Below, piece by piece: positions 1 to 47,880 of a DNA stretch of 47,880 nt. The stretch spans positions 1-47,880 of the IMG/VR virus record IMGVR_UViG_3300038678_000083, one strand, 5' to 3'. The DNA comes from a virus. The notes under the pieces were generated by a model, which saw only the letters and a list, made by a program, of their open reading frames with translations, searched no databases and was not told where the DNA came from. Each line of letters opens with the position of its first letter. Position 1 is the first letter of the stretch. The position numbers and the translations under genes are program-made.

Positions 1-127
1 TCGACGACAGCGCCAAGTGCATCAAGCTTTCGGTAAATGTAAGCCTTTTTATTAAACACTTTATCAACAAACTCTATTTTAACTGAGTCAAAGTTTTCAG
101 TTAATTGCGGATTATAAGTTAATGAAT
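1..127. repeat. Terminal direct repeat (circle-closing assembly overlap), left copy
   Basis: Bases 1-127 are identical to 47754-47880; I compared the two copies base by base. The repeat lies inside a coding sequence, and merging the copies restores an open frame exactly, so it marks a circular or circularly permuted genome cut by the assembler. The odd length of 127 is typical of a de Bruijn k-mer overlap. P22-like terminase genes fit headful packaging and a permuted genome. A true physical terminal repeat is less likely. Confidence 0.93.
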
Positions 128-1973
128 ATTCACGATCAGAATCTTGCGCAAGGTCACGGCGTGTTATTGTTGTTGATTCGAATGCTTTTGCCTCGTTGCG
201 CCCAAATCGGTAAACGTCACCATCAAGCCATTTAAAGCATCGGGCAACTTGCAAAATTGAATCCATTCGCTCGTCAAGAGAAACATCAATATCATCAAAG
301 GTGAAATCAAACGTTGCCAGTCGCGGATCAATTAAATCAAGTCGGTTTTGTATCTCATAAAGTTCATCGAGTGCCAGCGTATTAGCATCCAAGCCATAAA
401 ATTCAACATACATGTGCAACAATGCATCAGCAAATTTTCTCGACGCAGCCGGAACGGTGATCACGCCAGACGTCCCAACATCATAACTAATTAATTTACT
501 AGTCAAATCAAGGTTTATTTTATTCTCACGCAATGATGTTGCGTTGACAGTTGCAGGCATTACCGTTTCAATTAATGTCACGTTGCCATATTCAACATTA
601 GTTTTTTTGTTAATAGCATAAACAGCTTCGATTTTTGTATTGTCTGGTCGATTGGTATTATTTGTTGATACATCAGTGCGCCATATTTCGAAAGAATAAA
701 ACCCCTCGACAAATAAAACGCCTTTAAACGTTCTGAATTGCTGCTCTAATGTATCAGCAGTATATTCGAATAAAAACGCCTGTTGAGGTCCGACAATAGG
801 GCTACCATTTGGTCCATCTAGTTGTTGCATCTCAACACGAAATTTAACCGTTGACTTTAACCCGCGATCAAATAATATTCCAAGCCAAACCTCTTGAACG
901 CTTATGCCTATATTTATTGGGCCAATAATTGAATTGGTCGTATGGTCTGAAACAAAAGGGGTATCAAAATTATAAACGCTAAATGATGTTGTGCCGTTGA
1001 ATAGGTGAATAGTTATCGTGTAAAACGTGTTTCCACCATCCAAAATCATAGTGTTGACATTACCGGTTCCCACCGTGGACGAATCTGCAACCCCTAACCC
1101 ATCAGTATCAATTAAATAATTAACACGCAAGGCGAAATTGCCTATCTCAGCGTCAAAATCTGTTTTTAATTGATCCGAGTCAGTATCTTTTATCACATCA
1201 AATATAAATGTCGTGCCTAAATAGCTTACGTTTCCTGCTGATCCGTCTTTAATTAAATCGTAAGTATCTAAAACAATACCAATGTCAGCGCCCTCAATCT
1301 CTTGACCGTCAATCTCATTAATAGCAAACGTTTCAATAACATTTGGCACAGTAACCACTTTTGATACTGGCTCATAAGTTATTGATGATGAGCCGAGAAA
1401 ATTAGCCAATGGAGTTTCACCAGCTCGAATAGCAGTAATATCAAATAATCCCACACCAACATTCATAAGTTGTCGCACAATTTTTATGTTGTCGACATAT
1501 TCAATGTTAGGTTCCCCGGTTAAGTCAGGGTATGAAATTGGTGAGCCAAAAATTAAAGGATAAGCTTGATAAGGACGTGCAATATTCGTTTGCCCTTGTA
1601 AGTTATTATTAGGGCTATCTTTTCGTTTACCTGCGTCACCGGGAATGCTTGGCGCTAATACAATAGCCACAGCAGCGGAAACAAAAGCGATTGCTATCAA
1701 TTGACCTATCGTTAACTCTACGCCTTTCGCTTCAAGCACGACGATAATAATATCATCTTCATCCAATGGCTTAAGCAACTCATCGCTTGGATTGTCGCTT
1801 TCGCTTGGCAGCACCATCAACGCATTATTAACATAAACTTGAACAGATGCGGGATTTAATCCATTAGGAAAGATTTGCATTAATGCATCGGTTGGCGTTA
1901 CACCAGTATCGAATATTGATATATCGTCGCCGGTTGCGCCCATCTGATCGCGCATTACTATTAATTTTGGCAT
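1..1973 (-). CDS. gpJ-like tail tip / host-specificity protein, N-terminal part (continues at 47753)
   Basis: Central tail-tip protein of siphovirus tails, the lambda gpJ counterpart, which closes the tail tube and carries receptor-binding parts. Starts at 1973 with MPKLIVMRDQ, five bases after the NlpC/P60 stop. The frame is open to base 1 and continues across the circle seam at 47753 to the stop at 47192, giving 2,535 nt and 844 residues. A hydrophobic segment lies near residues 85-105, followed by NIARPYQAYPLIFGSPISYP, the conserved patch of gpJ-type proteins. Shorter than lambda gpJ (about 1,130), so the distal receptor-binding part is probably reduced or supplied by the separate tailspike. 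Family call is from motif and position; a generic tail assembly hub is the alternative. Confidence 0.85.
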   Translation of the reverse strand, partial: MPKLIVMRDQMGATGDDISIFDTGVTPTDALMQIFPNGLNPASVQVYVNNALMVLPSESDNPSDELLKPLDEDDIIIVVLEAKGVELTIGQLIAIAFVSAAVAIVLAPSIPGDAGKRKDSPNNNLQGQTNIARPYQAYPLIFGSPISYPDLTGEPNIEYVDNIKIVRQLMNVGVGLFDITAIRAGETPLANFLGSSSITYEPVSKVVTVPNVIETFAINEIDGQEIEGADIGIVLDTYDLIKDGSAGNVSYLGTTFIFDVIKDTDSDQLKTDFDAEIGNFALRVNYLIDTDGLGVADSSTVGTGNVNTMILDGGNTFYTITIHLFNGTTSFSVYNFDTPFVSDHTTNSIIGPINIGISVQEVWLGILFDRGLKSTVKFRVEMQQLDGPNGSPIVGPQQAFLFEYTADTLEQQFRTFKGVLFVEGFYSFEIWRTDVSTNNTNRPDNTKIEAVYAINKKTNVEYGNVTLIETVMPATVNATSLRENKINLDLTSKLISYDVGTSGVITVPAASRKFADALLHMYVEFYGLDANTLALDELYEIQNRLDLIDPRLATFDFTFDDIDVSLDERMDSILQVARCFKWLDGDVYRFGRNEAKAFESTTITRRDLAQDSDREYSLTYNPQLTENFDSVKIEFVDKVFNKKAYIYRKLDALGAVV

Positions 1974-1977
1974 TAAT

Positions 1978-2382
1978 TCAGCCTATAAACTTGTGATAAC
2001 TGATTTTACCATAGAGACGTTGAATTGCCCTAAGTGAGTGAATCTCGACTTTGCCGGGCTGGTTTTCTGAGCCGCGACAATGCAATACTTTGCCATGGCC
2101 AACACATAAACCAACATGCATTGGCACATCGCCATGGTAACAAGTGAATAAAATACCCGTTTCATTTGGTAGGCTTATTTCTTGCCAGCGCTTTTGGCCT
2201 TCATTGAAACAATCGACGAAATTAACTTTTTCATCAAATCCTGGCACGACTGGCAAATCAATGCGTAGCACGTGCTGATAATAAAGAATGACAAGACCAA
2301 AACAATCAACAGCGCCGAAAGTATGCGCTCTGTTAACCCATGGCTTACCCAGTATTTTTTTAATGAATTCATTTTGGTTCAA
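1978..2382 (-). CDS. NlpC/P60 cysteine peptidase of the tail tip (lambda gpK-like)
   Basis: 134-residue peptidoglycan peptidase thought to sit at the tail tip and open the cell wall during DNA entry. The catalytic cysteine is Cys27 in the block GAVDCFGLVILYY. A histidine block VPMHVGLCVGHGKVLHC follows near residues 86-102, in the order expected for NlpC/P60. It lies between minor tail proteins and gpJ, the usual K-J order, and only five bases separate it from gpJ. The N-terminal Mov34-like domain of full lambda gpK is absent, as in many phages. A promoter with the phage operator lies upstream at 2419-2448. Confidence 0.88.
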   Translation of the reverse strand: MNQNEFIKKILGKPWVNRAHTFGAVDCFGLVILYYQHVLRIDLPVVPGFDEKVNFVDCFNEGQKRWQEISLPNETGILFTCYHGDVPMHVGLCVGHGKVLHCRGSENQPGKVEIHSLRAIQRLYGKISYHKFIG

Positions 2383-2418
2383 TTTAATAATGCCGCACTT
2401 TAATTTTTATTAGCTTAA

Positions 2419-2448
2419 CATATATTTTTAGTTATGTTTAGGTGTAAA
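2419..2448 (-). promoter_or_regulatory. Predicted promoter with operator motif, upstream of NlpC/gpJ
   Basis: Read on the minus strand: -35 TTTACA (2448-2443), 18-bp spacer, -10 TATATG (2424-2419). The spacer carries the repeated phage operator, TTATGTTTAGGT read on the plus strand at 2432-2443. It would start transcription about 30 bp before the NlpC gene, downstream of the lipoprotein terminator. The -10 is a moderate match. Confidence 0.5.
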
Positions 2449-2476
2449 AAAACCGCCAGTGACAGTGGCGGTTTTT
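2446..2476. terminator. Bidirectional intrinsic terminator
   Basis: A perfect 7-bp stem ACCGCCA/TGGCGGT encloses a 7-base loop (2452-2472), flanked by an A run (2446-2451) and a T run (2472-2476). On the minus strand it lies about 35 bp past the lipoprotein stop and would isolate that gene from NlpC/gpJ. Confidence 0.88.
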
Positions 2477-2511
2477 CAGATGTAGATTCGATTTAGCTCA
2501 GTCGTATTTTA

Positions 2512-2952
2512 TTAGACTAGCCGCCAACGCTCAAAGTTCTGGTTTTGCACTTTGGCAAAGTTGTCGATTAAAATGTTTGATTCTCGGTAAACTAATTTAT
2601 TAGAATTTACCTGTCGCTCATCAATGCCGCCGTAGTCATAAAATAATGTATTATTCAATTTAACATATGGCATAAAAGAGGCATCCATAACACCACCATA
2701 ATCAACAGGTAATGCCGCTTGATCGTTAATCGTAACCATAGCATCAACAAGACCGCGAACGGTACAATAATCAACGCCAAGTTCAACGCCCATGTCAGCA
2801 AGGTTGTTTTTAATTACCTCTCTGAAATCAGGGTTAGTTGATGCACAGTAGCTTTTAGATAAATCGCCAAACTTATAATTTGCCGAGCAGCCCATTGAGC
2901 AACCAGCAATCATAAGGACAATTAATACTGATAAGATTCGCTTAAATCGCAT
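2512..2952 (-). CDS. Phage-encoded lipoprotein (superinfection-exclusion candidate)
   Basis: 146 residues with a classic lipoprotein signal: basic start MRFKR, hydrophobic stretch to residue 17, then lipobox IAGC with the lipidated cysteine at 18. Serine at position +2 predicts sorting to the outer membrane. Further cysteines at 22, 36 and about 82 could form disulfides. No family recognised beyond that. It has its own near-consensus promoter (3030-3003) and its own terminator (2446-2476), so it is an autonomous cassette inside the tail operon. By analogy with T5 Llp-type lipoproteins it may block the receptor against other phages; this role is inference. Confidence 0.75.
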   Translation of the reverse strand: MRFKRILSVLIVLMIAGCSMGCSANYKFGDLSKSYCASTNPDFREVIKNNLADMGVELGVDYCTVRGLVDAMVTINDQAALPVDYGGVMDASFMPYVKLNNTLFYDYGGIDERQVNSNKLVYRESNILIDNFAKVQNQNFERWRLV

Positions 2953-3002
2953 TTCAACTCCTTCTATTTATTTACGTAAACAATAAAATTACAGCAATTG
3001 CA

Positions 3003-3030
3003 GTATTATCTTTTTACGATTTTATGTCAA
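3003..3030 (-). promoter_or_regulatory. Strong sigma70-type promoter for the lipoprotein gene
   Basis: On the minus strand, -35 TTGACA (3030-3025, perfect), 16-bp spacer, -10 TAATAC (3008-3003). It lies about 50 bp before the lipoprotein start. Unlike the other promoters here, its spacer lacks the phage operator, suggesting constitutive expression; operator copies lie just upstream at 3038-3074. Confidence 0.72.
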
Positions 3031-3037
3031 GGTATAA

Positions 3038-3074
3038 ATTAAACATAATAAAAACTGGATTAATTAAACGTAAT
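3038..3074. promoter_or_regulatory. Paired operator motifs between divergent genes
   Basis: Two inverted-orientation copies of the repeated element, ATTAAACATAAT (3038-3049) and ATTAAACGTAAT (3063-3074), 25 bp apart, between the lipoprotein gene (minus) and the small gene at 3115 (plus). The second copy sits in a context (ACTGGATTAATTAAACGTAAT) shared with the site at 26788, so it probably overlaps the plus-strand promoter, although clear -35 and -10 boxes are not obvious. Confidence 0.6.
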
Positions 3075-3114
3075 GTAGTACACTTAAAAAGTTAATATAG
3101 ATCGAGGTGATATC

Positions 3115-3309
3115 ATGAAAAGCGGAAGAAGATTAATAGCAAGAAGCATTATGGATATTGTGGCGTTTAAAGTTGCTGAACATCACCGTATTGAGCAGTT
3201 AAATGCACCAGTGCAGATCAATAAAAAAGATATTAAAATTATATCATGGGTCAGTAAATTACGTGATTTTGCTAATGTTAGAGCGCCGGTTATGCCGGTT
3301 TTGAATTAG
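3115..3309 (+). CDS. Small basic hypothetical protein
   Basis: 64 residues, basic (begins MKSGRRLIARSIMD). A Shine-Dalgarno GAGGTGA lies 7 bases before the ATG. First gene of a three-gene plus-strand island inside the minus-strand tail operon. No family recognised. Confidence 0.6.
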   Translation: MKSGRRLIARSIMDIVAFKVAEHHRIEQLNAPVQINKKDIKIISWVSKLRDFANVRAPVMPVLN

Positions 3310-3356
3310 TTTAACTATTAACGATAATAAGTACAGCAACTAATAGGTGTAGAGAT

Positions 3357-3446
3357 ATGGGCGCAATAGGTTTAATTGTTGTTGGTGGTTACTCTATGCT
3401 TTTTATTGGGTTATTTATATGTCTAATACTTTTTATTAAGGAGTGA
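3357..3446 (+). CDS. Tiny membrane peptide (29 aa)
   Basis: MGAIGLIVVGG... is almost entirely one hydrophobic helix, ending in Lys-Glu before TGA. A purine-rich GGTGTAGAG precedes the ATG, and the stop is immediately followed by the ATG of the next gene, which suggests translational coupling. Function unknown. Confidence 0.5.
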   Translation: MGAIGLIVVGGYSMLFIGLFICLILFIKE

Positions 3447-3644
3447 ATGATGCCAGATATGACAACCGATCATTATAGATTAATTATTCGTGAAGCATAC
3501 AAGCAAGGTTATTTAAACTGTAGGGCTGATATCGAAGGTAGTGCGTCAGATATTGAAATGGATGAAAGCCTTTTTGATGATTGGTTGTCTGAAATCTCAA
3601 CGGATGGCTACGTGGGTGATATGCCCATATTTGAAGAAGATTAA
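3447..3644 (+). CDS. Small acidic hypothetical protein
   Basis: 65 residues, strongly acidic in the C-terminal half (ends PIFEED). Shine-Dalgarno AAGGAG lies 5 bases before ATGATG, so the second ATG could also be used. Last gene of the plus-strand island; convergent with the minor tail gene ending at 3705. No family recognised. Confidence 0.6.
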   Translation: MMPDMTTDHYRLIIREAYKQGYLNCRADIEGSASDIEMDESLFDDWLSEISTDGYVGDMPIFEED

Positions 3645-3704
3645 TTATATTGAGGTAGGGGTTAGGTGATGTATGGCGAATAAACCAGCTAATGCAGCAC
3701 AAAC

Positions 3705-4220
3705 CTAAATACTCCGCAACCCAGTCCAAACCTCTGGGTCATAAAAAGCCCCTTCATTAGCCAGTTTAGCAGGATTATCAACAGACAATTGAACAGTAAC
3801 GGCATCAGCATTAATTGTGATGCCGTTTTTATTTACGAATAATCTGCGCTCATAAATTGCGGTGGTAACGCCATCTTGATACTGCCTGATCTTTACCTGA
3901 ATAGGAAAGTTTATGGCACCTAATGGTGTGATCAATAATAATTTTTGCCTAACTTGCGTGCCAATCCTACCAAACGAAATAGATCCAGCCTGCGTTGAAT
4001 CAGTGCTTTGATTAGTAACTTGGGGTATTTCCATGGCAGCGGCTTGAAATGTTTCTGGCGTGCCGTCTACGTCAAGAATTCTATCTGAAAATTGATCTTG
4101 CACAAGGCGAATAAAACCGAAATCTGGGTGAAAGAATTCAACTGTAAAAAATTGCAATACATCAGCAGGGCGTTTTGACCAATATTCGCGTTGTAACTGG
4201 CTATAAGTTGGTGTTGGCAT
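3705..4220 (-). CDS. Minor tail protein, DUF1833-like
   Basis: 171 residues, beta-rich. The opening (MPTPTYSQLQREYWSKRP) and the block GSISFGRIGTQVRQKL resemble DUF1833-type tail proteins found between the tape measure and the NlpC/gpJ genes. Probably part of the distal tail or baseplate-like hub. It directly follows the 151-residue tail gene. Confidence 0.6.
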   Translation of the reverse strand: MPTPTYSQLQREYWSKRPADVLQFFTVEFFHPDFGFIRLVQDQFSDRILDVDGTPETFQAAAMEIPQVTNQSTDSTQAGSISFGRIGTQVRQKLLLITPLGAINFPIQVKIRQYQDGVTTAIYERRLFVNKNGITINADAVTVQLSVDNPAKLANEGAFYDPEVWTGLRSI

Positions 4221-4676
4221 CTAAGCGCCCCAAAGGTTATTCAATGCGTTATCGATAATACAGGCGTCTTGCAACCAATTAGCAACCAATAAATCATCAA
4301 CAACATCGATTGGCTGAATTAGTTTAACCGCATAAATCATGCCTGAGTATTCCCAAACAAAGTCATTAATCTGTGTTGGCTGCAAAGGCATATCTACAAA
4401 TCGCACCTCGTGAAGTATCGGGCCTTCTTCGGTCAGGATATTTTTATCAAAAGGTTGGCCATTATTTACCGCACGCAAAAACGCTTGAAACTGTATTGAC
4501 TGGATCTGGTTCGTACAAGTAACAGTAATATCCCAAGTAACCGGCGACTCATCAGTTATTTTTTCAATAAACAACGGGCCTGCAAATGGTTGTGATGTTC
4601 TATAAGTTTGTTGCTGCGTTCTGCGCTTTCCGAGCCTGAAATCTGGCAGCGTCGATGGATATTGAATTATTGCCAT
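4221..4676 (-). CDS. Minor tail protein (distal tail-like)
   Basis: 151 residues, beta-rich, starting MAIIQYPSTLPDF. Its start overlaps the tape measure stop by one base. The position just after the tape measure is where distal-tail (Dit or lambda gpM-like) proteins are encoded. Family identity is not certain from sequence alone. Confidence 0.6.
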   Translation of the reverse strand: MAIIQYPSTLPDFRLGKRRTQQQTYRTSQPFAGPLFIEKITDESPVTWDITVTCTNQIQSIQFQAFLRAVNNGQPFDKNILTEEGPILHEVRFVDMPLQPTQINDFVWEYSGMIYAVKLIQPIDVVDDLLVANWLQDACIIDNALNNLWGA

Positions 4677-6784
4677 TAGCTGGTCGCCTTAAATCTTGCA
4701 GTTGTGCTGCTTTTTAATGCTTTGGAGACGATGCCCTGTCCTGTGCTTATTTGTCTAGCAACTTCATTGACGGCTATGCGCATATGCTTGCCATCGTCGC
4801 TTGTTTGAGTTGTGACTTTATCATTACCGTAATTCTCAATAGTAACGTTCTGTATAAATCCACCTCCGCCAATATCATCATTAGCGATCACCTTGCCATT
4901 TTCCCCAGGTATCATAAAGTTTTTGCCGCCAGCGGTAAATATCTCTGGTCCAGCTTCACCAACTCTAAACGCATCGCCAGCCGTAACAGGCCCGCCAAAT
5001 TGACGACCGCCTGATATTGCAGTGCCAGCGATGATGCCAGCAGACGCAAACCCAAGGCCTAGAATTGTATTTGATAGCGCAAGACCAGCTATTGGACCAA
5101 GACCGATAGGAGGTGGAGCAAGTGCCGCTATTGATGCAACTTGAGCGTTTATTATGGTACTGGCAATAGCTACACCTTTTTGTATGAAAAATAAAGCCTT
5201 ATAAGCTGATGATTGCTCATCCATGCCCGCCATCAACGCGCCAGTCGTAGCGGATACAAACCCTAACACAGCACTTTGCATTATTTTCTGTGCGTTTGCT
5301 GCCGATTTAGCCTCTGCAAGCCTTCTGCCTTCTCTTAATTTAGACTGTTGATCTACTATAGCCGTTTCAGCCAGTTCAAATTCAGTAATACTAATAAGCG
5401 CTTGATCACGAATAAGCTGATCTAAGTCGGCTTGTAGTTTATCTTCTGGCGATAATCCGCGCTTAATAACACCGGCAGCGAATGATGTCGCTCGTTTACC
5501 AGCGGTTTTAGCCTTGGCTATTTCATCTTGTGCAGCCTTTAGCTTAAATAATGCGGTAATTTGCGCATCAATATTTGCCGGTAACATCTCACCGGCTTTA
5601 AGATTTAACTGTTGAGCTGTTGCAAATCTGAATGAGGCTTCTTCGCCATCTAGCAGTGCTATGGTTTGGCTTTTAATGCCTGAAATAATAGTTGATAACG
5701 TTTCTTTATATTTTTTAGTTTCGCCACCGAGATCTTTTAACTTATCTTCGTTTTTCTTGATCTCTATTCCGGCAACAACCAACGAACCTTTTAATTTTGC
5801 TAATTCAGCTCTTAATTTTTCTGGATCTGCACCAAAAACACGCTCAAGTAATCTACCGCCTTGCTGTTGCTCAGCTATTATTAATTTAGACTGTACTTCG
5901 TTTATTTCTTTAGCTAAGCCATTGTATTCTTTTCTCTGCTCTTTTATTCGCTCGACAATTACATTTCGAGTTGTTTTTTGTTGCGCCTTAGTTAAATCGT
6001 CGAATTCTTTAGTCAGCTTTTCAATGGCATCATCTAAGTCAATAACGCCTTCAGTTGCCTTGAATAAGCTTGGCAAAAACATCCCAGCTAATGAGGCAGA
6101 AATACCAACAACAGCACCTAGTAATGGAGCTCCTAAAACAAAACCTAAATCGGCAGACTGCTGAGACAATGCAAGCATAACGGATTGACCGCCTTGTACT
6201 TGCCCTATAAATTGTTGAAATTGAATACCCGCTTGACCAGACGCCCTACCAAAACCACCAATACGCTTTTGCTCAGCTATGGCGGATCTTCTCTGTGCTG
6301 CAACTGTTGCTTTTGATGCTCTATCAGCAGCAGCAGCCTTTGCTTGTGCCGCTTTTTTTGCAGCGCTTGCCGTTTCTCTTGCTGTTCTTTCTGCTGCTAC
6401 TATTTCTTTCGATGAGGCTTTCTCGGCTGCTCTTGCGGTAGATGCGGCAGACTTTTCAGCAGCAGAAATCTCCCTAGCGGCTGCTTTTTCTGCTGCTACT
6501 GATGCCCTTTCCGCTGCTCTTTCAGTTGATTTTGCCTTTCTTTCTGCTGCTCGTTCAGTCGTTCGCGCAGTTCTTTCCGCTGCTCTTGATTGGGCGGTTA
6601 ATGCTGCATCAACAGCTTTAGTGGTCTTTTTTATTTCGTTAGTTGTTTTCTTTGTTGCACCGTCAATTTTATCAAAATCTTTAACGATCTCATTGGTTAC
6701 TTTGTCTACTTGCTTTTCAGCCGTCAATAAATCTGAAGTATCAACTTCCGTGGTATATCGTATCGCTCCAACTTCTTCAGCCAT
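4676..6784 (-). CDS. Tail tape measure protein
   Basis: 702 residues. It sets tail length and is ejected into the cell with the DNA. Residues about 60-170 are an Ala/Glu/Arg/Lys coiled coil made of imperfect AAERAA-type units. Further on come an antiparallel coiled-coil region and a glycine/alanine-rich hydrophobic stretch (about 515-590), as in other tape measures. The C-terminus contains FRVGEAGPEIFTAGG, a conserved tape-measure motif. It lies directly after the chaperone gene. At roughly 0.15 nm per residue the tail would be about 100 nm long (inference). Confidence 0.93.
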   Translation of the reverse strand: MAEEVGAIRYTTEVDTSDLLTAEKQVDKVTNEIVKDFDKIDGATKKTTNEIKKTTKAVDAALTAQSRAAERTARTTERAAERKAKSTERAAERASVAAEKAAAREISAAEKSAASTARAAEKASSKEIVAAERTARETASAAKKAAQAKAAAADRASKATVAAQRRSAIAEQKRIGGFGRASGQAGIQFQQFIGQVQGGQSVMLALSQQSADLGFVLGAPLLGAVVGISASLAGMFLPSLFKATEGVIDLDDAIEKLTKEFDDLTKAQQKTTRNVIVERIKEQRKEYNGLAKEINEVQSKLIIAEQQQGGRLLERVFGADPEKLRAELAKLKGSLVVAGIEIKKNEDKLKDLGGETKKYKETLSTIISGIKSQTIALLDGEEASFRFATAQQLNLKAGEMLPANIDAQITALFKLKAAQDEIAKAKTAGKRATSFAAGVIKRGLSPEDKLQADLDQLIRDQALISITEFELAETAIVDQQSKLREGRRLAEAKSAANAQKIMQSAVLGFVSATTGALMAGMDEQSSAYKALFFIQKGVAIASTIINAQVASIAALAPPPIGLGPIAGLALSNTILGLGFASAGIIAGTAISGGRQFGGPVTAGDAFRVGEAGPEIFTAGGKNFMIPGENGKVIANDDIGGGGFIQNVTIENYGNDKVTTQTSDDGKHMRIAVNEVARQISTGQGIVSKALKSSTTARFKATS

Positions 6785-6787
6785 TAC

Positions 6788-7363
6788 TTAATGCACCTTG
6801 TTTTGTTCTTTAAGCCAAGCAACCATTTCTTCTTGCTCTTTTTTACTGCCGATATTTTCATTTTTCTGTGGTGGGAATTTGGCATCCATTAACCGGGCAA
6901 ACTCAGTCATAGTCATTTTTGCAGCATCATCAACAGACGCCTCTAAATGAATGCGGGCCAACTCCATAAAAGAATAAGCATCGAATTCGGTTGCGGGCTC
7001 GCCCTGTGATCCGCGCTCAACTTTACCGCAAACGCCATGGATCAAACAGTGCTCAGCAAGCACAATGATGTCATTAATCATATCAATGCCATGTGATGGC
7101 TGGGTGATCATGAATTTTTGCTGTCTTTTGCTAAACTTCACGCCACCCGTTAACGCTTCGGGTAATTCTGGTTCGCTACAGCATTTAAGCACATTCAAGG
7201 CAATCGAGAATTTAGTCACCAGATGAGTTGACGAAATAAATTGTTTGAATATGTCGATTATTTCGGTCGGACTGCCAATTTTGGCAATATTAATAAATGA
7301 AGGCGATAAGATGAATTCTTTTTCGCCCCATTCAATTTTTGTGTGACCGTATGCTGTTAGCAT
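6788..7363 (-). CDS. Tail assembly chaperone
   Basis: 191 residues, mostly helical, between the major tail protein and the tape measure, the fixed position of tail assembly chaperones (lambda G/GT). The C-terminal region (EFARLMDAKFPPQK, then a Lys/Glu-rich tail) resembles DUF6246-type chaperones. I see no second overlapping ORF and no slippery sequence that would give a G/GT frameshift product. Confidence 0.72.
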   Translation of the reverse strand: MLTAYGHTKIEWGEKEFILSPSFINIAKIGSPTEIIDIFKQFISSTHLVTKFSIALNVLKCCSEPELPEALTGGVKFSKRQQKFMITQPSHGIDMINDIIVLAEHCLIHGVCGKVERGSQGEPATEFDAYSFMELARIHLEASVDDAAKMTMTEFARLMDAKFPPQKNENIGSKKEQEEMVAWLKEQNKVH

Positions 7364-7858
7364 TTATGGCGCATCAGCGAGGTTTATAGCTAGATTTGAA
7401 GATCCAGTATTTGTTACGCCGAAATTGAACTCGCCGCCTGCAACATCATCTGTGCCAAAAGACTCATTGCCGCCTTTATAATTCATAAAGATATGCCAAA
7501 CGCGAGGGTAACCACTGCCTGAAATTTTAATCCAAACGGTAGGCTGTCTGCCTGCTTGAACTTCATCAACATAATATTTGATTAATTCATTTTGTGCAGA
7601 AAGTGCGCCGTCAATTGAATCTAAAAAGCCAGAAACAGTAAGCTCTAGCCCTGTTCTGACAACGATTTCGGAAGTTGTTGCGCCTGATAAGTCACTGGTA
7701 TTATCAGCAACTTGAGCGGCATAATTCAACTGTTTTGAGTTGATTGATCCAAGCGGTTTATAAGTCAAACCGGCAAAGGCATCATCGCCACAGCCAATAG
7801 CAAACTGGACTGCTACCTTTTTGCCAGCGAAGTTTTGTGGAGTGGTGCAGTTGGCCAT
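7364..7858 (-). CDS. Major tail tube protein
   Basis: 164 residues, beta-rich with few charged residues. Contains RTGLELTVSGFLDS and a C-terminal half ending in the beta-prone GGEFNFGVTNTGSS, typical of siphovirus tail tube subunits. It comes first in the tail-chaperone-tape measure series. The start MANCTTPQNFAG follows a purine-rich ribosome site (TAGGAGCC on the minus strand). Confidence 0.78.
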   Translation of the reverse strand: MANCTTPQNFAGKKVAVQFAIGCGDDAFAGLTYKPLGSINSKQLNYAAQVADNTSDLSGATTSEIVVRTGLELTVSGFLDSIDGALSAQNELIKYYVDEVQAGRQPTVWIKISGSGYPRVWHIFMNYKGGNESFGTDDVAGGEFNFGVTNTGSSNLAINLADAP

Positions 7859-7943
7859 GGTATTGGCTCCTATATTATTTTGTTAATTAACCTAAGGGAT
7901 TATAACATTATATAGGAGATAGTAAAAAGAGTGATTAATTGTG

Positions 7944-7983
7944 TTGTTTTGTGTTTAGTTTGGTGGTATTGTTGTGTTTGGTT
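7944..7983 (+). promoter_or_regulatory. Operator-bearing promoter for the 8007 island
   Basis: -35 TTGTTT (7944-7949), 17-bp spacer, -10 TATTGT (7967-7972). The spacer carries TTGTGTTTAGTT (7949-7960), and a second copy, TTGTGTTTGGTT (7972-7983), follows the -10 where a bound protein would block initiation. This is one of the clearest examples of the promoter family. Confidence 0.65.
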
Positions 7984-8006
7984 TTTAACTGATAGAGTAA
8001 GGCAAA

Positions 8007-8411
8007 ATGAATACTGAACTATCAACAATTATATTAATTGATCAAACCACTCCTCAATACAAAAGAATTCCTTCTAGTGAGGTGTTGATGCAGTGGGCTT
8101 GTTATCCATTAACCAAATCGGCCAATAATAGCCATGTGACAGGTATGACTATTTCAATAAGTATTGATGGTCATGTTGAAGACATCATGGTTCAAAAATG
8201 GTACCACGATGGCAATTTTGATCCAGATCTCGGGCTTGCAATTCATGCTATTAATTTAATGTCACTTTCATACGGATATGACAACAAAGAAGATGCAATA
8301 AAAGACTTTTTATATGATGGCGAGGACGTTTCAGGGTTAAAAGAAGTTAAAGTCCGCCTTGAATTAAAGTTTACAAATTATAAAAGCAGCGATACCGAAG
8401 AGCATTTTTAA
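8007..8411 (+). CDS. Hypothetical protein of a plus-strand island
   Basis: 134 residues, soluble, no family recognised. It contains a beta-prone block MTISISIDGHVEDIM and an acidic C-terminus. A weak ribosome site (AGTAAGG) precedes the ATG. It lies behind an operator-bearing promoter between the major tail and tail terminator genes, facing against them, so it behaves as an inserted cassette. Confidence 0.68.
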   Translation: MNTELSTIILIDQTTPQYKRIPSSEVLMQWACYPLTKSANNSHVTGMTISISIDGHVEDIMVQKWYHDGNFDPDLGLAIHAINLMSLSYGYDNKEDAIKDFLYDGEDVSGLKEVKVRLELKFTNYKSSDTEEHF

Positions 8412-8413
8412 TT

Positions 8414-8584
8414 ATGGATATTAAAGAAAAGATAATTAGAGTTATTTTTAGTTGCGTAAACATCGCTCAAATTGATTCTGCATATAGATACATTTGTTTA
8501 GCTCAAAAAGGCAATTTAATATCTGGTCATCAACATTTTTTATTTCAGATGATGCTAACTAGGCGTATGGATTCTTTTTACTAA
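8414..8584 (+). CDS. Small hypothetical protein (56 aa)
   Basis: Begins MDIKEKIIRVIFSCVN two bases after the previous stop, so it is likely co-transcribed and coupled. Its stop overlaps the stop of the convergent tail terminator gene by four bases. No family recognised. Confidence 0.5.
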   Translation: MDIKEKIIRVIFSCVNIAQIDSAYRYICLAQKGNLISGHQHFLFQMMLTRRMDSFY

Positions 8585-9036
8585 AACACCGGCTGAACAA
8601 TATTAAAACTAACCTGCAAATTAATCTCATAAATGCGGCGGCTATCTTCAAGCGTAAATGGACCGCTTACGCCGCTTGAGACTATGTTAAAAATGCAGAC
8701 GCCATCAGTAGGATTGGCAACAAGATACTTTTCTAAGTCCTCGGCCATTCCACGAATAACAATTCGATCCGCTTCATTTGTTTGTCCAACGACAACAACA
8801 ACCATATTGCGAATTTTATTAAGCGTTCTATTGGCTGGGTTATTAATGCCGCCAACATCGCGAATCATCACAACACGCTCCCTTACATCCAAATCAACAG
8901 TGTTCAACTCAAACGCTTGAAACGTTGGTGCAGGCTGAGCATTACCCAAAATATCAGTAAACACCACCAGAAAACCGCCTGCAATTAAGTGGTTTTCAAG
9001 TTGTTTTTCTTCTAGGTCTGCTATTGTTGTTGGCAT
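8581..9036 (-). CDS. Tail terminator-like protein
   Basis: 151 residues. Tail terminators (lambda gpU type) cap the finished tail tube and join it to the head. The C-terminal block GVSGPFTLEDSRRIYEINLQ is a pattern I associate with minor tail/terminator proteins of gammaproteobacterial phages. It sits after the gp10-like completion protein and before the tail tube gene, which fits. The exact family is inferred. Confidence 0.65.
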   Translation of the reverse strand: MPTTIADLEEKQLENHLIAGGFLVVFTDILGNAQPAPTFQAFELNTVDLDVRERVVMIRDVGGINNPANRTLNKIRNMVVVVVGQTNEADRIVIRGMAEDLEKYLVANPTDGVCIFNIVSSGVSGPFTLEDSRRIYEINLQVSFNIVQPVF

Positions 9037-9153
9037 TTATCCGCCTGAGAAGTCGTTATCGATGCCGTCAAATTCATTAGCTAATGCGCCGCCTTCATCT
9101 TTGGTAATATCTAAATAGATTTCATCGACTTTAATTACACTTGTTACTTTCAT
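9037..9153 (-). CDS. Small acidic protein (38 aa)
   Basis: Begins MKVTSVIKVDEIYLDITKDE and ends DFSGG. A strong ribosome site AGGTGG lies 6 bases before the ATG, and the stop overlaps the region just before the ATG of the tail terminator (TAAATG), so translation is probably coupled. Function unknown. Confidence 0.6.
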   Translation of the reverse strand: MKVTSVIKVDEIYLDITKDEGGALANEFDGIDNDFSGG

Positions 9154-9161
9154 AATTCCAC

Positions 9162-9554
9162 CTATACCCTAAAAATATCAATCGCTTGTTTAATAGCCGC
9201 TTTACTTTCCGGCGACTCAAAGCCTTTGCGTAAAAAATGCGGTTCCGCTTTCGGATTCCATGCCGGACCTTCTTTCAAATTTATCGGTCTTGGTCGCCAC
9301 TTCGGGTTAAACTCTAAAAAGGCAGCGTAAAAGGTATTAAATGAAACTGTACCTATCACCTTGCTGCCAACTATATCAACATCCATTATCTGGCTATTAA
9401 CTAATGTGCTAAATTCCATCGGCGCCAATTCTTTCGAAGCTGATGCGCCAATTGAATTAACCGCGGTAATAAATTGTACTGCCTTCTTATCACGAATCTC
9501 TTTAAATACTCGTTTGTAACCAGCCTTGACTTTACTTACGCCGGTTACTGGCAT
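9162..9554 (-). CDS. HK97 gp10-like tail completion protein
   Basis: 130 residues. The mix of helix and strand, the block YAAFLEFNPKWRPRP and the C-terminal PHFLRKGFESPE (compare 'PFLRPA' motifs of the gp10 family) fit the HK97 gp10-like family at the head-tail junction. The start codon overlaps the previous stop by one base. Confidence 0.68.
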   Translation of the reverse strand: MPVTGVSKVKAGYKRVFKEIRDKKAVQFITAVNSIGASASKELAPMEFSTLVNSQIMDVDIVGSKVIGTVSFNTFYAAFLEFNPKWRPRPINLKEGPAWNPKAEPHFLRKGFESPESKAAIKQAIDIFRV

Positions 9555-9913
9555 TACGTCAACACCATCACATCGTCTAAATCATCAAGCACAGAATTAT
9601 CTTGCCTGATGCGATTTTTAACCAACTCAATGCCATCAACGGCCATAGGGTCAGCAGTTAACGAGTGATCACCTAAAGCAATTTTATCATTTAACTTTGG
9701 CATACCAATAGCGCTGTCGAACTCATACCAAAATATTGACGCGGGAATATAAAGCGTTCCTTGTGCGTCACGATATTGACGACTTGAGCCCTGTTCAAAA
9801 GTGCAGGTAACTAAATAAGGCGTGCCGTAAGTGGTTGCACCGTATTGGTCTTTTGTTAGCACTGGCCATACTGTGGCAATAGTGCTTGCTGTTTCTCTGA
9901 TTGGTTCGCTCAT
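9554..9913 (-). CDS. Head-tail connector / stopper-like protein
   Basis: 119 residues, beta-rich, with a small-barrel composition (SIFWYEFDS, NDKIALGDHS). Stopper proteins lie between the adaptor and the gp10-like protein, as here. It overlaps the neighbouring 67-residue gene by four bases. The assignment rests mainly on position. Confidence 0.52.
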   Translation of the reverse strand: MSEPIRETASTIATVWPVLTKDQYGATTYGTPYLVTCTFEQGSSRQYRDAQGTLYIPASIFWYEFDSAIGMPKLNDKIALGDHSLTADPMAVDGIELVKNRIRQDNSVLDDLDDVMVLT

Positions 9914-10113
9914 TCTGTATGCTCAAAAGTTGTTTTTATAGTTTTTACCAAAGACCTGTTTATTTCTATATTATTACTCTGACCTAAAGGCATAAACAAC
10001 GAGTAAAATTCACTATCTTCGCGCACCTGTCTCGTTAGTATATTAATAATTTCACCATCTACAAGTGTTATTTCGTGATGTATTTGTTTTATCATTCTTA
10101 TTGAAGTAGCCAT
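9910..10113 (-). CDS. Small hypothetical protein in the connector cluster
   Basis: 67 residues from ATG at 10113; an upstream TTG start is possible but has no ribosome site. The ATG overlaps the stop of the adaptor gene by one base. No family recognised; probably a virion or assembly factor from its tight placement. Confidence 0.58.
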   Translation of the reverse strand: MATSIRMIKQIHHEITLVDGEIINILTRQVREDSEFYSLFMPLGQSNNIEINRSLVKTIKTTFEHTE

Positions 10114-10496
10114 TAACAAGGCCTCGCAGCATTACCGACAGTCGTAAACAATAAAGGTGATGAAATTAATTGATTATAGCAACCTGCACTATCAATCATT
10201 AGCAATAATCTACCGCTAGGTGTTGATTTTAAACCTTCACCTGAACCGTATTGCTGGATAGTAATACCAGCACCGTTAGCAGCTCGCTTGCTTGTCACGC
10301 TGCCGCCCTTTTGCGCTTCAATCATATGGCAAACAGCATAAATTAAAACTTGTTCAGCAACGCAATCAGAATAAGCAGCTTCGGCACATGCGCCCATTTT
10401 ATCGGTGACAACGCAGATTAATGCGTCGATGGCCTTGTCAGATAATGCGCTTTTGCAAAACTCTTTCACGTCTGATGGTGTTATTGTTATAGCCAT
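10113..10496 (-). CDS. Head-tail adaptor-like protein
   Basis: 127 residues, helical. Opens MAITITPSDVKEFC and carries a block GGSVTSKRAANGAGITIQ followed by LKSTPSGRLLL, a pattern typical of a head-tail adaptor family (DUF7370-type) in gammaproteobacterial siphophages. Six cysteines in 127 residues is unusual. It begins the connector cluster. Confidence 0.62.
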   Translation of the reverse strand: MAITITPSDVKEFCKSALSDKAIDALICVVTDKMGACAEAAYSDCVAEQVLIYAVCHMIEAQKGGSVTSKRAANGAGITIQQYGSGEGLKSTPSGRLLLMIDSAGCYNQLISSPLLFTTVGNAARPC

Positions 10497-10499
10497 AAA

Positions 10500-10805
10500 T
10501 TACTCGCACACATAAGTTTTTGGTAAGTTGCCGATGCATTCACTGGTTAATTCAAAACCGTCTGGATTACTGCCATCTATGCCAAATATAGTCCAGAAAT
10601 TACCGCCTGTTTCAGTGGTGTCATTAAAGAACAAATCTAATTGAGATGCAGAAACAACAACCACACTAGTCGGGTTTGATATTTTAGTTCTGGTATCACT
10701 GCCAAATGCTGCACTAATATCGCTGTATAAAGTTAGATCAACAACACCCGAAAATATTATTGATACAGGGTTGTTCTTTCCTTTGATGATATTATTTTGA
10801 GCCAT
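10500..10805 (-). CDS. Small beta-rich virion protein
   Basis: 101 residues with an immunoglobulin-like strand pattern (NNPVSIIFSGVVDLTLYSD). It lies between the connector cluster and a structural protein, 3 bases from the adaptor gene. Likely a decoration or fibre accessory protein; no firm family. Confidence 0.5.
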   Translation of the reverse strand: MAQNNIIKGKNNPVSIIFSGVVDLTLYSDISAAFGSDTRTKISNPTSVVVVSASQLDLFFNDTTETGGNFWTIFGIDGSNPDGFELTSECIGNLPKTYVCE

Positions 10806-10816
10806 GATTGCAAACC

Positions 10817-11260
10817 TTATACAGTTGCGGTGTTTATACCGCCAGCACCAAAAGCAAAAGTAAAATCATTATTGATCAAGTCTAACGGTGTCGACCCGTC
10901 AGCAGTCAAGTCATAAATTTGAACAAGATCATCTGCAGCGCTCGTATCATTATAAATCACAGCACAACGAACATCAGCAGGATTAGAGGCATTCTTTAAT
11001 ATCTGATCCAAATCAGTAGCATCGAATTTAACAACATTCGTAGCACGGGTAAAGGCGACTGATGCTAATAAGTAACTAGCAGCAACATTACCACCACTAG
11101 TTACCGTAACACTTGCTAAATTGGGTGTAGCTAAGTCAGCGCTAACACTAGCAAAGGTATCAGAGATAAAAGCCAAACGCCATGCGTTAGCTTCCAAATA
11201 CACACCCTTCCTTTCTTGTAAGACATATTCATTAAATATTTTACTATCGCCTGCTGCCAT
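10817..11260 (-). CDS. Probable virion protein
   Basis: 147 residues, beta-prone, rich in Ala, Thr, Asp and Asn (starts MAAGDSKIFNEYVL). It lies 2 bases after the repeat-bearing fibre gene, suggesting that the two act together. No family recognised. Confidence 0.52.
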   Translation of the reverse strand: MAAGDSKIFNEYVLQERKGVYLEANAWRLAFISDTFASVSADLATPNLASVTVTSGGNVAASYLLASVAFTRATNVVKFDATDLDQILKNASNPADVRCAVIYNDTSAADDLVQIYDLTADGSTPLDLINNDFTFAFGAGGINTATV

Positions 11261-11262
11261 GA

Positions 11263-12651
11263 CTAACCCTTAAATTTTGCTGTGATTGAATCTATATTGT
11301 ATTTTACCGCAATATCGTTGCTTTTGAAACTCGCCGTTATTTCATTGTCCTTATATGACATGGTGAACTTTCCTACCACTTGCGCCTCACCAATAGTAAT
11401 AAATCCATTTATTGCTGAAAAAGAATAGTTTGGCGTTGTACCAAGTATGTTTATTTCACCGGTTAATTCTACGGTTCCGGAAATATTATTATAATTATAA
11501 TTTGGTGTCTGGCCAACAACTTCAATTAAGGCCGTTAAATCTACATTTCCCGACAAGGCAGAATAACTGTAATTAGGTGTAGCGCCTAAAACGGATATTT
11601 CACCAGTTAAATCAATAACGCCATTAATCGACTGGTAATTATATGATGCGGTTGCGCCTGTTATCGATATCTGGCCAGTTAAATCAATTAATCCAGCCAA
11701 TGCAGCATAAGAGTAATTAGGTGTTGATCCAGTAACTATCACCTCGCCTGTCAGGTCGATTGATGCGTTAATTGATGAGTATGAATAGTTAACCGTTTGA
11801 CCTGTGATATCAATTGAACCAGTTAAATCAACCGTTGCCGATATTGCAGATAAAGAATAATTTGGTGTTTGCCCTGTTAGTGTTATACCTCCACCGACCT
11901 CTAAAGCAAAACCGATAAATGTTCCACCTAATCCAGCTGTTGCCAGTGCACTTCCTGATGCTGTTCTAAAATCACCCCCTGCAAAATCTGCTAAATCAGC
12001 AGTTGTTCTATTATCTAAAGAGTTTGACCCTGGCGAGGTTGTATCGTCTGATGCATTAAAATCACTGCCGGCTACCGTTGCAGCAAAGCCCGATCCCCCG
12101 CCAAAATGTAGACAGTTTGTAACATGCCAGCGCACAAATGAGAATGACCCGCTGACACCTAGACTCAAACAGTTTTCAGCTATTACATTAGAATTGCTGC
12201 TTGATGCCTCTAAACATCTTGATGGACTACCCGTAAATATTAAATTTCTAACAGTCACTTTTCGAGATGTTGCGCTAATAGCCTCACCACTAGATGCTGT
12301 TATTTCGCAGTTTTCTATTACATTATCAGCTACATTAAAAGTGTTGCTACCTGTGTATATAATATCTCTAATCAGGCATGGCGATCCTACGGTTGTTGTT
12401 GCCATCCTGATAATGGCTGTAGCACCTGCACCAGTTAATGTTTCAGGGTCAAACTCTTCACCAGCTTTAGCTCTTAAAATATAACCACGAAGAAAAACCC
12501 CTGCTATACTACCGCCTGACGCCAAAGTGCCAGTTATTTCACCTATAGCCGGGTTACCCACACCATAATCCGAGCCAGACTCACCAGAGACCCACGCTGC
12601 CAGTGTTGTATAATCACCGCCAGATCCGATTGTGGATATTTCAGGCATCAT
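11263..12651 (-). CDS. Fibre-like virion protein with seven 24-residue repeats
   Basis: 462 residues. Residues 1-250 are rich in Gly, Ser, Thr and Asn with repeated short strands, like a right-handed beta-helix adhesin. Residues 260-427 hold seven tandem 24-residue units with core TPNYSYSAI and VDLTGEI. A short basic C-terminus follows (YKDNEITASFKSND). Its ATG overlaps the holin-like gene's stop (ATGA). Likely a fibre or surface adhesin; the repeat number may vary by recombination, since units are similar at the DNA level. Confidence 0.68.
   Translation of the reverse strand: MMPEISTIGSGGDYTTLAAWVSGESGSDYGVGNPAIGEITGTLASGGSIAGVFLRGYILRAKAGEEFDPETLTGAGATAIIRMATTTVGSPCLIRDIIYTGSNTFNVADNVIENCEITASSGEAISATSRKVTVRNLIFTGSPSRCLEASSSNSNVIAENCLSLGVSGSFSFVRWHVTNCLHFGGGSGFAATVAGSDFNASDDTTSPGSNSLDNRTTADLADFAGGDFRTASGSALATAGLGGTFIGFALEVGGGITLTGQTPNYSLSAISATVDLTGSIDITGQTVNYSYSSINASIDLTGEVIVTGSTPNYSYAALAGLIDLTGQISITGATASYNYQSINGVIDLTGEISVLGATPNYSYSALSGNVDLTALIEVVGQTPNYNYNNISGTVELTGEINILGTTPNYSFSAINGFITIGEAQVVGKFTMSYKDNEITASFKSNDIAVKYNIDSITAKFKG
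11371..11874 (-). repeat. Seven tandem 72-bp coding repeats
   Basis: Codons 260-427 of the fibre-like gene. Units start at residues 260, 284, 308, 332, 356, 380 and 404, exactly 24 residues apart. The consensus is G-x-T-P-N-Y-S-Y-S-x-I then V/I-D-L-T-G-E-I. The last unit is the most divergent. Confidence 0.88.
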
Positions 12652-12950
12652 CCATCCTTATTCTTTCGTTCTGATATTGCGTTGATTTGCTCTTGTTTCC
12701 GCATCTGCCGAAGATTTTCTTTCTTAATGTCGGTATCAACATCTAAATTATTACTCTTTTTCATATGATACCTAGCCATAACAAATAATAAAAATAACGA
12801 AGCTGGCGGCGTTAAATAAGTTATGAACGGATGAATCACATCAACATAAAAAGTAATGGCTGATGCGAAAAGCGTAGAAAACCCAGTAATCCAAGAAGTT
12901 TTAGCGCTTGTTGCTACCTCTACCAATGCCTGTTTTATTTCTCCGCCCAT
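12648..12950 (-). CDS. Holin-like two-helix membrane protein
   Basis: 100 residues with two predicted membrane helices (about 18-38 and 45-63) separated by a short turn with prolines, then a charged C-terminus (ends SERKNKDG). This is class II holin architecture. The only recognisable endolysin is far away at 43518, so the holin role is inferred from topology. Confidence 0.55.
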   Translation of the reverse strand: MGGEIKQALVEVATSAKTSWITGFSTLFASAITFYVDVIHPFITYLTPPASLFLLFVMARYHMKKSNNLDVDTDIKKENLRQMRKQEQINAISERKNKDG

Positions 12951-13453
12951 AAGGTTCTCTCATTTTTGATAGTCTGCATTTTTTTATAGTGTTTATTGCC
13001 ACGATAATAATCAGGAATATTAAAAAAGCGAAATACAACACTCCGATCAGTGTTTGAAAATAATCGTCCATTGAATGTTAGCCTTGCGTATAACATTGTA
13101 ATTTGTAGGGTTAATATGATTATACAGCCGTTTACGTAAAATGCATTATTGAGGTTGTTTGCCCTTAAGCCCCAACCTATAAAGTGAAGGATTACAGCAC
13201 TAGCGGCCAGTGCAGATAAGCACCATTCCATTTTATACGGTTTATTTTTGGTTGCCAAGTACAGGAAAGCAATGCAAACCATGGCGTCTTGGGTTCCAAA
13301 CATTATATATCGAATAAACCCAGGTTCTACCGTGGCCTTTATTAAATAATAAAAAGGAAAGACGAGTAAAAGCACAAGAGCCGGAACCCTCGTGCTTTTA
13401 ACGAGTAAGCATGGCATGATCAAACATGGCATTACCCAGTCTAAATTAGACAT
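12935..13453 (-). CDS. Multi-pass membrane protein
   Basis: 172 residues with about four hydrophobic segments in the first 125 residues, then a basic cytoplasmic-type tail (NKHYKKMQTIKNER). It overlaps the holin-like gene by 16 bases and starts at the stop of a 21-residue ORF. It may belong to the lysis cassette; no family recognised. Confidence 0.6.
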   Translation of the reverse strand: MSNLDWVMPCLIMPCLLVKSTRVPALVLLLVFPFYYLIKATVEPGFIRYIMFGTQDAMVCIAFLYLATKNKPYKMEWCLSALAASAVILHFIGWGLRANNLNNAFYVNGCIIILTLQITMLYARLTFNGRLFSNTDRSVVFRFFNIPDYYRGNKHYKKMQTIKNERTLWAEK

Positions 13454-13518
13454 TACTTGGGCTCGTCATCGCCATCAGGATCAGGTCCAGGCATAAAGCA
13501 GCTTTTACAATACGGCAT
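13453..13518 (-). CDS. Tiny cysteine/proline/aspartate peptide (21 aa)
   Basis: MPYCKSCFMPGPDPDGDDEP followed by Lys. A good ribosome site AAGGA lies 6 bases before the ATG, and the TAA overlaps the ATG of the membrane protein (TAATG). It could be a leader peptide that couples translation, or a functional CxxC peptide. Confidence 0.45.
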   Translation of the reverse strand: MPYCKSCFMPGPDPDGDDEPK

Positions 13519-13559
13519 AAAAATTCCTTAAGTTCAGTTATTGCCAGTCGGCTAAAAAA

Positions 13560-13988
13560 TTATACCATTAATTCGTTTATTTTCTTAGCGTAATTTATAT
13601 ACCGCTCAACACGTGGCTTTAACACCTTGACGCATTGAAAGTTTACTCCGCTTGCAACTGCTGCTGTGCCTATTTTTAATCCATTCACGATCACCATTTC
13701 AACTGCGATGAATACACCGATAGCAGGTACGCGAGTATAATCAGACTTGTATAAGTCGCTTCTTGTCGCCCAATCTGCGCCATGGTAAGCCTTTAACGTA
13801 TCAAATCTGACTGTTAATGTTTCAGCAAACGCTTTGGCACGTGATCGACTTTGCGCACCGATACCAGGAAGTCTATCGTCACCATCCACCAATATTTTTT
13901 TAGCGTTACTAATGGTTACATCCGATAAATCAGCGCGAATAAGTTCTTGATGAAACTCAAGGCAAGTATTGAATATTTTTTCGTTCAT
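13560..13988 (-). CDS. HTH-like putative regulator
   Basis: 142 residues from ATG at 13988, chosen because AAGAAG lies 7 bases before it; an upstream ATG at 14012 lacks a ribosome site. The C-terminal part (GLKIGTAAVASGVNFQCVKV then a basic segment) has the spacing of a helix-turn-helix, loosely like KorA/TrfB repressors. It is divergent from the winged-helix gene at 14101, and an operator pair lies between them, the usual layout for an autoregulated switch. Its regulatory role is inference. Confidence 0.5.
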   Translation of the reverse strand: MNEKIFNTCLEFHQELIRADLSDVTISNAKKILVDGDDRLPGIGAQSRSRAKAFAETLTVRFDTLKAYHGADWATRSDLYKSDYTRVPAIGVFIAVEMVIVNGLKIGTAAVASGVNFQCVKVLKPRVERYINYAKKINELMV

Positions 13989-14041
13989 TTTAATTCTTCT
14001 TTTGTCTGTCATGTTTGCATTATATTTGATAAATGTTTTTG

Positions 14042-14081
14042 TTGCAAGTTGCGTTTGTTTTGTGCTATGTTGTGTTTAGTT
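14042..14081 (+). promoter_or_regulatory. Operator pair and promoter between two putative regulators
   Basis: -35 TTGCAA (14042-14047), 18-bp spacer, -10 TATGTT (14066-14071). Two operator copies, TTGCGTTTGTTT (14049-14060) and TTGTGTTTAGTT (14070-14081), lie 21 bp apart, one in the spacer and one over the start region. It would drive the plus-strand island 14101-16745. Confidence 0.6.
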
Positions 14082-14100
14082 TAAATGATTGGCGGAAATT

Positions 14101-14643
14101 ATGACAGAACTAAACGATAAACAAAAAACAGCAATTAATACTTTACGATTTATTAATACCCCATGTAGTTTAAATTCCATATTGTCAAAAAGTAATGGTT
14201 ATTTTGATAGTAAAATAATGCTAAAAACAGTATTAGGCCAACTTGTAGATTTAAAGCTTGTGACTCTGCAAGGTAATGGGTATTACAAAATATCATTCCA
14301 ACACAAAAACACCAACTTAACAGGGAATAAACTTGTCCCATTGCCAAGCAAAAAACCAATTAGCACACCTGCGAAAATTAAACCGTCAAATGTTTCACCA
14401 AAAAATACTTCTATCGCTGAAAACCCAAAAGTTAAAATAGATGAAAATGCTATTTTTGAATCATTAGACTCTCTTGCTAATAGACTTAAAGTCAGCATGC
14501 CAACAATTGAGCGTGCCGAAATGAAGCTTAAGGTATTAGATAAGCTATCTCGAATACTCGATCCTGAAATTGGCGATGTACTTGATGAAATACATACTGA
14601 TTTATCAAAAATGATAGCAAATATAAATAAGACAACCAAATGA
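14101..14643 (+). CDS. Winged-helix DNA-binding protein, candidate phage regulator
   Basis: 180 residues from ATG at 14101 (ribosome site GGCGGAA). Residues 1-65 have winged-helix spacing: helix (KQKTAINTLRFI), helix-turn-helix region, then a beta wing (LVTLQGNGYYKISF). A Pro/Ser/Lys linker (about 80-110) leads to a helical C-terminal part (about 115-180) suited to dimerisation. First gene of its island, directly behind an operator pair. It is the best candidate for the protein that binds the repeated TTGTGTTTAGTT element, but this is inferred. Confidence 0.6.
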   Translation: MTELNDKQKTAINTLRFINTPCSLNSILSKSNGYFDSKIMLKTVLGQLVDLKLVTLQGNGYYKISFQHKNTNLTGNKLVPLPSKKPISTPAKIKPSNVSPKNTSIAENPKVKIDENAIFESLDSLANRLKVSMPTIERAEMKLKVLDKLSRILDPEIGDVLDEIHTDLSKMIANINKTTK

Positions 14644-14735
14644 AAGGCGACCCAAAGCTAACCGACATATCAGATTGCATCTTCTGGGGTTTGTCGGTTA
14701 TATTCACATTTTCTTTGCTGTTTATTGCATGCTAA
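14640..14735 (+). CDS. Tiny membrane peptide (31 aa)
   Basis: MKGDPKLTDISDCIFWGLSV followed by a hydrophobic end: one C-terminal membrane helix. Its ATG overlaps the previous stop (ATGA), which supports translational coupling. Function unknown. Confidence 0.5.
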   Translation: MKGDPKLTDISDCIFWGLSVIFTFSLLFIAC

Positions 14736-14745
14736 GGGTTAAATA

Positions 14746-15048
14746 ATGGGAATGGCACACGGATGCACTTGTTCTGGTTGCGGTACAACTTCAACTGATT
14801 ACACAGATCGCGGAACATCGACAACAATATATTATGTTGAAGTCCATACACCTAACGGCTGCGCATATGAAATAATCGTAATCGACAAACACGGCCAATA
14901 CCGCAAATTCATCAAGGTAAATAAAAATGACAAATCACCCGCAAGACTGCGCGCACAAACAATGCCCTTGGGACGAACCCGATCCAATAGAATGCCGGGG
15001 ATGTTCAACTGTTCTCGACGAAGAAGATGTCGAATGCGGGGTTTGTAG
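14746..15048 (+). CDS. Hypothetical protein overlapping a cysteine-rich gene
   Basis: 100 residues. The N-terminal two thirds look like a real small protein with a CTCSGCG cysteine cluster and a beta-rich core (YEIIVIDKHGQYRKF). From about residue 61 the composition turns abruptly to Arg/Ser/Met/Cys, where a 54-residue gene runs in another frame. The C-terminal part may be a by-product of that overlap. No family recognised. Confidence 0.5.
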   Translation: MGMAHGCTCSGCGTTSTDYTDRGTSTTIYYVEVHTPNGCAYEIIVIDKHGQYRKFIKVNKNDKSPARLRAQTMPLGRTRSNRMPGMFNCSRRRRCRMRGL

Positions 15049-15091
15049 GGGGTGCTTAACTGTCAATCAAATTCAACAATTAGATACTTAA
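14927..15091 (+). CDS. Small cysteine-rich, zinc-ribbon-like protein (54 aa)
   Basis: Begins MTNHPQDCAHKQCPWDEPDP. Cysteines pair up as CRGC and CGVCRGC, a possible zinc-binding arrangement. AAGGTAA lies 7 bases before the ATG. It overlaps the preceding gene by 122 bases in a different frame. The ordered cysteines and acidic composition make this frame the more convincing one across the overlap. Confidence 0.55.
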   Translation: MTNHPQDCAHKQCPWDEPDPIECRGCSTVLDEEDVECGVCRGCLTVNQIQQLDT

Positions 15092-15111
15092 CACTTGATT
15101 TTAGTTATATT

Positions 15112-15190
15112 AAGGTCTAGTATTAAACATAACGGGCTAGACATAACTTAATAGATTTAGTTTTGATGTAAGTTATTGATAGTGTTTAGT
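15112..15190 (+). promoter_or_regulatory. Operator-containing gap before the MazG-like gene
   Basis: Contains TATTAAACATAA (15121-15132, inverted operator) inside an inverted repeat with arms GTCTAG (15114-15119) and CTAGAC (15136-15141), and a second operator-like core GTGTTTAGT at 15182-15190. Clear promoter boxes are not seen. It separates the first part of the island from the MazG-like gene. Confidence 0.4.
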
Positions 15191-15215
15191 AAACTTTAAC
15201 GGAGAAAAGTCAGTT

Positions 15216-15764
15216 ATGAATATTGATAAACTAGCAAAAGAAATTTACGAGCAAAATGTAAAGGTTGGTTGGTGGGATAATCCCGAACGTTGCATATTGG
15301 AAACAATGCAATTGGTTAGCACTGAAATTGCAGAAGCAACTGAAGGTGAGCGTAAAAATTTAATGGATGACCATTTACCCCATCGTATTATGGCAGAGGT
15401 CGAGCTAGCAGATACTTTGATTCGTGTGCTTGATTTGGGTGGTCATTTTGAGTGGCATTACTACTCTTTGACTGAGGTTAATCCTATGTTCTCCTCGGTA
15501 GGGTCAAGGGCATCTATGCATCTTTCTTGCAATGCAGCCCTTATATTACTAGCTAACACCTATATCAACCAAGTTTCTGGTATGGGCAATAGAAAAAGCA
15601 ACTTAGAATGGCGTTACTCAGCACTTATCAAAACCATAATAAAAACGAGTGAACTATGTGGTTATGACATTGAATCAGCCATGCACGAAAAACTTGAGTA
15701 CAACAAAACTCGAAGTGATCATCAACGTGAAAATCGAGCCAAAGAAAACGGTAAGAAATTTTAA
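15216..15764 (+). CDS. MazG-like all-alpha NTP pyrophosphohydrolase
   Basis: 182 residues. Members hydrolyse NTPs or dNTPs to monophosphates and PPi, and phage versions may alter nucleotide pools or (p)ppGpp signalling. Metal-binding signatures are visible as EIAEATEG (about 37-44) and AEVELADTLIRVLDL (about 60-74), the ExxE...ExxD pattern of this superfamily. The C-terminus MHEKLEYNKTRSDH is also typical. Ribosome site GGAGAAAAG precedes the ATG. The substrate cannot be read from the sequence. Confidence 0.72.
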   Translation: MNIDKLAKEIYEQNVKVGWWDNPERCILETMQLVSTEIAEATEGERKNLMDDHLPHRIMAEVELADTLIRVLDLGGHFEWHYYSLTEVNPMFSSVGSRASMHLSCNAALILLANTYINQVSGMGNRKSNLEWRYSALIKTIIKTSELCGYDIESAMHEKLEYNKTRSDHQRENRAKENGKKF

Positions 15765-15787
15765 TCTATTTAAGCTAGGAATGAATA

Positions 15788-15973
15788 ATGGACGTTAGTA
15801 ATTCATTAGGCATTAAGAAGATGCCAGGAGGTTACGCTCTTATGCTCAATAATGACCAAACACACTATTATTGGTTACGGTTAGGTGATGAGTTAGAGAG
15901 TGATATTCATTGGGATAAATGGGCTGTTTGGCGTGGCGCAGTAGAACACTCGAAACAATTTACGAATAAGTAG
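15788..15973 (+). CDS. Small hypothetical protein (61 aa)
   Basis: Tryptophan- and aspartate-rich (WDKWAVWRG near the end). AGGAATGA lies before the ATG. It sits between the MazG-like gene and the recombinase in a tight same-strand series. No family recognised. Confidence 0.58.
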   Translation: MDVSNSLGIKKMPGGYALMLNNDQTHYYWLRLGDELESDIHWDKWAVWRGAVEHSKQFTNK

Positions 15974-15983
15974 GATTTGAATT

Positions 15984-16187
15984 GTGAGTAATCGAAATAA
16001 GTTAATAAGTTACATGCTTCGTGAGCTGTCCACTATGAAGTATGGGTATCGCTCTGTCGTGGAAGGGTGTTATGACATGGCAATATCAAATGTCGGCTAC
16101 AGTAAGCCTGAAGAGTCAAAAAATGACATTGTTGATGCTGTTATTGAATTACTTAACCAACATTCGCAGACAGTTATTTTAAAGTAG
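15984..16187 (+). CDS. Small hypothetical protein (67 aa)
   Basis: Starts with GTG (MSNRNKLISYMLRELS); TAGGAT lies 8 bases upstream and no better in-frame ATG exists near. Helical, no family recognised. Thirteen bases before the recombinase gene. Confidence 0.55.
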   Translation: MSNRNKLISYMLRELSTMKYGYRSVVEGCYDMAISNVGYSKPEESKNDIVDAVIELLNQHSQTVILK

Positions 16188-16199
16188 GAGCAAAAACAA

Positions 16200-16745
16200 A
16201 TGATAGTAGGTTATATGCGCGTTTCCTCGGTTGATCAAAACCTAGATCGTCAACTTGACGGTGTTGAGTTAGATCGCGTTTACGAAGAAAAAGTAAGCGG
16301 CAAAGATCGTGATCGCCCTAAATTAAAGGAATGCTTGAGCTTCTTACGGGAAGGTGATGTTCTTTATGTTCATTCGATGGATAGACTATCAAGAAACTTA
16401 AAAGACTTGCTGAACATCGTTTCTGAATTGGTTGATAAAAATGTAAGTGTTAAATTCAAAACTGAAAACCTTGAATTTGCCGGAAAAGATAACCCTATGG
16501 GCTACTTGATGCTTTCTGTTTTTGGTGCTGTAAATCAATTTGAAATAGCCAATTTGAAGATTAGGCAAAAAGAAGGTATAGCAAAGGCCAAGGCGCGAGG
16601 TCAACAGTTTGGCAGAAAACCATTAAAGAAAAAGATGGTTGAAGAAATCCACAACCGAAGAGAAAAAGGTCAATCAGTTATTGAAATCGCTAATTCTATG
16701 AATCTTGGTACAAGCACAATTTATAAGTATTTGAGCAATAAATAA
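16200..16745 (+). CDS. Small serine recombinase (resolvase/invertase family)
   Basis: 181 residues, the usual length of Gin/Hin/Tn3-type recombinases. The catalytic block is GYMRVSS with the active serine at position 9. Also visible are SGKDRDRPKL, the arginine motif MDRLSRN (about 59-65), the NPMG region and helix E, then a C-terminal helix-turn-helix (about 135-180, SVIEIANSMNLGTSTIYKYL). Such enzymes invert or resolve DNA between short sites. It lacks the large C-terminal domain of phage integrases. Last gene of its island, closed by a terminator. I saw no invertible segment. Confidence 0.9.
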   Translation: MIVGYMRVSSVDQNLDRQLDGVELDRVYEEKVSGKDRDRPKLKECLSFLREGDVLYVHSMDRLSRNLKDLLNIVSELVDKNVSVKFKTENLEFAGKDNPMGYLMLSVFGAVNQFEIANLKIRQKEGIAKAKARGQQFGRKPLKKKMVEEIHNRREKGQSVIEIANSMNLGTSTIYKYLSNK

Positions 16746-16747
16746 AG

Positions 16748-16769
16748 AAACCCGCATCATAGCGGGTTT
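16748..16769. terminator. Bidirectional intrinsic terminator
   Basis: Perfect 8-bp stem AAACCCGC/GCGGGTTT with loop ATCATA and flanking A and T runs. It lies 3 bases past the recombinase stop and 20 bases before the stop of the convergent virion gene, so it serves both transcripts. Confidence 0.88.
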
Positions 16770-16788
16770 TAATTACCATCAACTTATA

Positions 16789-17160
16789 TTAATTAGTTTC
16801 AGACAACCAGCCAAACGCAGCACTAACAGCACCGGTAACAGTAACGACAATATTATTACCATCATCACCAAGGTATTGTTTCCGCTTAGTTGTAAATAAA
16901 GTCTTAGTCACGCCAGCAGGAATAACAAAATCATATCCAGCAGCAAGGCTAATAGCGTCCAAACCGTCACAATCAGCCACGGTAACACCATCACCCAGCA
17001 CATTGACCGTTACTGATCCAACCTCGCCATTTTCGACCACTAGGGCTTGCTTGTGATTCACAAACGAAAAAGAGTGAGTTGCTGAGTCTGTCGCTAGATC
17101 AAGCTTGTTGATTGTCACTTCATCAGCGGCTAGCATTTTGTTTACTGGTATTGCTGTCAT
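16789..17160 (-). CDS. Probable capsid accessory/virion protein
   Basis: 123 residues, beta-rich (VGSVTVNVLGDGVTV, GNNIVVTVTGAVSAAF). Same-strand neighbour of two similar beta-rich proteins downstream of the capsid gene. Likely head decoration or fibre; no firm family. Confidence 0.55.
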   Translation of the reverse strand: MTAIPVNKMLAADEVTINKLDLATDSATHSFSFVNHKQALVVENGEVGSVTVNVLGDGVTVADCDGLDAISLAAGYDFVIPAGVTKTLFTTKRKQYLGDDGNNIVVTVTGAVSAAFGWLSETN

Positions 17161-17183
17161 GGTGTTTCCTTAAATATGTTTTA

Positions 17184-17726
17184 TTATCCGCGAATTAATG
17201 CTTTTATATACCAACCGTTGACTATCACTGTGCAATCTTTATCGGTTGATATCTTAAATTGACCGCCATTATCTAGCGTATTGGCGTCACCCATATATAT
17301 TCCGTTAAAACGGTTTAAATTATGAGTGCCTGTGTTTTTAAAGTTAACCTCTGTAACAAATGGTATCGTATAGGCTGAGCCACCCGTACCTAAGTGAAGA
17401 TCAACTTTTATTTCCGTGTTGACTGACGCTGTTATCACGGCAATATCCAAACGAATGTCAACCATATCACCAAGCTTTAAGTCTGACCAGTCAAATTGAC
17501 TGGTCCCAGGAGTCCAAAGCTCACTAACACCCGTAGGCTTAAATAGCTTATTGGTATTTGCACCAAGTCCATCATTCGTTAATACAACAGGACTGCCAGC
17601 AACAGTTACAACAAGTGGTGTTCCTGGGGTAAAAGAATCATTATAATCAATAAAGCCAATGCGAGCATTATCTACAGGTATGGCTGACATTTTAGCTAGT
17701 GCAGTTTCTTTACTAGAAAAGCTCAT
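17184..17726 (-). CDS. Probable virion protein (head fibre or decoration)
   Basis: 180 residues, beta-rich, Asn/Gly/Thr-rich (TEVNFKNTGTHNLNRFNG). It lies between two other small structural proteins behind the capsid gene, two bases from one of them. No family recognised. Confidence 0.52.
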   Translation of the reverse strand: MSFSSKETALAKMSAIPVDNARIGFIDYNDSFTPGTPLVVTVAGSPVVLTNDGLGANTNKLFKPTGVSELWTPGTSQFDWSDLKLGDMVDIRLDIAVITASVNTEIKVDLHLGTGGSAYTIPFVTEVNFKNTGTHNLNRFNGIYMGDANTLDNGGQFKISTDKDCTVIVNGWYIKALIRG

Positions 17727-17728
17727 AA

Positions 17729-18016
17729 TTAAAACGCCTTAACGCTAACTAAACCATCGCTATGAGCATAAGCCCACGCGCCGGAATCACCAGAATCGTT
17801 AACAGATTCGCCATGACTTAATAGCCGACTGAAAGCACCCGTTTCATCATCTACCGCATCAGCAACAGCCGGGGTTGTCGCTTTAGTGTGAAGCTTAAGT
17901 TCTACGGACGATAAATTTTGTACTACTATTTGAACGCCGACAGTTATGCCAGATGCAGCGTAAAGATCAACCCAAACGTTTTTGGTTATCTTGATATTTG
18001 ATAATGTATCGGCCAT
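17729..18016 (-). CDS. Small virion protein
   Basis: 95 residues, compact and beta-rich, containing VWVDLYAASGITVGVQIVVQ, a pattern common in small phage head-associated proteins. It is the first gene after the hairpin downstream of the capsid cluster. Confidence 0.55.
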   Translation of the reverse strand: MADTLSNIKITKNVWVDLYAASGITVGVQIVVQNLSSVELKLHTKATTPAVADAVDDETGAFSRLLSHGESVNDSGDSGAWAYAHSDGLVSVKAF

Positions 18017-18041
18017 TTTTATTCCTTAATAAACACTCTAC

Positions 18042-18066
18042 AAAGCACCCGATCAACAGGTGCTTT
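18042..18066. terminator. Hairpin downstream of the capsid cluster
   Basis: 8-bp stem AAAGCACC/GGTGCTTT with a 9-base loop, 16 bases past the stop of the coiled-coil gene. The minus-strand T tract is short (TTTG), so it may be a partial terminator or an mRNA-stabilising hairpin that sets the high capsid:downstream ratio. Confidence 0.6.
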
Positions 18067-18081
18067 AATTAGTGTTTACTG

Positions 18082-18420
18082 CTACTTGGTTTTAGCTTGG
18101 GCTGCAATAGCTTCAGTCAATTCCTTGTTTGCTTTTTCTAAAGCTTTAACTTTGTCATTAGCGATTTTTAATGCACTAGTGGCCGTTTCATTAGCTTTAT
18201 TTGCAGCAGTCAACTTCCTTTTAGTTGAGGATAAAGCTTTTTTAAGGTCTTTATCCTCATCACCAGCTTTAACATTTTCATCACCGGGTCTTGTAGCTAC
18301 ACCACGCTTAATTAACTTCTCGCCGAAAGCCTCTTCTACTTCTTGCAATCCAAGAGGTAAAACTTTGCTGTCGTGATCGTAAACAGCGGGGTGAGTAACA
18401 ACAATTTTAATCTTATCCAT
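18082..18420 (-). CDS. Head-associated protein with C-terminal coiled coil
   Basis: 112 residues. Residues 1-45 (MDKIKIVVTHPAVYDHD...KLIKRGVATRPG) resemble the short DUF7210-type domain found next to capsid genes. Residues 55-112 are a Lys/Ala/Glu coiled coil (KALEKANKELTEAIAAQ). It begins 3 bases after the capsid stop. Possibly a head completion or assembly factor. Confidence 0.58.
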   Translation of the reverse strand: MDKIKIVVTHPAVYDHDSKVLPLGLQEVEEAFGEKLIKRGVATRPGDENVKAGDEDKDLKKALSSTKRKLTAANKANETATSALKIANDKVKALEKANKELTEAIAAQAKTK

Positions 18421-18423
18421 GAT

Positions 18424-19452
18424 CTAAGCTCCGTAAAGTGCACATTTGCGACTAGAAAAATCAGTTTTAGAAAGGAAGCCAACACCTGCCCACTTAATAA
18501 AGTTGAAATCATCGTTGTGGTTAATGCGCTGAACTGCATAAGATGAGATTGCCATACCAACTACCGGATGGAAACCTTGCTGATCATCCCAGAACATTGT
18601 TAACTGGTTACCAACTAGTTCGCTATCTTCATAAATCTCAACGATTCCGCGAAGCCTGCCAATCATAGCTCGAATATCACCAAATATACCTTCACTGGTT
18701 GAGAATACACGCTCCCAGTTAGATGCAATTTCGCGCGAAATACCAAGGCGCAAACCTTGAGTACAGTTGTTTGTGATAAACAAAATATCACGAACACGAC
18801 GGATTTCATCACGAATAGCGGTAGCAGTCGAAGCGGCAAGAGCTAAATCTAAACCTAAAGTAGCACTTGCAACAGTGGGGTCGTTACGCAAGCCTAACCA
18901 CTTATTACCCTTAACTACTAATGAAGCGTCACCGTCCCACATATAGTTACCGATAGTGGTCATTAACTTACGTTCACTTTCGCGAGCATCATCAACTAAT
19001 GCATCAAAACCTTCTGACTGCATAGCTTTCATATCTCGCCATGTGCGGCCGTAACCTTTATCATGAATTGGCACCACTGCGCCTCCGTAACTATAATCAA
19101 CGTGATTCATTTTCACGCCTGTTTGACCAGACATTGAAGATTGACCGACGTCAGTATCGGAAGATTTACGGTATTCAAACAACGTTTTACCTATATCAAC
19201 TGAACGAGATTTTTGCATAACACGCGACAAAGTTGCATGCTCACCAAAAGGAACTAATTCAATTTTGGTTGTACTGTCAAATTCGCGGAATGCTTCTTCT
19301 GGTGATCGTCCTGCATTAGCTGCCATTTTAAGCATTGCTGTAACAGCGCTGTTCGAAGCCATTCGCATAGCTTGCAACTCATTCCATTGTAATAGCTGCA
19401 TACGTGCTTGCTGTTTATTAAACGCAAGTTTCTTACTAAAAATTAAAGACAT
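18424..19452 (-). CDS. Major capsid protein
   Basis: 342 residues, forms the icosahedral head. The N-terminal 60 residues are helical and may be a removable arm. The middle contains the extended-loop-like segment SVDIGKTLFEYRKSS and the block GYGRTWRDMKAMQSE. The C-terminal half ends with a beta-rich SYAVQRINHNDDF...GVGFLSKTDF. This fits HK97-fold capsid proteins that carry a separate DUF2213-type protease and a small cement protein, both directly upstream. Spacing to neighbours is 3-10 bases. Confidence 0.85.
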   Translation of the reverse strand: MSLIFSKKLAFNKQQARMQLLQWNELQAMRMASNSAVTAMLKMAANAGRSPEEAFREFDSTTKIELVPFGEHATLSRVMQKSRSVDIGKTLFEYRKSSDTDVGQSSMSGQTGVKMNHVDYSYGGAVVPIHDKGYGRTWRDMKAMQSEGFDALVDDARESERKLMTTIGNYMWDGDASLVVKGNKWLGLRNDPTVASATLGLDLALAASTATAIRDEIRRVRDILFITNNCTQGLRLGISREIASNWERVFSTSEGIFGDIRAMIGRLRGIVEIYEDSELVGNQLTMFWDDQQGFHPVVGMAISSYAVQRINHNDDFNFIKWAGVGFLSKTDFSSRKCALYGA

Positions 19453-19462
19453 GTTATGCCTC

Positions 19463-19927
19463 CTATGCTTTGCGAGCGCGAACCAAAGTCTGGTCTGCTA
19501 CTACATTAACGATTTCATCAGCAAAGAATAAAACCTGCTCAGATGTTGCGCCGACTGTTGCTGGTGTAACTGCGATTTTTAATTGACCATCACCGGCGGA
19601 CGATAACGCCATACCTTTGGTTGTGATGTTGTTGCCAGTAGCAACGCGCACATTGACAAATTCACCAGAGCGCACAGCAATGGCGAAACCTGTATCGCCG
19701 ACCGTTGCTTTAGTGCTAATGTCGCCACCAATACCCGCGCCAATCTCTTGAGCGATTAAGCATTCTTCACCGAAAACGGTTGCAGCAATATCACTCGTTG
19801 CTAGACCGGAAGCTGTTTGCTTTAATAGTTCACCAGCGGAAAAGTCATCAACAACAAGGCCTTCAACAATCAAAGGTTTTGCATTGGCGCCATCTGCTGG
19901 GCCTACCCAAATTTTACGTTTAGCCAT
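19463..19927 (-). CDS. Head decoration (cement) protein
   Basis: 154 residues, Gly/Ala/Val-rich and beta-prone, with DUF2190-like features (GDTGFAIAVRSGEFVNVRVA). It lies between the prohead protease/scaffold and the major capsid, where cement proteins are usually encoded. Confidence 0.65.
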   Translation of the reverse strand: MAKRKIWVGPADGANAKPLIVEGLVVDDFSAGELLKQTASGLATSDIAATVFGEECLIAQEIGAGIGGDISTKATVGDTGFAIAVRSGEFVNVRVATGNNITTKGMALSSAGDGQLKIAVTPATVGATSEQVLFFADEIVNVVADQTLVRARKA

Positions 19928-19938
19928 GATTTAGGATC

Positions 19939-21621
19939 CTATTCAGGCAAGGCAGCAGGTTCGCTGTCTTGGTTATTTTGTTGATGCTGACCACCAGCCA
20001 CGCCGATAGCAACGCCACCATTTGCAGCAAGGAAGGCATTACAAGATGCTAAGCCCATAGTTTTGGCCGTTGCTTCGTCGATGCCTTTATTTAGGGCAAC
20101 TACTGCGGCGACTGCGGTGTCGAGCTCTTTATCTGCGTTGGCGTTAACCTTGACTTCAATCCCATCGACTTTCGTTAATAGGTTTTTAGCCCATTCAGGG
20201 GTGTCTTTATCGGCATCCACATTTGGCTCGTCAGCTTTACCGCCTATGGCCTCGTTTAGTGCCGCTTTAAGATCATCATCGGAAATATCGTCTTTCACAG
20301 ATATTCCTTTGTTGACCAGTAGGGCGATAATCTGTTTTCGATCCATAATGGACTCCATACTGTTAGTAACTGGTTTAAATTCAACAATTCGCTCGACTTC
20401 TGATTTTTCGCCTACAAAAACGATTTCATCATCAACCTTTGCGTATGATTGCCTGAATAGTTTATCATTATCCCCACGATATACAAAATTGTCGTCAAAA
20501 ATCTCCATTGGCCAGAATGAACAGCAATTATCTTGGCGTCCTTCGTTTAGCTTTTGGAATATCTTTTCATGTACATCGCTGTGACTCAAATTATTACCTT
20601 GAAGCACTGAGAATACTTTATTCAATACCTTTTTGAAAAAGCCTTGTTTATTGTTATTCGTTGGCTCATCATCAAATCGATTAATATAAACCTTGGCGTG
20701 ATCATTATCACCAGCATTAGTAATCGGCTGCTTAACCGCGTGAGGTACACCGTCAATCACATCAGCAAATAAATTTGTGTAACTGGCAAAGTTATCAACA
20801 TCGTCTTGGTTGAAGTTTAAGAAGAACTTACGAAAATTAGTACTTGGCTTATCGGTTGAATTGGTAAATACCTTAATTCGTTCTAATGCTGCCGACTCAT
20901 TCCATGCAAAATCATTTGGTGCCAATGGTAGTTGCATAGCAGGAGTGCTGGCGTTAACTGTCAAGGAAACATCCTCAATGTCTATTTTTTCACCTTTTGA
21001 ATTGGTGAACATTCCTATACCTTCAACATTGTTTTTTGCGCCTGGTTCGATATCAGGATTTAATATTGCACTATGGTTAAGTTCGAATATCTCTGTAACT
21101 TCAGCGCTAAACCGTTCACCATCTGGGCCTATGCCTTTTTTTGTATCGTCTACTGACAGGTATAAACCAGTACTTCGATCTATCGGTAACTTTTTATCTA
21201 TTCTATTAACTAACCATTCAGCTTGTGGAACCGTTTTTGCCAACTCAAAATTGATATAAGTATTAGATACTAAAATATCACCATCAACACGCCAGTCAGT
21301 ATCGAAGGCATGAACATTATGCCCCGCAAAAGTTAAAGGGTCATTTGCATCCATGAAATTACCATCTTCGTCTGATGGATGTGATAAAGGAGCTGGTATT
21401 CTTGCATTTGAAGACATTAGGTTGTTGGATATTTTATCAAATGGTTCTTCAGCATATCGAATGCCATTCATTACCGAGCCACGTATCATGTGTTTGGTGT
21501 CTTCGATCACAACAAAATTAGCAAATATGTCTTTACCTGCAACCTTTCCAACATGCATTCGTTTTGTTTTTGCATTTTTTGTTGCTGTTGATGAATTATG
21601 TCTGATTAGTTTTTTTGGCAT
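19939..21621 (-). CDS. Prohead protease fused to scaffold (DUF2213-like)
   Basis: 560 residues. Residues about 20-215 look like a DUF2213 prohead protease: PAPLSHPSDEDGNF near 95-108, then DRSTGLYLSVDD and TEIFELNHSAILNPDIEPGA. Residues about 425-560 are charged and helical (DISDDDLKAALNEAIGG; ends Gln/Asn-rich), as expected for scaffold, with an internal MESIMDRKQ that could allow a separate scaffold start. The ATG at 21621 sits immediately after an intrinsic terminator, whose 3' arm contains the only purine-rich ribosome-site candidate (AGGG). Confidence 0.78.
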   Translation of the reverse strand: MPKKLIRHNSSTATKNAKTKRMHVGKVAGKDIFANFVVIEDTKHMIRGSVMNGIRYAEEPFDKISNNLMSSNARIPAPLSHPSDEDGNFMDANDPLTFAGHNVHAFDTDWRVDGDILVSNTYINFELAKTVPQAEWLVNRIDKKLPIDRSTGLYLSVDDTKKGIGPDGERFSAEVTEIFELNHSAILNPDIEPGAKNNVEGIGMFTNSKGEKIDIEDVSLTVNASTPAMQLPLAPNDFAWNESAALERIKVFTNSTDKPSTNFRKFFLNFNQDDVDNFASYTNLFADVIDGVPHAVKQPITNAGDNDHAKVYINRFDDEPTNNNKQGFFKKVLNKVFSVLQGNNLSHSDVHEKIFQKLNEGRQDNCCSFWPMEIFDDNFVYRGDNDKLFRQSYAKVDDEIVFVGEKSEVERIVEFKPVTNSMESIMDRKQIIALLVNKGISVKDDISDDDLKAALNEAIGGKADEPNVDADKDTPEWAKNLLTKVDGIEVKVNANADKELDTAVAAVVALNKGIDEATAKTMGLASCNAFLAANGGVAIGVAGGQHQQNNQDSEPAALPE

Positions 21622-21624
21622 AAC

Positions 21625-21650
21625 AAAAAGCCCTATTGAATTAATAGGGC
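21625..21650 (-). terminator. Intrinsic terminator ending the ncRNA, overlapping the protease ribosome site
   Basis: On the minus strand: 8-bp stem GCCCTATT/AATAGGGC with 5-base loop AATTC, followed by TTTTT, ending four bases before the protease ATG. It would end the ncRNA transcript at about 21625. The second arm contains AGGG, so when folded it would also hide the ribosome site of the protease gene. Confidence 0.82.
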
Positions 21651-21692
21651 AATGATAGCATATTCTTATTTTTATTTATAATTGTTGTTATT

Positions 21693-21812
21693 TGGTGCTA
21701 ACCCTAGGAATCGAACCTAAGCATCATGTAAATCATTTATCGATGTAATTTACAAATATGAACCGTTATCAGCTTAATCATGGCTAGTCTTTCCTAGCAG
21801 TCAGAGCCTAGC
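21693..21812 (-). other. ncRNA module 3: T-arm-like hairpin with acceptor strand and CCA
   Basis: T-arm-like hairpin TTAGG-TTCGATT-CCTAG (21720-21704), then GGTTAGC, A and CCA (ending 21693), exactly tRNA-like spacing. The best 5' partner is GCTAGGC (21812-21806), pairing at six of seven positions with one G-U. In between lies a GCTAG/CTAGC hairpin and an ATTTACA-closed stem. It may be a degenerate tRNA or part of the large RNA. Confidence 0.45.
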
Positions 21813-21914
21813 TCAGTCGGGGTTTTTATTTAGGGCGCGTATTCCGGCTTTTACGGCAGTACGACAGGTTAAAGATAGCTATCGCCCAACTATCACCACT
21901 TGAAACCAACGTTG

Positions 21915-22043
21915 TTCTAATACACTTAGTTATCGAGTCTATAATTTCTGGTGCTGTAATCCTTTAACGGCCTTTAGCTCAACGGGCTTGCCATCCCCAA
22001 TTCGATTTAACTAACACCGACTCGATAACTAAATGTACTAAAA
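21915..22043 (-). repeat. 25-bp inverted repeat within the ncRNA
   Basis: Arms 22043-22019 and 21939-21915 pair continuously over 25 positions in minus-strand RNA: 22 Watson-Crick pairs and 3 G-U pairs. In plus-strand RNA the same three positions would be A-C mismatches, so the helix favours minus-strand transcription. The 79-base loop (21940-22018) begins and ends with a further helix, GGTGTT/AGCACC. Confidence 0.85.
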
Positions 22044-22044
22044 T

Positions 22045-22189
22045 TGGTTGTTGGGTAAGGAGTCGAACCTCACTGGCGTTCATCTTACACATATTCATTA
22101 ACCGATAGAGTTCAGGTTGCAACCATTTCTCGTATTAACTTCAACTGATGACTAGCATTGCAGAAATACCCTTTATCCGCCTACCAACA
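22045..22189 (-). other. ncRNA module 2: T-arm-like hairpin with closing helix and CCA
   Basis: T-arm-like hairpin TGAGG-TTCGACT-CCTTA (22072-22056), next to CCCAACA, then A and CCA (ending 22045). The 6-bp partner TGTTGG lies at 22189-22184. Total 145 bases, too long for a tRNA without an intron or large insert; no clean anticodon loop is visible. Confidence 0.5.
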
Positions 22190-22505
22190 TTTGTTGCCGC
22201 ATCTCTACGGCGAAAGGTGTTGCCTGACTGGAGCTTATCCCAGTATCTACGCTATTTACAGGGCTTGTTGCACTTTTCAGGTTAATGACTGGTGCATGAT
22301 GATGGCGTTACCATCGTGTTACATTGTCTTGCCCTCGGTTGCTGCTGTTTAGCCAAAGATACTAATAGATGCTATGGCCGCTGTATTCAAATCTTGGTAC
22401 CCAAAAACCGCAATTAAGCGGCTAAGGGTGGCACTTCTTATGCAGCTCAGCTTGAGTGGTTTTCTCAGTGGTGCTTAATGCGTACCAGGGCATCTTTACA
22501 ATTTA

Positions 22506-22676
22506 TCCCTGGCTGGAATCGAACCAGCATTCCTTGCGCTAGACTAAAATTACGCTTTGTTTCTGTATGCTCGATGGTAGTCAAATCCTTAAGCAACCAA
22601 AAAACCATTGTCATCACCCGTTGAGTTATTATCAAAGCAGCTTTTCTTTAACTTTTATTCTGAGTAACTACAGGGA
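22506..22676 (-). other. ncRNA module 1: T-arm-like hairpin with closing helix
   Basis: T-arm-like hairpin GCTGG-TTCGATT-CCAGC (22528-22512), with the TTCRA loop of tRNA T arms. It abuts a 6-bp closing helix TCCCTG (22676-22671) with CAGGGA (22511-22506), giving acceptor-T-arm geometry. The intervening 142 bases do not fold into normal D and anticodon arms, and there is no CCA. Confidence 0.55.
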
Positions 22677-22681
22677 AATCA

Positions 22682-22710
22682 AATATAACCCACAACCAAA
22701 CACAACGCAA
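22682..22710 (-). promoter_or_regulatory. Operator-bearing promoter of the ncRNA
   Basis: On the minus strand, -35 TTGCGT (22710-22705), 17-bp spacer, -10 TATATT (22687-22682). The operator TTGTGTTTGGTT (22705-22694) covers the spacer exactly as at other promoters of this genome. Transcription would begin at about 22676, the 5' strand of module 1's closing helix. Confidence 0.68.
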
Positions 22711-22723
22711 CAACTATTTTAAT

Positions 22724-24178
22724 TTATCTTCTCTTTTTGAACATTAGGGAGATAGAAGTAGGCACCCCTTCAGTAGGCGACATAGCCATAATAACGCATT
22801 CAACAAGGTTTGGTGATGCAACGCCGCGCTTAGCCATTTTATCTTTTGGTTCGACTCTAAACTTACCACTTAAATATTCACGCCTTGGCTGGCTGGCTTC
22901 TGCTTTCATTTTGTTCAGTGTTTTTTCTGGTATTAATTCACTATCAAAACTAATGAGCATTTGCTCATCATAGTCTTTACCGTTGATCGCTTTCCATGCG
23001 TTATAACATCTAACTCTAAAACACCAGTAAGCCTGGGCTTTTAGGTTGATGAACGTTTCGCCATTAGTTCTTGATGGTGTGGTTTTAACGCCAGAAATAG
23101 TGGTTATATGGTGTCCTTCATCAAAAGGCGCATCAGGATCGACAACCTTGGCACTGGCTGCAAATGCTGTGATTGTCGGTGGTATGCGACTGCTGTATTC
23201 CATTGCTGCCACACGCTGCCTTAGCTCACCTTTCGCACCAGCCCCAACACCTATACTATCAAATACTATTTCTTCACTGCCGTATGCAACTGAGCTATCC
23301 CACACGGAATTTGCAGCACTATTCGGATCGTTATCCTTCCATTCTCTAAGCGCTTCAACGACAAAGCCATGGATATTGCATTCAGCATTAAAATCTTTAC
23401 CCTCATCGGCGACATCAAAGCCGGTTTTCTTTCCACCACTAGGTTTTATATCTAATTTTTTATGTAGGTCAATTGTGGCCGCTATCCATTTAGGCGGTAT
23501 TATCGATAGATCACTATTGGCAACGGGCTCACCTAGATAAACATGATCATACATGTCTGGATCTTGCTCTTTCATCAATTCGGCATCGTCGCGCAGTTCT
23601 TGAGGGAATCGTGGATTTTCAGGGAAGTTTATTTTTTTTACTATGCAGTATCTTTTGCCATTTTTATAGTCAGGGTAGATTCTTTCAGTGACAAATCGTT
23701 TATGAGTGTCATCAAGTGGTGATTCAGGGTTATAGCTTACCCATATTTCAGAGCCACTCTTTCTTAAGGTTGGTATAAGGAACTTCCAACTCGTTTCGGT
23801 TACTGCTGCAGCTTCTTCAACCCATACAGCATCAAAACCAGCGTAACCTTTTATTTTTTGTTGGTTCCTATGTAACCCATCAAATTTAATAACGCCGCCG
23901 GTTGATGGTACGGATATTTCATTATTTATTATCCTGAAATATTTATGTAAATCTCTGCGATCAATCTCGTCAACGAATTCCTGGTAAACAGAATCATCTA
24001 GGCTTTTCATGAACTCACGCATACAAACTAAACGCCAGCCATAACACATAACATTATTTAATAAGATAGTTGCAAATGTTCTTGTCTTGGCCGAACCACG
24101 ACCACCATAAGCAACTTTAAATCTAGCAGGCTGCAGGTATTCTTCAAATGCAGGGAATATGTCGCACGGTTTACTCAT
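22724..24178 (-). CDS. terL: Terminase large subunit
   Basis: 484 residues. The packaging motor ATPase and genome-cutting nuclease. Walker A GGRGSAKT at 25-32, Walker B FDAVWVEE at about 115-122, coupling motif SYNPE at 148-152. The RNase H-like nuclease domain begins near residue 250 (TGFDVADEGKDFN) with a further acidic EEIVFDSIGVGAG. It resembles P22 gp2/PBSX-type terminases, which package by headful. It overlaps terS by 8 bases. Confidence 0.95.
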   Translation of the reverse strand: MSKPCDIFPAFEEYLQPARFKVAYGGRGSAKTRTFATILLNNVMCYGWRLVCMREFMKSLDDSVYQEFVDEIDRRDLHKYFRIINNEISVPSTGGVIKFDGLHRNQQKIKGYAGFDAVWVEEAAAVTETSWKFLIPTLRKSGSEIWVSYNPESPLDDTHKRFVTERIYPDYKNGKRYCIVKKINFPENPRFPQELRDDAELMKEQDPDMYDHVYLGEPVANSDLSIIPPKWIAATIDLHKKLDIKPSGGKKTGFDVADEGKDFNAECNIHGFVVEALREWKDNDPNSAANSVWDSSVAYGSEEIVFDSIGVGAGAKGELRQRVAAMEYSSRIPPTITAFAASAKVVDPDAPFDEGHHITTISGVKTTPSRTNGETFINLKAQAYWCFRVRCYNAWKAINGKDYDEQMLISFDSELIPEKTLNKMKAEASQPRREYLSGKFRVEPKDKMAKRGVASPNLVECVIMAMSPTEGVPTSISLMFKKRR

Positions 24179-24575
24179 CGACTATTTGATACTGTGGTGT
24201 TGGTGGTGTCATTGATCCATCTTTCGAACTGTGGTCTATTTCTTGCTTATCAGAGTAACCATGCTTAGTTAAAATCATCTTGGTTACTTGCGGATTCCAA
24301 CCACCAACAAGGCCACCAGTTACGAGTTTTACCTCTTGTAATTCAGCGATTGCACTGCAGATGTCCCGAAACTTGTCTTTTTCTTCGTCCTCATCATCAG
24401 CTATCCAATTATAAACCGTTGTCTTTCCACGCTCAATGTATCGACATAAACCAACAATAGTTGGTATTTCTTCTTCGCTCGTTGTGTTCTCACGTTCGCT
24501 TCGTGGCAAGCTGAATTCTTCTAAGTAATCATGAGCTTTTTTTACTAGCTCATCATTGTATGTTGTTGGTCTCAT
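24171..24575 (-). CDS. terS: Terminase small subunit (P22 gp3-like)
   Basis: 134 residues; recognises the packaging site and delivers DNA to TerL. An N-terminal HTH-like part (GLCRYIERGKTTVYNWIADD) is followed by the oligomerisation region. The C-terminal half (VTGGLVGGWNPQVTKMILT, then HGYSDKQEIDHSS) closely resembles P22 gp3-type subunits. It overlaps terL by 8 bases. A promoter with operator lies upstream (24638-24610). Confidence 0.88.
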   Translation of the reverse strand: MRPTTYNDELVKKAHDYLEEFSLPRSERENTTSEEEIPTIVGLCRYIERGKTTVYNWIADDEDEEKDKFRDICSAIAELQEVKLVTGGLVGGWNPQVTKMILTKHGYSDKQEIDHSSKDGSMTPPTPQYQIVDE

Positions 24576-24609
24576 ACATCACCAAATCAATTAAATAAAC
24601 CATACCCCT

Positions 24610-24638
24610 ATTCTATTGTGTTTAGTGGTTTAGTGCAA
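24610..24638 (-). promoter_or_regulatory. Operator-bearing promoter for terS
   Basis: On the minus strand, -35 TTGCAC (24638-24633), 17-bp spacer, -10 TAGAAT (24615-24610). The operator lies in the spacer but inverted (plus-strand TTGTGTTTAGTG at 24616-24627). It would start the late operon about 35 bp before terS. Confidence 0.6.
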
Positions 24639-24639
24639 G

Positions 24640-25032
24640 TAAAGCAAAACGGGTAAAGTTATTCAAAAAGGGTAACTGGACGGGAAGGCTGAAAGCTGCA
24701 TGGTGTATGGTCTAGCGTCAATTTAGGGTAAAAAGGGTAAAAAGACTGCCTACCACCCCTATGCATCACTATGTATATCTCTCTATAAAAATAATTAAAG
24801 AATGTAATGTAATGTAATGTATATATATACCCTTTTGCCCTTTTTAATATATCAAAGCACCGTATAGTATGGGCTGTGGGACGGGAAAAAATTTACCCTT
24901 CGGTTACCCTTTTAGGGTTTGATTTACCCCTTTATTGCCATTGAATAAACATAACAAGGTCATGATAAAAATTATATTTGCATTATTTTATATATTAAAT
25001 ATAATAGAGCGAACAATTAAAAAGGGTAAAAC
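24640..25032. repeat. GGGTAA iteron cluster and AT-rich tract, candidate replication origin
   Basis: No gene in this gap between terS and the first early gene. It holds about ten copies of GGGTAA or its complement TTACCC: at 24651, 24670, 24726, 24735, 24904 and 25024, with partners near 24828, 24892 and 24922. In the centre is a tandem (AATGT)x4 tract (24801-24820) followed by alternating AT (to 24829). Iterons around an easily melted tract, at the point where late and early transcription diverge and next to replication genes, fit an origin; early-promoter control is the alternative. Confidence 0.5.
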
Positions 25033-25254
25033 ATGTCCAATCCATTTTTAAAGCCATACGATGGCAATTATTTAAGCTTTGTTAATGCTCAAATCGAAGA
25101 CCTAAAAGTTACTGATAGCGTAAAAGTGTCCTGTGGTGAGAAGGATATTATCTCATTGAGAATGTCATTAAAGACTTTAGCGTCAAAATATAATTGGCAA
25201 ATAAAGACCAAGAAAGATGAAAACGATGAGCTATGGGTTAAGCGTATTAAATAA
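25033..25254 (+). CDS. Small hypothetical protein (73 aa), first early gene
   Basis: Residues 35-73 (DIISLRMSLKTLASKYNWQI...WVKRI) form a helix plus strand pattern seen in many small phage proteins of unknown role. A GGGTAA iteron lies just before the ATG (AAAGGGTAAAACATG), doubling as its ribosome site. It may bind DNA; not recognised. Confidence 0.62.
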   Translation: MSNPFLKPYDGNYLSFVNAQIEDLKVTDSVKVSCGEKDIISLRMSLKTLASKYNWQIKTKKDENDELWVKRIK

Positions 25255-25270
25255 TATTTGAGGTTTTATA

Positions 25271-26752
25271 ATGCTTGACCAAAAAACAAAAACAATAATC
25301 AAGACGCTTGAATTTGAAAATCAGTGGGAAGATCCTGCGAGCATCGATGACTGTGATGAAACCATATTAAAAATTGATTTGGTTGATAAGAAGCGAAACG
25401 ATGTGCTAACAAATCTTGCGATGTCAATATCTGAGCAAATACAATTCCCTGTTAATACGGCTTTTCTGCATGGCTTAGGCGTAATTGCAACTGCAATGAC
25501 CAAATCATTCAGCTATGATTATTATGGCAACCAATCGCCCGTCAATCTATTTGTGGTAACCAGTCAGCCGCCTTCAACCGGTAAGTCTGGCATAAACAGT
25601 TGCTTTGTCACACCGGTTCGTGTTGCCTTCACTGACTTTAATAAGCAGCAGCAAATTAAGCGCAACAAGTATGAAAAAGAAATAGGCGACATAAAAAACG
25701 AATTAAAAGAGGCATCTCAGGATCGTGAGATTGACGCGTTAATAAGTGAGTTGACCGAAAAAGAGGAGAAGCTTGAAAATACGCCTGTTTATCGCTATTC
25801 AGTAAGTAACACCACGCCCGAAGCACTCGAGCAAATAGCATTTAATCAACTAGGGTGCTGGAATGTAATTTCAGATGAAGCCGGGGCAGTAAATGTATTG
25901 CTAGGTAACATGTATAGTGAAAATTCATTATCAAACGCTGATATCGTTTTGCAATCATGGGATGGTGACTGGCTCAGTTCAAGCCGCGTAACCCGTAAAG
26001 CTGGCGAAGGGTATGTCAGGGGTTCAATTGCGGTAATAGCCCAGGATGAAACCATTAGCACGATATTACAGGCCGGTGCGCGCGGCAATGGTATCAGTGA
26101 ACGATTTTTGCTTTTACGTGAAAATAATATGCTTGGCAGTCGTGATCACAATTCGTTTAACCCGGTCGATGAAGAATTAAAAGCTAAGTATGCCTATCTA
26201 ATTAACACCCTTGTTTTTTCCGATGGAACTATATTTAAGTTTTCCAATGATGCCAAAAGATTAATCCGCGAAAATAAAATAAAGATTGAACCTCACCTGT
26301 CGGATGGTGGGCAGTATTCAAATAATTTACTCCGTGGTGTCGTGGGTAAGATGGATAAGCAGGTGATGAAAATATCGTGTGTTTTGCATGTGGTTGAACA
26401 TTGGAAGGACAAATCGAAGCCTGAAACTGTCGAGGCAAACACCGTTAAATGGGCCATTAAATTATATAAAGAGCTCATCAAACTTTATATCGACGCAGCA
26501 GATAGTAACGGGTTTATCGGTGAAATATCCGAGATCAAAGCCATCAAAGAACAATTTATTAAGTTCTTGAATAAAGGTAAGTTTGCGGTTACGCCATCAG
26601 AGTTGAAAGACTTCGTAAAAGGCAAATCAGTATTCAAAGGGCGCGCTAAATTGGCCAGTTATATCAAGGACAGATTGTTATTTAAGTGTATTGATTTAAG
26701 GCTTTGCACGTTGGTTGATGGGAAGATTGTGATTAATCCTAAGTTGCGGTGA
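25271..26752 (+). CDS. DUF3987-like replication ATPase
   Basis: 493 residues. DUF3987 proteins are P-loop ATPases found in phage and plasmid replication modules, often where a DnaB-type helicase would be. Walker A SQPPSTGKS at 98-106, a coiled segment with many Lys/Glu at about 128-170, and Walker B-like VISDEAGAV at about 199-207. The motif RGNGISERFLLLRE near 270-285 is typical of the family. Ribosome site TGAGG precedes the ATG. Followed by a CHC2 primase-like gene, so the pair may form a split primase-helicase. Confidence 0.75.
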   Translation: MLDQKTKTIIKTLEFENQWEDPASIDDCDETILKIDLVDKKRNDVLTNLAMSISEQIQFPVNTAFLHGLGVIATAMTKSFSYDYYGNQSPVNLFVVTSQPPSTGKSGINSCFVTPVRVAFTDFNKQQQIKRNKYEKEIGDIKNELKEASQDREIDALISELTEKEEKLENTPVYRYSVSNTTPEALEQIAFNQLGCWNVISDEAGAVNVLLGNMYSENSLSNADIVLQSWDGDWLSSSRVTRKAGEGYVRGSIAVIAQDETISTILQAGARGNGISERFLLLRENNMLGSRDHNSFNPVDEELKAKYAYLINTLVFSDGTIFKFSNDAKRLIRENKIKIEPHLSDGGQYSNNLLRGVVGKMDKQVMKISCVLHVVEHWKDKSKPETVEANTVKWAIKLYKELIKLYIDAADSNGFIGEISEIKAIKEQFIKFLNKGKFAVTPSELKDFVKGKSVFKGRAKLASYIKDRLLFKCIDLRLCTLVDGKIVINPKLR

Positions 26753-26780
26753 AAATAAATGTAATATATATCATTATTTA

Positions 26781-26812
26781 CTGGATAATTAAACGTAATA
26801 TGTTATGATTAA
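26781..26812 (+). promoter_or_regulatory. Operator-bearing promoter region before the zinc-finger gene
   Basis: Contains ATTAAACGTAAT (26788-26799), followed by a -10-like TATGTT (26800-26805) and preceded by a weak -35-like TTTACT. The context ACTGGATAATTAAACGTAAT closely matches that at 3054-3074. It lies about 45 bp before the 26850 start. Confidence 0.48.
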
Positions 26813-26849
26813 TTCATCGACAGGCAATAACGCCTTTATGGAGGTTGAC

Positions 26850-27047
26850 ATGAAAACTCAAACACATTGTTACGGTTGTGGAAATTCTTTTGCTTCTTAT
26901 GATATGACTCAAGCTGACGGTGTTGTTTATGATGGCAAAACTTTTTGTAATGATGATTGTCAAATGGAAGCGGAAGTTGACGAGCTTGAAAACTCAATGT
27001 ACATGGAAGAGTGCGGACTTAATTCAGACGGCACCGAATGGTACTAA
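26850..27047 (+). CDS. Small zinc-finger-like protein (65 aa)
   Basis: Start set at 26850 because GGAGG lies 5-9 bases upstream; a longer frame from 26805 has no ribosome site. Contains CYGCG near the start and CNDDC in the middle, a CxxC...CxxxC possible zinc site, then a very acidic tail. Precedes the primase-like gene by 6 bases. Confidence 0.62.
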   Translation: MKTQTHCYGCGNSFASYDMTQADGVVYDGKTFCNDDCQMEAEVDELENSMYMEECGLNSDGTEWY

Positions 27048-27053
27048 TCACCC

Positions 27054-27842
27054 ATGCCAATCAACATAGATCAAATAAAAAACTCAGTAGACATAGTAAC
27101 CGTAATTGACGGTTACATAGGGCTAAAAAAAGCAGGTAAGGATTATCAAGCCTGCTGCCCATTTCACGCTGAAAATACGCCCTCGTTTACTGTGGTGCAG
27201 AATAAACAGTTTTACCACTGTTTCGGCTGTGGTGCTCATGGTGACGTGATCGGATTCTTAGAAGAATTCCTAAACATCGACTTTGTTGACGCAGTAAAAA
27301 TTATCGATAGCAATGCCTTTGATGGTCAACATAATAGCGATTACGTTAAAACGGTTCGCATTCACTTGCCATTGAACCAGGTTAAGCAAGAAACCGCTAG
27401 TGATGTGCTAAACGATTGCACAGAATTTAACGGTCATTATTTCGCTGGTGCGTGCCAAGTTTTACCATTGATCAATGTCACTGGTGAATTATTAAGTTTA
27501 GCCATGGTTACCGGCGAGGGATTTGATATTAAATTCCTCAATAAAAAATTTGTTTTCGGCAGTTGTGCCATTTTTGGCGAGTTGAAAGAGTTAGCAGTTT
27601 TAACGGTAAATTATTGGCAGGCAATGCGATTAAATCGTGATTACGGACTTTGCACAATATGCGTATTTGATCCGCTTAACTTTTATTTTATTGTTAATGA
27701 TTTGCGGCGACTTGGCGTTGAATCTCGTTTGATTTGCAATGAGTTAGAATGTTTTATACAGGCTGAGAAGCTTCGGGTTTATGAGGTTTTTAATAAACAA
27801 TTTGGCGTTAATGTTGGCGTTGAGGGTTATTTAGGGGAATGA
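27054..27842 (+). CDS. CHC2 zinc-finger primase-like protein without TOPRIM
   Basis: 262 residues. Residues 1-90 match the DnaG-type CHC2 zinc finger: CPFH (35-38), ENTPSFTV, then HCFGCGAHG (55-63; zinc ligands Cys35, His38, Cys56, Cys59). This domain binds template DNA. The rest (about 100-262) lacks a visible TOPRIM catalytic acidic set such as DxD in the right setting, so the enzyme is either divergent or the catalytic part is elsewhere. Length is less than half of DnaG (about 600). Next to DUF3987 and SF2 helicase genes. Confidence 0.75.
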   Translation: MPINIDQIKNSVDIVTVIDGYIGLKKAGKDYQACCPFHAENTPSFTVVQNKQFYHCFGCGAHGDVIGFLEEFLNIDFVDAVKIIDSNAFDGQHNSDYVKTVRIHLPLNQVKQETASDVLNDCTEFNGHYFAGACQVLPLINVTGELLSLAMVTGEGFDIKFLNKKFVFGSCAIFGELKELAVLTVNYWQAMRLNRDYGLCTICVFDPLNFYFIVNDLRRLGVESRLICNELECFIQAEKLRVYEVFNKQFGVNVGVEGYLGE

Positions 27843-27845
27843 TTT

Positions 27846-28109
27846 GTGAAACAAACTAAGAGAAATAAATCTAAGGTGTGGCGAAATACTTATGGTAAAC
27901 CGTTTATAGCTAGAAGGGCTGTTTGTATTGCTCAAATAGCAACAACTAGCGCAATAGCGATCAATCAATTAGAAATTATTCAATCGTCATTTACTCCTAC
28001 CGCTGCATTAGTGGTACAAAAGGCACTAGCAATATCTGAGTTAGTAATAAACACATCCAAGGCTATAGTTGATAAGTCGCACGAAATGAACATAGGCTTT
28101 GTATCATGA
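27846..28109 (+). CDS. Hypothetical helical protein (87 aa)
   Basis: Basic N-terminus (MKQTKRNKSKVWRNTYGK), then a largely hydrophobic helical region rich in Ala, Ile and Thr. It starts after a GATTTGTG stretch and overlaps the helicase ATG by four bases (ATGA), so it is co-translated. Function unknown. Confidence 0.52.
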   Translation: MKQTKRNKSKVWRNTYGKPFIARRAVCIAQIATTSAIAINQLEIIQSSFTPTAALVVQKALAISELVINTSKAIVDKSHEMNIGFVS

Positions 28110-29995
28110 TCCCAACCCTAGGCAAAATAACCCCATACCCATTTCAATGGGAGTTAGCGCAAAACACGTTGACGCATATTCGCAAGCAAATGAAGGGCGA
28201 AATCAAGCCAACGCCAGCATATATCAATGCGTATGTATCTGCAGGCAAAACAATCTTAGCGGGAATTATTGCGAATCATTGCCATAAAGTGGGCGCAAGA
28301 TTATTGGTGCTCGCCCGTACCGGTGAATTAGTTGAGCAAAACAGCGATGAAATTTTTAACATGGATTCGCCTTGCTCTATATTTTCCGCAAGTCTAGATC
28401 GTAAGTCAGTTCATTTTAATACAGTGGTTGGCAGTGAAGGAACCGTTGCCAATGCGCTTGTGTCACATTTTACCGCATGGGTGCCTCATATTATTCTTAT
28501 TGATGAATGCCATGAAGTTAATTGGAATGATGTACTAGAAAAAGGCGAAAGCTGCTATTCAAAAATTATCAATCACTTTCAATTAATTAATCCTAACGTT
28601 GTCATTATTGGCATGACAGGATCACCATATCGCGGTATTGAATCAATTCGTGGTCCATTTTGGAAAACTGAGCTTGAGCCAGCAATAGACCGAAAATTTT
28701 TAGTTGATAACGAATACATTGTGCCAACCATTTTTGGTTATGGTCATGATGATGTTCAGTATGATTTAAATAAATTCACTGACATTGAAGAATATGGCAC
28801 AAAAGATTTTAGTAATAACCAGCTCGAAGAAATGCACGATCAAATGGAATTAACCACAACGCATAAAATAATGCGCGAGGTCATGCAAAAAATGGAGGGT
28901 AGGCTTTCAGCGCTGATCACTTGCGCGGGTGCCAAACATTGCCAAGAAGCTGCAAGCGTTGTGCCTGATGATGAATATGCCATTATTACCGATAAAACCG
29001 GTAAGAAAGATCGCCAGCAAATATTGCGCGATGTTAAGAAACACGTACTTAATGATCGCGGTACGCCACGGTATAAGTATATATTTCAAATTGGTTGCCT
29101 TACTACTGGTGTCAACGTTCCGCCATGGGACACAAGCGTTTTACTGCGCAGGATTGGCAGCTTAACCTTATTAACTCAATTACTTGGTCGAGGCATGCGG
29201 ATATTAAAAGACTTCCTTCTTGATATGGGATTGATTAAGGGTGATCACTTAGTGCTCGATTACAGCGGAACTATGGCAGCAATGCACCAAATGTTCGACG
29301 ATCCGTTTTTAGAAGATGCAGTACTAGCCAAGGCAAAAGAAATCGATAAACTGCTTAAATGCCCTGATTGCGACACCATGAACAGTGAATATGCTCGGCG
29401 TTGCATTGGTCCTGATAGCCTTAACAATCAACCTGATGATCGTTGTGGTCATTTTTGGCAGTCAAGAATATGTGAAGATCAGCGCGTTAATGGATTATTA
29501 AAGGTTACAGGTTGCGGATGCGAGAATGATATAACAGCGCGTGAGTGTCGCAATTGCCATGTTCAGTTAATTGACCCTAATGCTAAGTTAACAGGCAAAT
29601 CATATGATAGCGGTGACTGGAAGCCATGTTTGCGCATGTCAATAGATATTACTGGCAAAAATGCCGACGGAATTTGTGTGACATATTGGTTAGATGTTTG
29701 GGGTGAAAACGGCAGGCAGGAAGTTGCCAAGGTTAATTACTGGGCAATTCAAGGCGGAGGCAAGCGAACCTGGACATCGCAATTTGTTCGCAGGCATATT
29801 AATGGCTATCCATTTCAGCAAAAAATATTGTCGATGAGTGCAAAGCAGGTTGTTGGCAATAAGGCTTTCTTTGATGTGCCACGGCTTATTACTCATCGCA
29901 TTAATGAAAAAGGTCATAGTATTGTGCATGGTTTACGGTTTAATAGTGGTAAAACCTTAAGGGGTGACAAGCGGGTTCAGGAGGAGGTTGCATGA
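28106..29995 (+). CDS. SF2 DEAD/DEAH-type helicase with C-terminal zinc ribbons
   Basis: 629 residues. Walker A SAGKT (45-49), DECH box (133-136), motif III-like GMTGSPYRG (169-177), and a C-terminal RecA-like domain with QIGCLTTGVNVPPWD and LLGRGMR. After residue 410 comes a cysteine-rich region with CPDC, a CGHF unit and CRNC, two probable zinc ribbons that may bind DNA or RNA. Such ResIII/Ssl2-like helicases are common in phage replication or recombination modules. It overlaps both neighbours by a few bases. Confidence 0.85.
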   Translation: MIPTLGKITPYPFQWELAQNTLTHIRKQMKGEIKPTPAYINAYVSAGKTILAGIIANHCHKVGARLLVLARTGELVEQNSDEIFNMDSPCSIFSASLDRKSVHFNTVVGSEGTVANALVSHFTAWVPHIILIDECHEVNWNDVLEKGESCYSKIINHFQLINPNVVIIGMTGSPYRGIESIRGPFWKTELEPAIDRKFLVDNEYIVPTIFGYGHDDVQYDLNKFTDIEEYGTKDFSNNQLEEMHDQMELTTTHKIMREVMQKMEGRLSALITCAGAKHCQEAASVVPDDEYAIITDKTGKKDRQQILRDVKKHVLNDRGTPRYKYIFQIGCLTTGVNVPPWDTSVLLRRIGSLTLLTQLLGRGMRILKDFLLDMGLIKGDHLVLDYSGTMAAMHQMFDDPFLEDAVLAKAKEIDKLLKCPDCDTMNSEYARRCIGPDSLNNQPDDRCGHFWQSRICEDQRVNGLLKVTGCGCENDITARECRNCHVQLIDPNAKLTGKSYDSGDWKPCLRMSIDITGKNADGICVTYWLDVWGENGRQEVAKVNYWAIQGGGKRTWTSQFVRRHINGYPFQQKILSMSAKQVVGNKAFFDVPRLITHRINEKGHSIVHGLRFNSGKTLRGDKRVQEEVA

Positions 29996-30384
29996 AGATG
30001 AGTAAAAAGCGTCAAGCTATCTATGATAAATCAAACGGTCATTGTTGGTATTGTGGCTGCGAATTAGTTAAGGGCTGGCATGCAGATCATTTCATACCTG
30101 TAAGAAGAAACGACAAATATAGCCAAGAAAGATTCGGTTGTCCTGAAATGGAAAATCCAGAACATGACACTGAAGAAAATAAAGTTCCAGCATGTGCGAG
30201 TTGCAATATTATGAAATCATCATTAAGTGTTGAGCATTTTAGAAGTTGCATAGCTCAATTTGTCGAAAGTTTAAATTTATACACTAATCAATATAAGTTT
30301 GCTAAACGATACGGATTAATTCAAGAAACAAGTAAACCTGTCGTATTCTGGTTTGAAGAAAATATTTTAATTGATAAAGGATAA
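29992..30384 (+). CDS. HNH endonuclease
   Basis: 130 residues. CWYCG (18-22), then WHADHFIPVRR (about 29-39, HNH first histidine), and CASCN (59-63) give the Cys-flanked HNH fold. The middle EERFGCPEMENPEHD-like insert is characteristic of phage HNH proteins. It is embedded in the replication operon, its start overlapping the helicase stop, so it may be a working component rather than a homing enzyme. Confidence 0.8.
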   Translation: MKMSKKRQAIYDKSNGHCWYCGCELVKGWHADHFIPVRRNDKYSQERFGCPEMENPEHDTEENKVPACASCNIMKSSLSVEHFRSCIAQFVESLNLYTNQYKFAKRYGLIQETSKPVVFWFEENILIDKG

Positions 30385-30390
30385 ATACCC

Positions 30391-30843
30391 ATGATTTTAT
30401 CAGCAAGAAATAAATCGGGAATCCTAACCTACTGGGACGAGCAATTAAACGCCTGCAAAGTAAAATCACCAAAAGAGAACCCTGAGCAGGTTAATTTAAA
30501 TAGCCACTGCTCATCTCGATGGCCTGATTTATCAAAAATGATGTGGCATGTTGTGAATGAGAGCGGATCAAGTGGTGATAGCAGGTATGGCGGAGAATTA
30601 AAAAAGCGAGGCCGTAAAAAAGGAGTACCAGATTGGCATGTAATGGTCCCATCAAATGGCTATCATGGGCTTTATATTGAGCTTAAACGTTCACGCAAGA
30701 AAGATGCAACACCGATAAGTAAAGACCAGCGTGAGTTCTTATTACTGGCTGAATCACTAGGCTATCAATGCATAGTCGCATACGGGTACAAAGCAGCACT
30801 TCAGGCTATTGAAGATTATTTTGATAATAACATTGCGGTTTAG
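30391..30843 (+). CDS. VRR-NUC family nuclease
   Basis: 150 residues. The core GVPDWHVM...GLYIELKRSRKKDATPIS...DQREFLLLAESLGYQ fits the PD-(D/E)XK-type VRR-NUC fold: Asp in VPDW and the ELK motif as catalytic residues, then AYGYKAALQAIEDYF. These nucleases act on branched or flap DNA in phage replication and recombination. Six bases after the HNH gene. Confidence 0.85.
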   Translation: MILSARNKSGILTYWDEQLNACKVKSPKENPEQVNLNSHCSSRWPDLSKMMWHVVNESGSSGDSRYGGELKKRGRKKGVPDWHVMVPSNGYHGLYIELKRSRKKDATPISKDQREFLLLAESLGYQCIVAYGYKAALQAIEDYFDNNIAV

Positions 30844-30871
30844 GTTTAGTTGGGTTATATTGTGTTTGGTT
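30833..30871 (+). promoter_or_regulatory. Operator-bearing promoter within the early region
   Basis: -35 TTGCGG (30833-30838), 17-bp spacer, -10 TATATT (30856-30861). A full operator TTGTGTTTGGTT (30860-30871) covers the start region; a partial copy (GTTTAGTT) lies in the spacer. It overlaps the last codons of the VRR-NUC gene and would drive 30897 onward. Confidence 0.65.
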
Positions 30872-30896
30872 TTAAATGTTAATTAATGAGGTAATC

Positions 30897-31592
30897 ATGA
30901 AAGAATTACAAAAAATAATGAACGCGAAAATTTTGGAAATGTCCGAGGCTGGAACAATCCAAAAAAGCATAGAAACAAAAGTTGAACAAGCTATAGAGTC
31001 AGCAATAAATGACCAGTTTAAATGCTATGGCAATGTGTCAAAGCAAATAGAAAAGCTTTTGAATGACAAATTAAAAATTGATGCTTCAAATATTGATATC
31101 CCAACTTATAACGAAGTGTTGGGTAAGGCGGTAAATCAAAAAGTAAACGAATTCTTTGAGACAAAAGCTGCAAGTCGAATGATGGAAACCATGAATAACC
31201 TTTTCGCCCCATTGCCAGACGAAATGACTCTTATAGAGTTTGTAAATAAAATATGTGAACACTGGAAAACTGACGAACCTTGGGATGCAGATCATCTAGA
31301 TGATTACGCGACGGTTGAATTCGAAGAATCCAGCCATAGTGGCTACAACCTTAAAATGTGGAAACAAAAGGAAAGCTCTAGCTCTTATTCAAGCAGAAGT
31401 AACCGAGAAGATATTCATCTATATATATCAAAAGAAGGTGAAATCAGATTGCGCCATACATGGAACCCAACAACTTTACATGATGAAGATAGCCTTATTA
31501 TTAAAGCTTATGCGTCAAACGTCAAATTAACGGGTTTAGAGTGTTTTGATTCTGACGATTGCGAATTATCACTTAAAGATTCGGAGTACTAG
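30897..31592 (+). CDS. Hypothetical early protein (231 aa)
   Basis: Start at 30897 (GAGG lies 5-9 bases upstream); an earlier ATG at 30876 has no ribosome site. The N-terminal half is helical with coiled-coil character (KVEQAIESAINDQF, KQIEKLLNDKL); the C-terminal half is beta-prone with a Ser-rich stretch near residue 165. No family recognised. It directly precedes the RecE-like exonuclease. Confidence 0.68.
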   Translation: MKELQKIMNAKILEMSEAGTIQKSIETKVEQAIESAINDQFKCYGNVSKQIEKLLNDKLKIDASNIDIPTYNEVLGKAVNQKVNEFFETKAASRMMETMNNLFAPLPDEMTLIEFVNKICEHWKTDEPWDADHLDDYATVEFEESSHSGYNLKMWKQKESSSSYSSRSNREDIHLYISKEGEIRLRHTWNPTTLHDEDSLIIKAYASNVKLTGLECFDSDDCELSLKDSEY

Positions 31593-31593
31593 C

Positions 31594-32589
31594 ATGATCA
31601 CCTCAATCCGTAACCTACAAATTCACCCAAACGGCGAGCTACCAAACGACGACTACCACGGCGAAAAGCACGCTGATCACGTAAGTGGATCACAATTATG
31701 CGTAATCCACAATGATTGCCCGGCAGTTTTGAAATACGGCGAAAATAAAGAGAGCGCCGCATTGCATTTCGGTATAGCCAGTCATTGCGCAATGCTTGAA
31801 CCGGAATTATTCGACAGTCAATTCATTCAAAGCGTGGTAAAAGATGACTACAGCCTCAAAACTGATGCAGACATTAAAGCGCGATTAAAAGCAATGGGTA
31901 TCAAAGGCTATTCAACCTTTAAATATCCTGAGTTATTACGGTTGCTAATTGATTCAGATGCCGATGCGGTTCCGTACACCTTAGCGATTCAACTGCAAGA
32001 GGCTGAGTGCAGGGTTAACGGTCAAACAATCGTAAAAAATAACCCGGTAAGACGTATGGATGGCACAACCGCACCAGGTGATTACGACCAAATTTTGTTA
32101 ATGCGTAAAACGTTATTTAACGATCCGGCTAACGTCGAATTATTCAAGGGTGCCACGTTTGAGCTATCAATCATCTGTGAAGTTGAAATTGATGAGATTT
32201 GGTATAAAGTCAAAATTCGCCCTGATATTGTAACGGCAAATTCAGAAGTGCCAGATTATAAAACGACTCGTGATGTACGACCTGAACATTTTGGACGCCA
32301 AGCACACGAAGCCGGTTATTGGCTTAAACAGGCATTTGTGGGCGATGTATTACGCGCGGCTTATGGTAATGAATTTAAAATGGGTTTGCTTGCTCAGTCG
32401 AAATCCAGCCCGTTTATTCCTCAACTTTATTGGATGACTAAACAGCAATTGCAGGTTGGCCGTGAGCAATATATGTTTGCGCTTAAGTATCACAAAAATT
32501 GTGTTGATGGTGATAGCTGGCCAGCTTATAACGATGGTGCTGTTGAGTTGCCGACTCCTGATTGGTTGATTAAGCGGTATGGGTTTTGA
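31594..32589 (+). CDS. RecE-like PD-(D/E)XK exonuclease
   Basis: 331 residues from ATG at 31594. The pattern HFGIASHCAMLEPELFDSQF near 65-85 is typical of exodeoxyribonuclease VIII/PDDEXK_12 proteins. The active site appears as EVEIDEIWYKVKIRPDIVTA and PDYKTTRDVRP (acidic residues then D-x-K). The QAHEAGYWLKQAF helix follows. These enzymes resect one strand for single-strand annealing. Its usual partner, a recombinase-like ATPase, follows at 32834. The function is well supported; substrate polarity is not visible. Confidence 0.85.
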   Translation: MITSIRNLQIHPNGELPNDDYHGEKHADHVSGSQLCVIHNDCPAVLKYGENKESAALHFGIASHCAMLEPELFDSQFIQSVVKDDYSLKTDADIKARLKAMGIKGYSTFKYPELLRLLIDSDADAVPYTLAIQLQEAECRVNGQTIVKNNPVRRMDGTTAPGDYDQILLMRKTLFNDPANVELFKGATFELSIICEVEIDEIWYKVKIRPDIVTANSEVPDYKTTRDVRPEHFGRQAHEAGYWLKQAFVGDVLRAAYGNEFKMGLLAQSKSSPFIPQLYWMTKQQLQVGREQYMFALKYHKNCVDGDSWPAYNDGAVELPTPDWLIKRYGF

Positions 32590-32591
32590 TT

Positions 32592-32765
32592 ATGAAAAAA
32601 CGTAATATTACAGATGTAGAATATTGTTTACATAAAATTAGCGCTTTATTAAAAGAGTACAATTGCGAAATTGTAGTAGATAAAGAGCTTGGAGGTGATT
32701 GCATCTTGGTTGATAAAGATACAAATTTATTTGAAAAGTTACCTCATAAAAACGAATTCAAATAA
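32592..32765 (+). CDS. Small hypothetical protein (57 aa)
   Basis: Begins MKKRNITDVEYCLHKISALL two bases after the exonuclease stop. Helical first half, then a short hairpin-like strand pattern. Its end overlaps an operator motif (32765). No family recognised. Confidence 0.55.
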   Translation: MKKRNITDVEYCLHKISALLKEYNCEIVVDKELGGDCILVDKDTNLFEKLPHKNEFK

Positions 32766-32803
32766 ACCAAACATAAAGCTATCAATCAATAGTTAAACGT
32801 AAT
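32765..32803 (+). promoter_or_regulatory. Operator pair before the Sak4-like ATPase
   Basis: AACCAAACATAA (32765-32776) and GTTAAACGTAAT (32792-32803), 27 bp apart and both inverted relative to the gene. A -10-like TATGAT follows directly (32804-32809). The -35 is weak. The gene starts at 32834. Confidence 0.5.
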
Positions 32804-32833
32804 ATGATAGCTTTACTTAATTTAGAGGTGGTT

Positions 32834-33826
32834 ATGAGCATAATAAACATTAGACCAGCGGTAAGAGCTGGATCAAAGTTAGTAATTGGCATTGCTGGGC
32901 AATCAGGCAGTGGAAAAACATTAACAGCGCTATACATGGCTCGTGGCATGGTCGACAACGCAAGTGAAATCGGGTTCCTTGACACTGAAAATCGTCGGGG
33001 CTCATTGTATGCAAATGAACTTGATGGCCCGTTTATGATTGGCGATCTTTTTTACCCGTTCTCACCAGACCGTTATGCAACAGCAATCAAAGAATTTCAG
33101 GCGTCAGGCGTTAAAGTTCTTATTGTCGACTCGGTAAGTCATGAATGGGAGTCTGGTTGCATGGAAATTGCCGAGGCACCATTATTGCGCGGCAAAAAAA
33201 TGGCAGATTGGAAAAAAGCCAAATACGAGCATAAAAATAAATTCATGATGGCATTACTACAATCTGATATGCATATTATTTGCTGTATTCGAGCTGCTGA
33301 AAAGATGAACTTTAGCAACCCGTCAAAACCAGAAAGCATTGGTGTTCAGCCATTATGTGAAAAGAATTTCTTATTTGAGATGACTGCCAGCATAATGATG
33401 CTTAATGAAGGTATGAATCAACAACATATAAAAATACCGAAAGACTTGAAGCCCGTATTCGGTGATGGTTCAAACTATCTTGGCATCGAAACCGGCAAGG
33501 CAATCATTAAGTGGGTGAATTCAGGCGAAAGCGACCCAGAAATGGACAGTTACCGCAACAAGATGCAACTGGCTTCAAATGATGGTTGCGATGCATTAAA
33601 AGAAGCATGGTTATCAATGCCAAAAGCTATGCAAAAGAAAATGTTACCATTGAAAGCGCCACTATGGGCATCAGCTCAGGCAGTTGATGAGTTAAATAAA
33701 GAGGATGCTATTGAAGACGTAACACCTCAAAAGACTTTCAACCCAGCGAAAACGGTAGAAAAAACGCCAGTAGTGACCGAAGAAAAGCCGGTGATTACTG
33801 ATGAGCAGGTTCAAGAGAGATTTTAA
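32834..33826 (+). CDS. Sak4-like/AAA_24 recombination ATPase
   Basis: 330 residues from ATG at 32834, chosen for GAGGTGG 5-11 bases upstream; the longer frame has no ribosome site. Walker A GQSGSGKT (22-29) and Walker B VLIVDSVSHEW (about 95-105) place it among RecA-fold phage ATPases, of which Sak4 types are single-strand annealing recombinases. The C-terminal third is a hydrophilic extension rich in Lys, Glu, Pro and Thr, possibly an SSB-binding tail. Exonuclease upstream and SSB downstream complete a recombination module. Confidence 0.75.
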   Translation: MSIINIRPAVRAGSKLVIGIAGQSGSGKTLTALYMARGMVDNASEIGFLDTENRRGSLYANELDGPFMIGDLFYPFSPDRYATAIKEFQASGVKVLIVDSVSHEWESGCMEIAEAPLLRGKKMADWKKAKYEHKNKFMMALLQSDMHIICCIRAAEKMNFSNPSKPESIGVQPLCEKNFLFEMTASIMMLNEGMNQQHIKIPKDLKPVFGDGSNYLGIETGKAIIKWVNSGESDPEMDSYRNKMQLASNDGCDALKEAWLSMPKAMQKKMLPLKAPLWASAQAVDELNKEDAIEDVTPQKTFNPAKTVEKTPVVTEEKPVITDEQVQERF

Positions 33827-33839
33827 TTAGGAATTGGTT

Positions 33840-34004
33840 ATGCGATTTAGAATTAATTATACATGTAAAAGTGGGAGGCGATCTTATACTTGTGGCGCAA
33901 GTGATGCAATTGATGCTTTAACTAAGCTAGCTAAAAACAGGGCTGATTACGGAGATAAGATTACAGAACTTGATAATATAGATATCCGTAAATTAAACCC
34001 GTAA
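33840..34004 (+). CDS. Small basic hypothetical protein (54 aa)
   Basis: Begins MRFRINYTCKSGRRSYTCGA with two CxxG-like cysteines, then a helix. AGGAA lies 8 bases before the ATG. No family recognised. Confidence 0.52.
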   Translation: MRFRINYTCKSGRRSYTCGASDAIDALTKLAKNRADYGDKITELDNIDIRKLNP

Positions 34005-34029
34005 AATTAGAGATGAATAAGGAGCAACC

Positions 34030-34281
34030 ATGGCTGATTTAGATATTGAATACATACATTGTGACGGTGATGTTTTAACTTATTACACTAAAGGCGAAGT
34101 TAACCAAGATGATTTATATCAATCAATATTAAACGAATTCGGCGATGATGTTAGTAACTACCCCGTATCGCTTAAGTGGTATAGAAAAACACCTTGTAAT
34201 ACTGGGGAATATGAATTCTGGGTAAATGAAACCGAGCCTAATGCGCGCGGTGCTTTTCTTGCTAGTTCAATAAATCTTTAA
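34030..34281 (+). CDS. Small acidic hypothetical protein (83 aa)
   Basis: Acidic, mixed helix and strand, starting MADLDIEYIHCDGDVL. AAGGAG lies 6 bases before the ATG. No family recognised. Confidence 0.58.
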   Translation: MADLDIEYIHCDGDVLTYYTKGEVNQDDLYQSILNEFGDDVSNYPVSLKWYRKTPCNTGEYEFWVNETEPNARGAFLASSINL

Positions 34282-34304
34282 TTATTTAAAATAGGAGTAA
34301 AACC

Positions 34305-34379
34305 ATGGCACAGCAAGGCGTAAACAAAGCAATAATCGTTGCTTGCTGTTTCCTTTTATGGCACTATATGATTAAGTAG
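34305..34379 (+). CDS. Tiny membrane peptide (24 aa)
   Basis: MAQQGVNKAIIVACCFLLWH is nearly all one hydrophobic helix. A strong AGGAG lies 7 bases before the ATG, the main reason to call it a gene. Confidence 0.42.
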   Translation: MAQQGVNKAIIVACCFLLWHYMIK

Positions 34380-34397
34380 TGCCACAAAGGTTTAATT

Positions 34398-34865
34398 ATG
34401 GATTTATCAAGAGCTAGAGTTAAGGTAATTGAAAGAGTAAATATTTCTGATAGCGGATGCTGGGAATGGAAATTAAAAATTAGGCCTGATGGATATGCAA
34501 GAGTTACTTATCTAAGGCAAAGTTTCTATGCTCACAGGTTATCATTTGAGGCATTTAATGGGTATATAGATCCTCTACTTGATGTTTGTCATTCATGCGA
34601 CAATAGAAAGTGTGTTAACCCAAATCACTTATTTCAAGGCACAAGAAAGGATAATATGCAAGATGCTGTCAACAAAGGTAGGCAGGCAAAAGGGGCCGAT
34701 CTACCGCAAACAAAAATACATGGATCAGACTTGGAGCATGTTTTATACATGATTAAGTCAGGTGTTAAATATAAAGATATCGCTGATAGATACAACGTCA
34801 CCCCACAGAATATCGGCAAAATTGCAATAAAAAATAATATCAGAAGGAATAAATCATGCATATAG
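34398..34865 (+). CDS. HNH homing endonuclease-like protein
   Basis: 155 residues. CWEW near residue 17, AHRLSFEAFNG, then DVCHSCDNRKCVNPNHLFQG (about 62-81) with the HNH His and Asn and paired cysteines, and GTRKDNMQDAVNKGR. The C-terminal part (about 110-150) looks like an HTH (YKDIADRYNVTPQNIGKIA). This layout is typical of free-standing homing enzymes. Its end overlaps the SSB start, so the SSB ribosome site AAGGA lies inside it; insertion beside an essential gene is common for such elements. Confidence 0.82.
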   Translation: MDLSRARVKVIERVNISDSGCWEWKLKIRPDGYARVTYLRQSFYAHRLSFEAFNGYIDPLLDVCHSCDNRKCVNPNHLFQGTRKDNMQDAVNKGRQAKGADLPQTKIHGSDLEHVLYMIKSGVKYKDIADRYNVTPQNIGKIAIKNNIRRNKSCI

Positions 34866-35329
34866 TACATGGTCAATTAAGAAAGCCAACATTCATTAAG
34901 CCAGGCGTAGGCAAAGACGGTCAGTCAACGATGTATGGCGTTGAGTTGTCAGAAATGACAAAAGATTATCAAACGGGCGAAAAAACTTACACTAATTACA
35001 AAGCTATTTTATTCGCACAAAGTGATGCTCATGTCAATCATTACAATACAACTTTAGTCGAAGGTAATTTTATTGTACTTACCAGTGAAAAGCTAAAGAT
35101 TGAAGTTAGCGAATGCGGCCAATATATTAAACTGTTTATGGACAATGCTCGACTTGAAGGTTCCGGTTATATTCAACCACAGGATCAAGGCTTTCAACAG
35201 CAGGTCAAGCAAGAGCAAATGCCAAGCAAGCAATTAGCTCAGAAGAAACAACAAGCGGCAGCGCAAAAGCAGCAAAAAGCTAACCCGCAAGAGCCGAGTA
35301 TTGATTTTGACGATGATATACCTTTTTAA
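34856..35329 (+). CDS. ssb: Single-stranded DNA-binding protein
   Basis: 157 residues. Residues 1-105 have the length and strand pattern of an OB fold. Residues about 108-145 are a Gln/Lys/Ala linker, and the C-terminus SIDFDDDIPF is the classic acidic tip that recruits partner enzymes. The tip strongly supports the call even though the OB region is divergent. It overlaps the HNH gene by ten bases. Confidence 0.85.
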   Translation: MHIVHGQLRKPTFIKPGVGKDGQSTMYGVELSEMTKDYQTGEKTYTNYKAILFAQSDAHVNHYNTTLVEGNFIVLTSEKLKIEVSECGQYIKLFMDNARLEGSGYIQPQDQGFQQQVKQEQMPSKQLAQKKQQAAAQKQQKANPQEPSIDFDDDIPF

Positions 35330-35332
35330 CGA

Positions 35333-35491
35333 CTTCCCTTGGTGTAGCTCATGCTAGATGCAGTGTGTACCGTTTATTATTTAGATAATATGAAGCGTTA
35401 CCTCGACGCGAGAACACCTGATAACGTCGAATGAGTTAGTCAGAGTTGAAAACCTCTTGTATTGACTGGTCATCAAGGCGATCCGACCACT
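35333..35491 (+). ncRNA. Possible small structured RNA after ssb
   Basis: No ORF with a ribosome site. Visible helices: GGTGT (35341-35345) with ACACC (35414-35418), enclosing TATTAT-TTAG-ATAATA and CTCG-ACG-CGAG; then AGTCAGAG with CTC...TGACT, and TGGTC with GACCA (about 35468-35489). A strong terminator follows directly. It could be a processed 3' UTR RNA of the ssb transcript or an independent RNA; no upstream promoter was found. Confidence 0.4.
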
Positions 35492-35517
35492 AAGCCTGAT
35501 TTATTTCGGGCTTTTTT
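35492..35517 (+). terminator. Intrinsic terminator of the ssb operon
   Basis: 8-bp stem AAGCCTGA/TTCGGGCTT-type with one G-U pair, 6-base loop, then TTTT. It ends the early operon running from 32834. Confidence 0.87.
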
Positions 35518-35528
35518 ATTTAAATGTG

Positions 35529-35562
35529 TTGCTTTGTGTTTAGTTATGGATTATATTTGGTT
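35529..35562 (+). promoter_or_regulatory. Operator-bearing promoter for the GHKL operon
   Basis: -35 TTGCTT (35529-35534), 17-bp spacer, -10 TATATT (35552-35557). The operator TTGTGTTTAGTT (35534-35545) covers the spacer; a weaker copy TTATATTTGGTT overlaps the -10. It directly follows the ssb terminator. Confidence 0.68.
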
Positions 35563-35585
35563 TATGTTGAATTACTGAGAGCAGT

Positions 35586-35738
35586 ATGGATAAACAAAAA
35601 CCACCAAACGCACAATGGTTCGTGTTCGGCGCATGGCACAAACAAGGCAGATTCAACAAAATTTATTATCACGATGATTTTGAATGGGTATTAAGCAGAA
35701 AAACTTTACAACAGCTCGAAAGAGAATTTAAAAAATAA
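35586..35738 (+). CDS. Small hypothetical protein (50 aa)
   Basis: Begins MDKQKPPNAQWFVFGAWHKQ, aromatic and basic, with helical C-terminus. GAGAGCAG precedes the ATG. First gene of the operon. Confidence 0.52.
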   Translation: MDKQKPPNAQWFVFGAWHKQGRFNKIYYHDDFEWVLSRKTLQQLEREFKK

Positions 35739-35749
35739 CGGGGAAGATT

Positions 35750-36943
35750 ATGAATGCAGCAATTGAAAGTACATTAAACCAGGATAAAATTTATTTACCA
35801 ATTTCTGATAAGTACGTTGATCACTGGGGTTTTTGGGAAGCAGCCAGAGAAATACTTCAAAATGCCATTGACACCAAAAATTTTAGCGTTGGCAAAATGG
35901 AAAGCAGTGGAGTATTGAAAGTTAAATCATTGGCCGGTGCTATGGATTTATCAACATTAATGCTTGGTGAATCAAGTAAACGTGATGATGAAAATTCAAT
36001 CGGTAAATATGGCGAAGGCTATAAGCTTGCTTTGTTGGTATTAAGTCGCCTTGGCTATAACGTGCTCATCAAAAACGGTTTTGATTGCTGGCGGGTTAGT
36101 ATTGATATTCATCCCCAGTTAAATGTCAACTGCCTAACGATTGATGTATTTAAAGATACTTATATTGATGATGGCGATGAAAACGAAGTGTCTTTTGTTG
36201 TTACCGGTGTTAAGCCTGAAGATTTTGAGATTATTGATCAAAACTATTTGGGTGATATTGATTGCTTGGATCCTGATTATATCGAAGTCATTGCAGAGAA
36301 TAACGGCTCTCATTGTTTGTGTGTTGATGGAATGTATGACAATAATAAAGTTTTTGTTGGTGGATTATACGTTTGTGATCTAGGTGATGGCTATAAATAC
36401 AGTTACAATTTTGCGCCAAACATACTTGACTTAGATCGTGATAGAAAGTCAGTTAGCGAATTTTATTTACAGCGAGAAGTTACAAAGCTACTTGCTGAAT
36501 CTGGTAATATTGAGTTGCTTATCGAGATGGCAAGTAATAATTACAAGGATGTAAGTGATTACTATTCAGTTAAAGAGCTAACCAATGTTTGCGGCTCATA
36601 CTCTGATGGCTACGACGAAAAAACAGTAAAAATAGCTGTTGATGCATTCAAATCAAAAAATGGTGAAAAAGCATACCCTATCAGTGAAGATACTGATTTT
36701 AGTAAGACAAAATTAATCAGAGAGCAATGCGTTAGTATCGGACTAATTCCTGTAACTGTTAAAAAAGTTTTATTTGATATTATCAAGGGCGAATTTAAAG
36801 ACGACCTCAAAATAGAAAAGTTAAAGGGTAAAATTAGCGATAATCTAACCGATTTCATCAAGCTAAACCGAAATAAAATGCAACCGATAGCTATCAAGCG
36901 ATTAAAGGCTATGGTTAAATCGATTAAACTTCAAGGCGAATAA
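35750..36943 (+). CDS. MORC/Hsp90-like GHKL ATPase
   Basis: 397 residues. N-box EILQNAID (34-41) coordinates Mg-ATP in this fold. LGESSKRDDENSIGKYGEGY (72-91) matches the G-x-S-x-K...IG-x-Y-G-x-G-x ATP lid of MORC and Hsp90-like proteins. The usual G1 motif (DxGxG) is not visible; LAGAMDL (61-67) is in its place without the aspartate, so nucleotide binding may be altered. The rest has an S5-like region and a helical C-terminus, with no CXXC, kinase or nuclease part seen. Function unknown. Confidence 0.72.
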   Translation: MNAAIESTLNQDKIYLPISDKYVDHWGFWEAAREILQNAIDTKNFSVGKMESSGVLKVKSLAGAMDLSTLMLGESSKRDDENSIGKYGEGYKLALLVLSRLGYNVLIKNGFDCWRVSIDIHPQLNVNCLTIDVFKDTYIDDGDENEVSFVVTGVKPEDFEIIDQNYLGDIDCLDPDYIEVIAENNGSHCLCVDGMYDNNKVFVGGLYVCDLGDGYKYSYNFAPNILDLDRDRKSVSEFYLQREVTKLLAESGNIELLIEMASNNYKDVSDYYSVKELTNVCGSYSDGYDEKTVKIAVDAFKSKNGEKAYPISEDTDFSKTKLIREQCVSIGLIPVTVKKVLFDIIKGEFKDDLKIEKLKGKISDNLTDFIKLNRNKMQPIAIKRLKAMVKSIKLQGE

Positions 36944-36945
36944 CC

Positions 36946-37056
36946 ATGAAACAAGCAACAAAGCACACTTTACTAGCAATAACCGCCAGCGCTTTAATTT
37001 TATCATCAACTTGGATTTGTGATACGCTGGCTAATTTTATTTCGGGGGTTTTATGA
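36946..37056 (+). CDS. Tiny membrane peptide (36 aa)
   Basis: Begins MKQATKHTLLAITASALILS, a signal-peptide or single-helix profile. Its stop overlaps the next ATG (ATGA). Three bases after the GHKL ATPase stop. Confidence 0.5.
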   Translation: MKQATKHTLLAITASALILSSTWICDTLANFISGVL

Positions 37057-37676
37057 GTGATTTAACAAAGCAAGAGATTATTGGTTTATTTAAGCTCGCG
37101 CCAGAATGGGCGACTACGTATGGGCTTGTTGGATCGTATGAAAGGCCTGTTTTTTATAATCAATATAAATACCAATACCTGTCTGGCGAACAATGTGAAA
37201 AATCATTCACGTTTGATCAAGGGCACCACTATTTAGAATTTACGCTTATGGCGAATAAACCTGAAGATGTGCCGGTGTTTACTCAGCAAATGCAAAAGTC
37301 TGGTGAATTCCCAATTGAAGGTAGTAAGGTAATTATTGAAGATAAATTCAATGATTGCTGGGATGCAGCAAAAAATCTTGTAGGCGTACCGGTAACTGTA
37401 ATGGCTTGTTTTTATGGTTTAGGTAAGGACGGCGGCAACCCTATAAAAATGGTCGTTGTTAGTCTAGAAGACGGTCTTTGCTGTTGCTTTCGTGCTGACT
37501 ATTGTAAACCAATCGACACTAGAACAAATGAAGAAAAAGCTATTGATCAAGCTTGTCTTGTTGTTGACGATAGCATTCGATGCAGAGAAACCAATGTAAA
37601 TATTGCATGTTCCGCGGCTCAAAAATCAGTCATAGTTACCTTGATTAAAAAAGGATATAGAAAGGTGTTAGCATGA
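37053..37676 (+). CDS. Hypothetical early protein (207 aa)
   Basis: Soluble, mixed alpha/beta, nine cysteines (including a CCCF run). The ATG overlaps the upstream stop and its own stop overlaps the next gene start, so it is co-translated. GGGGG lies before the ATG. No family recognised. Confidence 0.62.
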   Translation: MSDLTKQEIIGLFKLAPEWATTYGLVGSYERPVFYNQYKYQYLSGEQCEKSFTFDQGHHYLEFTLMANKPEDVPVFTQQMQKSGEFPIEGSKVIIEDKFNDCWDAAKNLVGVPVTVMACFYGLGKDGGNPIKMVVVSLEDGLCCCFRADYCKPIDTRTNEEKAIDQACLVVDDSIRCRETNVNIACSAAQKSVIVTLIKKGYRKVLA

Positions 37677-38062
37677 AAACAATAAAACAAGCTATAAGCT
37701 TAATTCTATTCCTATGCATTTTTGGTGCTATGTTATCGCCAGCCAGCGCCACAGAATTCAACATAACCAAGCACCTAAGCAAAACGTACATCAAAGTAGG
37801 TGCAGGTTATAAATTTAAGGACTCAATAAAGTCATACAGTCGAGAAACAACAGATTATAGTGTTTACGGGCCTGTAATTCGAACATCTGAATACTATAAA
37901 AGTAGCCCGATATCTGCACGTTTTGAAATTGGCTACCAGTACAATAAAAATATAACCTTCGGTATTTCTCATCATTCGCAGTGGTTCGCAGGCTGGCCAG
38001 TTAATAATGATAAGGAATATAGTAAGACGGAAATTTTTATTGATTATACTTTTTGGTTTTGA
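37673..38062 (+). CDS. Exported small outer-membrane barrel-like protein
   Basis: 129 residues. Signal peptide at 1-27 with cleavage near ASA-TEF. The mature part alternates polar and hydrophobic residues in strands and ends in YTFWF, the C-terminal aromatic signature of outer-membrane barrels. HHS near residue 107 and a Glu 13 residues later resemble the His-x-Ser...Glu catalytic layout of PagL-type lipid A deacylases, but spacing is not exact. It could alter the host surface or block superinfection; both are inference. Confidence 0.58.
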   Translation: MKTIKQAISLILFLCIFGAMLSPASATEFNITKHLSKTYIKVGAGYKFKDSIKSYSRETTDYSVYGPVIRTSEYYKSSPISARFEIGYQYNKNITFGISHHSQWFAGWPVNNDKEYSKTEIFIDYTFWF

Positions 38063-38072
38063 TGGGTGATTT

Positions 38073-38249
38073 ATGAAAGCAAGATACATTGTTGAGCTTT
38101 ACATACTTGTTTTATGTGGCGCTGCAACAATAAACGCAATGGATATGATTGAGTCAAAACCCGTCGAGCACGAATTATTGTGCAAGCAGGTTTACGAAAT
38201 CAAATCAAAATTTAACATAGTTCTTGAATGTATCGAGGTGAACAAATGA
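38073..38249 (+). CDS. Small exported or membrane protein (58 aa)
   Basis: N-terminal hydrophobic segment (YIVELYILVLCGAATINA) suited to a signal anchor, then a polar tail with two cysteines. Its stop overlaps the next ATG (ATGA). No family recognised. Confidence 0.52.
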   Translation: MKARYIVELYILVLCGAATINAMDMIESKPVEHELLCKQVYEIKSKFNIVLECIEVNK

Positions 38250-38434
38250 AAACGCCAAGAGGTAATGTCAAGTGGACGATCGAAGAATTAAGAGTATTGC
38301 GCGATAATGCTGGCAAAATGCCTATAAGCGAAATAACCAAACTAGTCAATGCTGTTCATGGTAATAACAGGAAAGAAGAAAACATCAAGCACAAGGGCAA
38401 TTTACAAGGGTTTTCTTTTGAGATTAAAGACTAA
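38246..38434 (+). CDS. Small HTH-like protein (62 aa)
   Basis: Start at 38246, with GAGGTG 6-11 bases upstream and ATGA coupling to the previous gene. The stretch WTIEELRVLRDNAGKMPISE has the spacing of a SANT/HTH-type helix bundle seen in small phage DNA-binding proteins. Last early gene; its stop overlaps the convergent MuF stop. Confidence 0.58.
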   Translation: MKTPRGNVKWTIEELRVLRDNAGKMPISEITKLVNAVHGNNRKEENIKHKGNLQGFSFEIKD

Positions 38435-39501
38435 GCAGCAAGTAATCCATGCGCCTTTTGAAGCGACTGCTTCTGCTTCTTAAGGCGTTTTTGTAAACTA
38501 TCTTGCAATATCTCGCCTGTTTTCTTATTGGCCAATACTGGCGACTGTGAGCAAAGGCAATTAATCGCATTGCCATTGACCGCATAAAAATCTCTAACCT
38601 CTTGTGTCGAATACGTTTCACCATGCCGTGAAATATGCCAAGGTCTAGAAGTTGGTGCCAAAGCACTAAACCAAAGCGAAACCATCCCCCAGTCACTATC
38701 ATCATACACATTATCATTAATCTCATCAGTCTCGGTCGCTGATGCTGTGCGATAGGCATTTAAAATTTCAGTACGTGCAATACGCTTAGCCCGTCGATGA
38801 GAAACATCAACTCGTGCCATAACATCTTTGGTGACTTCACGAATACCAGCACCCTTTGCCATGCTTCGGGCTAATGTTGCGGATAAGTCCGTTTTGCTTT
38901 GATCGCTTAACCCCTTCATGCCTTCAAATACGCGAGCATGAACAAGCGACACCCTATTTTGAAAACCTGGGGAAAAAACTATTTGCTCAAGCTGAGTGCC
39001 GCGAATTTGTTGCGATATATCTAAGCCAACCACGTCAGCCACAGCGATGTTTTTGGCACTTTGTAATGCATCTGCCGTGCCATCAGTGTAAGCACTCGTT
39101 AAATTAGCATTGAGCCACCAACGATTAGTGAAAACGCCCTGCTGATTATCTAACAATTCACCATAAAGCAATTGTTGCAAAAATAAATTAACTGATTGAA
39201 ATCGTTGCGCATCGAGCCGGTATGAATAAACGGCAACATTAGTCACTAAATCGGCTTTAGTGGTCACAAACTCATTGTTAACCAATTTAGTTTCATAATT
39301 GTAATAACTGCCATTATTCGACACCAGCACCGGATTAAACGTGCTCAGCATTTGACGTATACCACGCTTAATATTTTTATATCTACGGGTTAATTGTGCG
39401 TTAGCATTGCGCAGGTTGCCAAATTGATTGGCGGGATCGGCTGCTTTCTTCGGCACAATAGGATTGCCAACTTTGACATTAATTATCGATAGAATTTTCA
39501 T
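38431..39501 (-). CDS. Phage head morphogenesis protein (Mu gpF / SPP1 gp7-like)
   Basis: 356 residues from ATG at 39501, preceded by AAGG at a good distance; an upstream start at 39522 has none. MuF proteins sit inside the head near the portal and are ejected with DNA. The hallmark RAKRIARTEILNAYRTASAT lies near residues 240-260, followed by WFSALAPTSRPWHISRHGE and ending NCLCSQ, a zinc-like or fold-closing Cys pair. It ends the late operon, far from terL. Confidence 0.85.
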   Translation of the reverse strand: MKILSIINVKVGNPIVPKKAADPANQFGNLRNANAQLTRRYKNIKRGIRQMLSTFNPVLVSNNGSYYNYETKLVNNEFVTTKADLVTNVAVYSYRLDAQRFQSVNLFLQQLLYGELLDNQQGVFTNRWWLNANLTSAYTDGTADALQSAKNIAVADVVGLDISQQIRGTQLEQIVFSPGFQNRVSLVHARVFEGMKGLSDQSKTDLSATLARSMAKGAGIREVTKDVMARVDVSHRRAKRIARTEILNAYRTASATETDEINDNVYDDSDWGMVSLWFSALAPTSRPWHISRHGETYSTQEVRDFYAVNGNAINCLCSQSPVLANKKTGEILQDSLQKRLKKQKQSLQKAHGLLAA

Positions 39502-39661
39502 TGATAACCTTGTTAATAGCAAGCATAGTGACGAAAGCGGCGTTTATTGGACTTGGCGCGAAAAACCACCCCATATAACTAGCAAAGGCAATCGAGTCTT
39601 TAACCTCTTTAGGTGAGATCAAAACGCATTGCGGTTGCCATTTAATCAGTTGATTTATCAT
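39479..39661 (-). CDS. Small protein between portal and MuF (60 aa)
   Basis: Begins within the portal C-terminus (20-base overlap) and ends 23 bases inside the MuF gene. It has one hydrophobic segment (ASYMGWFFAPSPINAAFVTM). The tight overlaps on both sides suggest real translation, but no strong ribosome site is seen. Confidence 0.42.
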   Translation of the reverse strand: MINQLIKWQPQCVLISPKEVKDSIAFASYMGWFFAPSPINAAFVTMLAINKVINENSIDN

Positions 39662-41069
39662 CGTCTTTTAGATCATCGTCTTCGCCAAACATTTCAAGAC
39701 CTTCGACTTTTGGCTTTTCCTCGAAAACAATGCCCTCTCTGATTTCTTCTTCGGCAAACGCCAGATCTTGCATACCAGACTCACGTCCCAACTTATTAAC
39801 TTCAGCCATTTTTTTGCTGTTATCTAATTTCTCGCTGGTGGTTGGTTCAGATAGTGAATCCCACGTTACAACGATTTTATCTTTAGCAGGCTTTATGATG
39901 CCTCTTTTAATAAGATAATTTAAAAAGGCAATGATCATCGGTGAAAGCGTGTTTTCGTTTCGGCTTTCTGCTGTATCTGCAAATGCAGTTGCATTACCGA
40001 CACTGGCCTGTTTATTCATTTGCACGCCAACGATTTCAGATGCAGGCTCATTAATTGACGCAGCATAAACGTTAAGCGAGTTGGTAAACGGTTGTGTTGG
40101 ATCTGCTAATGTTGATTGTAATGAATGAAGATCCATGCCAAAAGTGGTAAGCATCGTATTAAATCCGCTTGCAAAATCATCTGATGCCTGTTCCCATGCC
40201 TCTGCTGCATCTTTGTCATTAGTGATCAGGTTAGCAACTTGATCATTATTGACATTAACAACAGTCCTTTGTTTTGCATTTTTGAATAAGCCTTCAGAAC
40301 CGGCAGCGCATATTTTTTCTAAATCCATTAATGCATTAAAGCCAGCCTCGTTTGCAGGGATGCCAAAAATTGACCCATCGTCTGCACCTTCAGCAAAAAC
40401 GAATAAGCGGGTCGGATCAAGTTGAATTTCAGAGTTTTCAATAGGATTGCGATCACCACTAACATTTTGGCGAAAATTGTAATGCGTAGGCATGCCGTAA
40501 TCTTCGCTACTTAGATCTGAATTTGTATTGACGTTATCAACACTTATTTGTGATTCAGGCACAGGAACTAACTTGATTAACGCTTCGATGCCCCCGATTT
40601 GTGTCGATGGCTTTGTCGCATCCAGTTTGGCGCCTTCTGCAACGCTTTCCCTTACTATAGGGATAATGCCAGCATAGCGGCCAATACGATTGCGCCAATC
40701 CAGCCCTTTTAGGCGTGCGAATAAATCAAACTTATTTATTAATATTTCAACGTCTTTCTCGAATTCAGTTAGTGAGCGTTTGCCATCAAATTCACCCTCT
40801 GTAATCGCTGGGTGAGACTGCCAGCATTTATTAGGCAAATCATGAATACCAGCTTTGGCAATACCGAAACGGGCCTGCATATTCCAGTGCATGTCGAAGT
40901 TTACAATCTTAGGATATCCGGCAACAATCCAAACATCACGCTTTAGATCGGCAGCATGGTAACCACCGGATAATCGATAACCAAAATTAGATGAGCGGTT
41001 AGCACCTGAACGAGCGTTAGCCTGTAATTTTCTGCGAGCTTTTTGCTTTTTTGAAGGCATGAAAGGCAC
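39642..41069 (-). CDS. Portal protein (DUF1073-like)
   Basis: 475 residues. Portal dodecamers form the DNA entry channel of the head. The N-terminus is basic (PSKKQKARRKLQANARSG), then the DUF1073-type block NKCWQSHPAITEG, RIGRYAGIIPIVRES, FGIPANEAGFNALMDLEKI, and VGVQMNKQASVGNATAFADT in the C-terminal stem/crown region, ending in an acidic tail (GEDDDLKDDDKSTD). Identification is by these blocks plus the following MuF gene. It lies about 29 kb after terL on the late strand. Confidence 0.8.
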   Translation of the reverse strand: MPFMPSKKQKARRKLQANARSGANRSSNFGYRLSGGYHAADLKRDVWIVAGYPKIVNFDMHWNMQARFGIAKAGIHDLPNKCWQSHPAITEGEFDGKRSLTEFEKDVEILINKFDLFARLKGLDWRNRIGRYAGIIPIVRESVAEGAKLDATKPSTQIGGIEALIKLVPVPESQISVDNVNTNSDLSSEDYGMPTHYNFRQNVSGDRNPIENSEIQLDPTRLFVFAEGADDGSIFGIPANEAGFNALMDLEKICAAGSEGLFKNAKQRTVVNVNNDQVANLITNDKDAAEAWEQASDDFASGFNTMLTTFGMDLHSLQSTLADPTQPFTNSLNVYAASINEPASEIVGVQMNKQASVGNATAFADTAESRNENTLSPMIIAFLNYLIKRGIIKPAKDKIVVTWDSLSEPTTSEKLDNSKKMAEVNKLGRESGMQDLAFAEEEIREGIVFEEKPKVEGLEMFGEDDDLKDDDKSTD

Positions 41070-41127
41070 CGTTTAAAATAGATGCCTTTATTTTATCATA
41101 AATTTTGTTTGAGTTGAATTTTTGGGT

Positions 41128-41535
41128 TTATATGGTCCCGTGAATTGATTTTCTATGTTTGAATTTCTCCCATGGACTGGCGAACAATTGGATATAAGTT
41201 CTTTTTGTGTCGCATAGGATGTTGTAAATGTTTGCGTATTCATGCTTTTTAATTTCGCGAATTAATCTGTACTCTGCAAATGGTGTGGCACCTTCCCATG
41301 TTTCGTCAAAATATTTACCACCTTTACCATTAACAACATGTACAACGCCTTTGTCACCACCAGCCCAGCAAAGCAAAACCTTGTCAGCTCGATCAGTTTT
41401 TACAGCCTGAACAGAATTATAATGACATGCCGAATTGCACAGTGAATATTGCGCATCAATGAACTTCTTCTTATCTAATAGCGGATAATGAACAACAGCA
41501 AATTGATTTATTTTTTCCTGTAGTCCCACAATCAA
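41128..41535 (-). CDS. Hypothetical protein with papain-like residue order
   Basis: 135 residues. CNSACHYNSVQAV (about 32-44), GVVHVVNGKGGKYFDETWEG (about 63-82) and a C-terminal YRLIREIKKHEY give Cys...His...Asn/Asp in the order seen in papain/transglutaminase-like folds. This could be coincidental. It overlaps the 83-residue gene by four bases. Confidence 0.52.
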   Translation of the reverse strand: MIVGLQEKINQFAVVHYPLLDKKKFIDAQYSLCNSACHYNSVQAVKTDRADKVLLCWAGGDKGVVHVVNGKGGKYFDETWEGATPFAEYRLIREIKKHEYANIYNILCDTKRTYIQLFASPWEKFKHRKSIHGTI

Positions 41536-41783
41536 ATCCCCAATTTATCAGTAATAAAAATAACATCAGCAATAGCAGCATCAAGATCAGCGCCATGATT
41601 GAAATGCATATCAATATCAGTTTCTATCGTTGCCGATTTCGATTTAACCTTGAAGACAATTTTCGGCGTTTCACAAGTCAGGTCAACACCAAAATCAACG
41701 ATTTCAGTTTTCTTGACTTCTGCAATTTTATAATCATCTTTCATTTGCATTATGTGCGTGCGGTTTTCTGTTATTGTTATCAT
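41532..41783 (-). CDS. Hypothetical protein (83 aa)
   Basis: Beta-rich middle (PKIVFKVKSKSATIETDIDM), acidic C-terminus. Overlaps both neighbours by four bases, so it is co-translated with the Dam-like methylase. No family recognised. Confidence 0.58.
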   Translation of the reverse strand: MITITENRTHIMQMKDDYKIAEVKKTEIVDFGVDLTCETPKIVFKVKSKSATIETDIDMHFNHGADLDAAIADVIFITDKLGI

Positions 41784-42346
41784 ACTGAATACCTTTTTTG
41801 ATCGCGGTTAAAGCGGACTTGTTTACATTCTCCACCATGATTAAATGGTGTAAATAAAAAGAAGCATAAAGGAAAGTTTGCACCGCTTGAAACGGTCTTC
41901 CCATGCTTGTCAATTCTGGTGAATTTTTTGCCGTCATGCGTTAAGAACTGAATACGGCCATCAGGAACATAAATGATCGTTGCTTCACGTTCGCAGCGTT
42001 GAAACCAATCACGATCCGGTGCATGGGTGCAGCATAATAATGTTGTAACGCCGTTTTTTGCTTCGGTTGATATTTTATCGACAAACACATCCATCATAGA
42101 AAAAGGTGGGTTACAATAAAACACATCCAATGCTGACTTGGTAATTTGTTCATATTTGACAAGCCAATCTTTTGTCAATGCGTTTGATTTTTTATCCCAG
42201 TACGTTGCAGCTTTTCTACTGTTTGCTCTTGCTGCAACATCGTGAACAATATTTATATTTGCAACATCTTCTAATTGATGAATGATCCACCAAGGAGTTT
42301 GCGAATTATCCGCTTCAATATCATTTGAATTATATGCACTATGCAT
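41780..42346 (-). CDS. Phage Dam-like DNA N6-adenine methyltransferase
   Basis: 188 residues. The catalytic NPPF motif is in DVFYCNPPFSMMDVF near residues 74-88, with an upstream acidic AdoMet site less clear. DNA_N6-adenine_MTase (Dam family) phage enzymes are this size. It would methylate adenine in a short site, possibly protecting phage DNA; the site is not predictable here. The stop overlaps the next gene. No matching restriction enzyme nearby. Confidence 0.83.
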   Translation of the reverse strand: MHSAYNSNDIEADNSQTPWWIIHQLEDVANINIVHDVAARANSRKAATYWDKKSNALTKDWLVKYEQITKSALDVFYCNPPFSMMDVFVDKISTEAKNGVTTLLCCTHAPDRDWFQRCEREATIIYVPDGRIQFLTHDGKKFTRIDKHGKTVSSGANFPLCFFLFTPFNHGGECKQVRFNRDQKRYSV

Positions 42347-42575
42347 TTTTATTCCCTACTTTGGACTTTTCGTATTCTCTACCCATATTAAAGGCGTCTG
42401 TTGCGAATTCATTAAATGATTCTTTAAATACTTTTTCTATTCGCTCAATCTCGCTTTTGTCATCACCATTTACTATTTCAGCAAAACTACCTCTGGCAGC
42501 ATCAAGTAATAGGTTATATAGACCACTGTAGTCTGTGGCATCCTCTATCGTTACAACTTCTTTAATATTCATCAC
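42339..42575 (-). CDS. Small acidic helical protein (78 aa)
   Basis: Starts MMNIKEVVTIEDATDY, mostly helical, acidic. Overlaps the methylase gene by eight bases. GGGGTGAG precedes the ATG. No family recognised. Confidence 0.58.
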   Translation of the reverse strand: MMNIKEVVTIEDATDYSGLYNLLLDAARGSFAEIVNGDDKSEIERIEKVFKESFNEFATDAFNMGREYEKSKVGNKNA

Positions 42576-42592
42576 TCACCCCTATTTAATTA

Positions 42593-42931
42593 TTATGTCC
42601 GAACATCTAAATCATGAAAAGTTAGCGGTAACCGCTCGCTAGGATTGCAATGAACCCTATCACGATAGCATTCGGCCTCGGTGATCGACTCCCTGCCATC
42701 AGCAACATCGCACCGATTATCATTAAGGCAATTACATTCATTGCAAACCTGCCTTTGATTATTAAAATAAAACTCAGTGAACGCTTGTCCTTTGCATTTA
42801 CCGCCAATTTTATGCGGGAATTTATAAGCTTTGCACCAGCAAATAGGGCGAGGATCATCTCTTTTTAATCTGGCTTTACGTTTCCGCAACACCTCTGATT
42901 TTTGCCATTCGATTTCCTGCTTGCTTCGCAT
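42593..42931 (-). CDS. Cysteine-rich hypothetical protein (112 aa)
   Basis: Basic N-terminus, then seven or more cysteines (CWC, CKG, CNECNC, C...C), suggesting zinc binding. The spacing CNECNCLNDNRC is unusual. Precedes DUF4406 gene's stop by two bases. No family recognised. Confidence 0.55.
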   Translation of the reverse strand: MRSKQEIEWQKSEVLRKRKARLKRDDPRPICWCKAYKFPHKIGGKCKGQAFTEFYFNNQRQVCNECNCLNDNRCDVADGRESITEAECYRDRVHCNPSERLPLTFHDLDVRT

Positions 42932-42933
42932 GA

Positions 42934-43428
42934 TTATTCCTCAATAATCTCTAAACCTATTTTAAATGCAAGCGCTTTTTCAGCTATTGCACCTTTTGAT
43001 TTTTCCCAACCTTTTAGCATGTAAATGGCATTCGAGCATTGAAGCATTGATATGCAGATTTGCATGCATTCTGGTTGGGTTAAGCCATCAGGAAGAATTG
43101 CGGGATTTAATACGATATGACCTTTTGCTTTTAATAGCTCTGCTGCGATGAAGAATGCTTCACGGTTGCAGTTTGGTAGGCCTGTCATTGGTCCTGCGAT
43201 ATAAAATTTCTTTGGTTTGTTATTTGCCATTAAAGGCGTTAGCCATTCTCTTTGCTCAATATGGCATTCAGCATAAAGATGTGTAGGCTCAGCTTTATAC
43301 AATTTTATCTGACCATCACAAAATTGCCCCCAAAGCCAACCGTCAGGAGAAGAAACAACACCTTTATCTTTTACGGGCCATTTAGTAACATTCTCAAATA
43401 ACCAATTAAGCGCATCAACTTTATTCAT
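42934..43428 (-). CDS. DUF4406 deoxyribosyltransferase-like protein
   Basis: 164 residues from ATG at 43428, chosen because GAGGG precedes it; the longer frame to 43473 lacks one. Residues about 70-164 match DUF4406, a nucleoside 2-deoxyribosyltransferase-like Rossmann domain: KFYIAGPMTGLPNCNREAFF, ILPDGLTQPE, and YMLKGWEKSKGAIAEKALA. Such phage enzymes may salvage nucleotides. The N-terminal 60 residues are an extra domain (DGWLWGQFCDGQIKLYKA). Confidence 0.75.
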   Translation of the reverse strand: MNKVDALNWLFENVTKWPVKDKGVVSSPDGWLWGQFCDGQIKLYKAEPTHLYAECHIEQREWLTPLMANNKPKKFYIAGPMTGLPNCNREAFFIAAELLKAKGHIVLNPAILPDGLTQPECMQICISMLQCSNAIYMLKGWEKSKGAIAEKALAFKIGLEIIEE

Positions 43429-43463
43429 TTCACCCTCGTTTACTTTTAAATAAATACGTAGTA

Positions 43464-43506
43464 TATTAAACACAATACACTATAGAATTGAATTTATCAA
43501 ACATAA
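43464..43506. promoter_or_regulatory. Operator pair between divergent DUF4406 and endolysin genes
   Basis: TATTAAACACAA (43464-43475) and TATCAAACATAA (43495-43506), 31 bp apart. A minus-strand -10 TATACT and a plus-strand -10 TATAGA are both present, so it may serve both directions; -35 boxes are weak. Confidence 0.5.
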
Positions 43507-43517
43507 AGGTAAATATA

Positions 43518-43922
43518 ATGCCAAAAATCACCAAAAACATTTCAACGCATGAATTAGACTGTAAATGTGGCGATAAAGATTGCAATGTAACCATCTTGCC
43601 AAACGAGCCAATTATTAAAATTGTGCAGTTAGCTTGTGATTATTTTAAGCGCAAGTATAAGGTCGTAAAAGTTACGTTAGTGATTAAAAGCGGTGCACGT
43701 TGCTATGTTTATAATAGATTGCCTCATATTGGCAGCAACGATAATAGCCAGCACCCGCGCGCATGTGCAATTGATTTTAAAATATATTTGCCATCAGGTG
43801 AGCAAGTGCCGACTAAAGATGTTTATGAATATTTGGATAAAAAATACCCAGACTCTTTAGGTCTGGGTTTGTATGGTACTTTTAACCATGCTGATGGTCG
43901 TGCGGTTAAGGGTCGGTGGTAG
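43518..43922 (+). CDS. Peptidase M15-type endolysin
   Basis: 134 residues from ATG at 43518, with AAAGG 9 bases upstream; an earlier ATG at 43488 has none. SGARCYVYNRLPHIG, then SQHPRACAIDFKI with HxxxxxxD zinc ligands, and the third ligand in TFNHADGRAV near the end match M15 (VanY/L-alanyl-D-glutamate) peptidases. It would cleave the peptide cross-links at lysis. It faces the tailspike gene and is separated from the holin-like gene by most of the genome. Confidence 0.83.
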   Translation: MPKITKNISTHELDCKCGDKDCNVTILPNEPIIKIVQLACDYFKRKYKVVKVTLVIKSGARCYVYNRLPHIGSNDNSQHPRACAIDFKIYLPSGEQVPTKDVYEYLDKKYPDSLGLGLYGTFNHADGRAVKGRW

Positions 43923-43925
43923 GCG

Positions 43926-46427
43926 CTAATTGCCTGTAAGTACTCTTTGTTCTAACCAAATAGATCCGATTATAGTGTAAGCATCACTAACATCCCAGTC
44001 ATTTTCAGAGCCACCCGACAATACACCGGTTGCTGTGGTTGCTGTATTTGATGTTATTGTAGTAGTGCTTCCATCGGTTGTATTATTTAATGTTAGACCT
44101 ATAAGACTATCAACTGCCCACGATTGCCCTGTATCGGTTAAGACTGCTGCATCGGCAGCACCATCATGAGTTCCACTGAATACAGTGCCTGTAGTGCCAT
44201 CATTAGCATAACCTTGAAGTACATACTTATCAGTCGGAGCACCTTGCTCACTTGATCTAAGTGTTTGCACTCTCTCACCTTCATGGCCTAGCCAAAACGG
44301 CGCTACAAATCCTGTTTGCTTGTTGGCTGCGTCTATACCTTCCATTGTATTACCTACAGAGGTATATCCAGCGCCGGTTACATTAATACAGAAGTCACCT
44401 GCTAATGGTGTCTTACTAGTCCAGAAACGATTGTAATTAATGCTGCCGTTTTTAGATCCGGCAAAGTTTACACAGTTTCTGCCAATTGTCCCTAAATCTA
44501 AATGGCAATTTCTTACTTCAACATTAGCGAATTTCTTGGTGTAGCTAACTGCATCTTGAGCTATATCGAAGATTTTTGTCCCGTCAATAATTACATTAAT
44601 AGGTTTAGCAGGAGTTGATGGGGCAACTTCAAATAAGAATATACCGTTTAATAAGGAGTCTTTAACTATTCCATCTGTGATATTTAAATCAAAGTTTTCA
44701 GATGTGGCACTGAATTTAATAATTATATCACCAGATACAATATTGCTATCCCAGTTCAATGTAGACTTAAATCCAGCCAAACTGGATGTTGTATTAGTTG
44801 TAATGCGAACATTATTAGAAACCTTAGATAAGCATTCATTATAACTTAATGTGAACTCAATCTCTCTATCAGGTTTTGAGTTAATGTTAGTAGAGTTAAT
44901 GTCAATAGCGTTATCTATCATATAGTTATGGTGTATATTAGTTGCGTGTACTCCATTAGGAGCTATAGCTCCTTTAGGTATGGTTCCGTCTGCTGTGCTC
45001 GTCTGACCTTGAATATTGTTATGGTGTATATTAGATTCATTAATAGATTGCAGGTAGTAACCACAATCTCTAGGATTGGTTATTTTATTACCTTTTGACT
45101 CTATACCAGAAGGGTCGTAAGCATACTCAGGTGCGCCAGCTATAAATCTATTAGAATATAAACATATTGCATAAGTGGCTGTATCATCAAAACCATTTAG
45201 CCCTGCATTAGCTATCGTGTTATAGTTAGCTTGTCCTTTGTGGCAGTTACCCCATACATCAACGCCACGCTTCATGTGGCTACATTTCATATTGTTATTG
45301 TTAGCTTGTAAATCTTCTACTCTACCTGTAAGGACGGTAATAGAGCCTTGGAAAGCAATACATGTTGCAGGTACACCAATATTAGTATTATCAATATCAT
45401 TACCTGTTTTAGATACAAACACATTATTATTCGCTATCGGCCGAATACACTTAAAGGCACTAGTTAAGTTAGTGAAGTACACCCAGTAGTTGTGCTTGAA
45501 GTTCTCGAAGTAGCACTCGGTCACAGCATTGTCTTGCACTTCTTTTGTTAGCGCACCAAACCTCAGCCCCGCCGCACCCCCGCCACTAGCCAAGTTATTA
45601 CCAATAAACCCTACCTTATTAAATGAGGTATTACTCTCATCTACTGAGTTAAATAAGTTATCGACTAGCGTTGCTGGTTTAACCACGAACTGGCTAACTT
45701 GAGCGCCTAGTGCCCCAAAAAATTTAGATTTATTTGGCATAGACGCACTGACCATACATTTATTGCTGACTATCACATTAATACCAAGTGTTGCCGCATA
45801 AGTAACAACAGCAGTATCATCGGTCGTACCTGCCTCAACTCCGTCACCTACAGCATCTTCAGCTGCACCTAACTGCCGAAGAGTAACTGTATCATTATAA
45901 ATTTGTATAGCAGCATGGCCAAAACCAGTTAATGCAGGGCTACCAACGTTAGGACTTGCACCAGCAGTAACAATATAATCAGCGTTGGTGTTGATTACGT
46001 GCAGCGGCTTATCAGTAGGAAATACAATGGTACTATCTATCATTAATTGACGTGTTGCGAATTCAGTAACAACATCAACACTTGTGTTCAGCAACCCTTG
46101 AACAACAAAAAATCTCGCATCATCATCGCCAGTAAAAGTACCTGATGTTGTAAAAGGCAAAGCAGACGGCAATGGAGCATAAACAACACCAGCCTCCTCG
46201 ACGGTTTTAACATTATCATCAATGGCAAAAACAATTGAAGCAGCATAAGCAATAGGCACAGTAAAACCCATTTTTTTAATCCGACCTGCAACAGTATCGC
46301 GCTGTACACTAAGTCGATCTTGCCACGTATCAGCCTGTGCATTTACCGCCTGATCAAGATTCTCAGCATTATCGCTCAAATCCCTAGCATCAGTACTTGG
46401 CACCGCATTTCCTGTATTAAAAGCCAT
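43926..46427 (-). CDS. Tailspike / receptor-binding protein
   Basis: 833 residues. The N-terminus MAFNTGNAVPSTDARDLSDN (then DADTW-like QADTWQDRLSVQRDTVAG) is a common virion-attachment start of phage tailspikes. The rest is a long Asn/Gly/Ser/Ile-rich array of short strands (for example GNNLASGGGAAGLRFG, ANNNVFVSKTGNDIDNTNIG), typical of a right-handed beta-helix that may cleave surface polysaccharide. The last 90 residues (GTVFSGTHDGAADAAV...) form a separate beta-rich cap. The substrate cannot be read from sequence. Confidence 0.83.
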   Translation of the reverse strand: MAFNTGNAVPSTDARDLSDNAENLDQAVNAQADTWQDRLSVQRDTVAGRIKKMGFTVPIAYAASIVFAIDDNVKTVEEAGVVYAPLPSALPFTTSGTFTGDDDARFFVVQGLLNTSVDVVTEFATRQLMIDSTIVFPTDKPLHVINTNADYIVTAGASPNVGSPALTGFGHAAIQIYNDTVTLRQLGAAEDAVGDGVEAGTTDDTAVVTYAATLGINVIVSNKCMVSASMPNKSKFFGALGAQVSQFVVKPATLVDNLFNSVDESNTSFNKVGFIGNNLASGGGAAGLRFGALTKEVQDNAVTECYFENFKHNYWVYFTNLTSAFKCIRPIANNNVFVSKTGNDIDNTNIGVPATCIAFQGSITVLTGRVEDLQANNNNMKCSHMKRGVDVWGNCHKGQANYNTIANAGLNGFDDTATYAICLYSNRFIAGAPEYAYDPSGIESKGNKITNPRDCGYYLQSINESNIHHNNIQGQTSTADGTIPKGAIAPNGVHATNIHHNYMIDNAIDINSTNINSKPDREIEFTLSYNECLSKVSNNVRITTNTTSSLAGFKSTLNWDSNIVSGDIIIKFSATSENFDLNITDGIVKDSLLNGIFLFEVAPSTPAKPINVIIDGTKIFDIAQDAVSYTKKFANVEVRNCHLDLGTIGRNCVNFAGSKNGSINYNRFWTSKTPLAGDFCINVTGAGYTSVGNTMEGIDAANKQTGFVAPFWLGHEGERVQTLRSSEQGAPTDKYVLQGYANDGTTGTVFSGTHDGAADAAVLTDTGQSWAVDSLIGLTLNNTTDGSTTTITSNTATTATGVLSGGSENDWDVSDAYTIIGSIWLEQRVLTGN

Positions 46428-46467
46428 ACTTATTCCTAATCAAAATCATATTGTTGTTATTTTAACA

Positions 46468-47064
46468 TTATACTATTTTATAAGCTAATAAAGCTGATTT
46501 TAGTGGCTCTAATTGCTTTAAAGCTGTTGCTTTTATTAATGCGTATTTAGCTTTCTTATATACTTCATGGGCTTTTTCTGGTGAGTCAAACCCACCAAGC
46601 CTCTTTGGTTTGCCGTTAACACTTAACTCTGATTGAAACTTATTATTACGCTTATTAAAGCTAACTCCTCTAGGGTGTATTCCCCTAGTTGCTTTGCTGT
46701 CAGTTAGTAATACGTTTATTTCATTAGATACAAATAAGCACATATCAGGGGAATAAACTTTATTTCCTTGGGATAATAAGTCCTTGTCCAAGCATTTACC
46801 CTGCCAATCTTGTTTAATCATCCATGCTTTAAAATTACTGAATGTTAACCATTCAGCACAGACTGAACATCCAGTATAGGTAGGGAAGTTCTTTTGGTAT
46901 TTTACTGAGTAACACCGCTCAAGCATGTGATGCCACCTTTTGTAAAACGGGCACTTTGTGCTCTTGTTGTTTATTTTTATTTCTATCTTATACCAAGCGT
47001 CATTAATACCAGTTCCGTATACTAATTTTCTATTGTTTTTGTTTGCTGTTATCTCTATGAACAT
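46468..47064 (-). CDS. HNH-like protein with AP2 domain (homing endonuclease-like)
   Basis: 198 residues. The N-terminal part (PFYKRWHHMLERCYSVKYQK, TYTGCSVCAEWLTFSNFKAW) is a conserved block of free-standing phage endonucleases. Residues about 135-185 (GIHPRGVSFNKRNNKFQSEL, then GGFDSPEKAHEVY) match the AP2 DNA-binding fold. It sits between gpJ and the tailspike, a typical invasion site near receptor-binding genes. AAGG precedes the ATG. Confidence 0.78.
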   Translation of the reverse strand: MFIEITANKNNRKLVYGTGINDAWYKIEIKINNKSTKCPFYKRWHHMLERCYSVKYQKNFPTYTGCSVCAEWLTFSNFKAWMIKQDWQGKCLDKDLLSQGNKVYSPDMCLFVSNEINVLLTDSKATRGIHPRGVSFNKRNNKFQSELSVNGKPKRLGGFDSPEKAHEVYKKAKYALIKATALKQLEPLKSALLAYKIV

Positions 47065-47152
47065 AATGCTAACCTTACTTAAAAGTTACGCTTGATTGAA
47101 GTGGTTACGGAAAAACATCAAGCTAATGTTCTTTCGGCCGCTAAGCCTATCC

Positions 47153-47173
47153 GTAGTTGTAGTTGTAGTTGTA
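47153..47173. repeat. 6-bp tandem repeat (GTAGTT)x3.5
   Basis: Three and a half copies of GTAGTT in the 127-bp gap between gpJ and the HNH/AP2 gene. The rest of the gap holds a weak minus-strand hairpin AACAT/ATGTT followed by TTT, possibly a terminator, and no gene. Confidence 0.7.
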
Positions 47174-47191
47174 TTATACAGGGTTTAACTA

Positions 47192-47880
47192 TTAATCAAA
47201 ATGATAGATCCTATCATCATAATTAACCATCGATAGTTGGACATTTTTGCCCTGCGCTTCCTTTTCAACGACAGTCCACCGTGAGGCGTCCAATTCTTCC
47301 ACTGTACTAATGATATACCGCGAACCAGTTTGTACTAAAAAGCCTAGCACTGAGTCGCGCACAAACGCTTGTGTCAAGTCGGCGCTATTGAATTGAAATG
47401 GCTGATCAACGACTTCAGTAACCGTAAACGGGCCAATGCTTGATCCGTCTTCAATCGTGTAATGCACTTGATAAGTTTTTAGCGGATCAAATATTATCGA
47501 CTCGCTAGTTGTGGCAATATTACCAGTAACATTAAGTATTTCGCCATCAAATAGATCACCGCTACTGCTATATTGCTCAGCATAGAGAACCATGTCACCT
47601 TTATCGAGAAACATGCCACTTGAAAGCATCGTATCGGTTAACGAAAAGCGCTGAAACATTAATATGCGCATTTCGAGCTCAGCACGATTGATTGCATTAA
47701 ATTCTTCTTGGCATCCGGCGAGCTCTATTGTCTTAGAGTTTAAGCCTATACCATCGACGACAGCGCCAAGTGCATCAAGCTTTCGGTAAATGTAAGCCTT
47801 TTTATTAAACACTTTATCAACAAACTCTATTTTAACTGAGTCAAAGTTTTCAGTTAATTGCGGATTATAAGTTAATGAAT
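47192..47880 (-). CDS. gpJ-like tail tip protein, C-terminal part (same gene as 1-1973)
   Basis: C-terminal part of the gene that begins at 1973. Bases 47754-47880 duplicate 1-127; the unique part is 47192-47753. An in-frame GTG at 47812 is not the true start, since the frame runs on upstream through the seam. The end of the protein is mainly beta-prone with no recognised domain. The stop at 47192 is followed by a gene-free 127-bp gap before the HNH/AP2 gene. Confidence 0.85.
   Translation of the reverse strand, partial: SLTYNPQLTENFDSVKIEFVDKVFNKKAYIYRKLDALGAVVDGIGLNSKTIELAGCQEEFNAINRAELEMRILMFQRFSLTDTMLSSGMFLDKGDMVLYAEQYSSSGDLFDGEILNVTGNIATTSESIIFDPLKTYQVHYTIEDGSSIGPFTVTEVVDQPFQFNSADLTQAFVRDSVLGFLVQTGSRYIISTVEELDASRWTVVEKEAQGKNVQLSMVNYDDRIYHFD
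47754..47880. repeat. Terminal direct repeat (circle-closing assembly overlap), right copy
   Basis: Identical copy of bases 1-127. Removing one copy gives a circle of about 47,753 bp and joins the two parts of the gpJ-like gene in frame. Confidence 0.93.

Follow-up and report, generated by a model that had tools for sequence, protein, structure and literature searches.

A putative large non-coding RNA between the terminase and capsid genes of a phage, and its probable kinship with structured RNAs of Vibrio phages

GOLLD is a large phage RNA that lies near or contains tRNAs, with many members above 800 nt; it has been reported with tRNAs in a linker and to form cages, and ROOL, also a large phage RNA, is frequently found near tRNA islands (PMC12286853). 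In the Vibrio phage ICP1, an abundant, unclassified non-coding RNA of about 800 nt comes from the gap between gp139 and gp140 (PMC7567579). Here, we analyzed a stretch of a marine phage, positions 21625-22676 of a 47,880-base IMG/VR virus record, which is referred to as a whole as the window; features of the window are on the minus strand unless indicated otherwise.

Like GOLLD and ROOL, the RNA predicted for this stretch would be large, phage-borne and tRNA-associated, and the initial annotation had placed it in one of these classes or in a new class using tRNA-like modules. However, the stretch gave no match in Rfam 15 at gathering thresholds, the GOLLD and ROOL models had no match on the region up to E = 10 with permissive filters, and neither model matched the homologous Vibrio-phage RNAs described below. 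Since no Rfam family matches, the window RNA is not assigned to GOLLD or ROOL, and this part of the earlier proposal was abandoned. Readings as a group I intron, a tmRNA or a permuted tRNA, made by eye, were supported by neither Rfam nor ARAGORN. The ICP1 transcript resembles the window RNA in its location within a 1-kb gene-free gap of a phage. Nevertheless, the ICP1 gap (L148, 8098-9108) contained none of the signatures A, B and C defined below, no match to the covariance model of A and no Rfam match above gathering score; the transcript was rejected as a family member because none of the signatures is shared. A 16-nt match of this gap to the Vibrio-phage locus L128 had an E value of 0.43.

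The stretch is flanked by the gene for the terminase large subunit (22724-24178; Pfam Terminase_3, 1.6e-39) and by that for a DUF2213/prohead-protease-like protein (phrog_760, from profile matches; 19939-21621), which is followed by the decoration protein gene and then by the major capsid protein gene. The closest terminase relatives are found in Pseudoalteromonas phages (about 70%), and the closest capsid relatives in Pseudoalteromonas phage H103 and Aeromonas phages (55-61%). The interval from the terminase stop (22724) to the protease ATG (21621) contained no minus-strand open reading frame (ORF) of at least 60 aa, with stops throughout the frames, which bears out the earlier description of the stretch as gene-free. 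A coding remnant was discarded, as no frame had worthwhile similarity to the relatives. The terminase-protease interval is hypervariable: the RNA stretch was absent from all of the more than 120 loci of terminase and capsid relatives, where the interval holds variable small ORFs or is empty. It is thus a variable slot, occupied by the RNA in the window.

A phage-specific promoter is located at 22710-22680, with a -35-like TTGCGT (22710-22705), a 17-nt spacer and the -10 element TATATT (22687-22682); the expected start point is at about 22675. Its sequence, TTGCNTTGTGTTTNGTTNTGGNTTATATTTG (27 specified bases), has one exact match at 22710-22680 (-) and a second at 35529-35559 (+), with 0 occurrences expected in the window scan, and a looser form of the consensus was found twice in the viral contig L133 and once in L111. 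A generic sigma-70 scan misses this promoter. Both the exact repeat and the recurrence in L133 and L111 support well the previous claim that the RNA has its own promoter. The second exact copy lies upstream of an ORF at 35750-36943. The non-coding RNA is expected to extend from 22676, after the promoter, to a predicted 3' end at about 21690, and it would comprise, within a segment lacking ORFs, signatures A, B and C and three T-arms.

A terminator of its own had also been proposed for the RNA. The hairpin and T-run before the protease ATG are indeed present (21650-21625, found by scan), but they are not specific to the RNA. In this module, about seven bases separate a GCTATAAT-like box from an 8-9-bp hairpin, after which come a T-run and the ATG; the module also precedes the protease gene of relatives without the RNA, in which the stems are altered yet still paired by compensatory changes. 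Because of this conservation in relatives lacking the RNA, the hairpin was attributed to the leader of the protease gene, although it may also end transcripts arriving from upstream. In phage C7, the module stands in front of another gene as well. The same arrangement of a TATAAT-like box, a covarying hairpin, a T-run and an ATG was observed at 21625-21660 of the window and in L003, L009, L017-L020, L111 and L123; such a promoter with a terminator-like hairpin immediately behind it resembles an attenuator or a 5' stabiliser.

Searches for homologues with blastn at E 0.01 against phages and plasmids retrieved nothing. With E values up to 10, a 29-nt match (window 22219-22190) was detected in Vibrio phages, mostly in unannotated DNA. 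It falls in signature block A (22223-22187), which contains the hairpin GCCGUA-GAGA-UGCGGC (22211-22196). At E up to 1, block A was detected in 61 phage records, of which 60 are from Vibrio phages; some of these carry block A alone. A covariance model, R1 (37 positions, 13 sequences), was trained with the window left out; it recognized the window block A with an E value of 6.9e-8 (5.6e-8 in another run; next best in the window, 0.8), block A itself having first been found by a search that started from the window. Hairpin A with its flanking CACCUUUC, one of the features by which family membership was judged, is present in the window, and the hairpin A stem shows compensatory changes at 3 pairs among the relatives.

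Two further signatures link the window to these RNAs. Hairpin B, GCCGUAAAAGCCGGAAUACG, is located at 21857-21838, and hairpin C, GACU-GCUAG-GAAAGA-CUAGC, at 21802-21783. In 2.56 Mb searched on both strands, the B pattern GCCGTNAAARCCGGA occurred only in family RNAs and the window, and the C pattern, GAC[AT]-stem-GAAAGA-stem, in family RNAs, the window and one chance match; both patterns were defined after the window had been inspected, and these counts are a post hoc control. The stem differences of both hairpins from those of L128 are compensatory (G-C to A-U in B; GCUAG/CUAGC in place of GCUCG/CGAGC in C), and the order of B and C in the window differs from that in L128. With A and the T-arms masked, the similarity between the window and L128 exceeded that of 200/200 shuffles under strict settings and was weaker for other members; under lenient settings, several relatives had no significant residual similarity to the window.

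The homologues form an RNA family found in dozens of Vibrio phages, including 1.251.O, PS10B.1, PS17B.1 and other siphophages. The RNA is unnamed, and no paper describing the family was found in the literature searched, most subscription journals lying outside its scope. The siphophage loci span 0.7-1.3 kb, contain few or no genes and run opposite to the structural genes; they possess a TTGACA-17-TAGATT promoter and a GCCCGC/GCGGGC terminator. Most of them embed tRNAs (Gly, Tyr, Ser, Met). The window RNA shares with them its size class, the three signatures A, B and C, a promoter of its own and, putatively, the association with tRNAs or tRNA-like arms. In contrast, it differs in its gene neighbourhood and contains neither a canonical tRNA nor the detectable core, CACGCCGYAAGG...ACUAUACGGAC, which is conserved among the Vibrio RNAs with compensatory changes at 4 pairs: a covariance model of this core built from the Vibrio RNAs (R2) had no credible match in the window. 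Because of this, homology of the window rests on A, B and C and on the layout; a gapped, collinear resemblance to L137 is suggestive only. On these grounds, the window RNA probably belongs to the Vibrio-phage family. The earlier alternative of a new class using tRNA-like modules is supported by A, B and C and by the compensatory changes in relatives, and the homologue collection that had been proposed as a check yielded Vibrio-phage RNAs with compensatory changes in hairpin A, the core and the module arm described below.

The layout is repeated in L133, an IMG/VR contig that was found by a pattern scan for block A and not among the terminase or capsid relatives (R1, E = 2.8e-5). Its gene order is terminase (37% identical), small ORFs, the RNA, a glycosyltransferase, phrog_760, decoration and capsid. 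In the window, the T2 unit (see below) starts six bases downstream of block A, and in L133 a tRNA-like unit starts about nine bases downstream of it. L133 represents another phage of this structural lineage, with a related RNA occupying the equivalent slot. A small hydrophobic ORF lies directly before block A in L129 (2119-2274), L137, L144 and L133 (6765-6932, minus strand).

The T-arm motif GGTTCGANTCC is present in the window at exactly three sites (22525-22515, 22069-22059 and 21717-21707; 11 of 11 positions each) and nowhere else, confirming the three T-arm-like hairpins noticed initially. In T2 and T3, the T-arm continues into a 7-nt acceptor strand, A and CCA, which T1 does not have. 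In the T1 module (22676-22505; T-arm 22528-22512), a constrained fold allows a possible acceptor helix of UCCCUG (22676-22671) with CAGGGA (22511-22506). T2 lies directly after block A (22189-22045; T-arm 22072-22056), in the place of the tRNA-like module of L133; here UGUUGGU (22189-22183) may pair with CCCAACA, after which A and CCA run to 22045. T3 (21720-21693; T-arm 21720-21704) continues with GGUUAGC, A and CCA to 21693. Despite the three exact T-arms, no canonical tRNA was recognized in the stretch by ARAGORN or the Rfam tRNA model, so that the three ordinary tRNAs which the earlier interpretation had to fear were not found. ARAGORN reported no cloverleaf with or without introns, and a relaxed match at 21788-21693 was at noise level. 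Exact scans of viral contigs for the 3' ends of T2 and T3 and for the helix arm, and of genome contigs for T2, returned nothing. In another viral contig, L106 (1240-1290), a T-arm with acceptor strand and CCA and no ARAGORN cloverleaf lies upstream of the terminase gene.

With regard to folding, the 25-bp helix reported earlier was found as described, with arms of 25 nt each (22043-22019 and 21939-21915) enclosing 79 nt, and the 133-nt piece containing it folded with z = -7.0 against shuffles. The other pieces of the window were not more stable than their shuffles (z 0 to -1.3), the whole region reaching about z -3. All of the elements listed in the initial annotation are present, but by folding energy the claim that the stretch is rich in structure is supported for the long helix and not for the remaining pieces, and since the stretch outside this helix folds like shuffles, thermodynamics alone is insufficient to make the case. 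A hairpin GCCGC/GCGGTTTTT lies within the RNA at 22443-22418 (-), and an identical 19-mer is present in the relatives G006, G007 and G010.

In the relatives L138, L142 and L143, the helix GUCAGUUAAGAGUA/UACUCUUAACUGAC is capped by a tRNA-like domain that comprises D, anticodon and T arms and lacks a free 3' end or CCA. The same helix bears other caps in other members, its distal pairs changing on both sides, and the module arm shows compensatory changes at 5 pairs. Tested against shuffles, the tRNA-like cloverleaves on long helices in relatives gave z values of -4.8, -4.1 and -2.8; for L133, the piece with a cloverleaf on a long helix had z = -2.8. By comparison, the T units of the window may form tRNA-like arms on helices. 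In L143, an ORF with T5orf172/MUG113 (GIY-YIG-like) similarity is inserted between tRNA-like modules of the RNA region (751-1185).

In L134, L135, L145 and L146, block A also occurs by itself, ahead of endonuclease-like ORFs whose ribosome-binding site is masked by its outer stem. The ORF that follows matches PD-(D/E)XK in L145 and, below threshold, HNH in L146, and those in L134 and L135 had no Pfam match. Hairpins B and C are not in these leaders. The GAGA loop and CACCUUUC are invariant in the endonuclease leaders, which could be riboswitches or thermometers.

The explanation that we favour, and that we consider fairly probable as a whole, is a modular non-coding RNA with a length of about 0.98 kb, which would be transcribed from the minus strand by its own phage promoter, lodged in the variable slot between terminase and capsid genes, and which would be a diverged member of a large structured RNA family of Vibrio and related marine phages that is absent from Rfam. 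It would act as RNA rather than as message, and is predicted to adopt a multi-armed scaffold fold with tRNA or tRNA-like elbows at its tips. For GOLLD, a role in presenting or storing its linked tRNAs has been suggested; similarly, the window RNA might, during infection, present or store tRNA-like domains that are acted on by processing enzymes or bound by ribosomes or tRNA-binding factors, a function that we propose tentatively and regard as doubtful.

The stretch might instead be a graveyard of mobile elements and tRNAs without any function left at the RNA level. In this case, the slot would formerly have contained tRNAs and homing-endonuclease cassettes, block A being what remains of an endonuclease leader and the T-arms being decayed tRNAs. 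The stand-alone block A before endonuclease-like ORFs, with its stem over the ribosome-binding site, supports such a relic, as do the hypervariable slot and the unrecognizable bodies of the tRNA-like units. However, B and C do not fit it, since they are missing from the endonuclease leaders and differ from L128 by compensatory changes; moreover, the three T-loops are exact, L133 repeats the layout and the promoter is intact, and we consider a relic rather unlikely. Copies of host tRNA 3' ends left by attachment sites would explain why two T-arms run on into acceptor strand and CCA; nevertheless, the three copies within 1 kb are all different, and the reading was dropped, as barely conceivable, on account of the absence of the T2 3' end from genome and viral contigs.

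Two other accounts were considered. As an untranslated leader of the capsid operon, the stretch would be part of the late message, which would be regulated or attenuated by means of the hairpin and T-run ahead of the protease gene. That the stretch shares its strand with the terminase and capsid genes and ends in this hairpin just before the ATG would suit such a leader, which we nonetheless deem improbable, given that the leader module has its own -10-like element in relatives without the RNA and that the structural genes are on the other strand in the Vibrio-phage members. The reading as a diverged GOLLD or ROOL RNA, suggested by similar size, phage origin and tRNA association (PMC12286853), is very improbable in view of the lack of a match in the window or its homologues at permissive thresholds.

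The favoured reading, a scaffold-like member of the Vibrio-phage family, is new within a known kind, the large phage RNAs, and the tRNA-like arms are its unusual feature. It is conceivable, at somewhat less than an even chance, that the family consists of scaffolds with tRNA elbows, whose arms end in tRNA-like cloverleaves without a free acceptor end, and that these have spread horizontally among unrelated marine phages, gaining and losing real tRNAs and homing endonucleases as modules. GOLLD and ROOL illustrate that phages make giant, cage-forming RNAs near tRNAs to which no function is assigned. If cultured Vibrio phages have a separate family in which hairpins covary and tRNA-like domains are mounted on long helices, it would be tractable, offering many isolates, laboratory hosts and deletable modules, and it is relevant to the question of why tRNA arrays that include pseudo-tRNAs are found in phages.
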